A DNA stretch of 64,000 nucleotides, taken from positions 1 to 64,000 of the forward strand of contig JAEUHE010000086.1 in NCBI GenBank assembly GCA_016793885.1, read 5' to 3'. The notes below the pieces were generated by a model that was given only the letters and a program-made list of their open reading frames with translations, searched no databases and had not been told where the DNA came from. The stretch comes from Verrucomicrobiales bacterium (GTDB lineage Bacteria > Verrucomicrobiota > Verrucomicrobiia > Limisphaerales > UBA11320). Made by a program: the position numbers and the translations under genes. Below, piece after piece: positions 1 to 64,000 of the stretch (its first letter is position 1; the number at the start of each line of letters is the position of its first letter).

Positions 1-384
1 AGTTCACTTCCAGTTGCTCTCCACGGACACATTACTGCGCCGCAGTTACTTTCAGTCACAGGCCTGGTGAACATAGGCCTGACAGGGACTCTCACCCTGC
101 TATGTTGGTGCGCTTCACAGTCGCACTAGCGACGTCCGTCCCCGGACGTTCCCCCCCGGATGGGCCGGCGCCCCGACCTCCGGTGCGGGGCAGGCTGGCC
201 CACCCTCCACTGTCGCGTCGTCCATGTTGGACGATCCCCAGCCCCGGGCGCCGCGGGCGTCTCCTTCACCCTTCCCTCTTTCCGCACCCCCTGGGCACCG
301 CCCCCGCCATCTGTCTAAAACAAAAAAGTTGACCGGTCGGTAGGTTGAGCTATTTCTTGCTATACGTAGTTCAATAATCATCGC
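1..384. other. Left-edge region without a convincing gene
   Basis: I see no supportable gene here. Two short overlapping open frames on opposite strands (102-332 and 115-411) have low-complexity, Pro/Arg-rich or Gly/Ala-rich translations driven by the GC-rich stretch around 140-300 and resemble no family I know. A perfect 7-bp inverted repeat with a 4-nt loop (ACGTCCG/CGGACGT) lies near 131-148. The last 50 bases are AT-richer and hold the candidate operator and promoter of the TetR gene that follows. Confidence 0.4.
331..346 (-). promoter_or_regulatory. Candidate TetR operator, site 1
   Basis: On the minus strand this reads aacctaccgaccggtc and contains the perfect 8-bp palindrome GACCGGTC. 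It lies 38 bp before the TetR-family start. A 14/16 match in the opposite orientation occurs at 1015-1030, immediately before the efflux adaptor gene. Two copies of a sequence bracketing the regulator gene suggest an operator pair for autoregulation and pump repression. Binding is inferred, not shown. Confidence 0.55.
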
Positions 385-1014
385 ATGGCACGACATACCG
401 ACTCCAAACAACGCCTACTCCAGATCGCCACTGAATTGATTTGGGAGAGCAGTTACGCCCACGCCAGCGTGGATCGGATCTGCGAACGGGCCGAGATCAA
501 GAAGGGAAGCTTTTATCACCACTTTACCTCGAAGGCACAGCTGGCTCTGGAGACGTTGGAAACCCAGTGGGCACAGATGAGACCGGCACTCGATGAGATT
601 TTCTCCCCGTTGGTCCCACCGCTGGAACGCATTCAACGATTCTTTAGACATGGCATTGAATTACAGGTATTTATGCATGATAAAGTAGGATTCGTGTGCG
701 GATGCCCACTGGTGTCTCTCGGATCCGAAATCAGCACGCAGGAACCTGCGCTCCGGTCCAAGGTCGCCGAGATTTTGGACTACAAGTTGCGGTATCTGGA
801 AAGCGCGATTCGCGAAGCCCGGGACCTGGGGTTGATTGAAACTCCCGATTCGCATCAGACCGCCCAAATCATTGCCGACTACGCCGAGGGAGTACTCACA
901 CGCGCGCGCATCATGAACGACCTGAACCCGGTGCTCCAACTCGAGACCGGAATTCTCACCATTTTGAAGCCATTGGCCCAACCCGCGGGCACCCCGTCTG
1001 GAATTCACGCCTAA
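385..1014 (+). CDS. TetR/AcrR-family transcriptional regulator
   Basis: A 209-residue protein of normal TetR length. Residues about 8-55 form the DNA-binding domain, with the typical helix-turn-helix ending in KKGSFYHHFTSKAQL; the rest is a helical ligand-binding and dimerisation domain of the kind seen in AcrR-like repressors. Members usually repress a neighbouring efflux operon until a toxic ligand binds. The adaptor gene starts 20 bp downstream on the same strand, so the regulator is probably the first gene of the efflux operon or has its own control through the repeated 16-bp motif. The ATG at 385 gives the complete HTH and no longer in-frame start improves it. The ligand cannot be told from sequence. 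Confidence 0.92.
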   Translation: MARHTDSKQRLLQIATELIWESSYAHASVDRICERAEIKKGSFYHHFTSKAQLALETLETQWAQMRPALDEIFSPLVPPLERIQRFFRHGIELQVFMHDKVGFVCGCPLVSLGSEISTQEPALRSKVAEILDYKLRYLESAIREARDLGLIETPDSHQTAQIIADYAEGVLTRARIMNDLNPVLQLETGILTILKPLAQPAGTPSGIHA

Positions 1015-1030
1015 AACCTACCTACTGGTC
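1015..1030 (+). promoter_or_regulatory. Candidate TetR operator, site 2
   Basis: The sequence aacctacctactggtc matches the minus-strand reading of site 1 (331-346) at 14 of 16 positions. It spans the gap between the regulator stop codon and the adaptor start at 1035, so a bound repressor could block transcription or an initiating complex there. No separate promoter for the pump genes is obvious. Confidence 0.5.
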
Positions 1031-1034
1031 GCCT

Positions 1035-2279
1035 ATGTACTCTGCCAGCCTTGCCTACCTGCCTGCCGTTTCTCCTGCTAGCCGCCGCACGCCCCGCCGC
1101 CATTCGGTCGCCCTAGGTCTCGCACTCCTTGCGGTTGGGCTTCTTTCAGGCTGCAAACCCGGAGCAGATTCACCCGCTGCAAGCGGCCCGGGTGGAGCGC
1201 CCCCGCCGCCCCCAGAGGTCGTGGTAGCCGCTGCCGAGGGCCGTTCCATCGTGGAGCATGACGTCTTCACCGGGCGCTTGGAAGCCGTGGAATCGGTCGA
1301 GGTCCGACCCCGGATCAGCGGCCACATCCAAGAGGTGCGCTTTAAGTCTGGCCAGATGGTCAAGGCGGGGGACGTGCTGTTCGTCATCGATCCGCGCTGG
1401 CACCAGGCCGAATTCGAGCGCAGCGCCGCCCAACTCAAAGGTGCAGAGACTCGGCTGGCAAACGCTGAAAAGGAGAATGTCCGCGCCCAGGATCTCCTCG
1501 CCCAAAAGGCGATCAGCAGCGAAGAAGCCGAATCCCGCGCTTCACGCTTGCTGGAAGCCCATGCCTCCGTCTCGGCGGCGAAAGCCGCCCATGCCTCGGC
1601 GAAGTTGGACCTGGAATTCACCGAGGTAAAAGCCCCCATCTCAGGTCGCGTGAGCCGGGCGCTGATCACCGCCGGAAACTACGTTAGTGGAGTGGCGGGA
1701 GCAACGACGGTGCTGACCACCCTGGTGAGCGTCGATCCGCTCTACGTCTATGCCGACATGGACGAACGGGCGTTTCTTAGATTCCAGGGACTTCAAAAGC
1801 AGGGACAGCTGCACCTGGATAACGGCCAGGTCCGCATCGAAGTGGGGTTGAGCAACGAGGAGGGCTTCCCTTACCAAGGATGGGTGGAATCGCTGGACAA
1901 TCGACTGGATCCCTCCAGCGGCAGCATCTTGGTCCGAGGCGTCCTGCCCAATCCGGACGGTCACCTGATTCCCGGTCTCTTCGCGCGCGTCCGAGTCCCG
2001 GCCAGTGCGCGGCAAACGGCCGTGCTCATCAGCGACCGCGCCATTTCAACCGACCAGAGTCTTAAGTTTGTGCTGACACTCAGCCCAACCAACACGGCGG
2101 AATATCGGGCGGTAAAATTGGGGCCCATCCTGGATGGGAAGCGCATTATCCGCGAAGGCCTCCAACCGGGTGAGCAGGTGATCGTGAACGGCCTCCAACG
2201 GGTCCGCCCCGGTATGCCGGTCAAGCCCGTGACGGAGACCGCCTCGACCGCTCCCGCTCCTCAGGAAAAACCCCTCTGA
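1035..2279 (+). CDS. RND efflux periplasmic adaptor (membrane fusion lipoprotein)
   Basis: A 414-residue AcrA/MexA-type adaptor that bridges an inner-membrane RND pump and an outer-membrane channel. The N-terminus has a basic stretch, a hydrophobic segment and a lipobox LLSGC with the lipidated Cys at residue 40, so it is a likely lipoprotein. A Pro-rich linker follows, then the biotin/lipoyl-like half-motif RPRISGHIQEVRFKSGQMVK, an alpha-helical hairpin (about 125-190), the second lipoyl half (VKAPISGRVSRALITAGNYV) and beta-barrel plus membrane-proximal domains. The stop codon is 9 bp from the next gene, so the two are co-transcribed. The ATG at 1035 is used because no later in-frame ATG precedes the signal sequence; the candidate operator takes the place of a clear Shine-Dalgarno sequence. 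Confidence 0.93.
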   Translation: MYSASLAYLPAVSPASRRTPRRHSVALGLALLAVGLLSGCKPGADSPAASGPGGAPPPPPEVVVAAAEGRSIVEHDVFTGRLEAVESVEVRPRISGHIQEVRFKSGQMVKAGDVLFVIDPRWHQAEFERSAAQLKGAETRLANAEKENVRAQDLLAQKAISSEEAESRASRLLEAHASVSAAKAAHASAKLDLEFTEVKAPISGRVSRALITAGNYVSGVAGATTVLTTLVSVDPLYVYADMDERAFLRFQGLQKQGQLHLDNGQVRIEVGLSNEEGFPYQGWVESLDNRLDPSSGSILVRGVLPNPDGHLIPGLFARVRVPASARQTAVLISDRAISTDQSLKFVLTLSPTNTAEYRAVKLGPILDGKRIIREGLQPGEQVIVNGLQRVRPGMPVKPVTETASTAPAPQEKPL

Positions 2280-2288
2280 GCCCAGCCC

Positions 2289-5200
2289 ATGAACTTCTCG
2301 CACTTTTTCATCAAGCGCCCCATTTTCGCCGGGGTCCTCTCCATCCTGATCCTGGTCGTGGGCGCCATCGCCTTGTGGAAGCTGCCCATTAGCGAGTATC
2401 CGGAAGTCGTTCCTCCTTCCGTCGTCGTCCGCGCAGCTTACCCGGGTGCCAACCCCAAAACCATCGCGGAGACGGTTGCTGCGCCGCTGGAGCAGGCCAT
2501 CAACGGCGTCGAGAACTCGCTCTACCTGTATTCTCAGGCAGCGAGCGACGGCGTCATGACGCTCACTGTCACCTTCAAGCTCGGCACTGACGTCGACAAG
2601 GCGCAGGTTCAAGTGCAAAACCGCGTCTCGCAGGCCCTCCCGAAACTTCCCGAGGAGGTTCGCCGCATCGGCGTCACCACCACCAAGCAGTCCCCCGACC
2701 TCACCATGGTGGCACATCTCTATTCGCCCGGAGGTCGCTACGACGAAGTTTACCTGCGCAACTACGCCACGCTCCAGGTCAAGGATGTGCTGGCTCGCAT
2801 CCCAGGGGTGGGCACCGTCGAGATTTTCGGCGCGGGTGAATATGCCATGCGCGTGTGGCTGGATCCCAACCAAGTCGCCGCCCGAGGTCTGACGGCAGGG
2901 GACGTGGTCCAGGCGATCCGCGAACAGAACGTGCAAGTGGCCGCGGGAGCGGTCGGACAACAGCCGATCGGACGGTCCGTGGACAGCGAGCTGCAAATCA
3001 ACACCAAAGGACGGCTGGTCACCGAGGAGGAGTTCGGCGAGATTATCGTCAAGACCGGCGCGAACGGGGAGAAAACGCTGCTTAAGGATTTGGCGAGGGT
3101 TGAGCTGGGTTCTTCAGGCTACTCCCTCCGCTCGCTCCTCGATAACCAGACCGCCGTGGCCTTGCCCATCTTTCAGGCGCCGGGTGCCAATGCCATCCAG
3201 CTTTCGGACGATGTGCGAAAAACCCTCGCCGAGCTCCGCAAGAATTTCCCCGATGGCATCGACTTCGCCGTGGTTTATGATCCCACGGTTTTCGTCCGGA
3301 AGTCCATCCGCGCCGTCATCACCACGCTCGTCGAGGCCATCCTCTTGGTGGTCATCGTGGTGATCCTGTTTCTTCAAACCTGGCGGGCGTCGATCATCCC
3401 CCTCGCGGCGGTGCCCGTGTCGCTCGTGGGGACATTTGCGGCCATGCACGCGCTCGGGTTCAGCATCAACGCCCTTTCGCTGTTCGGACTGGTGCTCGCC
3501 ATCGGCATCGTGGTCGACGATGCCATTGTGGTGGTGGAAAACGTGGAGCGAAACATCGCGCTCGGTTTGAGTCCGGTGGATGCCACCAAAAAAGCGATGA
3601 ATGAAGTAACCGGACCGATCATAGCCACCGCGCTGGTACTCTGCGCTGTCTTTATTCCCACCGCCTTTATCAGCGGCCTGACCGGACAGTTTTACAAGCA
3701 GTTCGCCATTACGATCGCCATCTCCACCCTGATCTCCGCGTTCAATTCGCTCACGCTCTCGCCAGCCCTCAGCGCCATCTTGCTGCGCCGTCATGACGCT
3801 CCGCCCGACCGGCCGACGCGGATTCTGAACTTCCTGCTCGGATGGATCTTCCGCCCTTTCAACCGGCTCTTTCACCGCGCTGGCCTGCTGTATGCCACGG
3901 GGGTCACCCAGACCATCCGAAAAACCGCGCTGGCCCTGCTCCTTTATGCCGGGCTCGTGGTGCTGACCGGCTGGGCTTTCAACAAGGTGCCCACGGGCTT
4001 CGTGCCCATCCAGGACAAACAGTACATCGTGGCCTTCGCACAGTTGCCCGATGCCTCGTCGCTGGACCGCACCGAAGAGGTGATCCGACGCATGTCCGAT
4101 CTCGCCCTGAAGCAGCCGGGAGTCGAGCACGCGGTCGCGTTTCCCGGGTTGAGCATCAACGGATTCGCGGTCACCCCCAACGCCGGCGCCGTCTTCATCA
4201 CCCTCAAGCCATTCGAAGAGCGCCGCACGCCCAACCTCAGTGGTATCGCGATCGCCGGCGCTCTCAACGAACAGTTCGGAGCGATCAAGGAAGCCTTCGT
4301 CATGTGTGTGCCGCCGCCGCCCGTCAATGGCCTGGGCATGCTCGGCGGATTCAAGATGTTTGTCCAAGACCGGGCGGACGTCGGTTTTGATGCGCTGTTC
4401 CAAAACACCCAGGCGCTCATTGGCAAGGGATATCAGACCCCGGGCCTCGCCGGACTCTTCTCCACCTTTACGGTCAATGTGCCGCAGGTGGATGCCGAGG
4501 TGGACCGGGTCAAAGCCAAGGCCCAGGGGGTCCCCCTGCAGAATTTGTTCGAAACCATGCAGGTGAACCTCGGTTCGCTTTATGTGAACGACTTCAACCG
4601 GTTTGGTCGAACGTTCCAAGTGATCGTGCAGGCGGATGCCCAATTCCGCGAACGCGCTGAAGACATCACCCGCCTCAAAACGCGGAATGCCAAAGGTCAG
4701 ATGGTCCCGCTGGCAGCCCTGGTCACCGTGAGCGAAGCCTACGGGCCGGATCGGGTGATGCGCTACAACGGATTCCCCGCCGCCGAGATCAATGGCGGCC
4801 CCGCACCCGGCTTCAGCTCCGGCCAAGCCGAGGCCCTCATGGCCGGGCTGGCCGAAGCCAACCTGCCCAAAGGCCTCTCCTATGAATGGACCGAGCTGAC
4901 CTACCAACGCATCCTGGCGGGGAACACCGCGGGCTACATCTACCCCTTGTGCCTCCTGCTGGTGTTTCTGGTGCTCGCCGCGCAATACGAGAGTCTGCGG
5001 TTGCCCATCGCCATTATTCTCATTGTTCCCCTCTGCCTGCTCTTCGCCTTGGCGGGTGTCTGGCTATCCAACGGCGACAATAATGTGTTTACTCAAATCG
5101 GGCTGATCGTTTTGGTGGGCCTCGCCTGCAAGAACGCCATCCTCATCGTCGAGTTCGCCAAGCATAAACAGGATGAAGGCATGGCTCCGGTGCCGGCCGC

Positions 5201-6908
5201 GATCGAGGCGGCTCAACTCCGCCTGCGCCCGATTCTCATGACGAGTATCGCGTTTATCGCCGGCGTCTATCCCCTGGTGACCAGCACCGGCGCCGGTGCC
5301 GAGATGCGTCAAGCCATGGGTGTCGCCGTGTTCGCCGGGATGATCGGAGTAACCCTGTTTGGCCTCTTTCTGACTCCGGTGTTCTACACCTTCTTGATGC
5401 GACTAGGTCGAAAGGCCCACTCACAACCCGCGCCCGATCCAGCCGGTCCCTCCATCGGAAAAACCGGCCTGGCGGCAGGGGGAACCGCCGCGCTGCTGAC
5501 GGGCTTTCTCGTCCTCGGCTGTGGCCTGGTCGACGCGGGGGCGGGTGTACTGACCGTGGGTCCCAATTATACGCGGCCAACCAACAATGTACCGGCCGGG
5601 TTCAGCGACGAGCCTCTGGGGGATTGGAAGGAAGGGCGCCCGGCCGACATGATACCGAGGGGCAATTGGTGGACACTGTTCCAGGACGATGAGCTGAATC
5701 GTCTCCAGGAACGTGCCCTCGCCGGCAACCAGGATCTGAAAGCAGCCATCGCGCGCGTCGAACAAGCTCGCGCCTCCAGCCGGCAATCGAAGTCGGCCTT
5801 CTTTCCCGATCTGTCGTTCGATCCCAGCTACGCTCGCACCCGCTATTCCCCCAACGCCGGCCTCGCCTTCCCGTTGGATCAGGCAGGCAACATTCGGGTG
5901 CCTTTGGACCTCAATTACGAGCTCGACCTGTGGGGACGAGTGCGTCGGGTTTTCGAAGCCTCAAAGCGGAATACCGAGGCCCGAATGGCGGCTTTCGAGA
6001 CGATACGCCTCTCCCTGCACGCCGAAGTAGCAACCCTCTACTTTACGTTGCGCAGCACCGATGCCGAGCTTTCCACGGTTCAGCAAACGGTGACCCTCAG
6101 AAAAGAGGCGCTCGACATCGTCAAGTCCCGGTTCGCCGCCGGGGGGAGCACGGAACTGGAAGTGGCTAGGGCGGAAACGGAACTGGCCTCGGCCGAGAGC
6201 GATCTGGCCGTGATAACCCGGCGTCGTCACGAGCTTCGCACCTCCCTGGCCGTGCTCCTGGGCGAGCCCGCGAGCACTCTGCAAATCCCCACCCAGGGCT
6301 CCTTCCAGATCCACGTGCCAACCGTGCCGGCGGGATTGCCCTCCGATCTGCTGGAACGTCGGCCCGATATCGCCGAGGCAGAGCGGGATCTCGCCGCCCG
6401 CAACGCGCGAATCGGAGTGGCAAAAGCGGCCTTCTTTCCGACAGTGAAAGTCACGGGCTTCGGCGGATTCGAAAGCGCCGACGTCGATACGCTCTTCAAC
6501 TGGCAAAGCCGCATTTGGTCGATTGGCCCCAGCATCACCCTGCCCATCTTCCAAACCGGCCGAAACCGTGCGGCGCTGCGACAGTCCCAAGCCGCCTGGT
6601 CCGAAGGTGTCGCCCTATATCGGCAGCGTGTTTTGATCGCGTTCAAGGAGGTGCAAGACGCCCTGACCGCCTCCCGCCTGCTCAAGGAGCAGGCGGACGC
6701 TCAGCACCGGGCGCTCGAGGGCGCGCGACGCGTCGCCGAGCTGTCCCGGAAGCGATACGATGCCGGATTTGTCGGCTACCTAGACGTGGTGGAAAGCGAG
6801 CGCACCCTGCTTGGATTCGAGCGCGCGACGCTCCAAACCGCGGGCCAGCGCCTCGTGGTATCGGTGCAGCTGATTAAGGCCCTGGGCGGTGGGTGGACGA
6901 ATCAGTGA
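2289..6908 (+). CDS. RND efflux permease fused to outer-membrane factor
   Basis: A 1539-residue protein joining two normally separate components. Residues 1 to about 1040 are a complete HAE1-type RND permease (AcrB/MexB-like): an MNFSHFFIKRPIFAGVLSI start, two large periplasmic loops and the proton-relay residues Asp410-Asp411 (GIVVDDAIVV) and Lys948 (GLACKNAILIVEF). Residues about 1095-1539 are a full OprM/NodT-type outer-membrane factor with VGPNYTRP, NWWTLFQDDEL, DLNYELDLWGRVRR and LLERRPDIAEAE. The junction, after the last permease helix, holds a short cytoplasmic linker, a hydrophobic segment and a lipobox-like LVLGC with Cys1078. Cleavage there, or internal initiation at Met1037 (ATG at 5397), could release a normal lipoprotein. 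The frame is open throughout with no sign of a frameshift. The substrate is unknown. Confidence 0.93.
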   Translation: MNFSHFFIKRPIFAGVLSILILVVGAIALWKLPISEYPEVVPPSVVVRAAYPGANPKTIAETVAAPLEQAINGVENSLYLYSQAASDGVMTLTVTFKLGTDVDKAQVQVQNRVSQALPKLPEEVRRIGVTTTKQSPDLTMVAHLYSPGGRYDEVYLRNYATLQVKDVLARIPGVGTVEIFGAGEYAMRVWLDPNQVAARGLTAGDVVQAIREQNVQVAAGAVGQQPIGRSVDSELQINTKGRLVTEEEFGEIIVKTGANGEKTLLKDLARVELGSSGYSLRSLLDNQTAVALPIFQAPGANAIQLSDDVRKTLAELRKNFPDGIDFAVVYDPTVFVRKSIRAVITTLVEAILLVVIVVILFLQTWRASIIPLAAVPVSLVGTFAAMHALGFSINALSLFGLVLAIGIVVDDAIVVVENVERNIALGLSPVDATKKAMNEVTGPIIATALVLCAVFIPTAFISGLTGQFYKQFAITIAISTLISAFNSLTLSPALSAILLRRHDAPPDRPTRILNFLLGWIFRPFNRLFHRAGLLYATGVTQTIRKTALALLLYAGLVVLTGWAFNKVPTGFVPIQDKQYIVAFAQLPDASSLDRTEEVIRRMSDLALKQPGVEHAVAFPGLSINGFAVTPNAGAVFITLKPFEERRTPNLSGIAIAGALNEQFGAIKEAFVMCVPPPPVNGLGMLGGFKMFVQDRADVGFDALFQNTQALIGKGYQTPGLAGLFSTFTVNVPQVDAEVDRVKAKAQGVPLQNLFETMQVNLGSLYVNDFNRFGRTFQVIVQADAQFRERAEDITRLKTRNAKGQMVPLAALVTVSEAYGPDRVMRYNGFPAAEINGGPAPGFSSGQAEALMAGLAEANLPKGLSYEWTELTYQRILAGNTAGYIYPLCLLLVFLVLAAQYESLRLPIAIILIVPLCLLFALAGVWLSNGDNNVFTQIGLIVLVGLACKNAILIVEFAKHKQDEGMAPVPAAIEAAQLRLRPILMTSIAFIAGVYPLVTSTGAGAEMRQAMGVAVFAGMIGVTLFGLFLTPVFYTFLMRLGRKAHSQPAPDPAGPSIGKTGLAAGGTAALLTGFLVLGCGLVDAGAGVLTVGPNYTRPTNNVPAGFSDEPLGDWKEGRPADMIPRGNWWTLFQDDELNRLQERALAGNQDLKAAIARVEQARASSRQSKSAFFPDLSFDPSYARTRYSPNAGLAFPLDQAGNIRVPLDLNYELDLWGRVRRVFEASKRNTEARMAAFETIRLSLHAEVATLYFTLRSTDAELSTVQQTVTLRKEALDIVKSRFAAGGSTELEVARAETELASAESDLAVITRRRHELRTSLAVLLGEPASTLQIPTQGSFQIHVPTVPAGLPSDLLERRPDIAEAERDLAARNARIGVAKAAFFPTVKVTGFGGFESADVDTLFNWQSRIWSIGPSITLPIFQTGRNRAALRQSQAAWSEGVALYRQRVLIAFKEVQDALTASRLLKEQADAQHRALEGARRVAELSRKRYDAGFVGYLDVVESERTLLGFERATLQTAGQRLVVSVQLIKALGGGWTNQ

Positions 6909-6921
6909 TTTCACATGGTTC

Positions 6922-7060
6922 ATTGCACATTGCTCATTTTTCATTGGGTCCATGAACCCGCAGGGTTCACAGACATTGGCCGGGGATCGCAGATCCCCGG
7001 TCCCTAAGAGCATTCCGGAGCACCCCGTAGGGCGTGCCACCTCGGTTCCCAATGTGCAAT
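6922..7060. repeat. MITE-like fold-back element
   Basis: The 250-bp gap after the efflux operon holds a 139-bp segment bounded by a perfect 11-bp terminal inverted repeat, ATTGCACATTG (6922-6932) and its complement (7050-7060). Inside are two successive hairpins that share the loop GCA: GAACCC/GGGTTC at 6954-6968 and an 11-bp stem with one G-T pair at 6978-7002. No coding capacity is apparent. It could be a miniature transposable element or a palindromic intergenic repeat; no clear target-site duplication is visible. Confidence 0.5.
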
Positions 7061-7158
7061 CAGCGTGACCTCACCCGCCACATTCTGCATTGAACCCCGC
7101 CCCCCACGTCGGTAGCGTGATTAGGTCATTGGAATAACACGCAGCGAGTCCAGTCATC

Positions 7159-8655
7159 ATGAGCATCCAGTCAATCGTTACGGCGATCGTAGTCCTCGGG
7201 TTGGCCCTGATGGCGGGTCCAGTGGAGGCCGAACATCGGGCCACCTTCCTCGGCCACCCGGCGCATCGCTTCGCGCCACCGCTCAAGCGCTCGGAAGATC
7301 TGCGGCAACTGCTCCTGAACGACGCGCTGCGCGCCGACATTGAGTCGATCCTGAACCAGGCTGGCTGGAAGGGCGACATCGAGGATCTGATTCGCGCTGC
7401 CGCCAGCGCCGATATCGTCGAGTGGCGGATTCCAGTGGGTGGTCGGATGCCGTTCATGTCGTCCCGAAAGAAGGGCAAGCCGATCGCGCTGATCGATGTG
7501 CTCTGGGTAGGCAAGGAACCGATCGAGGCGTTCGCCTTCCCTTTCTCCTCCAAAGGCCAAAAATACCGGCTGGTCACACCCAAGCCCTGCAGCAACTTCT
7601 TCGTGGAAGATCTTGGACCTGAGACCCCGCCCGTGCCGCCGGCAAAACTAGAGCTGGCCCTCAACGTCGCCGCCAGCGGCAACGTGTGCGAGCCGATCGA
7701 GTTGGAGGCCACCGTGCGGAATACCGGCGGCTCCCCTTTGACCCAGGTCCGGCTGACGGAAACGCTACCCGACGGCCTGAGGCTGATTGACGACAAAGCC
7801 ACCCTCACCATCGACGTCGGAGATCTGCCTCCGCGGTCTGGGCGCATCTACCGGGCCTATCTCAAAGCCAGCGCTCGCGGGACTTACCCGCATTTGGCCA
7901 AAGTGACTTCGGCCGAAGGATTGGCCGCCGAGGCGACCGCCCGGACCCTGGTGCTCGCGCCTGATCTCACGCTGACCTGCACCGCCCCCGAAGAGATTCA
8001 TCCGGGACGCCCCGCCAAGGTTTGCCTCACCCTCACCAACCGGGGCGACGCAGCCGAGCCCGGCGCGGTGGTTTCGCTGCTGGTTCCCAACGGAGCAAGC
8101 TTCCAGAGCGCTACCGAAGGTGGCGAGTTGGTCGGAGATCTCGTTGTGTGGAGAAACCTCGCCCTGGCTCCCACCGCCGCCACTTCGTTCTGCGCCACCT
8201 TTACGGTCGCCCAACTCGGCGCCGTCAATTTTTCCGCCGCCGCAGTAGGGACTTGCGCCCCGCAGGTGGCCACCCAATGCGATGCCAAAGTCTCAGGACT
8301 CGCCGCCATTCTTCTCGAAGTCGCGGACATCGAAGATCCTATTTCCGTCGGGAGCCAGGAAATCTACGAAATCAAGGTGACGAACCAAGGCTCGGCGCCG
8401 GGAACCGAGGTTTCGATTGTCTGCGAGTTGGAGGACACACAATCCTTTATCTCCGCCACGGGCACAACGCCGGTCCGGGCCGAAGGAGCAACGCTCACGA
8501 TGCAGACACTTCCCCGGCTCGAGCCGAAAGCGGCCGCATCGTGGCGGGTGACAGTCAACGCCGCCAAGGCGGGCGATGTGAGGTTTCATGTTCGACTCAC
8601 CAGCGATCAGCTGACGCAGCCGGTGCGAGAGACCGAAGCCACCCGGCAGTTCTAA
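7159..8655 (+). CDS. Secreted DUF11/CARDB-like repeat protein
   Basis: A 498-residue exported protein. An N-terminal signal peptide (IVTAIVVLGLALMAGPVEAE) is followed by a domain of about 130 residues that I do not recognise (27-155), then about three immunoglobulin-like repeats of 100-110 residues of the DUF11 type, with recurring phrases such as NTGGSPLTQVRLTETLPDGL and NQGSAPGTEVSIV. Such repeats occur in surface and secreted proteins of Verrucomicrobiota and Planctomycetota and probably act as structural or adhesive modules. There is no catalytic motif and no C-terminal anchor. It ends 52 bp before the aldolase gene on the same strand, but a functional link is not evident. Confidence 0.8.
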   Translation: MSIQSIVTAIVVLGLALMAGPVEAEHRATFLGHPAHRFAPPLKRSEDLRQLLLNDALRADIESILNQAGWKGDIEDLIRAAASADIVEWRIPVGGRMPFMSSRKKGKPIALIDVLWVGKEPIEAFAFPFSSKGQKYRLVTPKPCSNFFVEDLGPETPPVPPAKLELALNVAASGNVCEPIELEATVRNTGGSPLTQVRLTETLPDGLRLIDDKATLTIDVGDLPPRSGRIYRAYLKASARGTYPHLAKVTSAEGLAAEATARTLVLAPDLTLTCTAPEEIHPGRPAKVCLTLTNRGDAAEPGAVVSLLVPNGASFQSATEGGELVGDLVVWRNLALAPTAATSFCATFTVAQLGAVNFSAAAVGTCAPQVATQCDAKVSGLAAILLEVADIEDPISVGSQEIYEIKVTNQGSAPGTEVSIVCELEDTQSFISATGTTPVRAEGATLTMQTLPRLEPKAAASWRVTVNAAKAGDVRFHVRLTSDQLTQPVRETEATRQF

Positions 8656-8707
8656 TACACCTGCGGACCCTTTGCGAGATTCCTCAAACTCGAGCCACGG
8701 ATCGCCC

Positions 8708-9760
8708 ATGATTCAAAGTCCAACTCACATTCGTCACTTCGCCAGCGACAACTATGCGGGGGTCTGCCCCGAAGCCTGGGAGGCGCTGGCCGAAGCGAAT
8801 CAAGGTCATGCCCCGAGCTACGGCGAGGATCCCTGGACCGCCAAGGCGGCGGATCTCATTCGGGATCTCTTTGAGACTCGATGCGAGGTCTTTTTCACCT
8901 TCAACGGCACGGCCGCCAACTCACTTTCACTGGCCTCCGTCTGTCAGTCCTACCACAGCATTCTTTGTCACGAGACCGCCCACTTGGAAACCGACGAATG
9001 TGGGGCGCCAGAGTTCTTCTCGAACGGAACGAAGGTGCTCCTGCTGTCCGGGGACGACGGAAAAATCGAACCCTCGGGTATCGAACGCATGGTCAAGAAG
9101 CGTATTGATATCCACTATCCGAAGCCCCGGGCGGTGAGCCTCACGCAATCCACCGAGCTGGGAACTGTTTACTCGGTGGAGGAAATCAAGACCATTTGGG
9201 CCATGTGCAAGCGCCACGGGTTGAAGCTGCACATGGACGGCGCGCGCTTCTCCAACGCCGTCGCCGCCTTGGGGGTGACGCCCAAGGAGATCACTTGGCA
9301 AGCGGGTGTGGATGTCCTGTGCTTTGGCGGGACCAAGAACGGAATGCCCGTTGGCGAGGCGGTGGTTTTCTTCAACCTAGATCTGGCCAAGGAGTTTGAT
9401 TATCGTTGCAAGCAGGCAGGGCAACTCGCGTCGAAGATGCGGTTTCTCTCGGCCCCGTGGGTGGGCATGTTGAAGAATGGCGCTTGGCTTAAGCACGCGA
9501 GCAACGCCAATGCCATGGCCGCGCTGTTGGAAACCGAGCTCCGCAAGGTTCAAGGAATCAAGATCCTCTTCCCGCGGCAAGCGAACGCCGTGTTTGTCGA
9601 GTTGCCGGCAGGCAAGCCGGAGGCGCTGCGGGAACTGGGCTGGCGGTTCTATCAGTTCATCGGTCAAGGCGGCTGCCGCTTCATGTGCGCCTGGGACACC
9701 ACCGAGCAAGACGTGCGTCAGCTCGTGGCCGACATCCAGAAGGCTTTGGCGAGCAACTAG
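8708..9760 (+). CDS. ltaE: Low-specificity threonine aldolase (PLP-dependent)
   Basis: A 350-residue beta-eliminating-lyase-family enzyme that cleaves L-threonine or L-allo-threonine to glycine and acetaldehyde. It begins with the family signature HFASDNYAGVCPEAWEAL, contains HMDGARFSNAV and has the PLP Schiff-base lysine at residue 210 in CFGGTKNGMPVGEA. Length is normal for the family. I start it at the ATG at 8708 because the conserved sequence begins a few residues later; a TTG 36 bp upstream would add only unconserved residues. It is probably a cytoplasmic housekeeping enzyme and forms no obvious operon with its neighbours. Substrate stereospecificity cannot be read from sequence, and a phenylserine aldolase-like role is possible. 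Confidence 0.88.
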   Translation: MIQSPTHIRHFASDNYAGVCPEAWEALAEANQGHAPSYGEDPWTAKAADLIRDLFETRCEVFFTFNGTAANSLSLASVCQSYHSILCHETAHLETDECGAPEFFSNGTKVLLLSGDDGKIEPSGIERMVKKRIDIHYPKPRAVSLTQSTELGTVYSVEEIKTIWAMCKRHGLKLHMDGARFSNAVAALGVTPKEITWQAGVDVLCFGGTKNGMPVGEAVVFFNLDLAKEFDYRCKQAGQLASKMRFLSAPWVGMLKNGAWLKHASNANAMAALLETELRKVQGIKILFPRQANAVFVELPAGKPEALRELGWRFYQFIGQGGCRFMCAWDTTEQDVRQLVADIQKALASN

Positions 9761-9883
9761 CATGGGCCCCATTCCGTGTAGGCGACGAGGTCACGAGTCG
9801 TTGGGGGCGTTCGGCTCATCGTTTTCCTGATTTGAGCACTTGCACTCATCCTGGGTGCTCGATACTTTCTTCCCTGCTTGGTA

Positions 9884-9970
9884 GCCGACGTGGCGGAATT
9901 GGCAGACGCGCTAGACTCAAAATCTGGTACTCGGAAGAGTGTGTGGGTTCGACCCCCTCCGTCGGCACCA
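9884..9970 (+). tRNA. tRNA-Leu (anticodon CAA)
   Basis: The acceptor stem GCCGACG pairs with CGTCGGC, followed by ACCA, so CCA is encoded. The anticodon stem CTAGA/TCTGG closes the 7-nt loop CTCAAAA, giving anticodon CAA for UUG codons. A long variable arm (around ACTCGGAAGAGT) and a GGTTCGACCCC T-arm fit a class II leucine tRNA. Total length is 87 nt. Confidence 0.95.
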
Positions 9971-9992
9971 AAAAGGCGCTTCGCGCCTTTTT
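9970..9992 (+). terminator. Rho-independent terminator of tRNA-Leu
   Basis: AAAAAGGCGC, loop TTC and GCGCCTTTTT form a perfect 10-bp stem-loop ending in a T tract directly after the tRNA 3' end. Its symmetry would allow it to work in both directions. Confidence 0.85.
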
Positions 9993-10197
9993 GCCACGCC
10001 CTAGCCTCGGCGAAGGCGGAACGTCAGGAGTCCAGGGCCACCTTCCCCACCCAGCCCAAGCGACCATTTCCGTAGCCTTGCCCGAATGGATGAAACACCC
10101 CTATGGACTGCGCGTGGCATGCCACCGCTTTTCCTTCACCTTACTGACCTTCCACGGCGCGCGCCTACTGAACGGGGCAACCAAACCCGCGTAGTGT

Positions 10198-10268
10198 CAT
10201 CCCTTACGACACAAAAGACCCCACGACAAACTGGTCGAACGTACGTTCACCGACTTGGTCGTGGGGTC
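10198..10268 (+). repeat. 71-bp palindromic repeat, copy A1
   Basis: The element starts with CATCCCTTAC and continues into a 52-bp imperfect palindrome bounded by GACCCCACGAC/GTCGTGGGGTC with the perfect 12-bp centre GAACGTACGTTC. A second 71-bp copy in the same orientation is at 13023-13093. The pair brackets the LuxR regulator and secreted barrel gene. Apart from this element and the tRNA terminator, I see nothing in 9993-10419. Confidence 0.8.
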
Positions 10269-10419
10269 AAACCTGAATCCCCGGGCCACATAATTCATTC
10301 GCATCCTTAGCCTAAAAAGGAGAATGGAGAGGTATTGAGATGTGCAATAGCTTGGATGCGCATGGCTTGCGACGAAGTGATGCGTATCGAGAAGGTGATA
10401 CAGCGAACTTCGACAAAGG

Positions 10420-11634
10420 TCATGACCGCCGAGATTTTGCATCAGACCGATGCCGGGCCATTCCCTTTTTTAGGCTTAGCCCTCCAGAAAGTCCGCTCCG
10501 AGCATCACTTCCCTGTTGGAGAACGCGGTAGAGCGGAGCCAGACGCGAGCGGGTGGTAATGCCGAGCTTCTCGAAGATGTGACGGAGGTGCGTGCGGACG
10601 GTGCTGACGCTCACTCCCAGGGCTGTGGCAATGTCCGCATTGTCGTGGCCGTCAGCAGTCAATCGTGCGACTTCCTGTTCGGCGGGCGTGAGCCGGGAGA
10701 GACGGGATAGCGCTCGCGCAGCTTCGGCATTCTCCGTCGGGGGAAGATGGAAGTGAATGGCAAACGAAGGCTGCAAGGCTCGGCCGGCCCTGGTTTCGAC
10801 GACGCGAATCTCGGCGCGGAACTGAGAATCCGACGGGCAAACCAACGAATCATGCCGAGCCGCTTTGCCCACATCACCCGCGAGCACGGCCTGTTCCCAG
10901 CTCCTCCTCAAGGCGTGGCAGGCGGACTGGATTTGCGCGGGAAGTTTCCGGAACGGCTTCAGTCCACGAGCTGCGGACGATCCCTTCGCACGCCAGGCAG
11001 ACATGGCTCCGCGTCCGGCGGCATTGCAGTAGTTCACGGCACCATTCCAGCCCGCGATCACGATGGGCAGAGGTAGTGCATCAATCGCGTGTTCCAATGA
11101 CAGATGCGCGGCGAATCTGTTCTCCAGCGAGAGCAGGCGCTTGACGACGGCCTCCAGATGAGGCTGCAACTCACTGAGAAAACTCATCTCGGCATCGGAG
11201 AAATCACCCTGCTTCCCCGTGCGGATGGCGGCCAACTGGCCGATGAATCCTCCGTCCGAATTCCAAAACAGAAGCGCCGCGCCAAAGCGCCAGCCCATCG
11301 GTTTCAGGAACTCCTCGTGGAACGCGCGCCCATTGGGTGAGTCCGGCAAGTAGTGATCACTCATGCGAGCCACGGGGGCGAGGGGCCTGTCGCGAATGGC
11401 GTCGTTCAGCGGCGCGAGCTGGGAAAACCGTTCCATGTTGGGAATGGCTAGAGTGCAGCGCATGAACATTGGCGTGATGCCGAGCGAAGGCAGTCCGATC
11501 AGAACGTTGTAAACGGGCATGGACGCCCTCATGAGCTTGACGCACGCTTTCCAAACCTCCTCTGCAGTTGCCGCACGTTGCAGTTCGATGAACGCTTCTC
11601 CTACTTTCCTCCGACCACGAATCAAATTCTCCAT
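10420..11634 (-). CDS. LuxR-type HTH transcriptional regulator
   Basis: A 404-residue protein with a C-terminal LuxR/GerE helix-turn-helix (about 325-385): LSRLTPAEQEVARLTADGHD, then GVSVSTVRTHLRHIFEKLGI. The N-terminal 300 residues have no receiver-domain signature and look like a GAF/PAS-like sensor fold, including ATAEEVWKACVKLMRASMP near the start. It is therefore more likely a ligand- or redox-sensing regulator than a two-component response regulator. It is divergent from the secreted protein gene at 11907, which is a natural candidate target. The ATG at 11634 is kept, although no strong Shine-Dalgarno sequence precedes it. Both genes lie between the two 71-bp palindromic repeats. Confidence 0.85.
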   Translation of the reverse strand: MENLIRGRRKVGEAFIELQRAATAEEVWKACVKLMRASMPVYNVLIGLPSLGITPMFMRCTLAIPNMERFSQLAPLNDAIRDRPLAPVARMSDHYLPDSPNGRAFHEEFLKPMGWRFGAALLFWNSDGGFIGQLAAIRTGKQGDFSDAEMSFLSELQPHLEAVVKRLLSLENRFAAHLSLEHAIDALPLPIVIAGWNGAVNYCNAAGRGAMSAWRAKGSSAARGLKPFRKLPAQIQSACHALRRSWEQAVLAGDVGKAARHDSLVCPSDSQFRAEIRVVETRAGRALQPSFAIHFHLPPTENAEAARALSRLSRLTPAEQEVARLTADGHDNADIATALGVSVSTVRTHLRHIFEKLGITTRSRLAPLYRVLQQGSDARSGLSGGLSLKKGMARHRSDAKSRRS

Positions 11635-11906
11635 GGCGCACTTTCATACCCAAATGCATAGGAGGTGCAAAGTGAAAATCGTCCTGACGGACGATAGACG
11701 CGGCGGAAGACAATCGGCTATTGCTGGTCCTGAAATCGGAAAGGTGAGGAACGAAATAAACCGCGATGCATGCCTGGCGATGTAGGGAAACAGGATTCGG
11801 GGGCAGCGGCAGCAAGGATTGTCTGTAACCTTCTCGCCCAAACGCTTTGGAAAGGCAGTGAGAACCAGTCGATCAAAATAACCCACACTCAAACCAAGGA
11901 AAAAAC
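11635..11906. promoter_or_regulatory. Divergent promoter region, LuxR regulator/secreted barrel gene
   Basis: These 272 bp separate the two divergently read starts and should hold both promoters. The rightward gene has a good ribosome binding site, AAGGA at 11896-11900, 6 nt before its ATG. I could not fix a -35/-10 pair or an operator by eye. Confidence 0.5.
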
Positions 11907-12926
11907 ATGAACATCAGTTGTATCATCACCGGAAAATTCAAAACCCTCGCCGTGCTCGCCCTGAGTTTCGTCGTGGCCGGCGTTGCGACCACGTCCATGC
12001 AAGCCGAGAGCTTCGGACGATTCAGCAATCCTCTCCTGATCAAAGGCTACAACACATACAACAACGTGGGCTTCGTCGATCCAGCCAACCCGACCATCCT
12101 ACAGGTGAGAACCGACGGCCAAGGCGGCGTCTCCCATCTGGGCAAGATGCGGAGCTGGTCCACCGATCAGCAAAGCGATCTCACTACCGGTCAGATCACG
12201 GCGAATTACACCTTTGAGGACGAGAACGGCGATCAACTCGTCATGTTTGGCACCGGGCCGTCTGCCTTACAGCCGGATGGACGGATTACTTTTGACGGGA
12301 CGTTCACGGTGACGTGCGGAACGGGGAAATTCAGACGAGCCAGTGGCACGCTGAGTTATGAAGGCTGGGCGCGCACCACGGATTTCGTCACCGGCGTGGG
12401 CATTGGGTTCCTGACCATCGACGGGATGTTGTATGGAACCAAGATCCATCGAGACACCCCTTTTGCGGTTGCCGATCAGGGGATCGGAACCATCTTCAAT
12501 GATGGCCAGGATTTCACCTACGCAGGCGCGGGTTTCGCCACAGGAGTTGGGCGGTTCGACAGTGCGGCTTCCAGCACCCCCGGCCCGTTCCGTGCCGCCT
12601 TCGTTGGCTTCGTGGACGGGCGCATGGTCCTTTCGTCCTCGTTCGAGACGGTTTGGACCGTTCGAGGCGGCGATCAAATCCGACTCTCGGGAGTGGAGTT
12701 CATCTCCTTTGCGGTCGTGACGTTGCCCGACGGAACTCAGGTGCCGGATTTTTCTCAGACCAGCATCCCGGAACTCTATTATACGGTGGAAGGCGGGACG
12801 GGACGTTTCCGGAACGCCCAAGGCGTCTACTTTGCTAAGGGAACCTTTGCACCCAAAAGCCCCGATACCGTTGATGCCCGATGGAAGGGATTGGGCTTCT
12901 TCTCCCGCAATTGTGGAGAGAGATAG
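11907..12926 (+). CDS. Secreted two-domain beta-barrel-like protein, function unknown
   Basis: A 339-residue exported protein with a clear signal peptide (KTLAVLALSFVVAGVATTSMQA). The mature part looks like two related halves of about 150 residues, each rich in beta strands and ending in a similar phrase: CGTGKFRRASGTLSYEGW in the first and GGTGRFRNAQGVYFAKGTF in the second. Such GGTGRF-type motifs are typical of allene-oxide-cyclase/dirigent-like barrels, so I infer a tandem barrel of that kind; no enzymatic activity can be assigned. A strong ribosome binding site precedes the ATG. Expression is probably controlled by the divergent LuxR protein. Confidence 0.7.
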   Translation: MNISCIITGKFKTLAVLALSFVVAGVATTSMQAESFGRFSNPLLIKGYNTYNNVGFVDPANPTILQVRTDGQGGVSHLGKMRSWSTDQQSDLTTGQITANYTFEDENGDQLVMFGTGPSALQPDGRITFDGTFTVTCGTGKFRRASGTLSYEGWARTTDFVTGVGIGFLTIDGMLYGTKIHRDTPFAVADQGIGTIFNDGQDFTYAGAGFATGVGRFDSAASSTPGPFRAAFVGFVDGRMVLSSSFETVWTVRGGDQIRLSGVEFISFAVVTLPDGTQVPDFSQTSIPELYYTVEGGTGRFRNAQGVYFAKGTFAPKSPDTVDARWKGLGFFSRNCGER

Positions 12927-13022
12927 GGTTTACCAAGCACCAAGGGTCAGATCTGGATGGCGCCCAGATAAAGGTTAGGATTGAGGGGGATTGGGCGCCT
13001 CAATAGACGCTCGGCACCCACA

Positions 13023-13093
13023 CATCCCTTACTACTCCAAAGACCCCACGACCAATTCGCCGAACGTACGTTCAGCGAATTGGTAGTGGGGTC
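13023..13093 (+). repeat. 71-bp palindromic repeat, copy A2
   Basis: Second copy of A1, in the same orientation and of the same length. The palindrome is nearly perfect (25 of 27 arm positions pair) with the same GAACGTACGTTC centre. It lies between the convergent 3' ends of the secreted barrel gene and the ABC permease gene. It might form a strong hairpin in RNA, but there is no T tract typical of an intrinsic terminator. Confidence 0.8.
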
Positions 13094-13186
13094 TGTTTCC
13101 ATCGAAACCTCTCTCAGAGCAGCCCCGACCCAGATTTAATCCGATTCATGGGAAGCAGTCGCTCAGGTGAGGAAAAGCCGCAGAGA

Positions 13187-14938
13187 TCAACGTCGCGAAG
13201 CGGATTCAAGCCAGCGGCGGTCATCCAGTCGGATGAGTCCTTCAACGAGCACAAGCGCCAAACAGAGAGTAGGAATAGCAAACAACAGGCCGTCGCGCCC
13301 GGATTCAAGCAACGAGAAAAGAACCAGCAAAGCGAACGCACACATCAAACCAAACAAAGGAACTCCCAACATCCACAGAAGCCAACGGGGGCATCGTGAA
13401 ATCTGAACGTTTCCCCACCTAACGCTGATCGCACGAAACGTCGTAGCCACAGGTAGCAGCGCCAGCCATTTAAGCCCGCTCATCACAGACTGATCCCATC
13501 GGAAAACCGGAAGAATCAGCCTCCCCAGGAGGCACTCGTAAGCCAATAATGGCACGGCCAAAAGAAGGCTCATGCTCAGGCTGTGCTTGAGATGCAAGGC
13601 AACGAGATCACGTGAGCGAACTGGGACGCATTCCGCCATCGATGTGAAGGATTGATCCATCCCGAAAACATCGTATCCGCGGTGCCACGACCATGGGATG
13701 GCTAGCACCAGACTGAGCACGGGTGGAACTCCCATCAGGAACAGCATCCAGTGCTCGATCCAGGGACGAAATAGCACGAGAAGAAGCGCTCCAAAGGCCA
13801 GGACCAGGACGATCAACAGGTAGCTCAGCCTAAGAGCCTCCGCACGCGGTTGGACCAGAGTCCATAGGGAACGCTGGCCCGGCGTGGCTAGGCGCAAGAG
13901 CCACCGGTCAAGGAGCGACGAGCCGCTCGGTAGCAAAGGAGGCCGACTCGTATTCTCACTCCATCGAGATGCTTCTTGCGCAACCAGATCCTCCACCCGA
14001 GAGCGCAACGTCTCCGAGCCCGCGAACTCAGCGGGGTTAGCTGGGGTCCGAGGCTGTGGCGTGACCTCTTCTGCAGCTTCCCCCATCTCATCCCCCACCA
14101 GGGCGAGGGAGTTACGCTCAAATCGGTTGGAATAGTGACGAATGACAGCTAGTCGGAACAGGAGAACAGCCGGAAGTAGTCCTAGCAGAAATAGTCCGAG
14201 TCGACCGCTGGACGCGTTGAGAGCGGATGTGGTTTCCGGATACACATGCCACTCCCGCAGGACCCAGCCGAGAGGAATCACGGACGCGAGAGTATCGCTC
14301 TGGTTCCGAAGAAACTGAAGCCCGACCTCGTACACCGCTCCGTCTTTCGGAAAGAAAATGCCCACAAACACGGCTCCCGCTACCAGGGTAATGATCCATC
14401 GCAGAAAGGGAATCAGAAGAGCGAGTAGAGCAAGCCCTTCGGTTAACAGCCGCAGCACGACGGCACCGATAACGGCATGGAGGGTACTCGCCACTGACGC
14501 CTCATGAATTCCTGCCCAGATCAGACAGCCAAGAAAAATGGGTAGAAAAAATCCACCAGGGAAGCCATTACATGCGGCCCAGTTTAGCTGGTGTTCAATC
14601 GCGGCCGACGGCGCGACCGGCCAAAGTGCCAAAGTATGAAGACTCGGGTGGTCAGTGCACGCCGTTCGGAGAGGTCCGAGATACCACCGAACACCCAGTA
14701 TCCACCAGAGGCATGCCATCCCTGGTCTTACACTCTCCTCTACGCGACCGCTCAACAGGATGAATCCAAAGCCGCACACATACAGCACGAGGAGAAATGC
14801 TGTCGCCCAATGCTTCCTGGTCCCAGCCTCTAGACGCCTGCCCACCCCGCGCAGCCGGAGAAAGTGTCGATTTTCCCGTGACCGAAGGCTCGTGTGTATC
14901 TGCGCCTCCAACGCATGGTTGTTGAAGGACTCAGCCAC
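13187..14938 (-). CDS. ABC-2-like multispanning membrane protein (probable permease)
   Basis: A 583-residue polytopic membrane protein with about 10-12 hydrophobic segments in two clusters (about 45-280 and 370-570), separated by a polar loop of about 90 residues. There is no sharp family motif, but its start overlaps by 8 bp the remains of an ABC ATPase gene (14931-15224), the usual arrangement for an ABC exporter. I therefore call it the permease half of an ABC-2-type exporter. With the partner ATPase core deleted, it is probably non-functional or depends on another ATPase. Part of its C-terminal coding sequence is duplicated near 16.9 kb. The substrate is unknown. Confidence 0.6.
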   Translation of the reverse strand: MAESFNNHALEAQIHTSLRSRENRHFLRLRGVGRRLEAGTRKHWATAFLLVLYVCGFGFILLSGRVEESVRPGMACLWWILGVRWYLGPLRTACTDHPSLHTLALWPVAPSAAIEHQLNWAACNGFPGGFFLPIFLGCLIWAGIHEASVASTLHAVIGAVVLRLLTEGLALLALLIPFLRWIITLVAGAVFVGIFFPKDGAVYEVGLQFLRNQSDTLASVIPLGWVLREWHVYPETTSALNASSGRLGLFLLGLLPAVLLFRLAVIRHYSNRFERNSLALVGDEMGEAAEEVTPQPRTPANPAEFAGSETLRSRVEDLVAQEASRWSENTSRPPLLPSGSSLLDRWLLRLATPGQRSLWTLVQPRAEALRLSYLLIVLVLAFGALLLVLFRPWIEHWMLFLMGVPPVLSLVLAIPWSWHRGYDVFGMDQSFTSMAECVPVRSRDLVALHLKHSLSMSLLLAVPLLAYECLLGRLILPVFRWDQSVMSGLKWLALLPVATTFRAISVRWGNVQISRCPRWLLWMLGVPLFGLMCAFALLVLFSLLESGRDGLLFAIPTLCLALVLVEGLIRLDDRRWLESASRR

Positions 14939-15224
14939 AAGTCAGACGTTGCAACAGTTGATGAAGTGCCGAATCCCCGGAAGCGGAGCCTTGCCTGAGA
15001 CTCGAAACAGACTCGACCGCCCTCAACCGGCCCCGGTGAAGGATGGCAATCCGATCAGCGAGCGATTCGGCGATCTCAACGATCTGCGTAGTGAAGATGA
15101 CACAATGTCCTCGGCTGGCGGCAGCTCGGGCCTCATGACGAAAAACCCGCAGTTCGATCGAACATCCATCCAGGGCGACACACGCTCCGTAGCGTTTGGT
15201 GGCTTTTTTTAGCTCCAAGGTCAC
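14931..15224 (-). pseudogene. ABC transporter ATPase remnant lacking its catalytic core
   Basis: From a GTG at 15224 the frame reads LELKKATKRYGACVALDGC, the usual first strands of an ABC ATPase. It then jumps directly to SRGHCVIFTTQIVEIAESLA and RIAILHRGRLRA, the H-loop region and C-terminal end of the same domain. Walker A, the Q-loop, the LSGGQ signature and Walker B are all missing, roughly 130-150 residues compared with a normal ATPase. The reading frame is preserved through the junction and overlaps the permease start. This remnant cannot bind or hydrolyse ATP, so it is a deletion pseudogene. Confidence 0.85.
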
Positions 15225-15365
15225 ACCGAGCACCTTCGTACATGTCCGAAATGCTGGCAAGGGGATTTGGAGCCTCCTCGGCGCTCGGCGCCCGCGGTGG
15301 AAGTGCACACCACCCCAGGATTTCAGGGGCTTGCCTAGCGAAGAACTCCTAACCAGCATCAGGCC

Positions 15366-16457
15366 ATGTCCACTCAGCGAAGCCACGCCATGGATCACTT
15401 GCGGATCGTGCTGACGCTCCTGGTGATTCTTCACCACACGGCCATTGCCTACGGGGGCTCGGGCGGTTGGTATTGGCGGGAGCAACCCAACGGTTCCCAG
15501 CCCTTGCTCCTTTTCTTCAATGCGATCAACCAAAGCCATTTCATGGGTTTCTTCTTTCTGTTGGCGGGTTATTTCACCCCGTCCTCCTTGGATCGAAAGG
15601 GAGCAAGCCGTTTCATACAGGATCGTTTGCTCCGTCTGGGGGTGCCACTTCTGATCTATTTTTTTATTCTGTCTCCACTAACCATCGCCCTCGCCAGGAC
15701 CAGCCGGGGAGAACCTTTTTGGAGCGGCTGGTGGGCCAGGTTCACTGGCGGAAGTTTTGGCCCCGGGCCTTTATGGTTCGCGCAATCATTGTTGATTTTC
15801 TCCGCCGGCTACCTGGCTTGGCGACGCCTTCGAGCACATCGATCCGACGCCGGCCCGGAACTTCCGCGATTCAGAACTCTCGCCGTAACCGCGGTGACGC
15901 TCGGGTTACTTTCCTTCGCAGTGAGGTTGGTTCTGCCCGTCGGCAAAGAGGTGGGTTGGATGCAGTTAGGATACTTCCCTTGTTACGTTTACCTTTTTGC
16001 CGCCGGCTGTGCTGCCGAACGATCCAAACTGCTCGAGAGGATCACCTTCGAACAGGCACGACCCTGGTTGTGGGTCACCTTGGCGGCGCTGGTAAGCTTG
16101 CCCGCCGTAATACTGACCCGGCAGGGAAAAGGGGCCTTCGAAGGGGGCTGGAGTTGGAACGCGTTCTTTTATGCGCTGTGGGACCCCTTCATGGCTTGGG
16201 GGATTATTCTCGGCTCGCTGTGGGCAGCGCAACGCTACTGGTCGGCACCGAGTCGGCTCACGAGCTGGCTGGCTCAGCAGGCCTACCCCGCCTTCATCAT
16301 TCATCCTCCCGTAATCGTCGGTCTAAGCTTGCTGGCCGCCCGCTGGAATGAACACCCGATGCTCAAGTTCGTGGTGGTCGGCGCGGGCGCTTCGCTTCTG
16401 AGCTTTGTAATCGGAGCATCGCTCCGTCGACTCCCTGGTGCTGGGCGGGTTCTGTAA
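15366..16457 (+). CDS. Acyltransferase 3 family membrane protein
   Basis: A 363-residue membrane protein of the acyltransferase 3 (OafA/MdoC-like) family, whose members transfer acetyl, succinyl or other acyl groups to surface glycans or lipids. It shows about ten membrane segments, the early conserved His pair in LVILHHTAIAYGG, the phrase FFLLAGYF, and an Arg-containing RLLRLGVPLLIYFFI before the third or fourth segment. The start at 15366 precedes the first membrane helix by about 12 residues. It is divergent from the ABC remnant. The acceptor is unknown; modification of the locally encoded surface polysaccharide is possible but unsupported by linkage. Confidence 0.82.
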   Translation: MSTQRSHAMDHLRIVLTLLVILHHTAIAYGGSGGWYWREQPNGSQPLLLFFNAINQSHFMGFFFLLAGYFTPSSLDRKGASRFIQDRLLRLGVPLLIYFFILSPLTIALARTSRGEPFWSGWWARFTGGSFGPGPLWFAQSLLIFSAGYLAWRRLRAHRSDAGPELPRFRTLAVTAVTLGLLSFAVRLVLPVGKEVGWMQLGYFPCYVYLFAAGCAAERSKLLERITFEQARPWLWVTLAALVSLPAVILTRQGKGAFEGGWSWNAFFYALWDPFMAWGIILGSLWAAQRYWSAPSRLTSWLAQQAYPAFIIHPPVIVGLSLLAARWNEHPMLKFVVVGAGASLLSFVIGASLRRLPGAGRVL

Positions 16458-16458
16458 G

Positions 16459-16552
16459 CCCAGTGAGATGCTTTCAACCGGAAATATCTTGGCGCCCGCG
16501 ACCGATTATTTCGTACGTACGTACGAATAATCGGTATCGCCAAACTATGCCG
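16459..16552 (+). repeat. 94-bp palindrome-centred repeat, copy B1
   Basis: The first of two collinear copies 210 bp apart. The core at 16501-16535 is a near-perfect inverted repeat, ACCGATTATT to AATAATCGGT around the alternating run CGTACGTACGTACG. Outside the core, similarity to copy B2 is lower, but the alignment needs no gap over 94 bp. Confidence 0.75.
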
Positions 16553-16668
16553 CGAGAGAGTTGGCGGCACACCTTCTAGATCCAAGCAGTTCGACACTTC
16601 GTGGCTATTCCATTGCCGGTCAGAGGGTTGGAAGTTCCTTGTCGCTCCCAACGAATCGGTTGCTTGGG

Positions 16669-16762
16669 GCCAGTGGAACGATCTCAACCTCAGATGCCTT
16701 GTCGAACGCGACGGATTATTTCGTACGTACGTACGAATAATCGGTAACGGCAGGCTGTGCCG
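16669..16762 (+). repeat. 94-bp palindrome-centred repeat, copy B2
   Basis: The second copy of B1 at a constant offset of 210 bp. The core (16711-16745) differs at one base; flanks are about 70% identical by hand count. Family B shares the CGTACG centre with the A repeats but has different arms. It lies in a 650-bp stretch with no intact gene. Confidence 0.75.
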
Positions 16763-16910
16763 GGGATCACGCAACCGGACGGGGGAGGCCTATGCTCTTC
16801 GATCTTCTAACTGGATGGATAAATGCCCCAATCGTTGCAGCCGGAGCTGGTCAAGGTTCGACGACGAATTCCCGACTCGAGGAGGCTTGTGGCCAACGAC
16901 CTATCAAGCC

Positions 16911-17019
16911 CGGTTTCAAGCAACGAGAAAAGAACCAGAACCAGCAAAGCGAACGCACTCATCAATCCGAAGAAAGGAATTCCAAACATCCAGAGAAGCC
17001 AACGGGGACATCGTGAAAT
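16911..17019 (-). pseudogene. Duplicated C-terminal fragment of the ABC-2-like permease
   Basis: On the minus strand this reads ISRCPRWLLWMFGIPFFGLM and continues through a segment nearly identical to the C-terminal part of the permease at 13187-14938 (ISRCPRWLLWMLGVPLFGLM there). DNA similarity to 13299-13401 starts abruptly at the GTGAAATC end and fades leftwards after the GLDRSL region, with a small in-frame insertion. No start codon or upstream domain is present, so it is a dead fragment. The rest of 16763-17106 shows nothing else. Confidence 0.75.
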
Positions 17020-17106
17020 CGGTGGTTAGTCCAGTCTTGGCTTTAGGGTTAGAGGCTCATTGCGGCTCCCTCCAGCAGATCTGTCACAAGGTCGTTGCGA
17101 CGGCGC

Positions 17107-18396
17107 TCAGCGTTGGGTCTCCACCGTAATCTTGTAGAATCGGGATTCGGCGTCGATGGGTATTACAATGCGCGTTTGAGCTGTTTCAGCAACCCGGCTG
17201 GCTGCTAGCGACCAAGGACTGGAGATACTGGTGGCGCTACGAATTCCGTAAAAGCGCCCAGGAACGCTACCAAAGTAAAGCGCGTGAGTGTCGGACGGTA
17301 GGGGGCTACGATCGGACTCCGTCAACCATTCAGGGTTTGAATCCAACACCAGCCGTAGAACGGAGGCCGTATCGGCAGCATTAGTGCCCGCGAGCCACTC
17401 CTGTGCATTCGACATACCATCTTGATCGGGGTCCTCAGTCTCGCCAATCGCATCGGGCCGCTGGGCAAGAAGACCGCTCTCCTCGATCCACACAGGATAG
17501 GGAATCAGCGGCACCCAAACCGCGGTCCGTACACCCCCAAAGGTTTCAACCCACCCACCCGCTCCGGCACGGTGAAAAGCCCTTGCAAGCTCCGGCAGTC
17601 CGATCAACTCAGACGCCGTGGGAGCATCCCCATCGAAATACAAACCCAGCAAGTTACTGCATCCAACGAATGCACCTGGTCCGATCGACGTGACGGAGCG
17701 AGGAACCAAAAGGCTAGAGAGGCTTGAGCAACCTTCGAATGCCGCAGGCCGGTACGGTTGCTCCCGGTCAGATGGCATAGATAAACGACCGGTGATGTGG
17801 GCCAGCCCGGTTCCGAGATTGAGGTTCGTTAAGCTCGTGCAGTACGAAAAACCACCTAAGTCAATATTGGTCACTGTCGAAGGGATCGTCACAGAGCTTA
17901 GTTGATTACAAGCTACAAACGCGTAGGCGCCTACGTACTCGATTCCCTCGCCCAGCTCCAACTGCTTCAAACGTCGGCATGAGCCGAAGGCACCGAAATT
18001 GATGGCGGAGACACTCCCAGGGATTACTGCACGCGCCAGTTCCGAACAGGAGTCGAAGGCACCTGCGCCAATGCTGGTCACTCCCGACGGGATCTCAATA
18101 CTCGTTAATTTGGATCGCGAAAACGCCGAGGAACGAATCGACCAGAGGGTATCCGGAAGACCAACCGAAGTAATGGGTTGGTTGTAAAAGGCCGATTCGC
18201 CAATCTCTCGAACTGCCGCGCCAGCCAAAGCAGTTGGAATAGTCACCACCTCGGACGCGCCGTGGTATCCAGTCACCACTGCTCCTCCAGCAACAATTTC
18301 AAAGCTATAATCGCCGAGTATTTCGCCAAAAGTCGGACTTTCGATCCCAATGCAGACGGGGATAGCACAAAGGAACACCGATTTATAGAGTGTCAT
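17107..18396 (-). CDS. Secreted BspA-type leucine-rich-repeat protein
   Basis: A 429-residue exported protein from the ATG at 18396, which places a signal peptide (TLYKSVFLCAIPVCIGIES) at the N-terminus; a longer frame to 18540 adds unlikely residues. About 55-300 hold BspA/TpLRR-type leucine-rich repeats of about 23 residues, with recurring phrases such as VTSIGAGAFDSCSEL and VTNIDLGGFSYCTSL. A calcium-binding-like DQDGMSNAQEWLAGTN motif then leads into a C-terminal beta domain (FYGIRSATSISSPWSLAA, ending FYKITVETQR) of a kind common at the end of verrucomicrobial secreted proteins. It is probably a surface protein for adhesion or binding; the ligand is unknown. Confidence 0.8.
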   Translation of the reverse strand: MTLYKSVFLCAIPVCIGIESPTFGEILGDYSFEIVAGGAVVTGYHGASEVVTIPTALAGAAVREIGESAFYNQPITSVGLPDTLWSIRSSAFSRSKLTSIEIPSGVTSIGAGAFDSCSELARAVIPGSVSAINFGAFGSCRRLKQLELGEGIEYVGAYAFVACNQLSSVTIPSTVTNIDLGGFSYCTSLTNLNLGTGLAHITGRLSMPSDREQPYRPAAFEGCSSLSSLLVPRSVTSIGPGAFVGCSNLLGLYFDGDAPTASELIGLPELARAFHRAGAGGWVETFGGVRTAVWVPLIPYPVWIEESGLLAQRPDAIGETEDPDQDGMSNAQEWLAGTNAADTASVLRLVLDSNPEWLTESDRSPLPSDTHALYFGSVPGRFYGIRSATSISSPWSLAASRVAETAQTRIVIPIDAESRFYKITVETQR

Positions 18397-18679
18397 AGGC
18401 TGAAGCAATCGTCGGATATGCTTGGCTTTCCACAGGTAGACCATGAATTCGCACATTAGCCCTCTCCCACCGATTTTCGCAACATAGAGGCAGCGAGGAA
18501 TCCTGTCGATGCAATTTGGAAATCGCCTCCCCCCTGGCAACAGGCCAACGAAGTGGCCATCAGAACAAACGAAGAAAACGGGGGATCAGGACACCCACCG
18601 GAGGTCCACGCCGAGACCAACCAGCGTCTGCACTGGGTTGATGTCAAAGGCGCTCTTCAGCAAAGTCAGCCAGCACCAT

Positions 18680-18940
18680 TCAACGCTTGATGACCTCGAC
18701 GTACACGCCGAGCGCGATAGCTCCGAGGAAAGTGGCAACCGCTCCCATTACGATGCTAATCGGGATCACCGCCAGCGCAGTCAGGAGTGGACCAAGCAGC
18801 GTGTGCGCCCGAAACCAGGCGGCGGACTCCGAAAGAGCCAGCGCCAAGTCTAAAAGTGAGTTGAGAAACGCCTCCTCCGTCGTATAGTAACCTGATGTCT
18901 CAGCCCAGCTCGTACATGGCTTACACGGTAACAGCTCCAC
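18680..18940 (-). CDS. Possible small membrane protein
   Basis: An 86-residue frame with a hydrophobic C-terminal half (TLLGPLLTALAVIPISIVMG and ATFLGAIALGVYVEVIKR), compatible with one or two membrane helices. It fills a gap between two divergently read genes. There is no known family, no strong ribosome binding site at the GTG start, and a GGAGGAG inside the frame has no start codon at proper spacing. It may be spurious or the tail of a decayed gene. The adjoining 18397-18679 shows nothing else. Confidence 0.3.
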   Translation of the reverse strand: MELLPCKPCTSWAETSGYYTTEEAFLNSLLDLALALSESAAWFRAHTLLGPLLTALAVIPISIVMGAVATFLGAIALGVYVEVIKR

Positions 18941-18975
18941 GGCCCAACCAGCATTTCAACCTGGAGCGTTCCACC

Positions 18976-21900
18976 GTGACGCGGGCGAACAAACCCTTTC
19001 AACGATGGGGACGCTTTCATCGGGCGTTCCTTTCGCTGTGCCTGGTGCTCAGCCTACACCGATCTGCTCTGGCAGACGGAGTTTGCGACATCACTCTTTT
19101 CGGCAAACTCTACGAGGTGTTTTATGTCCCGCCTTCGGGAGGCATCTTTCCACGATTCAACGCGATCAGCGAAGCGATCGAGTCCGAGACCACCTTCGGC
19201 AAGCGCGTTAATGCGGCGGTGGTGGGCACCGTGGGGGGAGGAACAGCGGGGGCCTACAGCAAGTATGGCGGTCAATATGTTGTCGATCCCAAGGCCGACG
19301 CCCGTCAAGCCCTCTCCGAAGCGGAGGACATTAGCGCTGACGGAAAGTACATCATCGGCTGGCGTCACGACTATCCCGTCCTCTCCAGGCTGCCGCGCGC
19401 GTTTGTCGTCATGCCGGGAAAAGGTTTTCAGTACCTGGACGAACTGTTTCCGGCAGTCAAGGAACTGGCTCAACGCATCTATCCCCCGGGTGTTCGGCAG
19501 CCTGGGGCACTTCCAAACCAATACGGCACCCGGGGAAGAAAGGTGAACAACTCGGGCATGATGCTGATCGAGGGCGTGCCGCACCCCGAATCCGGATCGC
19601 GGTACTATCTGGTCTCGATCGAAGGCAAGGTGACTCCCATCGACCCGGACAGAGGCCTCGATCTGGACGAGTGGGGGCAGGCTCCCTTGCCTTCGCAATT
19701 GGCGATCAACCCAGCCGGGCAAGGGTTGATCACCGACGTGAATACTTTGGGGTATGTCGGATCGCGGCCAGGGTTCATCGATTGGGTAGGCGGCCACATT
19801 GACCTGCGGGCGGAGATCCTGTCGCAATGCGACAACGCGGCCCTTAAGGAACAGTTTGTGGATCCAAGCGGAAGCAGGCCGGTCTATATCAACGACGCCA
19901 TGCACATTTGTTATGGCAACCTGCTACTCATGCCCGCTTGCCCCGAAATCGAGCTGCAGGTGCAAGGCGTTTCGGGATTTGAGTTGGTGGACGGCAAAGT
20001 CTCGCTGCGGGTGGGCAAGCGGTTTAAAGTCAGAACGACCATTCGCAACCTGGAGCGAGGTAGCGTGGAGGCGTTGCAGGTAACGCCCACTGGGACAGCT
20101 GCATTCTTCAAGCTGGTCACTCCTCCAAATCCGCCCATTCCAGATCGGATCGGCCCCACTCAAACGTTTGTCTCGGTTTCAGAATGGGAAGTGTTAAGGC
20201 CGGGAGAGTTTGTGGGAAACTGGACCCTGACAGCCCAAGGATCGTGCGGCCCCGTCAACGACGAGACGCCAGTATTGACCATTCCGGTGCTCCCAGACCT
20301 GGAAAAGAAGATTGTGGTGAACTCTGCCGCCGATCGCGGACGCAAGGCCGGTGTCGATTGCTGTGATACCGGAGAAAAACTGTCCAACGGAGATCCGGAA
20401 TGCACGCTGCGAGCCGCTATCGAGGCGGTCAACTCCGGCTGTGCCAGCCATGTCGAATTTAAGGTGCCCGGCGCCGCGGTTCCTCGAATTGTGCCAGCAA
20501 CCGCACTCCCCGCCATCACGAAGCCGGCCCTGCTGGACGCAACCACCCAGTCAGGCGGGTTCGTGGAGTTGGATGGGGCGGCCATCGGTGGCCGGGGCCT
20601 CGACATCGCCGGAGGCGACACTGCGATCCGCGGCTTTGTCATCCACAGTTTTGGCGGCGACAAGGGAGTGGGCATCCTGCTGAGAGGCCCGGGCGGAAAT
20701 ATCATCACGGGAAATCGGCTTGGCACTGAAGTCAACGGCAATGCCGCGCGAACCAATACCGTCAGCATTGGCATCGATAAAAGCTCCCTCAATCAGATCG
20801 GTGGCGACGCCGCGGGCGACGGTAACGTCATCGGAGGAAATGGCATCGCCATCGCCGAAGGCGAGGGAAATCGAATCCTAGGCAACCGAATCGGCCTCGG
20901 TGTCAATGGACTGGCCTTGGCAGAAGCTCGCTATGGGGTGCTGCTGGTCGGTGGACGCGGAACCAGCGTGGGAGGCCCGGGAAGCGGCGGGAATCTGATC
21001 TCAGGCAATGTAGGAATTCTCCTCAACTCAACTGCCTCCATCGAGGACACGATCATTGAAGGGAATCGCATCGGACTCGAAGCAAGTGGAACTTCGGTGG
21101 GGGCGACCGCGCGTGATCCACGCGTCGGCATCGCCGTCTTCAGCGACAACGGGCTCACGGTCCGCAACACCCGGATTCTAAACAATGATATCGCGGGGCA
21201 TCGGCTCGACGTATTCCTCGCCGGTGAAGCGGTCTCCGATAGCGTGGTGGAGAAGAACCGAATCGGATTGGCCTTCAGCGGCTCGGGAGCCCTGCCCACC
21301 GGTTTAGCTCCCAGCAAGCTGCTCTATGGCCTGCGGGTGGATCGCGCCGCTAACGTCCGGGTGACCGACAATGTGATCGCAGGTCATGAATGGGATGTCT
21401 TGATCTCGGGAACAGAGCAATTCGAGGTCGATCCCGATGATGGTGAGATTTTTCTGTCCGATCCGGACAACCCCTTGGAGACCAGCCCGGATCTCACGCC
21501 GGTAGCCGGCGCCTTGATTGAACGGAACACCATCGGGTTGAATTCCCTCGGCGCTGTTCCCGTGGGCACGGACTCCCATACGGGGATCGCTGTATTCGGC
21601 GGAGCACAGGGCACCGTGATACGCGACAATATCGTGGCCGGACATGCGGAGAACGAGGTCTGGCTTTCGGATGGCGCTAACCACGTCATCGCCGGGAACC
21701 GACTAGGGACGCCCGATGGCATCGATCGCGGCAGTCAGACCGGTTTGCTGCTCGATGACGCCAAATCCGTAATCGTCGGACCCTCTGGGGTTTCTCCGGG
21801 AAACACGATCGGATGGAATGCCGTGGCCGGAATCCATGTGCGTGGCGCGGCGATCGATCCCGTGATTCGGTTAAACCAGATCGGCGTCGATCCTACTGCC

Positions 21901-22800
21901 CAAGCGGCCTGGCCGAACGGGATAGGCGTCCAAGCCGGAACCGCCGGTGAGGCCGGGGCGGCGACCGGATTACGTCTCGAGAAAAACGTCATCGCCGGCA
22001 ATACGAAAGCCGGCGTCGGCCTTACCTTGACCAACGAGACCGTCCTCCAAGGAAACCGAATCGGCGTTTCACCGATCGGCTCGGCCCTACCCAACGAAAC
22101 CGGCGTTGCCGTTGGCGGCACTCCGGTGCAACTCCTGCAGAACACAGTTGCGCACAACAAAACCGTAGGAATTGCGATCGTGGGGAAGGAGCCGACCTTG
22201 ATCCAAGGCGGTCCGATCTATGCCAACGGAACAGGATTAAGCTTTGAGGGAATTCTTTACGATGCCCCGCCCACTCCCCCGTCGGGACCTCCGGTCATTT
22301 TGCGCTCAACGGCGGGAGACAGCGGCAAAGTCACCGTGGTCTACGTCGTGGCCGCGGCGGGAGGTGTGGGTGAGGTGGAGATCGAAATCTACGGCAATCG
22401 CGCGCTGGAAAGTCAGGGTCGAACGCCGTTGATTCGCCGGACGACGCCGGCTGCGCAGGCACTGATCGGGAAAATCGAAGTCGAACCAAGCTCCGCGTTT
22501 GCGGTGCTCGAGACCTTTAGCGTTACGATCACTCGCGACGGAAGAACAAGTGAGTTCAGCGAAGCCTCGCCAGGCCTGCCTTTCGAATTGAGCAAACCCA
22601 AGTTGGTGGCCGTCAGCGACACGGAGTTGACGATGCAGTGGTCCGGTTCACCTCTCATCGTTCCCGAAGCGTCCGATAGCCCCGATGGACCATGGGAGCC
22701 GGTCACCGCGCAGCCCGTCCTGGGCGCCGACGGAACCGCGGTGCTGACCTTGCCCACTGACGCTGGAACCAAGTTTTTCCGCCTGCGGCTGAACTTGTAG
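18976..22800 (+). CDS. Large secreted right-handed beta-helix protein
   Basis: About 1274 residues from a GTG at 18976 that has GGAG 9 nt upstream; an ATG at 18895 in the same frame lacks such a site. A signal peptide (FLSLCLVLSLHRSALADG) is followed by a region with a DUF3466-like phrase (AEDISADGKYIIGWRHDYP). Next is a CSLREA-like motif (ECTLRAAIEAVNSG) that commonly opens polymorphic outer-membrane and beta-helix proteins, then some 600 residues of beta-helix repeats with recurring NRIGL and NVIAG turns. The C-terminal FN3-like module contains EASDSPDGPWEPV and ends KFFRLRLNL, a frequent ending in Verrucomicrobiota exoproteins. It is likely a surface or secreted carbohydrate-binding or adhesive protein; no catalytic residues are evident. 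Confidence 0.8.
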   Translation: MTRANKPFQRWGRFHRAFLSLCLVLSLHRSALADGVCDITLFGKLYEVFYVPPSGGIFPRFNAISEAIESETTFGKRVNAAVVGTVGGGTAGAYSKYGGQYVVDPKADARQALSEAEDISADGKYIIGWRHDYPVLSRLPRAFVVMPGKGFQYLDELFPAVKELAQRIYPPGVRQPGALPNQYGTRGRKVNNSGMMLIEGVPHPESGSRYYLVSIEGKVTPIDPDRGLDLDEWGQAPLPSQLAINPAGQGLITDVNTLGYVGSRPGFIDWVGGHIDLRAEILSQCDNAALKEQFVDPSGSRPVYINDAMHICYGNLLLMPACPEIELQVQGVSGFELVDGKVSLRVGKRFKVRTTIRNLERGSVEALQVTPTGTAAFFKLVTPPNPPIPDRIGPTQTFVSVSEWEVLRPGEFVGNWTLTAQGSCGPVNDETPVLTIPVLPDLEKKIVVNSAADRGRKAGVDCCDTGEKLSNGDPECTLRAAIEAVNSGCASHVEFKVPGAAVPRIVPATALPAITKPALLDATTQSGGFVELDGAAIGGRGLDIAGGDTAIRGFVIHSFGGDKGVGILLRGPGGNIITGNRLGTEVNGNAARTNTVSIGIDKSSLNQIGGDAAGDGNVIGGNGIAIAEGEGNRILGNRIGLGVNGLALAEARYGVLLVGGRGTSVGGPGSGGNLISGNVGILLNSTASIEDTIIEGNRIGLEASGTSVGATARDPRVGIAVFSDNGLTVRNTRILNNDIAGHRLDVFLAGEAVSDSVVEKNRIGLAFSGSGALPTGLAPSKLLYGLRVDRAANVRVTDNVIAGHEWDVLISGTEQFEVDPDDGEIFLSDPDNPLETSPDLTPVAGALIERNTIGLNSLGAVPVGTDSHTGIAVFGGAQGTVIRDNIVAGHAENEVWLSDGANHVIAGNRLGTPDGIDRGSQTGLLLDDAKSVIVGPSGVSPGNTIGWNAVAGIHVRGAAIDPVIRLNQIGVDPTAQAAWPNGIGVQAGTAGEAGAATGLRLEKNVIAGNTKAGVGLTLTNETVLQGNRIGVSPIGSALPNETGVAVGGTPVQLLQNTVAHNKTVGIAIVGKEPTLIQGGPIYANGTGLSFEGILYDAPPTPPSGPPVILRSTAGDSGKVTVVYVVAAAGGVGEVEIEIYGNRALESQGRTPLIRRTTPAAQALIGKIEVEPSSAFAVLETFSVTITRDGRTSEFSEASPGLPFELSKPKLVAVSDTELTMQWSGSPLIVPEASDSPDGPWEPVTAQPVLGADGTAVLTLPTDAGTKFFRLRLNL

Positions 22801-22889
22801 CTCAGGCGCGGAACTTGAGTCGAGCCGTGGGTAATCCTCTCTTTCGGCAGAGGGTGAACCAGAATCGAACCGGAAACCAAGCCTCAACC

Positions 22890-25346
22890 CTACCTTGGGA
22901 TGGGAGCGAGGCTATTGGTGGATCCCTGTGAGAGCATCTGCCAGCCTGTCCCTGGGCCAATGAGGGTCCACACCGGGGTCCGCTCAGGCAGCTTCTTGGC
23001 CTCGGCTGGAGTGATCGTCGGAAAGTCCGCCAGCAGGGTTTGATAGTCCGTAGCTTTACGTTTCAATCCCAAGGTCAGGCGTGCTCGAACCTGACGAGCC
23101 AAGCCATCCAGAGGAAAGGGGCCAAGCAAGTCCGCGTCCTTTTCGCGCACTGTATCCACGTCGGCAAACTGGGGCGAGGTGATCAACACCAGATTGCTGC
23201 ACGCCAGCGATGCTGCTCGCATTCCTCCCGTTCGACGAACGTCGAAGCTGAGCGCCTGCCGCAAGGCGAGAACCGAATTCCGCAGCACCAACGCATGGTC
23301 CGCCGAGGCGAGCACACGATAGAGCCCCAAGCCCAGGACGGTAGACCGCTCCAGTGTCCAGGTGCACCGCGCACCCTCATTCGCACCCAGCAGAACTCCG
23401 TCGCGTCCAACCAGGAGTGAATTGGTAAAAGCGATCGCAGCTGGTTGCGAGGCAGCCAGCGACCGACCGCCCTGAGCCTCGCGACGCCGCCACGAGACCG
23501 CCACCCCGCCGAAGTTGAAAAACTCGGAGTGTTCGAACCTGGCCTCCGGACAGTTCTCGAGGGCGACCAGGGTGCTGAACGTGGAAGGAGGGGGCGGGGC
23601 CGCGAACCGGCATCCCCGAACGGTTAGTCGGCCACCCTCCATGTACACCAAAACGTCCAGTCGATCGAAGCGTGCCACGGAGGGCTTCACCCGTAGACCG
23701 GTGGCGGGAATATCGCCCGGGAGCAGCCGATCCGACCCATTTCCCGGCGCGCGCAGCTCGATGCCTTCCAACACCAGATCCGCCTCCGCGTGAATCATGG
23801 CCCTCTCACCGGCGGCCAATGTGAGAATAGGATGCGACCCCGGGGGAGCATGAAACCGAAGCGCTTTCTGACCGAGACGAAGCCCGGAAGTGGTATAGTC
23901 GCCGCTAAATGGCAGCACGATGGTGTCGCCTTCCCGAGCGGCCGTGACCGCATCGGCAAGATTGGAAAAGACCATCGGTGGCAAACCTGCTCCGCGTTCG
24001 ATGTGAAACACGGCGGTGGTTGGCCCCGTACGTTCAGAAGTCTCCCCCGGGCCCGTTTGAGTTTCTGCCGGGCGCGGCCACCCAGCCCAGAGCGCCAGCA
24101 CCAGAAGCAAGCCAGCTCCGCCGGCCAGAATCGTCCTCGACAACCCCGCCCCCCGCCCTCTCGAAGGAGAGTCCTTCCCCGAACAGGTATCACTTGGAAT
24201 TCGCCCCTCTTTCACATCCCGCAGACATGATTCGAACAGCTCCGCCACCTCGGTCATCGAGGAAAAACGTTCACCCGCCTGCTTGGCCATCAACCGCTCC
24301 ACCAGCCCACCGAACCACGATGGATAGCTTTTGGAGTCGAGCTCGTGGAGAGGCTTCGCTTCCGTTTCCAAGATCCGGCGGAGCGTGGCCATTGTGGTGT
24401 CGCACCGAAATGGGCTTATCCCCGAAGCGGCTACGTAGAGCACACAGCCCAAGGCGAATTGATCCACTCGCGCCGAGATCGCCTCACCCCTTACCTGCTC
24501 GGGAGCCATAAACTCAGGCGTGCCCGCGACCACCCCCAGCTGAGTCAGACTGGTGTCTTCAATCGCGCGGGCCAGACCGAAGTCGACCAGCTTCACTCGC
24601 TCCACCGAGTTCTCGAGCAGGATGTTCCCTGGCTTGATGTCGCGATGAATCAACCCTTGGGCATGGGCGGCAGCCAGCCCTCGGGCGGTCTGCGCCCCAA
24701 TCCGAAGCAGCTCGACCAACGAAAGCTTTGAGGTGGCCATCCGTTTCTCCAGGGATTGCCCCTTGATGAAACTCATCACCAGGAAGGGCAGACCTCGAAA
24801 CTCCCCCACCGCGTGAATCGCCACGACATGCTCATGAGCAATCGCCGCGGCCGCCCTCGCTTCCCGAACGAAGCGGAGCCGTGACTGCTCGGATCCGGCC
24901 ATGGACGGCCGCAGGACCTTGACCGCGACCATCCGAGCCAGCTGGGGGTCATAGGCGCGGTACACGATTCCCATCCCCCCCTCCGCCACGCGCTCCAACA
25001 AGGTGTAGCCCGCGAACTCGCCGAGCGCCCCTTCCACCGGTGACGCCGACAGCTCCACCGACTCGCCTCGGGGCGGCGGCGATCCCGGTTCGGCAGTTTG
25101 GGAACGGAGGGCCGCCAGGAGTTGGGAAAGGGGCCCGAGCGAAGCAGGGCTCAGGGTTGGAGGGAGAGCCTTCGGCAACTCAGCGAGTCCCGCCAAGGAG
25201 TCCAGGCGGCTCTGACACCGAGCACACGACGACAGATGCCGTTCTACTTCCGGCGCCAGTGCTGAATCACCACGAGAGAGAAGCGCAGTGAGGTTCTCAT
25301 CGCTCAAACAATTCGATGCTGGTCCGTCGAGGCACACTTCACCCAT
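22890..25346 (-). CDS. Membrane Ser/Thr protein kinase with zinc-finger-like N-terminus and beta-helix sensor
   Basis: An 818-residue PknB-type kinase. Residues about 25-55 contain HLSSCARC, the H-x3-C-x2-C pattern of anti-sigma zf-HC2 domains. The kinase domain spans about 115-390: the P-loop region VAEGGMGIVYRAY, Lys143 in VAVKVLRP, catalytic Asp236 in HRDIKPGN, DFGLA and an APEQ motif. One membrane helix follows (about 405-425), then some 390 extracytoplasmic residues that look like parallel beta-helix repeats. It is encoded 44 bp after an ECF sigma-factor gene on the same strand. That pairing is known in Planctomycetota and Verrucomicrobiota and suggests the kinase controls the sigma factor, perhaps by phosphorylation or by sequestration through the zinc finger. 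Confidence 0.88.
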   Translation of the reverse strand: MGEVCLDGPASNCLSDENLTALLSRGDSALAPEVERHLSSCARCQSRLDSLAGLAELPKALPPTLSPASLGPLSQLLAALRSQTAEPGSPPPRGESVELSASPVEGALGEFAGYTLLERVAEGGMGIVYRAYDPQLARMVAVKVLRPSMAGSEQSRLRFVREARAAAAIAHEHVVAIHAVGEFRGLPFLVMSFIKGQSLEKRMATSKLSLVELLRIGAQTARGLAAAHAQGLIHRDIKPGNILLENSVERVKLVDFGLARAIEDTSLTQLGVVAGTPEFMAPEQVRGEAISARVDQFALGCVLYVAASGISPFRCDTTMATLRRILETEAKPLHELDSKSYPSWFGGLVERLMAKQAGERFSSMTEVAELFESCLRDVKEGRIPSDTCSGKDSPSRGRGAGLSRTILAGGAGLLLVLALWAGWPRPAETQTGPGETSERTGPTTAVFHIERGAGLPPMVFSNLADAVTAAREGDTIVLPFSGDYTTSGLRLGQKALRFHAPPGSHPILTLAAGERAMIHAEADLVLEGIELRAPGNGSDRLLPGDIPATGLRVKPSVARFDRLDVLVYMEGGRLTVRGCRFAAPPPPSTFSTLVALENCPEARFEHSEFFNFGGVAVSWRRREAQGGRSLAASQPAAIAFTNSLLVGRDGVLLGANEGARCTWTLERSTVLGLGLYRVLASADHALVLRNSVLALRQALSFDVRRTGGMRAASLACSNLVLITSPQFADVDTVREKDADLLGPFPLDGLARQVRARLTLGLKRKATDYQTLLADFPTITPAEAKKLPERTPVWTLIGPGTGWQMLSQGSTNSLAPIPR

Positions 25347-25390
25347 AGATTCGGCTCATACTCTGATACCTGGCCAGAACGGCATTTCTT

Positions 25391-26107
25391 TCAGAGAATA
25401 TCCTCCTCGTCGGCCGCTTGAATCCGTTTTCGCAGCTGGGCCGCCACCCGACAGCGGGCCACATAGACCGCACCGGTGCTCACACCCAGCCGCGCAGCAA
25501 CCTCCTCCACCGGAATCTGTTCTAAGGCACTCAGCTGGAAGGCGCTCCAGGTCGTTTCCGAAAACTGTCCTTTCACCTGTTCACAGGCCCATTCCAGCAG
25601 GCGCAGCTGATATTCCCGGTCCCAGGTCTCAGATTCCTGTGAGCTGCCAGCCTCCCGATCCACCACCGAAGCCAGTTCCGTGTGACCAAGGGGCACGGCT
25701 TGGCGGCCTTGCTTGGCAAAAAAATTGTTGAGCTTGCTCCGGGTTACCGTAAGCAGCCAGCCCCGAAAAGAACCGCGCGCCCGATCATAGTGGAAGGTGC
25801 GTAGGGCCTGAACGACGCTCCTCATGACATTTTGTGCGACATCAGCCGCATCGGCCGGTTGAAGCCCTCGGCGCAGGGCATGCCCGTAGATCAGTGGCGT
25901 GTAGATGTCTACGAATGTCTGCCAGGCCTCGGCGTTCTTATCATCGCGAAGCTGGATGAGCAAAGATGGACGCGTCGGGGATGCGCCAGAATCCGAGACT
26001 GGCACCCCTTCTTGCCCAGTTGCATTGTCGGGTTTCGAGGCTGACACCAATTGTGACATCGTATACAGGTGTTCTACGAAAAGCCAGCGGCGATCCTTAC
26101 GAGCCAT
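25391..26107 (-). CDS. ECF-type RNA polymerase sigma factor
   Basis: A protein of up to 238 residues with sigma region 2 (AWQTFVDIYTPLIYGHALRR, then DAADVAQNVMRSVVQAL and FRGWLLTVTRSKLNNFF) and a region 4 helix-turn-helix (LEQIPVEEVAARLGVSTGAV). There is no region 1.1 or 3, as expected for ECF factors. The start may be the ATG at 26107 or the in-frame ATG at 26059; neither has a strong ribosome binding site, and the first 16 residues are not conserved-looking. It is co-transcribed with the kinase downstream, so the pair probably forms a kinase-regulated transcriptional switch. Target promoters cannot be deduced here. Confidence 0.9.
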   Translation of the reverse strand: MARKDRRWLFVEHLYTMSQLVSASKPDNATGQEGVPVSDSGASPTRPSLLIQLRDDKNAEAWQTFVDIYTPLIYGHALRRGLQPADAADVAQNVMRSVVQALRTFHYDRARGSFRGWLLTVTRSKLNNFFAKQGRQAVPLGHTELASVVDREAGSSQESETWDREYQLRLLEWACEQVKGQFSETTWSAFQLSALEQIPVEEVAARLGVSTGAVYVARCRVAAQLRKRIQAADEEDIL

Positions 26108-26191
26108 CCAGATGGGCTTTGACTGGAACGGGGTCGACTCCCAAAGTCCGAGTCAGGCACTGACAACGGATGCCGATAGGAGCCTATAAGA

Positions 26192-29100
26192 ATGGAAGGA
26201 CTGATCATTTTGTTGTTGGTGGGCATCGTGGTGGGCGTGTTCGTCCTGCCCATCGTGGCCATTGTCAAGAGTAGCTCGACGCAGTCACAACTGCGTCGCT
26301 TGCAGGAACAGCACGATGAGCTTCTGGTGCAGCTGCATCAGTTGCGGCGATCGTTGGACTCCGCACGCGACTCGAGTTCACCTGCTTCCACTCCCGCACC
26401 AAGCGCCCAGCCGGCAGCTCGCCCGGAATCATCCGTCCCAGCTAGCCCACCGCCTACCGCTGCCCCAACCCCGCCCGCACCCGGCCCAAGGCCGCACACC
26501 GACCCGATCGTTCCGCCGGCAGGCAGACCTTCAATCCCTGCGACGGCGCGACCCGAGGCCGATGTGTCGGCGCCCCCCCCAGTTCCGCCCCCGCTCCCGA
26601 AGCCTCCGGAGCCAAGGCCCATTCCGACTCCGGCTGGATCCCCGCTGATTCGCCCCGCGATCCCCAGCGCTCCCGCGTTTAACTGGGAGCGCTTCGTGGG
26701 AACCAAACTCATTGCCTGGCTGGGCGGCCTCGTCTTATTCCTGGCGGCAGCCTATTTCATTAAGTACTCCTTCGACCACGCCTGGATTCCGCGCGAGGTC
26801 CAAGCGGCTCTGGGCTTCTTGCTCGGCATCGGCCTGGTCATCGGGGGCTTCGTGCTCAAGAAGAAGGCCTTCGCGACATCCGCCCAGACCTTCTGCGCCA
26901 CGGGAGTTCTCATCCTCTATGCAGTCACCTTCGGTTGCCGGGCCTACTATGATTTTCCCCTCTTCACCGCCCCGGTCACGTTCGCCCTCATGGCGCTGAT
27001 CACGGGATCCGGGTTTCTGCTGGCCGTGCGCATGGAGGCGCGGGTGGTAGCGATTCTCGGCATGCTGGGGGGATTTCTAACGCCGGTGATTCTGAGCACC
27101 GGGCGCGACCAGGCGTTGGGACTGTTCCTCTACATCGGGCTGCTCGATGTCGGGCTGATCGCCGTGGCGCTGGTAACCCGCTGGTCCTTCCTGCTTCCCA
27201 TGGCGGCGACGGGCACCCTGCTGATGGAATTGGGTTGGTCCTCAAAATTTCTGGCTCCCGAAAAAATCCTGCCGGCCGTGCTCTCGCAGATCGGGTTCAA
27301 CCTGCTCTTCCTGGCTGGGGTTGAGTTGGCGCACCGCCGCGCCCGATTGGATTCCAAGTGGGCTGGATCGGCGGCAGCCCTGGCCATAGCTTCCATCTTC
27401 TATGCCATCGGCATGGTCTTTCAGCCCGGCTTGGGAACCCCGCTGGCTTGGTGCGGCAGTGTCGCACTGGTTGGAGATCTGGGACTGATCCTGCTCGTGC
27501 TGCGAAAACCGGGCTGGGCCAGGCTCCAGCAAGTGGGCGCAGTGCTCGTGCATGCCTTCCTCGGGCTCTGGATGCTCGAGCACCTGACCTCGCAGACGCT
27601 GTTCTGGGCGCTGGGCGCGATTCTGGTGGTGGCCGTGCTCCACGCACTCTCTCCGCTCTGGGTGGCTCGGATACGCCCCGAAACCGGCTCGGCTGGCTGG
27701 ACGCACTGCCTTCCCCCGATAGCGCTGGTGATGATGCTGGTTCCGGTTTTCAAACTCACGGAGGTCTCGATCTTCATTTGGCCGCTGATTTTCCTGATCG
27801 ACTTGCTGGCCATCGGCCTGGCCCTGTTGACGCGCTCATTGGTCTCCGTGCTGGCCGTGCTGCTGATCACTGGTTTGGTGGGAGCCTCCTGGATCTTTCG
27901 CCTGCCCAGCACCGGCAGCGATCTGTCACTTCTGCTGGTCATTGTTGGAGCCATGGCCGTGCTCTTTCTCTTCGCCGGAATGTTTGTCATCCGGCGGATT
28001 CTGAGCTCGGCGGGCTCAGCCCCGGGCGATTTGCAGCGGGCATTTGGCGGCTTCACGTTCACCCAGGATAACTCCAACCAAGCTCTCATGGCGCAGCTGC
28101 CGGCCCTGTCCGCCATGATGCCATTCCTGCTCCTGGTTCTGATTGTGGTGCACCTGCGCCTGCCGAATCCTTCGCCCGTGTTCGCTTTGGCCATGGCGCT
28201 CAGCATCCTGCTCCTGAGCATTGCTCGCGCCTTCCAGAAAGGCGGGCTCGCCCTGGTGGCCCTGGGCTCGGTGGTGCTGCTTCAACTGGCATGGCATGGC
28301 CGGGCATTCGACCCGGCCGTCAACGCCCCCATCGCGTTGGCGTGGAACGGTGCCTTTAGCGTCTTGATCTTTGCATTCCCGTTCCTGAGTCGGGACCGCT
28401 TTCTCGCGGGCAGTTCGGCGTGGGCGGCCTCCGCCCTCTCCTTTCCCCTGCACTTTTACGGGATCTACCGGACGATTCAAACGGCCTGGCCGAACCCGTA
28501 CCCGGGAATCCTGCCTGCAGCTCTGGCTCTGCCGGTAATCGGAGCCCTGGTCCTCAGCGCCAAAATCTTCACGCCGCAGAACCCGCAACGGAACGCGGTG
28601 CTCGCCTGGTACGGCGGGGTGGCGCTCTTCTTTGTCACGCTGATCTTCCCGATTCAGTTTGACCGCCAGTGGATCACCGTCAGCTGGGCGCTCGAAGGCG
28701 CGGCGTTGTGCTGGCTGTTCCGCCGGGTTCCGCATCCGGGACTTCGTTGGACCGGGGCCGGGTTGCTCGTCGTCTCGTTCATTCGGCTGGCGCTCAATCC
28801 AGCAGTTCTGAGCTATCACCCCCGCAGCGAAACCGCACTGCTCAACTGGTATCTCTACTCATTTGGCCTCGTCACGGCGGCCTTGTTTGTCGCCGGCCGG
28901 CTTTTGGCTCCCCCACGCGACCGGGCCGGCCAGCTTAGCTTTCCGGCGCTCTTTGACTCACTGGGAACGATCCTTCTCTTCCTGCTCGTGAACGTGGAGA
29001 TAGCCGACTATTTCACGACGCCTGGAAACGCGGTGCTCACCTTTCAGTTCGGAGGCAATTTTGCGCGGGACATGTCCTACACGATTGCTTGGGGCCTGTT

Positions 29101-29347
29101 CGCCCTTGGCCTGGTCTCCGCCGGCATGTGGTGGGGCCTCAAAGCGGCTCGTTACGCAGGCCTGGCCTTGATCGGTGTGACGCTGCTGAAGCTGTTCTTC
29201 CATGACCTGAACCGACTCGGACCTTTGTACCGTATCGGCGCCTTGGCAGGGGTCGCTGTGGTGGCGATACTCGCTTCGGTGCTCTATCAAAAATTCGTCG
29301 CCAGCGAAGACAAAAAGACCAGCGCCCCCCAGCCTCCCAACCCATGA
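26192..29347 (+). CDS. DUF2339 polytopic membrane protein
   Basis: A 1051-residue protein with an N-terminal membrane anchor, a short coiled coil (LRRLQEQHDELLVQLHQLRR), a Pro-rich linker (about 70-165), the DUF2339 opening FNWERFVGTKLIAWLGGLVL and then more than 25 hydrophobic segments to the C-terminus. The function of the family is not established; it is often linked to envelope or osmotic roles. AGGAG at 26178-26182, 9 nt upstream, supports the ATG. Its stop overlaps the start of the next gene by 4 bp (ATGA), which indicates translational coupling. DUF2339 and DUF3999 genes are neighbours in many Gram-negative genomes, which supports both assignments. Confidence 0.88.
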   Translation: MEGLIILLLVGIVVGVFVLPIVAIVKSSSTQSQLRRLQEQHDELLVQLHQLRRSLDSARDSSSPASTPAPSAQPAARPESSVPASPPPTAAPTPPAPGPRPHTDPIVPPAGRPSIPATARPEADVSAPPPVPPPLPKPPEPRPIPTPAGSPLIRPAIPSAPAFNWERFVGTKLIAWLGGLVLFLAAAYFIKYSFDHAWIPREVQAALGFLLGIGLVIGGFVLKKKAFATSAQTFCATGVLILYAVTFGCRAYYDFPLFTAPVTFALMALITGSGFLLAVRMEARVVAILGMLGGFLTPVILSTGRDQALGLFLYIGLLDVGLIAVALVTRWSFLLPMAATGTLLMELGWSSKFLAPEKILPAVLSQIGFNLLFLAGVELAHRRARLDSKWAGSAAALAIASIFYAIGMVFQPGLGTPLAWCGSVALVGDLGLILLVLRKPGWARLQQVGAVLVHAFLGLWMLEHLTSQTLFWALGAILVVAVLHALSPLWVARIRPETGSAGWTHCLPPIALVMMLVPVFKLTEVSIFIWPLIFLIDLLAIGLALLTRSLVSVLAVLLITGLVGASWIFRLPSTGSDLSLLLVIVGAMAVLFLFAGMFVIRRILSSAGSAPGDLQRAFGGFTFTQDNSNQALMAQLPALSAMMPFLLLVLIVVHLRLPNPSPVFALAMALSILLLSIARAFQKGGLALVALGSVVLLQLAWHGRAFDPAVNAPIALAWNGAFSVLIFAFPFLSRDRFLAGSSAWAASALSFPLHFYGIYRTIQTAWPNPYPGILPAALALPVIGALVLSAKIFTPQNPQRNAVLAWYGGVALFFVTLIFPIQFDRQWITVSWALEGAALCWLFRRVPHPGLRWTGAGLLVVSFIRLALNPAVLSYHPRSETALLNWYLYSFGLVTAALFVAGRLLAPPRDRAGQLSFPALFDSLGTILLFLLVNVEIADYFTTPGNAVLTFQFGGNFARDMSYTIAWGLFALGLVSAGMWWGLKAARYAGLALIGVTLLKLFFHDLNRLGPLYRIGALAGVAVVAILASVLYQKFVASEDKKTSAPQPPNP

Positions 29348-31308
29348 GACAACTTCTCACCGGCCTCCTCCTCACCCTCGTGGCGCCTCTGTTGGCGCAA
29401 AGCGCCAGCTACGAAGCCTGGGCAAACGAGCAGCTGGTCACGGTGTCGACACCCGGTTTGACCCGGGTGGTCCTCTCGCCGGAAACCTTTGACTCGGCAG
29501 CCATGGATCTTTCCGACCTGCGACTTGTCGATCCGCACGGAAAGGAAACACCCTTCGTCATCGAGCGATCGATGGCGCCGCGCAAGGAGTCCCAACGTAT
29601 TCAGGACCCCGCCACCACCCAGGAGGGGCGGGTCACTCGGGTGACGATTCCCTTTCGGAACGCGGAGCAGGTGCACGGCTTGGGGCTGGAATCTCCAGCG
29701 CCCCACTTCGTGAAGGCGGTCACGGTCGAAGCCGTGGACCGGGGAGGAATCACCAGGACGCTCCTCCAGCGCGAGGTCATCTATCGCCAGAACGGGACGG
29801 AGCGACTGCGGCTGCCACTGGGAAAGCTAGGCGACACCGTTCAGTTTCTGCGCATCAGCCTCGATGACTCCCGCACGTCACCGATCCCGGTCAGCGGGGT
29901 AGTGCTGTTTCGCGAAGAGAATGTCCCGCTCGCCCCCGTCGTTTCCACGGGGCGGATCGTGGATCGCTGGGAAGGAGCCAGCGACACTCGCCTGGTCGTT
30001 GAACTCGCGGGTGCGAAGCTCCCCCTCCAGGGTCTTCGTTTCGAGATCGAGGATCCGCTGTTTCTCCGGGGAGTGCGCCTGCTCGCCCGTGAATGGGACG
30101 GTGGTGAGCTGCGCGATCGAATTTTGGGGTCGGGCTCGATCCACCGGTTGAATCTGGAAGGTGCGGGGCAGGTTGAATCGCTGACGGTGGACATGGGAAT
30201 TGTGGCTTCCACACCGACACGCGAGGTCATTCTGGCTTTTGAAAACGGGGACAGCCCGCCGCTGAATGTCCGCTCGGTCGTGGTGTTGTCCGAACCCGTC
30301 CAACTCGCCTTCCTTGCGCCGACCGCCGGTGATTTTCGGCTGCTGAGCGGGAATGCTCAGGCGCGCGCTCCGCGCTACGACGTCGCTTCCCTCGCCGCTC
30401 CGCTGAGAACCGCTTCGGCCTCATCGGTCGTGCCCGGCCGACGAATCGCACGGGCGGACTACCGTCGCCCAACCGAACTCGTGGACATCCCGTTCCTCGG
30501 TGGGACCTTTGACCCCGCAGGATGGCAGTTTACCCGGCCCGTCAATATCGAGGCGGGCGGGGTGCAACGTCTCGAGCTGCCCTTGCATGCCTTGGCGCAT
30601 ACGCGAGCGGATCGGGGAGACATTCGGCTGGTGTCGGAAGGACGCCAGGTGCTTTACCTGCAGGAGCAGACCGGATTCTATCGGGCGCTGAAAGTGTCGC
30701 TCAACGCGGTGCCCTCGACGAAACGACCGCAGCTCAGCCGTTGGCAAATCCATCTCGAACAGCCGCGGCTTCCCCTCAAGAGCGTTCGTGTGGAGGTCGC
30801 GAACACGCTGTTTGATCGGGAAATTCGGCTGGTGCAGAAGGGGCGCCAGAACCGGGACGCCGAGTGGGAAGAAATCGGGCGAGCCCACTGGGTCAGGACC
30901 CCCGACCGCCAGGGAAGCTGGTTTGAGATACCCCTCAACCGAGTGCCAGACTCCAACGAGATCTGGCTGGAGACGGACAACGGGGACAATGCCCCGCTGG
31001 AAATTCGGCAAGCGACGGCGCTCGTTCCCCACATCCAGCTCCTGTTTCAGGCGACCGAGAAAGGAGCCGTGTCCCTGTCGTATGGCAACCCTGACGCGCA
31101 GGCTCCGCGCTACGACCTGTCATTGGTGGCACCCCGAGTGTTGAGCGCAGCAAAACTGGAGGCGAAAGTCCTGGGCGCGGACCCCATCACCCAGCTCAGC
31201 TCCACACCCGTTCCCGCTTCGTGGTTTTTCTATGGAATTCTAATCGTCGTCGTGGTTGGCCTGGGCTTTGTAATCTCGAAACTAATCCCGAAACCAACCC
31301 CGGAATAG
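29344..31308 (+). CDS. DUF3999 envelope protein
   Basis: A 654-residue protein with a signal peptide (LLTGLLLTLVAPLLAQSASY), a long beta-rich periplasmic part and one C-terminal membrane helix (about 630-650, WFFYGILIVVVVGLGFVISK). Related phrases recur in the two halves (for example RYDVASLAAPLR and RYDLSLVAPRVL, each after an AQAP turn), so the periplasmic part is an internal duplication. It is coupled to the DUF2339 gene by an ATGA overlap and probably forms a complex with it, presenting a large periplasmic domain. The function of the family is unknown. The following 293 bp to 31601 hold no clear terminator or other feature. Confidence 0.85.
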   Translation: MRQLLTGLLLTLVAPLLAQSASYEAWANEQLVTVSTPGLTRVVLSPETFDSAAMDLSDLRLVDPHGKETPFVIERSMAPRKESQRIQDPATTQEGRVTRVTIPFRNAEQVHGLGLESPAPHFVKAVTVEAVDRGGITRTLLQREVIYRQNGTERLRLPLGKLGDTVQFLRISLDDSRTSPIPVSGVVLFREENVPLAPVVSTGRIVDRWEGASDTRLVVELAGAKLPLQGLRFEIEDPLFLRGVRLLAREWDGGELRDRILGSGSIHRLNLEGAGQVESLTVDMGIVASTPTREVILAFENGDSPPLNVRSVVVLSEPVQLAFLAPTAGDFRLLSGNAQARAPRYDVASLAAPLRTASASSVVPGRRIARADYRRPTELVDIPFLGGTFDPAGWQFTRPVNIEAGGVQRLELPLHALAHTRADRGDIRLVSEGRQVLYLQEQTGFYRALKVSLNAVPSTKRPQLSRWQIHLEQPRLPLKSVRVEVANTLFDREIRLVQKGRQNRDAEWEEIGRAHWVRTPDRQGSWFEIPLNRVPDSNEIWLETDNGDNAPLEIRQATALVPHIQLLFQATEKGAVSLSYGNPDAQAPRYDLSLVAPRVLSAAKLEAKVLGADPITQLSSTPVPASWFFYGILIVVVVGLGFVISKLIPKPTPE

Positions 31309-31601
31309 CACGATCCCATCCCTCCCTCGTGGCCCAACCACCCCAATTGACTGGGTAGTCCACTCCAGTCACAGAAGACGGACACTTGATATTCAAGCGG
31401 TTGGGAAATGAACCGTCGGGAAGTCTTAACCCCTCAATAAGATTATATTTTTCCCTGGCGGTTCGAGACCATTTTCCAAGATAGTCTCCACGCTAAATAC
31501 CCAACCTGCGTCCGGCAGACACGTACATGTTCTGACTTGATGCGCCAACAAGAGTTGGGAGACGCATTCGTGTCCTCAGCCGATTTGTTGAAGTTAGCGG
31601 A

Positions 31602-34600
31602 ATGAAGTTCAGACGTGACCCTGCCCTTCGAGTTCCTGCATCCAACCACAGATGCATCTTTGATGCATTCTCAACGACAATTATTCACCGAAACTCCTCT
31701 TCTTTTTCTATGTCTCAAGGTGTTGCGGCGTTTCTCTCCATCGTTCCTCGGGTATTTTCCTGGCTTGGCGTTCGTTTCCTCAGCCAACTATGTGGAATTC
31801 TGGCAGTTTCACTGTGGACCTGCAGCCTCGCGCAAGGCGCTGAGAGCGTGACACTCGCCTGGAACCCCTCCAGTTCAGCGGGGGTTGTTGGCTACCGTAT
31901 TTACTACGGGACTGCCAGCGGGTCGTATTCCAGTTCTCAGGACGCGGGAAACGCCACGACCGTCACGGTTTGCTGCCTTGAGCCGAGCCGGGTCTACTAT
32001 TTCGCAGCCCGCGCCTACTTGTCCAATGGGGAGCTCAGCACTTATTCGGAGGAAGTGTCATTTCGAACTCAGCAAGGGGACAACACTCCACCCTATTTTG
32101 ATGAGCTGGGCGACACCTCGATCACCACGGACGGAACTCAGCGCAACATCCCGATCACTGGAATCCAATCTGGGGTGAGCGACGAGAATCAACCATTGAC
32201 AGTCACGGCCTCCTCCAGTCGCCCGGATCTGGTTCCGAACCCGGCAGTTACTTACACCAGCCCGAGTTCCGCGGGCACATTCCTCATCGCGCCCAGGCCC
32301 TATGCGGACGGCATCGTCACGATCACGGTCACGGTGAACGATGGCCAAAGCACCAACAACAAGCTGTCGCGCTCCTTCGAGCTGAGCTTAAGATCCCCCA
32401 ACTCGGCGCCCACGTTGGCACCGATCAGCGATATTTCCATCACCTCGGATGGCACTCAACGCGACCTTTCCGTCACCGGTATTCAAGCCGGTGCTGCCGG
32501 CGAAAGCCAGCCGCTCACCCTGACCGCTCGATCAAGCCGGCCCGATTTGGTACCGAATCCCACCGTGAGCTATTCGAGTCCTGCGTCCACCGCCAACCTG
32601 CGCATCCTGCCCGTGGTGGGCAGCAGCGGCACCGCCACGATCACCGTCACCGTCGACGACGGACAGGCGGGCAACAACACCTTCTCCCGCACCTTCAATG
32701 TGACCGTCGCGAAGCTCGCCAACACGCCGCCCACCTTCAGCCCGATCGGCGATACTTCCATCACCGCGGACGGCACTCAACGCGACGTTTCCGTCACGGG
32801 TATTCAAGCCGGTGCTGCCGGCGAAAGCCAACCCCTCACCCTCATCGCTCAGTCCAGCCGGCCCGACTTGGTACCGAATCCCACCGTGAGCTATTCGAGT
32901 CCCGCGTCCACCGCCAACCTGCGCATCCTGCCCGTGGTGGGCAGCAGCGGCACAGCCACGATCACCGTCACCGTCAACGACGGACAAGCGAGCAACAACA
33001 CCTTCTCGCGCACCTTCAATGTCATCGTCGCGAAGCCCGCCAACACGCCGCCCACCTTCAGCCCGATCGGCGATACTTCCATCACCTCGGATGGCACTCA
33101 GCGCGACCTTTCCGTCACCGGTATTCAAGCCGGCGCAGCTGGCGAAAGCCAACCCCTCACCCTCACCGCTCAGTCCAGCCGGCCCGACTTGGTACCGAAT
33201 CCCACCGTAAGCTATTCGAGTCCCGCGTCCACCGCCAACCTGCGCATCCTGCCCGTGGTGGGCAGCAGCGGCACAGCCACGATCACCGTCACCGTCAACG
33301 ACGGACAAGCGAGCAACAACACCTTCTCGCGCACCTTCAATGTCACCGTCGCGAAGCTCGGCAACACGCCACCCAGCTTCAGCCCGATCGGCGACCTTTC
33401 ACTCACCTCGGACGGCACCCAGCGCGATGTTCCCGTCACGGGCATTCTAGCTGGCGCAGCTGGCGAAAGCCAATCTCTCACCCTCACCGCTCAGTCCAGC
33501 CGGCCCGACTTGGTGCCGAATCCCGCGGTGAGCTATTCAAGTCCTCAGTCCGCCGGCAGCCTACGGGTCACGACGGTGGCCGGGAGCAGCGGCACCGCCA
33601 CGATCACCGTCACCGTCAACGACGGACAAGCGAGCAGCAACACCTTCTCCCGCACCTTCAATGTGACCGTCGCCAAGCCCGCCAACACGCCACCCACCTT
33701 TAGTCCAATCGGCGATATTTCCATGACGGCCGACGGCACGCACAGGAATGTTCCCGTCACCGGTATCCTGGCGGGCGCAGCCGGCGAAAGCCAACCCCTC
33801 ACCCTCATCGCTCGATCAAGCCGGACCGACTTAGTGCCAAATCCCACCGTGAGCTATGCGAGTCCTGAGTCCTCCGCCAACCTGCGCATCCTGCCAGCAC
33901 CCGGTGCCAATGGCGTGGCCACCATCACGGTCACTGTCGACGATGGTCAGGCGGCCAATTCTACTTTTTCGCGCACCTTCAGCGTCACCGTTGGGCAGGA
34001 GCCCAACACGCCACCCACGTTCAGTCCGATGGGCGACATTTCCATGAAATCCGACGGCACCCAGCGCGATGTTCCCGTCACCGGTATTCTGGCCGGCGCA
34101 GCGGGGGAAAGCCAGCCCCTCACTGTCACCGCCCGATCCAGCCGCCCAGACTTGGTGCCTAACCCGACCGTCTTTTACACCAGCCCGGAATCCACGGCCG
34201 TCCTGCGCATCACGCCAGTACCAGGCACCAATGGCGTGGCCACCATCACGCTGACCGTCTCCGATGGAGGAACGGAGAACAATAGCTTCACCCGCACCTT
34301 TAATGTCAACGTTACGAAGCCAGCCAACACCCCCCCGATCTTCAGCCCCATCGGGGACATCTCCATGATGACCGATGGCACGGCACGAGATGTCCCGATC
34401 ACCGGTATCCTGCCGGGAGCTGGAGGCGAGATCCAAACGCTGACCCTCAAAGCTACATCCAACCGACCCGATCTGCTGCCGAACCCCACCGTGCTCTACA
34501 CCAGCCCGGAATCCACGGCCATCGTGCGTCTGCTGCCCGTAGACAATGTCAGTGGGGTGGCGACCATCCTCATCACTGCCGATGACGGCCAGGCAACCAA

Positions 34601-36320
34601 CAGCACCTTCTCCCGCAGCTTTAGAGTCACTCTGAGCGTCGCCAATCTCCCCCCACGCCTGGATGCGATCGCGGACCTGACGCTCCCAGAGGACAGCAGC
34701 CCTCGAATCGTGACACTTACTGGAATCAATGCCGGCTCCGCGCAAGAGAACCAACCGCTGACGGTCCGAGCCACCTCCAGCCTGCCCTCAGTACTGCCCG
34801 ACCCGGTAGTGAGCTATCGCTCACCCGATTCGACAGCCACCATCACCTTGATGCCGGTGGCCAATCGCAGCGGGGTGGCGACCATCACGGTCACAGTCGG
34901 CGACGGCCAGGCGCTAAACAACCAGTTTTCGCAGACCTTCAAAGCTACCGTCTATCCGTTAAACGATCCGCCACAGATCGACCCGGTGGCGGACGTGACG
35001 CTCTACGCCAGCTCCGAACCGATCACGATTCCCCTCACCGGTATCCATTCGGGGGCTACCAACGAGATTCAAAGACTTACCATCACAGCCACCTCCAGCT
35101 CGCCGTCGCTGCTTCCGGATCCCCAGGTCACGTACGCGAGCCCCAACTCGCAGGGCCTGCTCACTCTCTCATCGGTCCCGACGCAGACCGGTTCGGCGAC
35201 CGTCACCGTCAAGATCAATGATGGTCAGAGTTTAAACAGCGAGACGACGCGAACGTTTAACGTGGTGGTCGAGCCGGCCGGCCCCAGCTCGCACTATTTC
35301 GAGGCGGAATCCGCGGAAAGGGTTGCTCCCATGGAAACCGCAGCCATCAACTCGGCATCACGTGGCTTGGCCGCGTTCTCGCGCATTCCTGAACGAGGCG
35401 CTCTGACGTTCAACGTCACGATCCGGGAAACCGGCGCCTACTATTTGTGGGGGCGCGTGCTCTCCATCGATTCGAGCAGCGATTCGTTTTATCTCGACGT
35501 GGATCAAACTCCGGAAATCGTCTTTCACACCACCTTGCGGCAATGGTCCGACGATTGGCAGTGGGCTCAGCTCGAGGACTGGATCCAGACTCCCGGCGGG
35601 CTGCAGGGCACCCCACGGGTTCTGGCGCTGACGAAAGGGACTCACCAGATCACCGTCCGCGCACGCGAATCCTTCTCATTCTTGGACGCCCTCTTCTTAT
35701 CCACCGACCCAGCGGCCGTTCCTCCGGCTGCGCAGGCACCTTCGATCTTGGTCAGCAATGTGCCGCACCCGATGCAGGTGAACACCGTGGGCACCATCGA
35801 GGACGGCTGCGAAGTGAGTCTGGACAGCGGTGAATATACCATAAAGGGCGTGGGTGCCCTGGGGGGCGACCTGGCGACGGAGGATTCATTTGTCTTCGTC
35901 AACCAAACGCTCCATGGGGATGGCGGCATCACCGTCCGGGTAGCTTCGACCCCCACTCTTGGCACCAACAGCTTCGTGGGCCTCATGATCCGGGAGGATG
36001 TGGGTAGCCGGGCGAAATACGCAGCCGTGGGGATCACCCAGGGGGAACAACTCAGCTGGCGCACGCGCTCGCAATCCGCGGCGGCACCGTCCCGGCCCGA
36101 ACTTCAAAACGAGGGGAGCATCCAATGGCTGCACCTCCGGCGCAGCGGAGATATCATCACGGCCTATGGGTCGGCAGATTGGTTTAGCTGGACGGTGATC
36201 CAATCCGTAGAAATCACCTTGGGCACCCCAGTGCAAATAGGGATTGTGGTTGCCTCGGGGGATGCGCGGTCGCTCCACACAGCCAAGTTCTACGACCTGA
36301 ACATCTCCTACGGTTTCTAG
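31602..36320 (+). CDS. Giant secreted Ig/cadherin-like tandem-repeat protein
   Basis: Up to 1572 residues. A signal-like segment (FLSQLCGILAVSLWTCSLAQ) follows a long N-region, so the true start may be the ATG at 31710 rather than 31602; neither has a strong ribosome binding site. An FN3 domain (about 85-150, ESVTLAWNPSSSAGVVGYRI) is followed by ten tandem cadherin/Ig-like repeats of 106-107 residues, each opening like NTPPTFSPIGD and closing with ATITVTVNDGQ and FSRTFNV. Next comes a CBM6-like domain (about 1230-1370, HYFEAESAE) and a C-terminal beta-sandwich resembling DUF1349/concanavalin-like domains (about 1390-1572). It is probably a long surface stalk with carbohydrate-binding tips. 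No sortase, PEP-CTERM or type IX signal is seen at the C-terminus. Confidence 0.82.
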   Translation: MKFRRDPALRVPASNHRCIFDAFSTTIIHRNSSSFSMSQGVAAFLSIVPRVFSWLGVRFLSQLCGILAVSLWTCSLAQGAESVTLAWNPSSSAGVVGYRIYYGTASGSYSSSQDAGNATTVTVCCLEPSRVYYFAARAYLSNGELSTYSEEVSFRTQQGDNTPPYFDELGDTSITTDGTQRNIPITGIQSGVSDENQPLTVTASSSRPDLVPNPAVTYTSPSSAGTFLIAPRPYADGIVTITVTVNDGQSTNNKLSRSFELSLRSPNSAPTLAPISDISITSDGTQRDLSVTGIQAGAAGESQPLTLTARSSRPDLVPNPTVSYSSPASTANLRILPVVGSSGTATITVTVDDGQAGNNTFSRTFNVTVAKLANTPPTFSPIGDTSITADGTQRDVSVTGIQAGAAGESQPLTLIAQSSRPDLVPNPTVSYSSPASTANLRILPVVGSSGTATITVTVNDGQASNNTFSRTFNVIVAKPANTPPTFSPIGDTSITSDGTQRDLSVTGIQAGAAGESQPLTLTAQSSRPDLVPNPTVSYSSPASTANLRILPVVGSSGTATITVTVNDGQASNNTFSRTFNVTVAKLGNTPPSFSPIGDLSLTSDGTQRDVPVTGILAGAAGESQSLTLTAQSSRPDLVPNPAVSYSSPQSAGSLRVTTVAGSSGTATITVTVNDGQASSNTFSRTFNVTVAKPANTPPTFSPIGDISMTADGTHRNVPVTGILAGAAGESQPLTLIARSSRTDLVPNPTVSYASPESSANLRILPAPGANGVATITVTVDDGQAANSTFSRTFSVTVGQEPNTPPTFSPMGDISMKSDGTQRDVPVTGILAGAAGESQPLTVTARSSRPDLVPNPTVFYTSPESTAVLRITPVPGTNGVATITLTVSDGGTENNSFTRTFNVNVTKPANTPPIFSPIGDISMMTDGTARDVPITGILPGAGGEIQTLTLKATSNRPDLLPNPTVLYTSPESTAIVRLLPVDNVSGVATILITADDGQATNSTFSRSFRVTLSVANLPPRLDAIADLTLPEDSSPRIVTLTGINAGSAQENQPLTVRATSSLPSVLPDPVVSYRSPDSTATITLMPVANRSGVATITVTVGDGQALNNQFSQTFKATVYPLNDPPQIDPVADVTLYASSEPITIPLTGIHSGATNEIQRLTITATSSSPSLLPDPQVTYASPNSQGLLTLSSVPTQTGSATVTVKINDGQSLNSETTRTFNVVVEPAGPSSHYFEAESAERVAPMETAAINSASRGLAAFSRIPERGALTFNVTIRETGAYYLWGRVLSIDSSSDSFYLDVDQTPEIVFHTTLRQWSDDWQWAQLEDWIQTPGGLQGTPRVLALTKGTHQITVRARESFSFLDALFLSTDPAAVPPAAQAPSILVSNVPHPMQVNTVGTIEDGCEVSLDSGEYTIKGVGALGGDLATEDSFVFVNQTLHGDGGITVRVASTPTLGTNSFVGLMIREDVGSRAKYAAVGITQGEQLSWRTRSQSAAAPSRPELQNEGSIQWLHLRRSGDIITAYGSADWFSWTVIQSVEITLGTPVQIGIVVASGDARSLHTAKFYDLNISYGF
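32082..35276 (+). repeat. Ten tandem 318-321-bp repeats inside a coding sequence
   Basis: Repeat units begin at 32082, 32400, 32721, 33042, 33363, 33684, 34005, 34326, 34644 and 34962. The period is exactly 321 bp for six consecutive intervals (32400 to 34326) and 318 bp for the others. Units starting 32400, 32721 and 33042 are almost identical in DNA, including silent positions, while outer units are diverged. This indicates recent expansion by unequal recombination in the centre of the array. Confidence 0.9.
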
Positions 36321-36330
36321 ACCGCTTTCC

Positions 36331-36579
36331 TCAGATCCTCCCAATCTGACTAAAAACTTCAGCCGGCCGGATTTTCTCCTGGTCCAAACAGAGGTCGTAC
36401 GCTAGAAGCCTTTCACTGCGGCACTTAATGCGCATCTCGCACCAGGTTTGGACGCGGTTGGCGCCGGCGACGACACAGCTGCGGTAGTCAGCTCCCGTCA
36501 CGTGAGACGAGTCACAACGGCGTAGCGAGGTGGAGTGGAACGGAAACAAGCGGAGCTGCCGTCGCTCCGCGCTCAACAA
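36331..36579 (-). CDS. Possible small hypothetical protein
   Basis: An 82-residue frame in the gap between two plus-strand genes. Its C-terminal 55 residues (VTGADYRSCVVAGANRVQTW, then ERLLAYDLCLDQEKIRPAEV) look like ordinary protein with mixed composition, but I recognise no family. The gene might start at an internal GTG in front of TGADYR. It could be the tail of a decayed gene. No RNA gene is apparent in 36321-36643. Confidence 0.3.
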   Translation of the reverse strand: MLSAERRQLRLFPFHSTSLRRCDSSHVTGADYRSCVVAGANRVQTWCEMRIKCRSERLLAYDLCLDQEKIRPAEVFSQIGRI

Positions 36580-36643
36580 AGCTCGAGGCTAAACCCTGGG
36601 GTGGAGCTTGAACCGGTCCTGGCGCGTTCGTGCTGGAAGACTC

Positions 36644-37156
36644 ATGATACCTACAACTGTCGCGGCGATGGAAGCTGTCCAATGGCATGTTGCTCACACC
36701 AAACCCCGGTGTGAGAAGAAGCTCGCTCGTTTTGCCGCGGACATGAACGTTTCGGTGACCCTGCCGCTGCACAAAGTTTCCCACCAGTATCTGCGAAAAA
36801 AAGTCACCTTCGAAAAGCCCCTGTTTCCCGGTTATGTCTTCCTGCGAATGCCCGCGACGGAACGTCAAAAACTTTACCAAAGCGGGCTGGTGGCGAATCT
36901 TTTGGAGGTGATCGACCAAGTGCTCTTTCAGGAACAGCTCGAGGTGATTCTCAAGGCTCTGGAAAGCGGCTTGGACATGCAGCTGGCGCCGGAAATCACG
37001 CCAGGGAAACGTGTGCGCATTCTTTCGGGGCCGCTGCAGGGCGTGGAGGGAACCGTTGAGGAACGTCACGGGGTGACGCGAATTCTCCTGCGGGTCGATT
37101 TTATCAGCCAGGCAGCGGCGGTGCGCTTCGAGGCCGATCAGTTGGAACTCCTCTAG
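36644..37156 (+). CDS. NusG/RfaH/LoaP-like specialised antiterminator
   Basis: A 170-residue NusG paralogue from the ATG at 36644 (GGAAG 4 nt upstream); a TTG at 36608 would add 12 residues. The NGN domain begins at VQWHVAHTKPRCEKKLARFA and contains LFPGYVFLRM. The KOW domain follows as GKRVRILSGPLQGVEGTVEE. Proteins of this type (RfaH, UpxY, LoaP) bind elongating RNA polymerase and promote transcription of long polysaccharide or polyketide operons. It is convergent with the 27-kb polysaccharide/NRPS-PKS locus and separated from it by a bidirectional terminator, so it would act in trans on that locus. It is shorter than general NusG, and the latter is expected elsewhere with other transcription genes. 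Confidence 0.88.
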   Translation: MIPTTVAAMEAVQWHVAHTKPRCEKKLARFAADMNVSVTLPLHKVSHQYLRKKVTFEKPLFPGYVFLRMPATERQKLYQSGLVANLLEVIDQVLFQEQLEVILKALESGLDMQLAPEITPGKRVRILSGPLQGVEGTVEERHGVTRILLRVDFISQAAAVRFEADQLELL

Positions 37157-37276
37157 CCGAAGCCGGAGGCCAGACCTCACCCCGAAGAGCCGGGGCAGAA
37201 GGCGGCATCCAGGCTCCGCGCCGCTCCGGACTGCGGAGGAGCGTCCGGTTAGGATCTTGGCTTTGGTCTGAAAAGA

Positions 37277-37320
37277 AAAAGCCCGGCCTCGAGCTCAATA
37301 CAGCTCGAGGCCGGGCTTTT
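37277..37320. terminator. Bidirectional intrinsic terminator
   Basis: A perfect 19-bp stem (AAAAGCCCGGCCTCGAGCT and its complement) around a 6-nt loop, flanked by A and T tracts on both sides. It sits between the convergent antiterminator and GT2 genes and can stop transcription from both. It marks the 3' end of the polysaccharide locus. Confidence 0.93.
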
Positions 37321-37351
37321 CTCGCGGGTGATTCTAGGCTAGATCCGTGGG

Positions 37352-38521
37352 CTAAGCGGAGGCTTTGGATTTGGGCTGCTGAGCGGTTCCGCCTCGCGTG
37401 AGAGCGCCCGCCCAGCGGCTTGGCCCCTTCTTCCCGATGACGAAATCCAGGAAGCCCAAAAGAAATCCAAGACCATAACTGAAGTGGTAGCAAAAGAACA
37501 CGACCGGCAGCGGCGGAAGCAGCCGCCAACCGCTGCGAGCTGCGGTGAGGAACGAGCCGGCCAAGGCCGCCAGAAAATAAACAGACAGCAACAAGCCAAG
37601 TGCGGCCGACACCCCGGCAAAACCCAAAAACAACAGCTCCGTTCCCTTTCCCGCCGCCATGTTGGCTAGCCGAAGCAGCAGGTACCCCAATCCCAAGGAC
37701 AACGACAGCGCGCCAAGTCCGAGCAACGCCAAGACAAAGGTGCCCGGAACCAAATGACGAATAGAAGCGGGGATACGATGCTTTTGGATCACCCTCACCT
37801 TCCAGTAGCCATACTGCATATACTGCCTGAAGAGAGCGGAAAGTGAGCTGCGCGGACTATACCAGCTCTGAATCTTCGGCGATTGGTAGATCTTTCCGCC
37901 GCCGCGAGTGATCCGGAGGTTATGCTCGTCGTCCTGATTGCGCACCAATTCCTCATCGAACAGCCCGAACTTGTCGAAGTGCGCTCGATGCCAGCAGCCA
38001 TACGTGACGGTGTCGAGGTAGCCTTCAAAGGTCGGGTCGTGAAACCGAGCTCCGCCGACCGCGAAGGGCGAATGGTAGGCGGCGGCGATGGCGCTCGCCA
38101 TGTAGCCCTTGGCGCGGGTTCGGGCGGGACCGCCCACGTTGTCAGCGCCGGTCGCGCGGAGCACTTCCACGCAGTTGCGAACATAGTCGGGGGCGTATTC
38201 CGTATGGGCGTCCATCCGCACGATGATGCTACCCGCAGCCGCGCGGATCGCAGCGTTCAGTCCCGACGAGACGATCTGCCGCGGGTTGTCGATCAGCCGG
38301 ACACGAGGATCCTGGCGCGCAAAGCCCTCCACCAGCTCCCGGGTTTTGTCCGTGGACGCGCCATCGGCGATGATCACTTCAAACCCCCCTGGCGGCGGCT
38401 CCTGCTGGAGCACCGATCGCAGACACTGCGTGATATGCTTTTCCTCATTCCGCGTGGGAATGACAATGGTTACTTCCGGAGACATACCTGGTGAGTTGGA
38501 ATCAACCGTCGCGGCAGACAT
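37352..38521 (-). CDS. GT2 glycosyltransferase, ExoA-like, with C-terminal membrane segments
   Basis: A 389-residue family 2 glycosyltransferase. The GT-A fold opens with VTIVIPTRNEEKHITQCLRS and has IIADGASTDKT, the metal-binding MDAHTEYAPDYV and RNQDDEHNLRI, a plausible catalytic-base region. Three or four C-terminal hydrophobic segments (about 245-365) anchor it in the inner membrane. It resembles succinoglycan ExoA-type enzymes that add a sugar to a lipid-linked repeat unit. It is the last gene of the locus, 21 bp after the PKS gene, so it may glycosylate either the polysaccharide repeat or the assembly-line product. Donor and acceptor sugars cannot be assigned. Confidence 0.9.
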   Translation of the reverse strand: MSAATVDSNSPGMSPEVTIVIPTRNEEKHITQCLRSVLQQEPPPGGFEVIIADGASTDKTRELVEGFARQDPRVRLIDNPRQIVSSGLNAAIRAAAGSIIVRMDAHTEYAPDYVRNCVEVLRATGADNVGGPARTRAKGYMASAIAAAYHSPFAVGGARFHDPTFEGYLDTVTYGCWHRAHFDKFGLFDEELVRNQDDEHNLRITRGGGKIYQSPKIQSWYSPRSSLSALFRQYMQYGYWKVRVIQKHRIPASIRHLVPGTFVLALLGLGALSLSLGLGYLLLRLANMAAGKGTELLFLGFAGVSAALGLLLSVYFLAALAGSFLTAARSGWRLLPPLPVVFFCYHFSYGLGFLLGFLDFVIGKKGPSRWAGALTRGGTAQQPKSKASA

Positions 38522-38542
38522 GAGTTCGCTGAATGGATCCGG

Positions 38543-41500
38543 CTAGGACTGGCCAGCCTGAGAGTGATCGTCCTGCGGCATGGCAGCCTTGTCAGACAAC
38601 AAGCTGGGTCGGGAGCGCTCGGCCTGTTGCGTCTTCTCCAGACAGCCGTTGAGGATCTGCACGAGCTTGCCTACCCGAGGTTCCCGGATGATGGCACCAT
38701 GATGGCCAGGGATCACGTGGATCTCGAGATCCTTAACCAGCTCGCCCCAACCATTGGTGCGGTCCTCGTAGATCGCGGGTCGCTGGTACAAGGCGCGGAA
38801 CAAAACCACTTTGCCCCCGTAGGTCTGGAATTTGTAAAGATCGCAGGCCTGTATCGCGGCATTCTGAACTTCCTGGAAGGCTTTGGGCACCGCAATCCCT
38901 CGCATCATTCGCGGATCTTCCCCCGTCATGATCGCCTGTTCACGCAGAGGTTTCGGCAACATGAGCAAGTGGAACTTGCGCTGGGTGCTGTTCAGGAGCC
39001 GCTTAAACATCTTCCCCACTCGTCGTCTGGCCGTCTTCGCCTTCTCTTTGACGTACGGCATCATTTCCCCCTTGGAGAGCAGCCGCAGGTTGCTGAGGTG
39101 AAGGTGCCAACGATACTGCTCGTATTTCAGCGCGTGATAGAAGGCCAGGCGGGCGGGAAGCAACTTCGGATAGTCCTTGCCGTAGCTATCGAACAAGAAG
39201 AGCAGTGCGACGCGCTCACCTTTGCGAAGGAGCTGCTGCGCCATCTCGTAGCCGACCAAGCCACCGAAGGAGGAGCCAGCGATGTAATAGGGACCGACCG
39301 GCTGGAACACACGAATTTCCTCGATGTAGGTGGAGGCGATTTCCTCGATCCGGGATTGGATGGGTTTCTTCCCGTCCAGTCCCTGAGCCTGAATCCCATA
39401 CATGGGCTGGTCGGGGTGCAGGTGCTTGGCGATGTGGGTGTACTCCAGGATGTTTCCACCCATGCCATGAATCACAAACAGGGGGGGACGGGATCCGCCC
39501 GGCTTCATGGGCACAATGCACGAGGAAGCTTTCGGGGGTACAACAGGCGCGGCCGTGTCCAGCTTGACTGGCGCCCCATTCTCCGCGGCAGCGTCCTCGA
39601 CATCCATGGCGGGCAGCCCGAGCCGCTCGCGAATCATGGCGGCGCATTTTTCGATCGTTGGCGCCTCAAAAAGCACCGCCAAGCCAAACTCCAGCTTGTA
39701 GTGCTTCTTGATGCGGTTGAAGAGCCTTACCGCGATAAGGGATTGGCCGCCGAGCTCGAAAAAGTCGTCGTGTATTCCGACCTTTTCTACCCCCAACAAT
39801 TCCTGCCACACCTGGGCAAGGAACTTCTCTTCCTTGTTTCTGGGAGCTGAGAATTCCTTTTGCATGTTTGTCTTCGGAAGCTTGAGTCCGCCCACGGGAT
39901 CTCCCGCCTTGGGCTCTTCTTCCGGTCTAGATAGCCTGTCGACTTGTTCCTGCCAAAGATGCAGATCCACCGAGGAGGTGACAATCTGGGACAAACTGGG
40001 CTGACTCAAAATGCGGTCGAACGCCTCCATGCCCTCGCTGGGAAGGATCCCCTCGCGCAACACCGCATTTAACAGCTGGGTCGGAGCCGAGGCCGGAGCT
40101 GGCCCCGGGTCGCCGGCCGGCTGCGCTGTCAACGGCCGGTCCTTCTTGAAACGAGCCATCATGAAATCAGCGACGCTCGCAATCTCATTACCGCTCTCAT
40201 CCAGCAACGTGACATCAAAAATGGCCACGTCGTGGCCGCCCCCGCTGTGGTAACGCACGTGGCTGAGCAGTTTTGCCGGCAACGAGCGATACATGCGGAA
40301 TCGGCCATAGGAAAATGGAATGTAAAAGTCCTTCTCCTTGTCGAACCCGGGAATCAGCGACTGGGCGCCTCCGGTTGCCATGTCGAGAAGGGCCGGATGA
40401 CACCGGAAGACGTCCAGCTCGGACGCAAATGATTCCGGGATCTCCAAGCTGACCAATGCTTCAGACTCCCCGTAATCGATCCGTCGCAAGTTCGCCCAGC
40501 GAGGACCGAAATCCATAAAGGTTTGGTTCAGGAAGCCATCCAGAACTTCGGTTCGCCGGCGACAACGCCCCCGGAGGATCGAGATGGCATGGGTGGGCAA
40601 GGGCTCGGCGGGCAGGCTGCGCACCTTCCCTGTGCTGTGCAACTCCATCGAGGGAACCGATTCAAGTTTGAAGTCGGCACCCGATTCCTTGCGGTGAAAC
40701 GTAAGCCGCAGCTCGCGTGGGGTTGCTGATTTAACGGGAAAAGGAGCCAGGAACAAGACGTCGGAAAGCTCCACCCCGTCGGACTTGGAAACCTGAGCCC
40801 ACGCCGCCCGAACCAGCTCGATGAAGCCGGTTCCGGGGATCAAGGCATCCCCGCCCTTCACGACGTGCTCCGACAGAAGCCAGTGCTTCTCCCGGGAAAA
40901 CATCGTCTTGAAAACCACATCGCGATGCGGGGTTTCGTGGAAGCTATCCCAGAACGGGTACTGGCTCTTTTGGAAGGCGATGGGATCCGGCTCCCGGGCC
41001 AGGGCCTGTGGGTGACCCGCGATGGCGCTGGCCATGCCGACCTGCTGCCAGGCGCTCCAATTGATGGAGATAGTCCGCAAACCGTCCTGCCAGGTCCGCT
41101 TTCGCGCAAAGGCGTCGAGGAAGGCATTGGCAGCCGTGTAGTCGACCTGTCCGGGAAGCCCGAGGAACGAGCTCACCGACGAGCAGAGCGCGAGAAAATC
41201 CAGCTTCGTCCCCTGCAAGGCCGCCTGGAGCACCAGTGCTCCCTTCACCTTGGGCAAGATCACCCGATCCGCCTCCGCACGAGTCTTCAACTGGATCAGT
41301 GAATCCTGCAGAATACCAGCCGCATGAACCACGCCCTGCAGGGAGCCAAAGCGCTTGAGGGTCAGCGCCACCGCGCGCTTCATCTGATCCACATCCGTGA
41401 CATCGGCGGTGAGGGGCAAAACCTCGCCACCCAGAGACTCCAGCAGCTGGATCTTGCGAATGGCTTTCGAGGTGGCGTCCTGATCGTTGTGCTCGGACAG

Positions 41501-44500
41501 CCACCCCGCGTAGGCCTCTCTGGCGGGCAGAGCGCTGCGACCGAGCAAGGCGACCTTGGCACGGCAAGACTGAACCAGATGTTTGGCCAACTCGAAACCG
41601 ATGCCACCCAGTCCGCCCGTGATGAGATACACTCCCCCGTCACGGAGCCGCGCCTCGATCGGGGCCGCCGTATCAATTCGAACAGGATCGGTGGACTGCA
41701 CCCACCGGTCGGGACCACGCCACGCGACCAGCGACTCGTGGGTCGTGCTGAAGCACTCCGAAAGGATTTGTCGAGCAACCGTCTCCGACTGGCCGGCGGA
41801 AGCCGGGGTCCAACCCACATCCACCACTCTCGCCGAGATGTGCGGAAACTCATGGGGGATGACCCGCACCGGTCCCAGGACCAGGCTCTTCTCAGGCGCC
41901 AATGAACTCTCGCCCGCGATCTGCTGCCCCCCATTGGACACCACCGTCAATCGCAGCGGATCCTCCTCGGCCGCCAAAGCCTGCGCCAGATAGAACAGGC
42001 TGTAAAAATTGAGATTCAGGGCGGAATCGAGCTTGGCGAGAGGATCTGCCTGCCGATCCATCGCAGTCACGCTCCAGAAATGAACCACCTGCTCCGGCAA
42101 GCCGCCGTTGGACTGAAGCTCCGCGAGCAGGCTGTCGTAGTCAGCGCGCTCCACCGGGTTGATATAAAACCGGCCCTCGTCCTTCTTGGCAAACCGTTTG
42201 CCGATCGAGACGGTCACGACCCTGGCACCCTTCAGCCGCTCCACGAAGCGCTGCCCGAGCCCGGTCTCATCCAAAAAAACCAGCCAGGAGGCGGAGGCCG
42301 CCATGCCCTCGGAAACACTCGCGTTGATCGCCGGCTTCCAGGAAGGCAGATAAAACCAGTCCGCGATGGCAGGCCGCTTGCGCAGATGCTTTTTCTGCTG
42401 GCTCGAGATCGACTGGCCAGGCTCCACCCAGAATCGCTCGTGCTCGAAAGGATAGGTGGGCAAGGAGACCCGGCGGCGAGTCTGTTCGCCATAGAAGCGG
42501 GACCAATCGAGCTTCAGCCCGCTCATCCACAGCCGTCCATACGTCGTCAACAGGAAGGCCACATCCGAGCCCTCCTCCTTCGGGTGCCGCAGGGTCGAGA
42601 GCGAAGCGGAAACCAGCTTGCCAAACTGTTGCTTGGACAGGCTGCTCAACGTGCGGCCGGGACCGATCTCCAAGAGCAGACGCCCTGGCTCCTTCAAAAG
42701 CTCGGCCATGCCGTCGGCAAATCGGACGGTGTGTCGCAAATGCTTAACCCAATAGGCCGGATCGGTCGCCTGGGCGGCAGTGATCCAAGTTCCCGTCAAA
42801 TTGGAAATGTAAGGCTGGACGGGAGGCTTGAACCGGATGGAAGAGCAGAAACGCTCAAACTCGCCCAGGATCGGCTCAAGCATGCTGGAATGCGCCGCCA
42901 CGTTGATGTGGATCCGCGTGCATTCAATTTCTCGCTCCACCAACGCCCGCTCCACCGCGGCGATCGCTCCGACCGGTCCGGACACCACGCTGAGCGAGGG
43001 CCCGTTGATGGCCGCGAACGAAAGCTCCGGCCCCATGAATTTGCGCGCCTCCGCCTCGGGCAGCGGAACGCTGAGCATCCCACCCTCGGGCAGCTTCTCA
43101 AAGAGACGTCCCCGCAAGGTCACTAGCGCCATGCCATCCTGATAGGAGAAGACTCCGGCGAGGCAGGCCACGACATACTCGCCCATGCTGTGGCCGATCA
43201 TGGCCGCAGGACTCACCCCCCAGGACATGAGCAACTTGGCCAGCGCATACTCGGTCGCAAACAGCGTCGGAAGGGCCAGGGAAGGCTTTTCCAGCTCCTT
43301 GGTGGCGGCCTCCGCCTGCCCCGGCGGAGGGAACATCAGCGTTCTAAGGTCGATGCCCAGCTGCGGCTTGATGTAGTTCAGGCATTCATCGATGGCCTGC
43401 GAATAGACCGGCTCGGTCTCGTAAAGATCGCGGCCCATGGTGGCGTACTGGGCTCCGCCCCCAGGGAACATGAACACCACCGAGGCATTCCCCTTCGGCA
43501 GGGCCTGGGTCACCATCCGCTTGGAGTCGGCCCCGCCCAGCGTTGCCAGAGCATCCTCACGACCACTGCAAACCACCACCCGCCGCTGCTCAAAGCCCTT
43601 CCGTCCCACCGCCAGGGTGTAGGCAACATCGGCCAGATTGTCGGCAGGATGCTCGCGCAGATGGTTGGCCAGGTTGAGGGTGGCGGCATCCAGCGCCGCC
43701 GAGCTTCGCGCCGACAGGAGCAGCAGCTGCCAGGTGCGACCGGGGCTGCTGGCCGCGGGCTCAGGGGCCTGCTCCAGAATCACATGCGCGTTGGTTCCTC
43801 CGGCGCCGAGAGCGGTGACGCCCGCGCGCCGGGGTCGCCCGCTCCGAACCCAGGGAGTCAGCTTCGTGTTAACAAAGAAGGGACTATTGGCAAAATCGAT
43901 CTGCGGGTTCGGCGCTGAGTAGTTCAGGCTGGCCGGGATCAACCCGTTCTTGAGGGACAGCACCGTCTTGATGAAACCGGCTACACCTGAGGTTTCACCC
44001 AAATGCCCGATGTTTGATTTGAGCGAACCGATCGCACAGAACCCGGTCTTGTCGGTGAAGTTGCGATAGGCCTGGGTGATCGCGCTGATCTCGATCGGAT
44101 CCCCGACCATCGTCCCCGTCCCATGACACTCGACGTAGTCAATGGTGGCCGGGTCCACACCGGAAAGCGTGATCGCCTCCGTGATGGCTTTGGCCTGCCC
44201 CTCGACGCTGGGGGCCAGATAGCCAACCTTCATCGCGCCGTCGTTGTTGATGGCAGTCCCCTTGATCACCGCGAGCACGTTGTCCCCATCGGCCAGGGCA
44301 TCGTCGAGCCGTTTCAAGACAACGATGCCCACCCCGCTGCCGAAGATGGTCCCCTTGGATTCCGCATCGAACGCGCGGCAATGCCCATCGGGAGACATGA
44401 TCTCACCCTCGCTGAAGACATACCCTCGGATCTGCGGAAGCAGAATCGTGACGCCGCCGGCCATCGCCATGTCGCACTCCCCGGTAAGGAGGCTCTGGAC

Positions 44501-45088
44501 CGCCAGATGGATCGCGACCAGCGAGGACGAGCAAGCCGTCTGCACGTTGATGCTCGGCCCGTTCAGATTCATCTCATACGAGACGCGGGTCGCCAGAAAG
44601 TCCTTGTCGTTGCCCGCGTGTCGCACCATGAAATCGCCGAGCGACTTCATCAGGTCGGGATTGGAGATGAGATTGTACATCATGTACAAATTCATCCCGG
44701 AGGCACCGAACACACCGACCCCGTTTCCGTGAGTCTCCACGTTGTAGCCCGCGTCCTCCATGGCAGCCCAGGCGACCTCCAGGAAGAACCGGTGCTGCGG
44801 ATCCATGACCGCGGCGTCGCGGGGGCTAAATCCGAAAAAGCCGGCATCGAACTGATCGACCCCGTCCAAAGTCGGGCAGGCCTTCACATAGGCGGGGTCG
44901 AGCAGCAAATCGGGAGATTCTCCCGCGGCCAACAGTTCTTCTTCGGTGAAGAAGCGGACCGATTCGACGCCGTCGCGAAGGTTTTTCCAAAGTTGGGCGA
45001 CATCCCGGGCGCCGGGCAACCGTGATGCCATGCCGATCACGGCGATCTCGTTCCCCGAAGCTGCTCTGGATGCTGATTCGTGAGCCAT
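38543..45088 (-). CDS. Type I polyketide synthase, KS-AT-KR-DH-ACP-TE
   Basis: A 2181-residue single-module synthase. KS: about 14-435, with active Cys186 in TACSSS, then VECHGTGTMVGDP and SNIGHLGE. AT: about 540-845, Ser634 in GHSMGEY. KR: about 930-1370, NADPH site TGGLGGIG, then CSSVSSFLGLPGQVDYTAAN with Ser, Tyr and Asn in place. DH: about 1390-1670, HVVKGGDALIP (His about 1408) and HPALLD (Asp about 1569). ACP: Ser1783 in ELGGQSL. TE: about 1860-2130, GSSFGG nucleophile. There is no ER. DH lies after KR, unlike the usual DH-ER-KR order. It starts 5 bp after the NRPS stop, so it probably extends the amino-acyl unit by one reduced or dehydrated ketide and releases it. AT specificity is unclear: the usual HAFH/YASH position reads VAAH. 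Confidence 0.93.
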   Translation of the reverse strand: MAHESASRAASGNEIAVIGMASRLPGARDVAQLWKNLRDGVESVRFFTEEELLAAGESPDLLLDPAYVKACPTLDGVDQFDAGFFGFSPRDAAVMDPQHRFFLEVAWAAMEDAGYNVETHGNGVGVFGASGMNLYMMYNLISNPDLMKSLGDFMVRHAGNDKDFLATRVSYEMNLNGPSINVQTACSSSLVAIHLAVQSLLTGECDMAMAGGVTILLPQIRGYVFSEGEIMSPDGHCRAFDAESKGTIFGSGVGIVVLKRLDDALADGDNVLAVIKGTAINNDGAMKVGYLAPSVEGQAKAITEAITLSGVDPATIDYVECHGTGTMVGDPIEISAITQAYRNFTDKTGFCAIGSLKSNIGHLGETSGVAGFIKTVLSLKNGLIPASLNYSAPNPQIDFANSPFFVNTKLTPWVRSGRPRRAGVTALGAGGTNAHVILEQAPEPAASSPGRTWQLLLLSARSSAALDAATLNLANHLREHPADNLADVAYTLAVGRKGFEQRRVVVCSGREDALATLGGADSKRMVTQALPKGNASVVFMFPGGGAQYATMGRDLYETEPVYSQAIDECLNYIKPQLGIDLRTLMFPPPGQAEAATKELEKPSLALPTLFATEYALAKLLMSWGVSPAAMIGHSMGEYVVACLAGVFSYQDGMALVTLRGRLFEKLPEGGMLSVPLPEAEARKFMGPELSFAAINGPSLSVVSGPVGAIAAVERALVEREIECTRIHINVAAHSSMLEPILGEFERFCSSIRFKPPVQPYISNLTGTWITAAQATDPAYWVKHLRHTVRFADGMAELLKEPGRLLLEIGPGRTLSSLSKQQFGKLVSASLSTLRHPKEEGSDVAFLLTTYGRLWMSGLKLDWSRFYGEQTRRRVSLPTYPFEHERFWVEPGQSISSQQKKHLRKRPAIADWFYLPSWKPAINASVSEGMAASASWLVFLDETGLGQRFVERLKGARVVTVSIGKRFAKKDEGRFYINPVERADYDSLLAELQSNGGLPEQVVHFWSVTAMDRQADPLAKLDSALNLNFYSLFYLAQALAAEEDPLRLTVVSNGGQQIAGESSLAPEKSLVLGPVRVIPHEFPHISARVVDVGWTPASAGQSETVARQILSECFSTTHESLVAWRGPDRWVQSTDPVRIDTAAPIEARLRDGGVYLITGGLGGIGFELAKHLVQSCRAKVALLGRSALPAREAYAGWLSEHNDQDATSKAIRKIQLLESLGGEVLPLTADVTDVDQMKRAVALTLKRFGSLQGVVHAAGILQDSLIQLKTRAEADRVILPKVKGALVLQAALQGTKLDFLALCSSVSSFLGLPGQVDYTAANAFLDAFARKRTWQDGLRTISINWSAWQQVGMASAIAGHPQALAREPDPIAFQKSQYPFWDSFHETPHRDVVFKTMFSREKHWLLSEHVVKGGDALIPGTGFIELVRAAWAQVSKSDGVELSDVLFLAPFPVKSATPRELRLTFHRKESGADFKLESVPSMELHSTGKVRSLPAEPLPTHAISILRGRCRRRTEVLDGFLNQTFMDFGPRWANLRRIDYGESEALVSLEIPESFASELDVFRCHPALLDMATGGAQSLIPGFDKEKDFYIPFSYGRFRMYRSLPAKLLSHVRYHSGGGHDVAIFDVTLLDESGNEIASVADFMMARFKKDRPLTAQPAGDPGPAPASAPTQLLNAVLREGILPSEGMEAFDRILSQPSLSQIVTSSVDLHLWQEQVDRLSRPEEEPKAGDPVGGLKLPKTNMQKEFSAPRNKEEKFLAQVWQELLGVEKVGIHDDFFELGGQSLIAVRLFNRIKKHYKLEFGLAVLFEAPTIEKCAAMIRERLGLPAMDVEDAAAENGAPVKLDTAAPVVPPKASSCIVPMKPGGSRPPLFVIHGMGGNILEYTHIAKHLHPDQPMYGIQAQGLDGKKPIQSRIEEIASTYIEEIRVFQPVGPYYIAGSSFGGLVGYEMAQQLLRKGERVALLFLFDSYGKDYPKLLPARLAFYHALKYEQYRWHLHLSNLRLLSKGEMMPYVKEKAKTARRRVGKMFKRLLNSTQRKFHLLMLPKPLREQAIMTGEDPRMMRGIAVPKAFQEVQNAAIQACDLYKFQTYGGKVVLFRALYQRPAIYEDRTNGWGELVKDLEIHVIPGHHGAIIREPRVGKLVQILNGCLEKTQQAERSRPSLLSDKAAMPQDDHSQAGQS

Positions 45089-45093
45089 ACGTG

Positions 45094-48000
45094 CTAAACG
45101 GTTCGACTCGCCTGGCGTTGCTGGCGGCGACGAGACAGGGCGTCCTTACGCGCTTCCCCTCGATCCTGGCTCTGCTGGAGTTTCTGAGCCTCGCCCTGCC
45201 CGGCCTCGTCGATATGCGCCGCCAAGGCGCTGACGGTCGGGAATCGGAACATGTCCACCAAAGGCACGTTCTTGCCTAACGCTTGCCGAAGTAAATGATT
45301 TGCCTGAACCATCATCAGGGAGTTGGCTCCCAGGTCAAAAAAGTTGTCCGAGGCTCCTACCTGCTCGAGCTTAAGCAGATCTTGCCAAACCTTCGAGATG
45401 ATTTTCTCCGAGTCGCTGGACGGGGCCAGATAGGCGGTGGCCGACTCGGGTCGGGAATGTTCCGGCTCGGGCAACGCCGCCCGGTTGATCTTGCCGTTCG
45501 GGGTCAGGGGCAGTCGCTCGAGCACGACAAAGGCGCTGGGCACCATGTAGGCGGGCAGCTTGCCGCGCAGATAGCTGGCCAGCTCGGAAGGCAGGCTCTT
45601 GGCCGGCGTGGCGCTCGCGCCCACCCGGTTGACATAGTCGGTCCACGGCCTTTCCGGCCCCGGATCCAACGCGGCGCGACCGGGCGAAGCCTTCTTCCGA
45701 TGCCGAAAGGCCGCGTCGTAAGCATCGAGCCGCCCCTCGGCGTTCCAGCTCAACTCCACCTCGTAGTCGTCGGCAAGCTTCCACAGCTGCTCGGGGTCGA
45801 TTCCGCTCACGGGCTGGGAATCCAGCAGAGCCCTCAGCTCGCCCACCGTGGCCGGTGCCGATCCCTTTTCCAGTAACTCGACCGCTTTCACTTCCCGACT
45901 CAGTCGCGGATTGGGCAGCCCCCGAAGGGTCAGAACCGGAGGCTCAGCCGCCAGCAGGTCGCGAACGCCGGCCAGAGCCAGCTGCTCAGCTCGGATGACA
46001 TTGGCTTCCGCGCCGCCCGAGGCGGGGGCTGATCCGATCTCGAGCACCACATCATAACGGAAGCGCGTGACTTCGTTGAGGGACTCCCCTCGCTTGAGCT
46101 GCTGCACCACCCGGGTGATCTGAGGAATTCGACGGCTCAAGGCGCGGAACAAATCCGCATGGATCAACATCTCGCTCTCGCGCTCACGGCGTTTGGCAAT
46201 GCGCTGCTTGAGCTCCGCCGTGCTTAGATGATCGGGCGCCTGATACAGCTCGATGTCGGTGAGGAAGGCAGTCAGCAAAGGAAGGCTGCGCAGATCCCCG
46301 AGGAAAATGCGTCCCCCGGGAGCCACCAGCGTTGCCACCTGCTCGAGCACCCGGCAGAGATACTCCACGCCAGGAAAATACTGCACCACCGAGTTGATGA
46401 CGACGGTGTCGAACGACCCGGCGCCGAACTCCGGCAGCTGATCCGCCTTGCCCTGATGCAGCTCCACCTGAGCCAACGGGCGAACTTGCAATGCGCGCCG
46501 GATGTTCTCGATCGCGGTCGCCGCGAAATCCACGCCCACGTAACGTTCGCACTGGGGGGCAATCCGGAAGAGGAGCAGGCCGCTTCCGCAGCCAATCTCC
46601 AGAACACGTTTCGGCTTCAGGGACAGAATCCGTTCGACTCCCCGGTCCACCCACTCGCGCATTTCGGTCGGCGGAATGGGGGCGCCTGTGTAGCTGCTGT
46701 CCCATCCCACCAGGTCGAAGGTAGGATCGAGGGGCAGGGCCTCATTGTCCCCGGTCCGATGATAGGTCTCTGTCCAAAGATGCTGCCAGTGTTCTGCGCC
46801 GGCGACAGTGGCGGCGCCGCCGCCGGACCCGGCTGCCTCAGGAACGGTGTAGGCAACCAATCGCTGATCCCCGGGCGTGTCCTCGCGGGCGATCACCACG
46901 CACTCCCGCACCAGGGGATGATGATTCAGCACCGTCTCGATCTCGCCCAACTCGATCCGATGGCCTCGGATTTTGACTTGATGATCCAAGCGGCCGAGGT
47001 ACTCGACCTGGCCATCCTCGCGATAGCGGGCCAGATCGCCGGTCCGATACAGCCTCTCTCCGGCAACCGCGGCGAATGGATTGGGAACAAATCTCTGGTC
47101 CGTCAGCTCCGGGCGGTTCAGATAACCGCGAACGACCCCGGCTCCACCGATCAGCAGCTCCCCCGGGACACCCACCGGCACGAGCTGGAGGTTTCGATCC
47201 ACGATGAAAACCTGCGTGTTGACCAGCGGCCGTCCGATCGTGATGGCGTCGGACCGCGTCACGCGAACCGAAGTCGACCATACGGTGGTCTCGGTCGGGC
47301 CGTACATGTTGATCAGCTCCCCTTCCATGACCCGCAACAGCTGTTCCGCCAAGGTGGGAGGAAGGGCCTCTCCGCCCAGCAGCAGTTTCTTGATGGGGCG
47401 GAGGGCTTCCAGCGAGCCAGGGTTGATCGCCAGGATCGATGCCAAGGAGGGCGTGCACTGGAAATGGGTGACGCCATGCCGGCTGATCAGCGCCGGGATG
47501 CTGTAGTCTCCTTCCAGCCCTTCTTCGATCTCCGCGAGGCTGGGGTTGCTCAGCTCCCGCAGCCGGTTGAGATGAGTCAGGGCCGAAAGCGCATCGGCCG
47601 AAGGCACACCGAAGTCAATCAGGCAGGCCAGTTCGTCCGCCCCCATCGCCTTCAACCGATCCACAATCGCGAGCGCACTCTCCGGGGTTCCGAACAGACC
47701 TGCAGTCTCAAAATAGCGATCGAAGGCATGGTCGAGCAGGGCGTCCATGTCCTCGGGGGTGAAGTTGTCGAGATCCAGCTTCATGTCGCCGCCGACAGCT
47801 TTCTTCGAAGGCTGACGGAAAGCGGGAAAAGCCCAGGGCGCGATCTTGGTCAGGTCAAAGGCGCTCTTGAGGTAATTGCAAAGGGGCTGCTTGACCTTGA
47901 CCCGCACCGCCTCGAGGTCGTCCCCAATGTGCGTGTGCAGCATCACCGAGACCAAACCCTGGCCCGGGTGTCCGTGAGCGCGCCAGGCCTCGCGATAGGC

Positions 48001-51000
48001 GGCGATCTTGTCCGCCAACTCCTCGATCTTTTGCCCCAGTAGGTTCGTGAGCAGGTTGAAGCCCATCTCACCGGCCATCCGGAAAGTCTCGATATTGCCG
48101 GCCGCGGTGATCCACATCGGCGGCCGGCTGCGCACGGGCGCAGGGAAGATCTTCACCGAGATCTCCTGCCCATCCCCGTTACGGACTTGCACAGCCTCGC
48201 CCCGCCACAGCTTCGAGACAGTCTCGATGCCACGGAACATCAGGTTCTTGCGATCGGCGTAGTTCTCCGGAGCGAAAGCGAAGTCGTTGGCATGCCAGCC
48301 GGAGGCAAAGGACAGTCCCACCCGGCCATTCGATAGATTGTCAACCATCGACCATTCTTCGGCCATGCGAATGGGATTGTGCAACGGAAGCACCACGCTG
48401 CCCGCCCGGATCTGGACGTTCTTGGTCACGGCGGCAATGGCGGCGCTGGTGACCGAGGGATTGGGATAGAGCCCGCCGAAGGCGTGAAAGTGTCGCTCGG
48501 GAGTCCAGATGGCGGTGAAGCCATGGGCATCCGCATACTTGGACCCTTCCAACATCAGCCAGTACCGGTTCTTGCCGGTGTTCTCCGCAGCGTCGCTGGA
48601 GAAATAGAACAAGGTGAAATCCAGCTTCCGCCTGGACGTCGACCGCTTCGGAGCCGGGCGATTCTGCTGGAACGCCTGCTCTTCGTGAACCACCACCTTG
48701 AAGCCGCGAGCCAACGTCCACGACAGCTCGAGCACATGGATATCGAAGGAGACGCTGGTCACGGCCAGCCACACTCCCGGGCTCTGCCCCTCCTGACCGA
48801 GCACCCGGTCCATTCCAGCGAAGAAGTTGAGCACGTTGCGATGCTCGATCATGACACCCTTCGGCTTGCCCGTGGAGCCGGAGGTGTAAATCACATACGC
48901 CAAATGATGCGGCTTGGCTCCGCTCAGGAAATCTCCCTCGGCCTGCTGCGAGATCGTCGGCCAATCGGTATCGAGCTTGATCACCTTGGCGCGGTGGCGA
49001 GGCAACTCGGCAGCCAATCGCTCCTGGGAAACGATCACCGACGCCTGCGAATCCTCGAGCATGTGGGCGATTCGCTCCTGGGGGTAGGCCGGATCAATGG
49101 GAAGGTACGCGCCTCCCGCCTTTTGAATTCCCAGCAGCCCCACCAACATCTCCACCGAGCGCGACACACACAGACCGACCATGGCATCGGGCCCAACCCC
49201 CAGCTCGCGCAGGTATCGGGCGAGCTGGTTCGCTCGCGCGTTCAGCTCGCGATAGGTCAAACTCTTTTCGCGAAACACCACCGCCACGGCATCCGGCGTG
49301 CGGGCAGCCTGGGCCTCGATGGCCTGATGGACACACAGGTTGGATTCATAGGCCGCGCCCGTGTTGTTCCACTCCGAAAGGATCTGACCCTGATCGGCCT
49401 GGCTCACCAATGAAAGCCGGGAAACAGGCTGATCTGGACGCGCGATGATGCTTTCCAGCAAGGTGCCAAACTGCGAGGAGATCCGGCGAACGCTGGCGTC
49501 GGAAAGAGCCAGCCGAGAATAGCTCCATCGGCAACGACGCCCATCGGCCAGAACTTGCAGGCGCAGCTTGGGTCCGGGAAGCGCGCCAGAGCTCTGATCG
49601 AGCGAATCCACCACCTCGACCTGAATGGGCAGGGCCTTTTCCAGCCCCTGCTCCCGCACCCCGGACAAGCTGGCGTGCCGGGTCAGCAGATCGCGCAGCG
49701 CAGTGCCCTTGCTGCGGACCAATTCCAACTCCCGCTGATTGGCTCGAACCAAGGAAAGGAAATCAGGATCGCCCTCGGACGCGAAGCGGAATGGCACCGC
49801 GTCCCAGAACAGGTTCTCCAGCGAGCTCACGTCCCGCTTGAGTTCAGGTAGCTGAAGCGCGAGATCGAAGACCTGTTCGCTGCCCACCCGGGACAAGTAG
49901 AGTCCGAACGCGCTCAGGATCAGCTCGGAGCCCGAAATCCCGGCCCGGCCGGCGAATTCCGCAACCTGGGAAGGAAGGTCAAGATCGAGAACACCCGTTT
50001 CCGCCGCCGCCGACCCTTCACGGCCCGCCGGCTCGAAGTAGGGAAAGGACACCGGGTGGAGCTTCTGCATCCGGCTCACCCAAAATGATTCCGATTTGCA
50101 CAGCCGCGCATTGAGTGCGGTGATTCGGGACGCCAGGACGGGCTCCGGTTCCGGAAGCTTGACCCCCTGCTTGAGCTGATGCACCCGGGCAATCTCCTCG
50201 AGACAAGCCGGACGCCCACACAGGTGGAGCAACTGCCGGATCACCACGGCCCCGCCGCGGGCGGCGACGTGGATGCCGTCGGCGTCGCAGCCCAGCACGG
50301 TCCCCGGCTCTTGGGGAGACGACCGACCAGGGTCGGCCAACTCAAGGGCGGAGCAGATGTAAAACTCGGATCCGATTTGGATCTTCGCCCGTCCAAACGC
50401 ATTGGCTGCCGAGCCAAAATCCATCGCTCGAACGAAGGCCTCAAGGGACTGCGGAGCTTGATCCCAGGACAAGATGGCCGCCCGATCGGGGCGCTTCCAC
50501 ATCGGGTTGTAGCTGCGCTGACTGTGATCCTGCTCCGTCGCAGTCCAGTTTCCCGCGATCAGCTTACCAATCAGCTCCTGAAAAGACTGCACCCCGGCCT
50601 CGAAGCATTTGGTCATCAGCGAGTGCGCCGTCTCATGCTCCGAAATATCGACCGAGCGTTGCACCAGGACCGGCCCGCCGTCGACTTTGTCGTTGATGAA
50701 GTGCCAGGTTACCCCGTGCGACGACTCGCGGTTCATCAACGCCCAGGACGCCGGATGCAGCCCGCCGTAGCGGGGCAAGAGGCTGTCATGAAAATTGATC
50801 GATCCCCGAGCGGCGGCGGCAACCGCCTCCTTCGGCATCACCCGCAGGTTGATGATACTAAACAGAAAGTCAAAAGGCTGCTTCAGCAGAACGGGGAGGT
50901 AATCCTCCTCCGGGCTGTAGACCGGGGTCCGGGCCGCGCGCGCCCACTCCACTACCTCGGAACTCAGGGCAATGATCCCCAACAACTCGAAGCCGGAAGC

Positions 51001-51072
51001 CATGAGGATCTCGGCGCACCGGATGGTCAGCGCCCCGTCTCCTACCAAAAAGCACTTCAGGTTCCTGCCCAT
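45094..51072 (-). CDS. NRPS: formyltransferase-half C-A(LLM, MT inserted)-PCP
   Basis: About 1992 residues from the ATG at 51072 (AGAAGAG upstream; a GTG at 51102 is possible). Domains: formyltransferase (1-290) with Asn93-His95-Asp131, the same spacing as methionyl-tRNA formyltransferase; the C-terminal half of a condensation domain (about 320-540) without HHxxxDG; adenylation core from about 560 with A3 YTSGSTGKPKG (about 727) and A4 SFDIHVLEL; a luciferase-like flavin monooxygenase of the MupA/Atu3671 type (about 815-1175); adenylation resumes with A5 NMYGPTETTVW (about 1254) and A8 DHQVKIRGHRIELGEIE; a SAM methyltransferase (about 1425-1680, VLEIGCGSG); A10 LTPNGKINRA; PCP Ser1918 in DLGANSL. 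It looks like a starter module that loads, formylates, oxidises and methylates an amino acid, then hands it to the PKS. Confidence 0.93.
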   Translation of the reverse strand: MGRNLKCFLVGDGALTIRCAEILMASGFELLGIIALSSEVVEWARAARTPVYSPEEDYLPVLLKQPFDFLFSIINLRVMPKEAVAAAARGSINFHDSLLPRYGGLHPASWALMNRESSHGVTWHFINDKVDGGPVLVQRSVDISEHETAHSLMTKCFEAGVQSFQELIGKLIAGNWTATEQDHSQRSYNPMWKRPDRAAILSWDQAPQSLEAFVRAMDFGSAANAFGRAKIQIGSEFYICSALELADPGRSSPQEPGTVLGCDADGIHVAARGGAVVIRQLLHLCGRPACLEEIARVHQLKQGVKLPEPEPVLASRITALNARLCKSESFWVSRMQKLHPVSFPYFEPAGREGSAAAETGVLDLDLPSQVAEFAGRAGISGSELILSAFGLYLSRVGSEQVFDLALQLPELKRDVSSLENLFWDAVPFRFASEGDPDFLSLVRANQRELELVRSKGTALRDLLTRHASLSGVREQGLEKALPIQVEVVDSLDQSSGALPGPKLRLQVLADGRRCRWSYSRLALSDASVRRISSQFGTLLESIIARPDQPVSRLSLVSQADQGQILSEWNNTGAAYESNLCVHQAIEAQAARTPDAVAVVFREKSLTYRELNARANQLARYLRELGVGPDAMVGLCVSRSVEMLVGLLGIQKAGGAYLPIDPAYPQERIAHMLEDSQASVIVSQERLAAELPRHRAKVIKLDTDWPTISQQAEGDFLSGAKPHHLAYVIYTSGSTGKPKGVMIEHRNVLNFFAGMDRVLGQEGQSPGVWLAVTSVSFDIHVLELSWTLARGFKVVVHEEQAFQQNRPAPKRSTSRRKLDFTLFYFSSDAAENTGKNRYWLMLEGSKYADAHGFTAIWTPERHFHAFGGLYPNPSVTSAAIAAVTKNVQIRAGSVVLPLHNPIRMAEEWSMVDNLSNGRVGLSFASGWHANDFAFAPENYADRKNLMFRGIETVSKLWRGEAVQVRNGDGQEISVKIFPAPVRSRPPMWITAAGNIETFRMAGEMGFNLLTNLLGQKIEELADKIAAYREAWRAHGHPGQGLVSVMLHTHIGDDLEAVRVKVKQPLCNYLKSAFDLTKIAPWAFPAFRQPSKKAVGGDMKLDLDNFTPEDMDALLDHAFDRYFETAGLFGTPESALAIVDRLKAMGADELACLIDFGVPSADALSALTHLNRLRELSNPSLAEIEEGLEGDYSIPALISRHGVTHFQCTPSLASILAINPGSLEALRPIKKLLLGGEALPPTLAEQLLRVMEGELINMYGPTETTVWSTSVRVTRSDAITIGRPLVNTQVFIVDRNLQLVPVGVPGELLIGGAGVVRGYLNRPELTDQRFVPNPFAAVAGERLYRTGDLARYREDGQVEYLGRLDHQVKIRGHRIELGEIETVLNHHPLVRECVVIAREDTPGDQRLVAYTVPEAAGSGGGAATVAGAEHWQHLWTETYHRTGDNEALPLDPTFDLVGWDSSYTGAPIPPTEMREWVDRGVERILSLKPKRVLEIGCGSGLLLFRIAPQCERYVGVDFAATAIENIRRALQVRPLAQVELHQGKADQLPEFGAGSFDTVVINSVVQYFPGVEYLCRVLEQVATLVAPGGRIFLGDLRSLPLLTAFLTDIELYQAPDHLSTAELKQRIAKRRERESEMLIHADLFRALSRRIPQITRVVQQLKRGESLNEVTRFRYDVVLEIGSAPASGGAEANVIRAEQLALAGVRDLLAAEPPVLTLRGLPNPRLSREVKAVELLEKGSAPATVGELRALLDSQPVSGIDPEQLWKLADDYEVELSWNAEGRLDAYDAAFRHRKKASPGRAALDPGPERPWTDYVNRVGASATPAKSLPSELASYLRGKLPAYMVPSAFVVLERLPLTPNGKINRAALPEPEHSRPESATAYLAPSSDSEKIISKVWQDLLKLEQVGASDNFFDLGANSLMMVQANHLLRQALGKNVPLVDMFRFPTVSALAAHIDEAGQGEAQKLQQSQDRGEARKDALSRRRQQRQASRTV

Positions 51073-51500
51073 GATCTCTTCTGATTGCGGTCCTTGATTC
51101 ACAAAATGACGTCCCTAGACCGAAGTTTTACTACGAAGATGCTCCACAATCAATGCTGTTAAGTTAATCACAAGGAAACAAACAACATCCTTACGGGTAA
51201 CAACTTACACGATAATACGAACGATGCAATCTCGGCTGAATCTTGCTCTCCTCACTACAGTTTCTAATAACCCTGAATCGTGTCAGGCCGCCTGAAAGGG
51301 ACTTTAGGCATCCCCTCTCTTCCTTCGGCATAGGTACGCCTGGACACAAGAAGCCCAGACCTGTTCCACGGGGGAAGCGGACTGGTGATGAGGTTTTGGC
51401 GGCCCGTTAGCGGTGCCGCCAAAACCCGTGGAGAACTCTGAAAACTGCCTTCGGGTCGGTCCGGCCGGGGAAGAGGCTTTCCTTCCTCCCGGCGAGGGGA
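51073..51500 (-). promoter_or_regulatory. Leader region of the NRPS-PKS genes with stem-loop
   Basis: A 428-bp gap before the NRPS, long for this otherwise compact locus. The part nearest the NRPS (51110-51290) is AT-rich and could hold a promoter. At 51392-51426 a perfect 12-bp stem (GGTTTTGGCGGC and complement) closes an 11-nt loop, about 320 nt before the NRPS start and 75 nt after the preceding stop. It has no T tract, so it is a poor terminator; a recruitment hairpin for the NusG-like protein is one possibility. A short frame at 51304-51504 inside this gap looks spurious. Confidence 0.45.
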
Positions 51501-53498
51501 TCAACCGCGACCAGCGGCGATGCTGATGGTCTCAGGCGAAACAGCTCCGTTGGCGGATCCGTTCAACACCGTGACGCGGGCACCCTTTTCGAAGTGCGGA
51601 GTATACTCAGGCACGGCGCGTTTCAGGAGCATCTTGCAGTGATCGCCATCGATCTCGTAGAGGAGGCCGGCGAACTCGTTCAGAATTCGACGCATTTCCT
51701 CGAGCGGAGCGGGTTGGGCGCAGAATCGCATGATCTTCGGATGAGTCGTCGGGATCAGGCTTTCTTGCTCGTGGCTCAGCTCCTCGAAGAGCTTCTCGCC
51801 CGGGCGGAGACCCACGAACTCGATCTTGATGTCCTTGTCGGGTTCGAGACCAGACAGGATGATAATCTGCCGCGCCAGGTCCACGATCTTCACCGGCTTG
51901 CCCATGTCGAGCAGGAAGACTTCCCCGCCCTGCCCTTGTGCGGCGCTCTGCAGCACGAGACCGACCGCCTCGGGAATGGTCATGAAGTAGCGAGTCATCT
52001 CCGGATCGGTAACCGTCACGGGACCGCCGCGAGCGATCTGCTCCTTAAAGATGGGGATCACGCTGCCAGAAGAACCCAGGACGTTGCCGAATCGGACCGC
52101 CATCATGCGGGTGCCACCAGGATTGGCCGCATGCAACGACTGCAGGAACATCTCAGCGAGCCGCTTGCTGGCGCCCATCACGCTGGTGGGGTTGATGGCC
52201 TTGTCGGTGGAGATCAGGACAAACCGCTCGACCTTATGAGCCACCGCCAGTTCGGCGAATTGGGCAGTGCCCAGGCTGTTGTTACGAACTGCTTCCGTCG
52301 GCTGGCTCTCCATCAGAGGCACATGCTTGTGAGCGGCCGCATGGAAGATCACCTTCGGCTTGTATTGCTCCAGGATCATGCCCATCCGGTTCAGGTCCAT
52401 CAGGTCCGCGACGAGGGGGACGATCTTCTTGCCATGACCAGCGCGAGCCAGCTCCTGCTCGATGGCGAACATTTGCACCTCGGAGCGCTCCACCAGGAGC
52501 AGCAGACGCGGTCCAAACTCAGCAATCTGGCGGCACAGCTCGCTGCCGATGCTACCGCCGGCACCCGTGACCATCACGACCTGACCGGCCAGCAGAGCCT
52601 GAATGTTCTCGGTTTCCAGCTTGATGGGAGGGCGTCCCAGCAGGTCTTGGATCTCCACCGAGCGCAACTGGCTGACGTGCACCTTGCCCAAGGCCAGCTC
52701 CGACAGCGAAGGGACAGTCCGGCACGGGTATTTCGCCTGGCGCATGACGTCCAGGATCTCGCGCTTCCGCGTAGCGGAGGCGGAGGGAACGCTGATGATG
52801 ATCTCGTCCAACCGAAGCCCCAGGGACTCGTCGTTCAGGAGCAATTCGGGCTTGCCGACAATTGGCAGGCCACAGACCGTCCGACCCCACTTCGACTTGT
52901 CGTCATCAAAAAACGCGACCGGCTCCAACCCGAGACCGCGCTTGTTGCGCAGTTCAGCAGCCAGCATGGCGCCGGCCTCACCAGCCCCAATGATGCCCAC
53001 GCGGCGAGTTGCGGTGGGGGACTTGGAGTAGTAGGCGCGGAGGCGCTGACGGCGCAACCGCAGGGTCATGCGAATCAAGACCAGGGCCGCCAAGGAGAAC
53101 AGGAAGTCCACCAGGATCATGCCCGCAGGCAGGGCGAAGGGCTCCTTGAGCTTCCAAGTTCCCAGGCCAATCACGGCTGCTGCCGTGCCCAGGGCATACG
53201 CCAAACGAAAAATATCCGGGACGCTGAAGCTGCTGGGCAGCACCCGTTGCTGCCGAAAAAGGAAAAGCAACACGAGCTTCAGGCCCACAACCCAGGCGAG
53301 AACGAGAGGAAAATGATGCAACTGCTCCGGCGGAACGCGGAAGTCAAACCGCACGAGATAGGCCATCATCAGACTGACCGAGAGTCCGATGGCGTAGGCC
53401 GTTGACAGTCCCAGCGTGCGAAACAGGCGGCCTTTCTCACCTGTAAACATAGAAGACATACTCGTCGCTTTCAAAGGGTTCAAACTTTTGATGGGCAT
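51501..53498 (-). CDS. FlaA1/CapD-type nucleotide-sugar 4,6-dehydratase/epimerase
   Basis: About 665 residues from the ATG at 53498 (AGGA just upstream). The N-terminus has four membrane helices (about 25-140), then a first Rossmann domain (VGIIGAGEAGAMLA, about 170-290), and the catalytic short-chain dehydrogenase domain from about 310 with NAD motif VMVTGAGGSIGSELC. Members such as WbpM, PglF and CapD convert UDP-GlcNAc to a 4-keto-6-deoxy sugar or epimer; this is the committed step to diamino- or deoxy-sugars such as bacillosamine and FucNAc. The DegT aminotransferase upstream in the locus is the natural next enzyme. The final substrate and stereochemistry are not readable from sequence. 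Confidence 0.92.
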   Translation of the reverse strand: MPIKSLNPLKATSMSSMFTGEKGRLFRTLGLSTAYAIGLSVSLMMAYLVRFDFRVPPEQLHHFPLVLAWVVGLKLVLLFLFRQQRVLPSSFSVPDIFRLAYALGTAAAVIGLGTWKLKEPFALPAGMILVDFLFSLAALVLIRMTLRLRRQRLRAYYSKSPTATRRVGIIGAGEAGAMLAAELRNKRGLGLEPVAFFDDDKSKWGRTVCGLPIVGKPELLLNDESLGLRLDEIIISVPSASATRKREILDVMRQAKYPCRTVPSLSELALGKVHVSQLRSVEIQDLLGRPPIKLETENIQALLAGQVVMVTGAGGSIGSELCRQIAEFGPRLLLLVERSEVQMFAIEQELARAGHGKKIVPLVADLMDLNRMGMILEQYKPKVIFHAAAHKHVPLMESQPTEAVRNNSLGTAQFAELAVAHKVERFVLISTDKAINPTSVMGASKRLAEMFLQSLHAANPGGTRMMAVRFGNVLGSSGSVIPIFKEQIARGGPVTVTDPEMTRYFMTIPEAVGLVLQSAAQGQGGEVFLLDMGKPVKIVDLARQIIILSGLEPDKDIKIEFVGLRPGEKLFEELSHEQESLIPTTHPKIMRFCAQPAPLEEMRRILNEFAGLLYEIDGDHCKMLLKRAVPEYTPHFEKGARVTVLNGSANGAVSPETISIAAGRG

Positions 53499-53752
53499 TC
53501 CTGATTCCTGATTAACACAAGGGTCGGAACTGTTCCTTCCGCTCCTCAACTAATGTCGTCTCAGCACTCGTCTGAAGCTCCATTCCTAACCGGCAACGGA
53601 ACCTCCATTGTTTCGGCCCGAGCTTCAGACAGACAGTCGATCCCTTGGGCGCTACCCCACCGGACAGACAGGCTGGGACTTAGTGGGAACTTTACCACAC
53701 ATCCGCCGATATGCAGCATCAAAATTATGCCGTAAAATTACGTAAAAATTAA

Positions 53753-55162
53753 TCAGTGAAGCCACCGCCCGATCAACTCATCAATCGAGGGAACAATCCG
53801 GCAGCGCATATTGGCACTAATCAGCAGGGAGCGGATCTGTTCCACGCGTTCCGGGGTCGCGGTGGGCATGGCAATAATAATTTCATCCAGCTTACTTGTC
53901 CAGGAACCGTCCAGAATGCACTCAGGCATGCCCACAACCTGGACACCCTTCAACACCTTACGCCATTTATCAGGGTTGTCATCGAATAGGGCCTCAACGC
54001 GCCTTCCACCGAGATTTCGGACATTGAACTGTCGGACCAGCCAGAGCCCCATTTCATCCGCGCCGACCACCCCGACTTTAAGCACGGAACCTGGTTCGGC
54101 CTGCCGCGGCCGGACCGATTTTCGTTCCCGCATCATGCGGAGCGCCAGCCGAGCTCCACCGATGGTGGTCAGGGCGAGCATCACGTTGAGTATAATGATG
54201 CTCCGAGCAGGCATGAGGGAGCCGCCCGAGGCCATCCAGACACCCAGTTGAATCAGTCCGCCGACACCCAGGCCGATCACCAGTTGCTTGACCTCCTGCA
54301 GTTCGAAATAGCTCAGCAAGCCCACGAACTGCTTTCGCCAGCACAAGAGCAGAAGTTCGCACGGAACGACCACCAGGCCGAGCCGCCAGATCGAGTCGAT
54401 CTCATGGGCCGGAACGGCAAAGTCATAGCGAAGCTGATAGGCCATCCACCAACTGAACGACAGCGCGAGCAGGTATCCTCCCATCACGGTCACCCAATAG
54501 GGGAAGATGGTCTCCGCAATAATGAACACATCCTCCAACAAGTTGGCCCGCTTGGCGTACTGCATGTTCAGGTGGAACTTGCGGGGGATGCAGTGCTGAA
54601 TGTAGAAGGCTTCCACGTCGGAGGCTCCCTTCAGCAGCGCCTCTTCGTTCCGAAACACGAGGGTCGCCAGATCGGTGATGCCCGGCTTGTAGTTGAGCAG
54701 TTGACGCTGCTCGGGAGTGTAGTGGGCGACATAGCGCGGAACCTCCGGACGAGGCCCCACAAAGCTCATCGAGCCGCACAGCACATTCCACAGCTGCGGC
54801 AGCTCGTCGAGCTTGGTCTTGCGCAGCAGACGCCCCAGCAGAGTGATGCGCGGATCGCGGTCCTGAGTCACGGACGGACCGAGCTTGTCCGCTCCCACCA
54901 CCATGGTGCGAAATTTGAGGATCTCGAACTCTTGTCCAAACTGACCGACCCGGCGCTGTCGATAGAAGATCGGGCCCGGATCGCTGATCTTCATGATCAG
55001 GGCGATCACCAATCCCGCCGGGAGCAACACGAGCAACCCCAAAAAGGAGCAGGTCACATCGAAGGCTCGCTTGAGTATTCGGGAAATCGGACTGGGGGGC
55101 GCCACCACGGAAACCGTGCTCGGCGGCAGCGCCGGATTACTGGTGCTTTCTGAATCAGACAT
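53753..55162 (-). CDS. Phosphoglycosyltransferase with C-terminal membrane-Rossmann module
   Basis: About 469 residues from the ATG at 55162 (AAGAAG upstream). Residues about 25-215 form a bacterial sugar transferase (PglC/WcaJ-type) domain: [55 protein letters not shown] and [13 protein letters not shown]. It transfers a phosphosugar to undecaprenyl phosphate and starts repeat-unit assembly. The C-terminal half (about 225-469) contains four membrane helices and a Rossmann fold ([17 protein letters not shown]) that match the N-terminal part of FlaA1 or WcaJ proteins. In the usual polyprenyl phosphoglycosyltransferase these parts come first and the catalytic domain last, so the order here is reversed. 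About 250 bp separate it from the dehydratase gene. Confidence 0.9.
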
Positions 55163-55331
55163 ACTTCTTTGTAGGCACTTACCAGCGGTGGATCTTAACA
55201 CTTGAAAGGCTCGTGTCTATGATTCGTTGACGGTCCCAAGAGAGGTCCGGTGGCAGGAAGGGCCGCCCGGGGAGGAGCGGAACACCCCCTAGGCCCGTGC
55301 CCAAACCCGCATTCGCTCTCGTAAACCGTCC

Positions 55332-56582
55332 TCAGCTCTTTTTCAGGTGCTTGGCCACCAAGGTCTTAACCGTCTCGCAAATCCATTCAACCTCGTCATC
55401 CGTCAAACCGGGGAAGAGCGGCAGGGTGAAAATCTCCCGGTACACCCGCTCCATGCACGGAAGGTCCGAATGCTGATATCCATAGGTTTCCCGATAGTAG
55501 GGATGCATGTGCAGCGGGGTGTAGTGAACGCTGGTTCCCAAGCCCAGCTTCGTCAGCTCGGCGAGAAAGTCGGTGCGATTCACGTTCAGGCGGTCCAGAT
55601 CCAGCCGGACCACATAGAGATGCCACGAGTGAACCCGGGAGGGCTGGACGGTCGGCAGGGTCAACTCGGCCACCGAGCCGAGACGCTGGCGGTACATGCC
55701 CGCGATCTGGGATCGGCGCGTGTGAAAGGCATCCGACTTCCGCAGCTGGTGAACCCCAATCGCCGAGGCCACATCGGTCAGGTTGTACTTGTACCCGGGC
55801 GCGATGATCTCATAATACCAGTTGCCCTCCGCCATGAAGCGCTTCCAAGCATCCCGGGAGATGCCATGCAGCGACATGATCCTCATGCGATCCGCCCATT
55901 CCGCGTTACCCGTGCAGGCCATGCCACCCTCGCCGGTGGTGATGCACTTGTTGGCGTAGAACGAAAAACAGGAGATGTCCGCCGACGTCCCCACCGGCTT
56001 CCATCCGTCGGCAATCAACCGCGCCGAGTCGGTGGGCACCTCCGGGTTCCAGTCCTGGGCCGTGCTCGTGCTATCGCGGTAGAAGGCGGGACAGCAGTGC
56101 GCGGCGTCCTCGATCACCTTGAGATCATACTGCTGCGCCAGACGTCGGATGCCGTCCACATCGCCGACCTGACCGGCGTAATGCACCGGCATAATGGCCC
56201 GGACTTTCTGCCCGCGATCCAGAGCGGCCTTCAGACGGCGCTCCGCATCGGCCACGTCCAGGTTAAAGTCGGACTCGCGGCAATCGACCAAAATGGGGTT
56301 GGCGCCCAAGTAGCGCACCACCTCCGCCGTCGCGGCGAAGGTCATGGTGGGCACCAGCACGCCGTCGCCCTCCTTGATATGGAGGGCCTCGAGGGCCAGG
56401 TGCAGCGCGGCCGTGCAGGAGTTGAGGGCGACCGAATGCTGCTGCTGCACGTAGATGCCGAAATCCTTCTCGAACTGTTTGGTCTTCATGCCGGTCGTCA
56501 GCCATCCCCCTTTCAGGGTGGCAACAACCTCGTCGATTTCCAAATGGTCCAGGCTGGGTTTATAGAATGGAACTTTGATCAT
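55332..56582 (-). CDS. DegT/DnrJ/EryC1/StrS sugar aminotransferase
   Basis: A 416-residue PLP enzyme from the ATG at 56582, which gives the usual family start VPFYKPSLDHLEIDEVVATL; the open frame further upstream is unrelated in composition. Family motifs are MTFAATAEVVRYLGANPILV, VIEDAAHCCPAFY, the PLP lysine at residue 212 in SFYANKCITTGEGGM and NLTDVASAIG. Such enzymes aminate keto-sugars at C3 or C4 on a nucleotide carrier. Together with the dehydratase two genes downstream, it would give a UDP-amino-dideoxy sugar of the bacillosamine or FucNAc4N type. I see no acetyltransferase to complete a diacetamido sugar. Confidence 0.92.
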   Translation of the reverse strand: MIKVPFYKPSLDHLEIDEVVATLKGGWLTTGMKTKQFEKDFGIYVQQQHSVALNSCTAALHLALEALHIKEGDGVLVPTMTFAATAEVVRYLGANPILVDCRESDFNLDVADAERRLKAALDRGQKVRAIMPVHYAGQVGDVDGIRRLAQQYDLKVIEDAAHCCPAFYRDSTSTAQDWNPEVPTDSARLIADGWKPVGTSADISCFSFYANKCITTGEGGMACTGNAEWADRMRIMSLHGISRDAWKRFMAEGNWYYEIIAPGYKYNLTDVASAIGVHQLRKSDAFHTRRSQIAGMYRQRLGSVAELTLPTVQPSRVHSWHLYVVRLDLDRLNVNRTDFLAELTKLGLGTSVHYTPLHMHPYYRETYGYQHSDLPCMERVYREIFTLPLFPGLTDDEVEWICETVKTLVAKHLKKS

Positions 56583-56632
56583 AATCGGATGGGTGATACT
56601 TCGGTAAAAGCTGCAAATGCGGACGGCTCCGG

Positions 56633-57631
56633 TTAGCGCCGGGAGGCAACCTCCTCGTAGACGCCCTTGACGCGTTGGGCGATGGCTTCCAGGCTGAGAT
56701 CCATCACATGCTCTCGGCCGTTGCTGCGGGTGGACTGCTGCAGAACCTCGCAGATGGCATCGGCCATCGCTTCGGCCCGCCGCGGCACGATCCGCGAGGG
56801 GGTGACGCCCTTCAGTCGCTCTTCCACATCCCCGACCGCCACGGAGACCACGGGCAGGTTGCAGGCGAGCGACTCCTTGACAATGTTGGGAGACCCCTCG
56901 CTGGAGCTGGCGCACAGCAATACATCCGAGGCCGAAAGATAGGTGGGCATGTCCGCGGGAGCGATGTTCTTCACCAGCTCGAGACGCGCCTTGGGATAGT
57001 GCCGCTTGACCAGCTCGATGGCGTTCTGGCCGAAGGAAAGGCCTTTCAGGATCGGGGCGCGCAGCGCATCCATGATGACCACCTGCTCATCCATCGCCCA
57101 GCCCAGCTTGGTGCGGGCCTGCTCACGGGGGATCGGAACAAATTTATCCAGCTCGACGCCATCGGGGAAGACCAGCGCCTGATCGCCTTTCCACCACAGC
57201 CGCTTCCGCAGCCCCTCGCTGACACAGATGATACGCGAGGCTCGCAGACAGGCCAGATGGGAGAAGAGATGGCTGATGTGCGCGCGCATTTTCGAAACCT
57301 CGGTGCTCACCAACAGATCGCTGCCGGCGAACGTGATGACCGAGGGCCGGCCGCTGTGGACCGTGAGAAAGGCCACCAGGGTCCCGTAGCGGGCATGCAC
57401 GACATCAGGGTTGACCTCCTTGACCATCTTCCTCAGCTCCCGCCAGCTGCGGAACAGGTGCAGCGGGGAGTGGCTGGTGCCGATGTCGAAGGTGCTGATG
57501 CGGATGCCCAGAGCGCGCAAGGCGTTGATCTGGCGATCCGCCCAGATGCTGGCGTGGTTGGCGTGGCTGCCTTTGTTCCAGTGATTGCTCACCACGAGAA
57601 CATGCAGTGGAGAAGTCTTGTTAGGTTCCAT
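56633..57631 (-). CDS. GT4-family glycosyltransferase (first copy)
   Basis: A 332-residue GT-B enzyme. The N-terminal domain begins HVLVVSNHWNKGSHANHAS and contains NPDVVHARYGTLVAFL and VITFAGSDLL. The C-terminal half has the retaining GT4 donor-site phrase SEGSPNIVKESLACNLPVVS, with the usual E-x7-E pair. It is soluble and probably acts at the cytoplasmic face on lipid-linked intermediates. At 332 residues it is slightly short for the family but has both Rossmann domains. It is 18 bp from the neighbouring glycosyltransferase gene and co-transcribed with it. Sugar specificity is unknown. Confidence 0.88.
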   Translation of the reverse strand: MEPNKTSPLHVLVVSNHWNKGSHANHASIWADRQINALRALGIRISTFDIGTSHSPLHLFRSWRELRKMVKEVNPDVVHARYGTLVAFLTVHSGRPSVITFAGSDLLVSTEVSKMRAHISHLFSHLACLRASRIICVSEGLRKRLWWKGDQALVFPDGVELDKFVPIPREQARTKLGWAMDEQVVIMDALRAPILKGLSFGQNAIELVKRHYPKARLELVKNIAPADMPTYLSASDVLLCASSSEGSPNIVKESLACNLPVVSVAVGDVEERLKGVTPSRIVPRRAEAMADAICEVLQQSTRSNGREHVMDLSLEAIAQRVKGVYEEVASRR

Positions 57632-57649
57632 GACAATAAAATCGGGCCG

Positions 57650-58741
57650 CTAAGCGGAGACCGCCAGGCTGTAAAGCGCCGTGAGCTTGGGCGGCAGGGC
57701 GTTCAAGGAGTGATGCGATTCGACGTAGGCGCGGGCGGTGTTTCCCATGTGGGTGCGCAGGGAGGGTTCCTGAATGAGCCGGGTCAGCTGGTTGACGAAG
57801 CCGCCCAGGTCCTCCGCCTCCACCAAGAACCCGTTCTGACCCTCGACCACGATCTCGGGCACTCCGCCCACGCGCGATGCCACCACCGGCAATCCGGTGG
57901 CCATGGCCTCCAGCAGAACATTGGGGGTCCCTTCGTATTCGGAAGTCAGCACCGCGATCTGAGCCTCCCGGAACACCGGTGCCACATTGGACACGCTGCC
58001 CCGAAACTCCACGCCTCCTGGCATCAGCCCCAGACGGCTCGCCTGTTCCTCCAGCTGGCCTCGCAGCGGCCCGTCACCGACGATCAATCCCGTCACCCGG
58101 TCGCCCACGCTGCCCCGCAGCCGAGCGAGAATTTCCAGAAAACGATCGAAGCGCTTGCACTGGTGAAGCGTGCCGACCGCAACCAGGCGGATGGGTCCGC
58201 CGGAGGGACTGTCCGCCGGCCGGAGCACACTGGTATCCACCACATTGGGCAGAAAGAACAGCCGGTCCGATCGAAGACCGGAGGACTCGGCATAGCGGAT
58301 GGCCTGCTTGGAATTGGCCGCGATGATCTTCGGGCCCCGCAAGCTCAGCCAACCCGCCACCGAACCGCTATCCTTGACCTCCATCACGCCGTTGCTCCGC
58401 AGGGCTCCGATGCCCGGGATGCCCAGCAGACGCGACACCAAGCCGACGTAAGCCCCGGTATAAAAGTGCTGGCTCTGGAACACGTCGGGCGATTCTCGGC
58501 GAAGGATTTTCACCAGGCTCATCAGCCGGCCTAGCTTGGAGGGTCGCTCGACCAGCGGGGTGATCGGCACCCCCAGCTCGCGTATCCGGCCTTCCCAGAA
58601 ATCGTTACTGGTGAAGGACAGCAGGCGAACGGCGGCGCCGCTCTGTTGCAGCGCGCTGAGCAGATAGTAGAGCTGTCGCTCCGCCCCGCCCCGCCCCAGG
58701 CCGGCGGCCAAAATGCAAATCTTGAGTGAGGAAAGCTGCAT
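57650..58741 (-). CDS. GT4-family glycosyltransferase (second copy)
   Basis: A 363-residue retaining GT-B glycosyltransferase from the ATG at 58741; a longer frame would run into the polymerase gene upstream. It shows the N-terminal ILAAGLGRGGAERQL, common in GT4 enzymes of exopolysaccharide loci, then VVDTSVLRPADSPSGGPIRL, LIVGDGPLRGQLEE and the donor-site SEYEGTPNVLLEAMATGLPV, with VGGVPEIV. It lies 14 bp after the polymerase gene in the transcript. It probably adds one sugar of the repeat unit on the cytoplasmic side; the linkage is unknown. Confidence 0.9.
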   Translation of the reverse strand: MQLSSLKICILAAGLGRGGAERQLYYLLSALQQSGAAVRLLSFTSNDFWEGRIRELGVPITPLVERPSKLGRLMSLVKILRRESPDVFQSQHFYTGAYVGLVSRLLGIPGIGALRSNGVMEVKDSGSVAGWLSLRGPKIIAANSKQAIRYAESSGLRSDRLFFLPNVVDTSVLRPADSPSGGPIRLVAVGTLHQCKRFDRFLEILARLRGSVGDRVTGLIVGDGPLRGQLEEQASRLGLMPGGVEFRGSVSNVAPVFREAQIAVLTSEYEGTPNVLLEAMATGLPVVASRVGGVPEIVVEGQNGFLVEAEDLGGFVNQLTRLIQEPSLRTHMGNTARAYVESHHSLNALPPKLTALYSLAVSA

Positions 58742-58755
58742 GACGTTGGCGGAGA

Positions 58756-60102
58756 TCAAGACCGAGGAACGGAGAGCGGTTCGACCACCGTGTCCCCCGG
58801 CCAAGGGGCTCGTCGGGGTGTAGCTGGCGCGGATGTCCAGCGGGGAATCTGGCAACGGGCAGCCAGGCTGACCATCACCATGAGCAACAGCATCGTCTGC
58901 TTACGGTCATAGCTGACGATGCTGTTATCGGATGCCAAATTGATGAGCACCCCTCCCCAGCACATCAGCCGGAGGGAGAGCGGAAGCCACCAGCCTTGGA
59001 AGAGAATGCAGATGTGTGCCGCGTAGTAGAGACAGAGGCCGACCACCCCCATGTTGCAGAGCAGCTCGACGTAATTGTTGTGGGAGTATCCACCGAATCC
59101 ACCATGCCGCACGAAGGCGACCGAACCATTGCCGAAGATGGGCGACTCCTGCCAGAGTCGGATCGCGGTCCGAATCATCGCCGAGCGCTTGTCGAAGGAA
59201 CTATCGTTCAGATCGATCATGCGTTTGACAGCCGTGATATGGCTGGCCTGCTCCAAAAGGATGGGGGACAGGATCGCCACCACAAAGCACAGCGCCAACC
59301 CCAGCGTCGCCACACCGAACAAGACAAGCCCGCGATGCCGCTTGATCTCGGTCAGAACCTGAACGAAACAGATCAGCAGGAGCAGCGGCAGAATCACCAG
59401 CGCGTTGCGGGATCCGCTGGTGGCCACCCCGTACACTGCGGCAATCAAGGAAAGCACACAGGCCGCCCAGCCTGATTTCTTGGGAAACAGCCACACGAGC
59501 ACAGCACCCAGGTTGAGCTGGAGCGCAAACTCGTTGGCGTTGCCCACCAGGCCGGAATAGCGCGACTCGGTCTCCGAACCCGCGCTGAAAAACCCGCCGA
59601 TGATGCTGGCATAGCTGCTGATGACCTGGGCATAGGCCAGCCATCGGAACGGCATGGTCGATTCGAGCGCGAGGGCGATTCCGAGCCCGAGCAGGAATGC
59701 CGAAATGACCTGCAGCATCTGGTCAAACTCCCAGGCCTCGCCCTCGACAGGAACCGAGCGGATCATGGAATAGGCCAGAAAAGCGAACGGCAACACAATC
59801 CACCGGCCCACCGAGAATTGCACGGCTCCGACCATCCGGCCCACCCCCAGAACCACCAGCAAGCCGAGCACCGAGATGATGCCCAACCGGGACCACCCTG
59901 GCACCTCCATCAAGGTCTGCGCCGCTACCACGCTGCAGACCCCCAAGGCCGTGGCCGCAATTTGAAACCATCGGCGGAGATGATCCTCTGGTCGGAGCAG
60001 AAGCGGTCCGCCGGGAACAGCCCGCTCCCCCGCATCGAGGGAATTTCCCGGCGAAGCCGTCCCGGAGCCGCCACTGGCTCGATTCTGACCTGTATTCTCC
60101 AT
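58756..60102 (-). CDS. O-antigen ligase/polymerase-like (Wzy) membrane protein
   Basis: A 448-residue polytopic membrane protein with about 11-12 hydrophobic segments. The signature is the Wzy_C-type periplasmic loop region (GNGSVAFVRHGGFGGYSHNN followed by YVELLCNMGVVGLCLYY), which identifies O-antigen ligases and exopolysaccharide polymerases. The N-terminus has a cytoplasmic tail of about 40 residues. In a locus with Wzx, GTs and a tyrosine autokinase, the polymerase role is the more likely one, linking repeat units in the periplasm. Ligase activity cannot be excluded from sequence. Confidence 0.85.
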   Translation of the reverse strand: MENTGQNRASGGSGTASPGNSLDAGERAVPGGPLLLRPEDHLRRWFQIAATALGVCSVVAAQTLMEVPGWSRLGIISVLGLLVVLGVGRMVGAVQFSVGRWIVLPFAFLAYSMIRSVPVEGEAWEFDQMLQVISAFLLGLGIALALESTMPFRWLAYAQVISSYASIIGGFFSAGSETESRYSGLVGNANEFALQLNLGAVLVWLFPKKSGWAACVLSLIAAVYGVATSGSRNALVILPLLLLICFVQVLTEIKRHRGLVLFGVATLGLALCFVVAILSPILLEQASHITAVKRMIDLNDSSFDKRSAMIRTAIRLWQESPIFGNGSVAFVRHGGFGGYSHNNYVELLCNMGVVGLCLYYAAHICILFQGWWLPLSLRLMCWGGVLINLASDNSIVSYDRKQTMLLLMVMVSLAARCQIPRWTSAPATPRRAPWPGDTVVEPLSVPRS

Positions 60103-60129
60103 GATCTTTGTCCCGCCCCGTCAGGCTGG

Positions 60130-62001
60130 TCAGCCGGCGGCCTGCTGCTGGCACCACCACCGGTACGACAAAACCTTGAACACAGCATGAGTCAGCGCCG
60201 GGTTGCGCAAGGCCTGATTCCACAACCGCTCGCAGGCCCCCGGAAGGAAGGGGTCTTCGAAATGCTTGTTGGGCTGGATGAGCGTCCGACGAAAGGCCTC
60301 GGAGGCGCTGCTTCCGAACAACCACTCATCAATCGGGATGGAGAATCCCCGCTTCTGCCCGGCACAAACCTGGGCGGGAAGATACCGTTCCGAGAGTCGT
60401 CGAAGCAAATACTTAGTCCGGCCATTCTTAACCCGCAGGGCCGTCGGAATGCGCAATCCCAGCTCCACCATCCGGTAGTCCAGGAACGGAGACCGAAGTT
60501 CGATGGAGTGCCTCATGCTCATGCGATCCACCTTGTCCAAAATGTCCTCCAGCAAATACTGACGAATGTCCGTGCGCTGCGCTAGATCAACGCTGGACGC
60601 GCGCGGCCACTCCCGCAGGCGAGAGTTGTAGGACTGGATGAGCTGCTCTCCGCCCACGAAAAACTCCGGTTTGAGGGCGCCCTGCAGCCAATCTTCGGAA
60701 GCGTAGATGGATCCTCCCAGCCCGAAGCGCCCGACCAGATGGGGAAGCTTGTGGGCAAAGCGACGCCAGCGCGAATCCGGGGCGGAAACCAGCGTGATCC
60801 CCGCCGCCGCCGCGCGCCGAAGAGCCGTGGGAACCAGGTCGGCATGGCGCCACTGCCAGGCCCGCAGATAGGGCCGGTATCCGGCAAAAACCTCATCTCC
60901 CCCATCACCGCTCAACATCACGGTGAACTGCTTCCGCGCCTCGGCGCAAACCATGGACGTCGGGAGCGCGGAGCTGTCCGCAAACGGCTCGTCAAAATGA
61001 CCCATCACCCGCGGCAGATGATCCATCGCCTCGGTCAGGCTCAGCCGGCTCACCAGCAGCTTCAGCTTCAAGTGCTCCGCGGACATGTTCGCCATCTCGG
61101 TCTCGTCCGCCGATTCCTCGTCAAATCCCATCGTGAAGGCGGACAGATGCCCCTGAACACGAGCAGCGGTCGAGGCAACCAATCCCGAATCGATGCCCCC
61201 GGACAGAAACACGCCCAAGGGAACATCCGATCGCAGCCGAAGACGGGTCGCGTCCTGAAGCAGCTCGTCGATGCGGTCAATCCAAGTCTCCTCGGCAACA
61301 CCCTCCTCCTCACCCACGTCGGGAAGATCCCAATACTTGACCGGGCCCTCAACCCGATTCTCCCGGAGGTGAACCCGCAACCAGGTGCCGGGAGGAAGCT
61401 TCATCACCCCCTCGTAAACGGATGTCCAGTGCGGAACAACGCCCAGACGCAGATAGCTCCCGACCGCAGACTGGGACAGGCGATGGGGGAAAGTGGGAAG
61501 TTCGCGCAGCGCCGCGACCTCCGAGGCGAACGCGAAGGTGTTGTCCTTTTTCCAGCAGTAGAGCGGCTTGACGCCCAGCCGATCGCGCACCAGCACGACC
61601 GTCTCGTTGCGGGAATCATAAATCGCAAAGGCGAACATCCCGTTCAACCGCGACAACGCCTCGATGCCATGGGCCTTGTAAAGCTTGAGTAGGACCTCGG
61701 TGTCGGTGCCGGTCTCGAACTTCAGCCCTTCCTGCTGCAACTCCGCCCGCAACTCCTGGAAGTTGTAGATCTCGCCGTTGAACACGATCATCACATCGCG
61801 GGAGGGATCCCACATCGGCTGATGACCCGCGGCGCTGAGATCAAGAATGGCCAGGCGCCGGAATCCGAAGCCAACGCGGCCCGTCAACTCCACACCCGCA
61901 TCATCCGGTCCCCGATGAACCATCCGACTCGTCATCCGCCGCAGCACAGACTCCTCCAGCAGATCTTTGCTCGAGGCAATAATTCCAGCTATCCCACACA
62001 T
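60130..62001 (-). CDS. asnB: Glutamine-hydrolysing asparagine synthetase-like amidotransferase
   Basis: A 623-residue protein from the ATG at 62001, which gives the mature N-terminus Met-Cys-Gly-Ile-Ala with the class II glutaminase nucleophile Cys2. The glutaminase domain (about 1-210) contains MVHRGPDDAG and FNGEIYNFQEL. The synthetase domain has the PP-loop SGGIDSGLVA and LSGDGGDEVFAGYRPY. Such AsnB homologues are frequent in exopolysaccharide loci, where they may amidate uronic acids or amino-acid substituents rather than make free asparagine. Here an additional candidate is the carboxylate of an NRPS-PKS product. The acceptor is not known. Confidence 0.9.
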   Translation of the reverse strand: MCGIAGIIASSKDLLEESVLRRMTSRMVHRGPDDAGVELTGRVGFGFRRLAILDLSAAGHQPMWDPSRDVMIVFNGEIYNFQELRAELQQEGLKFETGTDTEVLLKLYKAHGIEALSRLNGMFAFAIYDSRNETVVLVRDRLGVKPLYCWKKDNTFAFASEVAALRELPTFPHRLSQSAVGSYLRLGVVPHWTSVYEGVMKLPPGTWLRVHLRENRVEGPVKYWDLPDVGEEEGVAEETWIDRIDELLQDATRLRLRSDVPLGVFLSGGIDSGLVASTAARVQGHLSAFTMGFDEESADETEMANMSAEHLKLKLLVSRLSLTEAMDHLPRVMGHFDEPFADSSALPTSMVCAEARKQFTVMLSGDGGDEVFAGYRPYLRAWQWRHADLVPTALRRAAAAGITLVSAPDSRWRRFAHKLPHLVGRFGLGGSIYASEDWLQGALKPEFFVGGEQLIQSYNSRLREWPRASSVDLAQRTDIRQYLLEDILDKVDRMSMRHSIELRSPFLDYRMVELGLRIPTALRVKNGRTKYLLRRLSERYLPAQVCAGQKRGFSIPIDEWLFGSSASEAFRRTLIQPNKHFEDPFLPGACERLWNQALRNPALTHAVFKVLSYRWWCQQQAAG

Positions 62002-62051
62002 AACGTTCAGTAATACATCACCACAAAAAAACGAACTGTCGCCTAGCTGTC

Positions 62052-63386
62052 CTAGGTTACCGCGCCGGGGGCGGCGAGAATCGGGTTGGCGCTGAGGAGC
62101 CGCCACGCCCGCCAAATCAACCAGAGCTCCATCAGGCCCCCGGTGGTCGCGAAGGCGGCGATGGTCAGCGCCGCGTCCCGGAGGTAGACCCCGCCGAGCA
62201 CGAGGGTCGAAATGCGGACAACCAGCAGCACGATTTCATAGACCAGGAGAATCCGCTGCTGGCGCCGCACTCGCAGGGCGACGGCGGCGGGCAGACTGAG
62301 ATACGCTGGCACCATCCAGACCCACAGCCACTTGCCATACTCGCCCGCGGCGCGCCATTCCTCCCCGAACAGGAGCAGAAACAGGGCGGGAGTGAGCAGA
62401 TAGCCCAGGGCTCCCGGCAGGATGGTGACCAGGCACAGACCACCGCTGGTCTTCTTGAAGAGCGCCTTGAGGTCTTGACGCGCGTTGTTCGCCTCGCTCA
62501 TCCGCTGAAACAGCACGCGCTGCAGCGACGTGTAGGCGAGGCTCCACGGAGTCAGGAGAAACCGGGATGCGAATGCGTAATAGCCGACCACCGTCATGCC
62601 GAACTGCTGCGTCAGCACCAAGACCGGCGCGCCCTGCGACAGGGTGCTGAGCAAATTCTGAGAGCAGCTGTAGATGGGAAAGTCCCGATACCTGGAAGCC
62701 AGGCCCAAGACCTCGGATCGGTTCAACGCCTGACGCACGTGGTGCCCATCCCGTTTCCACATCCACCGGGCCACGACCAGGCTCGCCACCGCATCCCCCA
62801 CCAGCAGCCCCACGATCAAGCCACCGGATAGGAATCCGCCCAGCGCGAGCAAGATCTGGCTCCCATTCTTCACCACCGCGCTCAGGATCTGGGTGGAGGA
62901 CTGAAGCGAGAAGTTCTTCTGCCGCGTGCCCCAGGCCATGAACATCTGCCCAAACCCGCTCACCAGAAACGCCACCGGAGCCAGCCACAGCCAACCGCGC
63001 AGCTCGGGCATCCCACTGACCTGCAGCACCCAATCCTGCAGGAACACGATCACCGCGATCCCCACCAGGGTGATGATGATCACCGAGCCCATCCCCGCCA
63101 AAAACAAACCCGCCGCGGCGCGCTCCTCCTCGGGAAGTACCAAGGCCTGGGAGTACTGCAACGTCAGCACCGATCCCACCACACCAGTCAGGGCAAAGAA
63201 GCATCCGAATAACCCAAAGTCTGCCGGCCCGTACATCCGGCTGAGCACCGGCATCAAGACGAAAGACAAGGCCTGGGCCAGCGCCGAGCCCACCGCCAGC
63301 ATGGCCACATTCCGGAAAAAGCCCTGCTCGCGCAGCCTCGTCCCCACAGCGCCGCTCCAGAGTTGCTTAGCTCGGCGCAAGAACAT
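62052..63386 (-). CDS. Wzx-type polysaccharide flippase (MOP superfamily)
   Basis: A 444-residue polytopic protein with 12 or more hydrophobic segments and a short basic N-terminus. The start of the first helix region (NVAMLAVGSALAQALSFVLM, then PVLSRMYGPADFGLFGCFFA) is the classic opening of the Polysacc_synt/Wzx family, followed by LTLQYSQALVLPEEE. It would flip undecaprenyl-linked repeat units to the periplasm for the Wzy-like polymerase. It is followed in the transcript by the amidotransferase after 50 bp. Substrate specificity cannot be read. Confidence 0.9.
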   Translation of the reverse strand: MFLRRAKQLWSGAVGTRLREQGFFRNVAMLAVGSALAQALSFVLMPVLSRMYGPADFGLFGCFFALTGVVGSVLTLQYSQALVLPEEERAAAGLFLAGMGSVIIITLVGIAVIVFLQDWVLQVSGMPELRGWLWLAPVAFLVSGFGQMFMAWGTRQKNFSLQSSTQILSAVVKNGSQILLALGGFLSGGLIVGLLVGDAVASLVVARWMWKRDGHHVRQALNRSEVLGLASRYRDFPIYSCSQNLLSTLSQGAPVLVLTQQFGMTVVGYYAFASRFLLTPWSLAYTSLQRVLFQRMSEANNARQDLKALFKKTSGGLCLVTILPGALGYLLTPALFLLLFGEEWRAAGEYGKWLWVWMVPAYLSLPAAVALRVRRQQRILLVYEIVLLVVRISTLVLGGVYLRDAALTIAAFATTGGLMELWLIWRAWRLLSANPILAAPGAVT

Positions 63387-63483
63387 GAACAGGCGGTGGA
63401 AACGGCATGGTTTGATTCCGGAAACGAGGCCGAGGAGCAGCAGCAGCAGCCGTTATAAGGATGGCCTGCTCCTCTCGAAAACA

Positions 63484-64000
63484 CTAGGTGGGGCTGCTTC
63501 CCCGCGGATAGACCACATCCGGCTCGAGGACTGTTCGGCCGCTCGAAACCGGCTTCGCGCGGTATTCCCGGCTGTAGCGGTAAAAGTAATCGGAGGAGAC
63601 CGAGGCGCGGTTGTAGACAACCCCCAGAGCCCTCACATTGCACTTATACAAGCGGTTCAGCGCCTCCCGCAGCATGCGCGATGAGGTGTAGGAAGCACGC
63701 AGCACCATGAGCACATAATCCGCCTTCGGAACCAGGCTCATGATGTCGCTGGTGGCTAGCACCGGAGGAGTGTCGATCAGGATGTGGTCATAGTGGGGAA
63801 CCAGCTCAGCCAGGAGCTGGTCCATTCCATCGCTCAGGAACACTTCGGGGTCATAGAGATCGCAATCGCCGGCGGGCACCACGTAGAGCTTGCCGAGCTC
63901 GGCATCGCTTTGCCCCCTGCTCGAGCCGGCCTGCGGCTGCTGAAGATCTACACGGACGATCGCATCGGAGATCTGACACATGCCTCCCAAGACCTCGCGG
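63484..64000 (-). CDS. BY-kinase-type tyrosine autokinase, 5' part beyond window
   Basis: Only the last 170 or so residues are inside the window; the frame is still open at base 64000. HILIDTPPVLATSDIMSLVP is the Walker B-like A' region of CpsD/CapB/Wzc-type kinases, followed by VRALGVVYNRA. The C-terminal tail contains a tyrosine cluster (SSDYFYRYSREYRAKP), the usual autophosphorylation region. These kinases cycle phosphorylation to control polysaccharide polymerisation and export with a Wzz-like co-polymerase. The Walker A motif and any N-terminal Wzz domain should lie just beyond the window edge. Confidence 0.85.
   Translation of the reverse strand, partial: REVLGGMCQISDAIVRVDLQQPQAGSSRGQSDAELGKLYVVPAGDCDLYDPEVFLSDGMDQLLAELVPHYDHILIDTPPVLATSDIMSLVPKADYVLMVLRASYTSSRMLREALNRLYKCNVRALGVVYNRASVSSDYFYRYSREYRAKPVSSGRTVLEPDVVYPRGSSPT

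Follow-up and report, generated by a model that had tools for sequence, protein, structure and literature searches.

An RND permease and outer membrane factor fused in one Verrucomicrobiales gene, probably an efflux polyprotein processed at an internal signal peptide

HAE1 efflux pumps of the MexEF-OprN/OqxAB type combine a periplasmic adaptor (MexE, OqxA), an RND permease, and an outer membrane factor (OMF), with the permease and the OMF encoded by separate genes; the gene order of MexEF-OprN is adaptor, permease, OMF. Fusions of about 1440 to 1500 amino acids in Bacteroidota join a CusA/CzcA-type permease to an OMF within one open reading frame (ORF), the RND part first, followed by a basic tail and an internal signal peptide. 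Among bacteria, the classic example of such a design is FbcH of Bradyrhizobium, a cytochrome b-cytochrome c1 polyprotein that is split at the signal peptide which c1 contributes to the chain. In LtaS of Staphylococcus aureus, the signal peptidase SpsB cuts between Ala217 and Ser218, after the polytopic domain (PMC10865820). A search of literature outside subscription journals returned no paper on RND-OMF fusions or on polyproteins of bacteria that are processed at a signal peptide within the chain.

The locus described here lies in a window of 64,000 nucleotides, which is the whole stretch of Verrucomicrobiales DNA analyzed. Its adaptor, permease, and OMF fold are like those of MexEF-OprN/OqxAB-type pumps, and the order of these parts is that of MexEF-OprN, but the permease and the OMF form a single gene (2289 to 6908; forward strand, as for all features below). 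The first gene of the operon encodes a TetR-family regulator (385 to 1014; Pfam TetR_N and TetR_C_13) and is followed by a MexE/OqxA-like periplasmic adaptor, for which MexE and OqxA give the best scores (1035 to 2279; NCBIfam RND-peri-MexE, 376 bits; RND_mfp, 263 bits) that carries its own N-terminal lipobox, LLSGC. The position of both genes upstream on the same strand indicates that the fused gene is the last of a MexEF-OprN/OqxAB-like operon. Wherever a checked operon had sufficient flanking sequence, an adaptor gene again stands ahead of the fused gene, and in many of the fused operons the adaptor is itself preceded by a TetR regulator 39 to 50% identical to that of the window. A promoter scan of the operon gave nothing above chance (1 found versus 1.2 expected). 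The downstream gene (7159 to 8655) encodes DUF11/CARDB repeat domains and, as far as seen, has no part in the function of the operon.

The fused gene is a single uninterrupted ORF of 1539 amino acids with no internal stop. Residues 1 to 1036 (2289 to 5396) constitute an HAE1 RND permease. Pfam ACR_tran matches residues 3 to 1036 over positions 1 to 1020 of its 1021-position profile (1166 bits, above the curated cut-off), and NCBIfam RND_permease_1 matches residues 4 to 1037 with 1436 bits versus a cut-off of 1250, the OqxB model being also among the best. The HME model for CusA/CzcA-type permeases, TIGR00914, gives 351 bits, below its cut-off of 701. This half can be aligned over its full length with RND pumps of solved structure and contains the proton-relay motifs GIVVDDAIVV at 406, LACKNAI at 945, and LRPILMT at 979; by the pattern of the family, the Asp-Asp pair would lie in TM4, the lysine in TM10, and the arginine in TM11. 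The C-terminal part contains two Pfam OEP matches and reaches 406 bits with the NodT OMF model TIGR01845 (cut-off, 210) over residues 1090 to 1535, and its alignment with mature OprM and CusC begins at about residue 3 of those proteins. The predicted structure of residues 1033 to 1539 (mean pLDDT, 83) consists of a low-confidence linker, a helix at residues 1065 to 1077, and a TolC-type OMF nearest to OprN, OprJ, OprM, and CusC, with TM-scores of 0.72 to 0.75 to OprN and OprM by query length. The nearest named relatives of this OMF come from Verrucomicrobia metagenome-assembled genomes. The stop-free ORF, the profile scores, and the end-to-end alignments thus bear out the initial annotation, which had described a complete HAE1 pump and a complete OMF in one polypeptide: an RND permease (residues 1 to about 1037) is followed by an OMF of the NodT/OprM type (about 1090 to 1535).

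The same fusion was found on searching related genomes. Among 320 genomes from the order to which the window belongs, at least 49 full-length fusions, the window included, occur across about 18 family codes, a count that excludes further fragments cut by contig ends. Two groups can be distinguished within the order, as follows: group A has 37 fusions with at least 65% overall identity (permease, 72 to 80%), and group B has 12 with 45 to 51% (permease, 52 to 59%), one of them in a single-contig genome. A third set, group C, is found in other classes of the phylum, with permeases of about 38 to 43% identity. A search by exact 8-residue patterns of the OMF half retrieved, owing to that restriction, only unfused homologues; the fusions came from a separate genome search. 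The window belongs to a draft genome of 274 contigs, which leaves room for a sequencing or assembly artefact, or for a dead gene that has lost its stop codon. Such explanations have a negligible probability, since the in-frame fusion recurs in dozens of independent genomes of the order, elsewhere in the phylum, and in Bacteroidota, and since both halves remain conserved among relatives over 45 to 71% identity. The recurrence likewise excludes a frameshift near position 5400 that would separate two genes.

One plan holds for the junction between the two parts in each of the 65 HAE1 fusions inspected. Beyond the final helix of the permease come a net-positive tail, a linker, and a hydrophobic segment, after which a signal peptidase site directly precedes the OMF start, which resembles [VI]GP[DN]Y. 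Thirty-five of these sites are of the signal peptidase I type, with alanine at position −1 in 34 and glycine in 1, alanine at −3 in 26 (otherwise T, L, V, or S), a highly variable −2 position (entropy, 3.06 bits), and four residues from the cut to VGP in 34 of the 35. The remaining 30 sites are lipoboxes, all with glycine at −1 and cysteine at +1, with S, T, G, N, or F at −2 and two or three residues from the cysteine to VGP. Three group A relatives (L151, L159, and L163) have TGC near the position where the others have AxA, so that the type of site switches while a cut site is retained. Counting against cleavage, the site is weak (SLQG↓A; the arrow marks the cut) in L118, an unreliable draft of the same genus.

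The permeases of unfused relatives lack this anatomy. Their tails are short and without a hydrophobic segment in 26 of 27 cases, the 15-residue mean hydropathy staying at or below 0.76, compared with 1.66 to 2.78 (median, 2.29) for the segment in the fusions. It is the separate OMFs of such relatives that begin with signal peptides of matching design. That of L201 carries MRILRMLTLLSLFCSTAFA↓GILTVGPDY (ending in LFCSTAFA↓GILTVGPDY), and that of L140 starts with MKIF and runs through LLAGC to AVGPDY, with the cut placed after LLAGC. The most natural interpretation is therefore that the internal segment is the original signal peptide of the OMF, retained after loss of the stop codon. In four split relatives (L140, L187, L190, and L191), the permease ends in a stop codon and the OMF follows in the same frame, which may represent an intermediate arrangement. 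As in FbcH, a hydrophobic segment and a peptidase site lie between the two domains and are homologous to the signal peptide of the partner itself. The segment and the peptidase site are kept in 65 of 65 fusions, and the segment is lacking in 26 of 27 unfused permease tails; on this ground the gene very probably encodes an efflux polyprotein that a signal peptidase cuts at a signal peptide inside the chain.

The cytoplasmic permease tail of the window protein (residues 1034 to 1058; 5388 to 5462), disordered or of low confidence in the model, is basic and then rich in proline and alanine. It is followed by the hydrophobic segment (residues 1059 to 1081; 5463 to 5531), the candidate h-region of the internal signal peptide and a predicted 13th membrane helix. 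With a 15-residue hydropathy of 2.29 and the modeled helix at 1065 to 1077, this segment agrees with the earlier description of a correctly oriented hydrophobic stretch after the last permease helix. Directly after it comes a predicted signal peptidase I site, AGA (residues 1083 to 1085; 5535 to 5543), which aligns with the AxA↓G of group A fusions and would be cut before Gly1086. The cut AGA↓GVLT after Ala1085 leaves four residues to VGP, as in 34 of the 35 sites of this type; Asp1082, at −4, counts against it. The predicted mature OMF would comprise residues 1086 to 1539 (5544 to 6905; about 50 kDa), an assignment based on TIGR01845, the mature N termini of OprM and CusC, the TolC-type fold, and mass. 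Shuffled versions of the window junction satisfy the cleavage motif rule in 47% of cases and also keep a hydrophobic segment in 18%, since the rule alone is permissive on alanine-rich sequence; the evidence draws its strength from the column pattern across the many sequences, a number of which are closely related to one another.

That a signal peptidase frees the OMF, as the initial annotation had suggested, is the best explanation, although the site that it had proposed, Cys1078 of LVLGC (5520 to 5522), is not conserved. Under that proposal the same polyprotein is cut by signal peptidase II at LVLG↓Cys1078 to give an OMF lipoprotein. The hydrophobic segment and the cysteine are correctly oriented, LspA is encoded in the genome, the lipobox is real in 30 of the 65 fusions, and OprM and CusC are themselves lipoproteins (PMC3017539; PMC4790312). 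Against this reading, Cys1078 is off the aligned cut position and missing in close relatives; leucine at −2 is never found in the 30 lipobox-type fusions, and VGPNY is 12 residues away instead of two or three. No cysteine occurs within 11 residues before VGPNY in the window, where the AxA site is found instead, as in 34 other fusions. Lipidation of an N-terminal cysteine beside the VGPDY motif is usual for NodT/OprM-type OMFs, although not universal, and does not define the fold. Since AGA↓GVLT fits the group A pattern and the upstream LVLGC is unique to the window, the favored enzyme is signal peptidase I, and cleavage at Cys1078 appears unlikely; lipoprotein release is nonetheless likely in the lipobox-type members. 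Both peptidases are encoded in the genome of the window, and the presence of two candidate sites in its junction makes the acting peptidase less certain than cleavage by one of them.

Two further readings do without cleavage. The first, an internal translation start that yields the OMF separately from the same mRNA, draws on the in-frame ATG of Met1037 (5397 to 5399) and on the OMFs of split relatives, which begin with their own ATG. Met1037, which had been put forward as such a start, turns out to be a residue of the permease tail that is also present in unfused permeases and missing in the second group of fusions, and no Shine-Dalgarno sequence precedes it or any other in-frame start in the window junction. 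The linkers of L154, L155, L188, and L189 have no suitable start codon, and an internal start at Met1037 or another codon, which would leave the frequent continuity of the chain unexplained, is highly improbable. The second reading is an uncut chain that spans both membranes. In OprM and CusC, the mature N terminus is held at the inner leaflet of the outer membrane (PMC3017539), and the helical barrel extends more than 100 Å into the periplasm (PMC4790312). At most about 12 residues, or some 40 Å, separate the hydrophobic segment of the window from the mature OMF N terminus, so that an uncut chain could not position both parts, and the strict conservation of the peptidase sites would have no explanation. 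The uncleaved two-membrane form once considered for this protein is thus geometrically implausible, and its probability is lower still.

For the preferred reading, a processed polyprotein, the following course can be proposed. The permease would insert into the inner membrane with its C terminus in the cytoplasm, where its basic tail would provide the n-region for a further signal peptide within the chain. This signal would re-engage the Sec machinery and take the OMF to the periplasm, and the chain would then be cut, by signal peptidase I after Ala1085 in the case of the window and by signal peptidase II in members with a lipobox. Cleavage should yield a permease of about 116 kDa, which may retain the signal in the form of a 13th membrane helix, and the OMF of about 50 kDa, which would move to the outer membrane and assemble with the adaptor. 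The fusion would ensure equal synthesis of two trimeric partners. The ORF, its two complete domains, the conserved signal anatomy, and the recurrence are observed, whereas processing of the chain, what becomes of the stub, and a possible benefit are inferred. A more speculative and rather doubtful extension holds that the former signal is a built-in 13th helix, that co-translational local assembly takes place with processing in control of tripartite assembly, and that peptidases I and II are swappable at the same site.

The individual parts of this protein are ordinary, and its newness lies in their joining and in the processing predicted from sequence. As in FbcH, the reading frame of a polytopic inner membrane protein continues into an exported partner that has a signal peptide of its own; however, FbcH gives rise to a respiratory complex in one membrane, whereas the partner encoded in the window is destined for the outer membrane. 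LtaS offers a parallel for the predicted signal peptidase I cut, which there too falls beyond the final helix of a polytopic protein, but it is one processed enzyme rather than two pump subunits. The Bacteroidota fusions are found in about 27 of 61 sampled genomes (L300 to L326 and L294) and have the same internal-signal design in 27 of 27 cases, 23 by pattern and 4 by eye. They differ from the window in belonging to the HME family (TIGR00914, 1152 bits for the Arenibacter fusion) and in signal peptidase I sites that end A/S↓Q, and they presumably have an independent origin. In a tree of 137 permeases, the fused or unfused state changes at least 15 times, gains and losses not being told apart and draft-genome errors possibly inflating the count. 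The pattern fits ready gain and loss of the fusion, since the signal peptide would keep working in both arrangements.

In a tripartite pump, the partners in the two membranes must be present in matched amounts. A polyprotein split by a housekeeping signal peptidase is a simple solution, and the fusion design is shared by two RND families and found in two phyla. The efflux polyprotein is real and recurrent, it is probably processed, and it makes co-translational efflux pump assembly directly testable. An annotation may name such proteins for the permease alone, so that neither the channel nor the signal peptide inside the chain is apparent.

The genome of the window contains a second permease of the same type (L145; G000:C197:10000-24500), 57% identical to the first, with a separate OMF gene whose product has its own lipobox signal peptide, and this pair serves as an in-genome control. 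In L216 (G135:C284, permease ORF 2968-6345), the permease is 80% identical to that of the window and keeps a hydrophobic, signal-like segment with an AHA site, while the tail ends in about 40 non-OMF residues; it looks like a decayed fusion that has lost the OMF and kept the segment. No OMF gene was found adjoining the close permease relatives L139, L141, L144, L207, and L209 to L212; in L141 and L144, the permease is followed by a gene for an MFS-type transporter.
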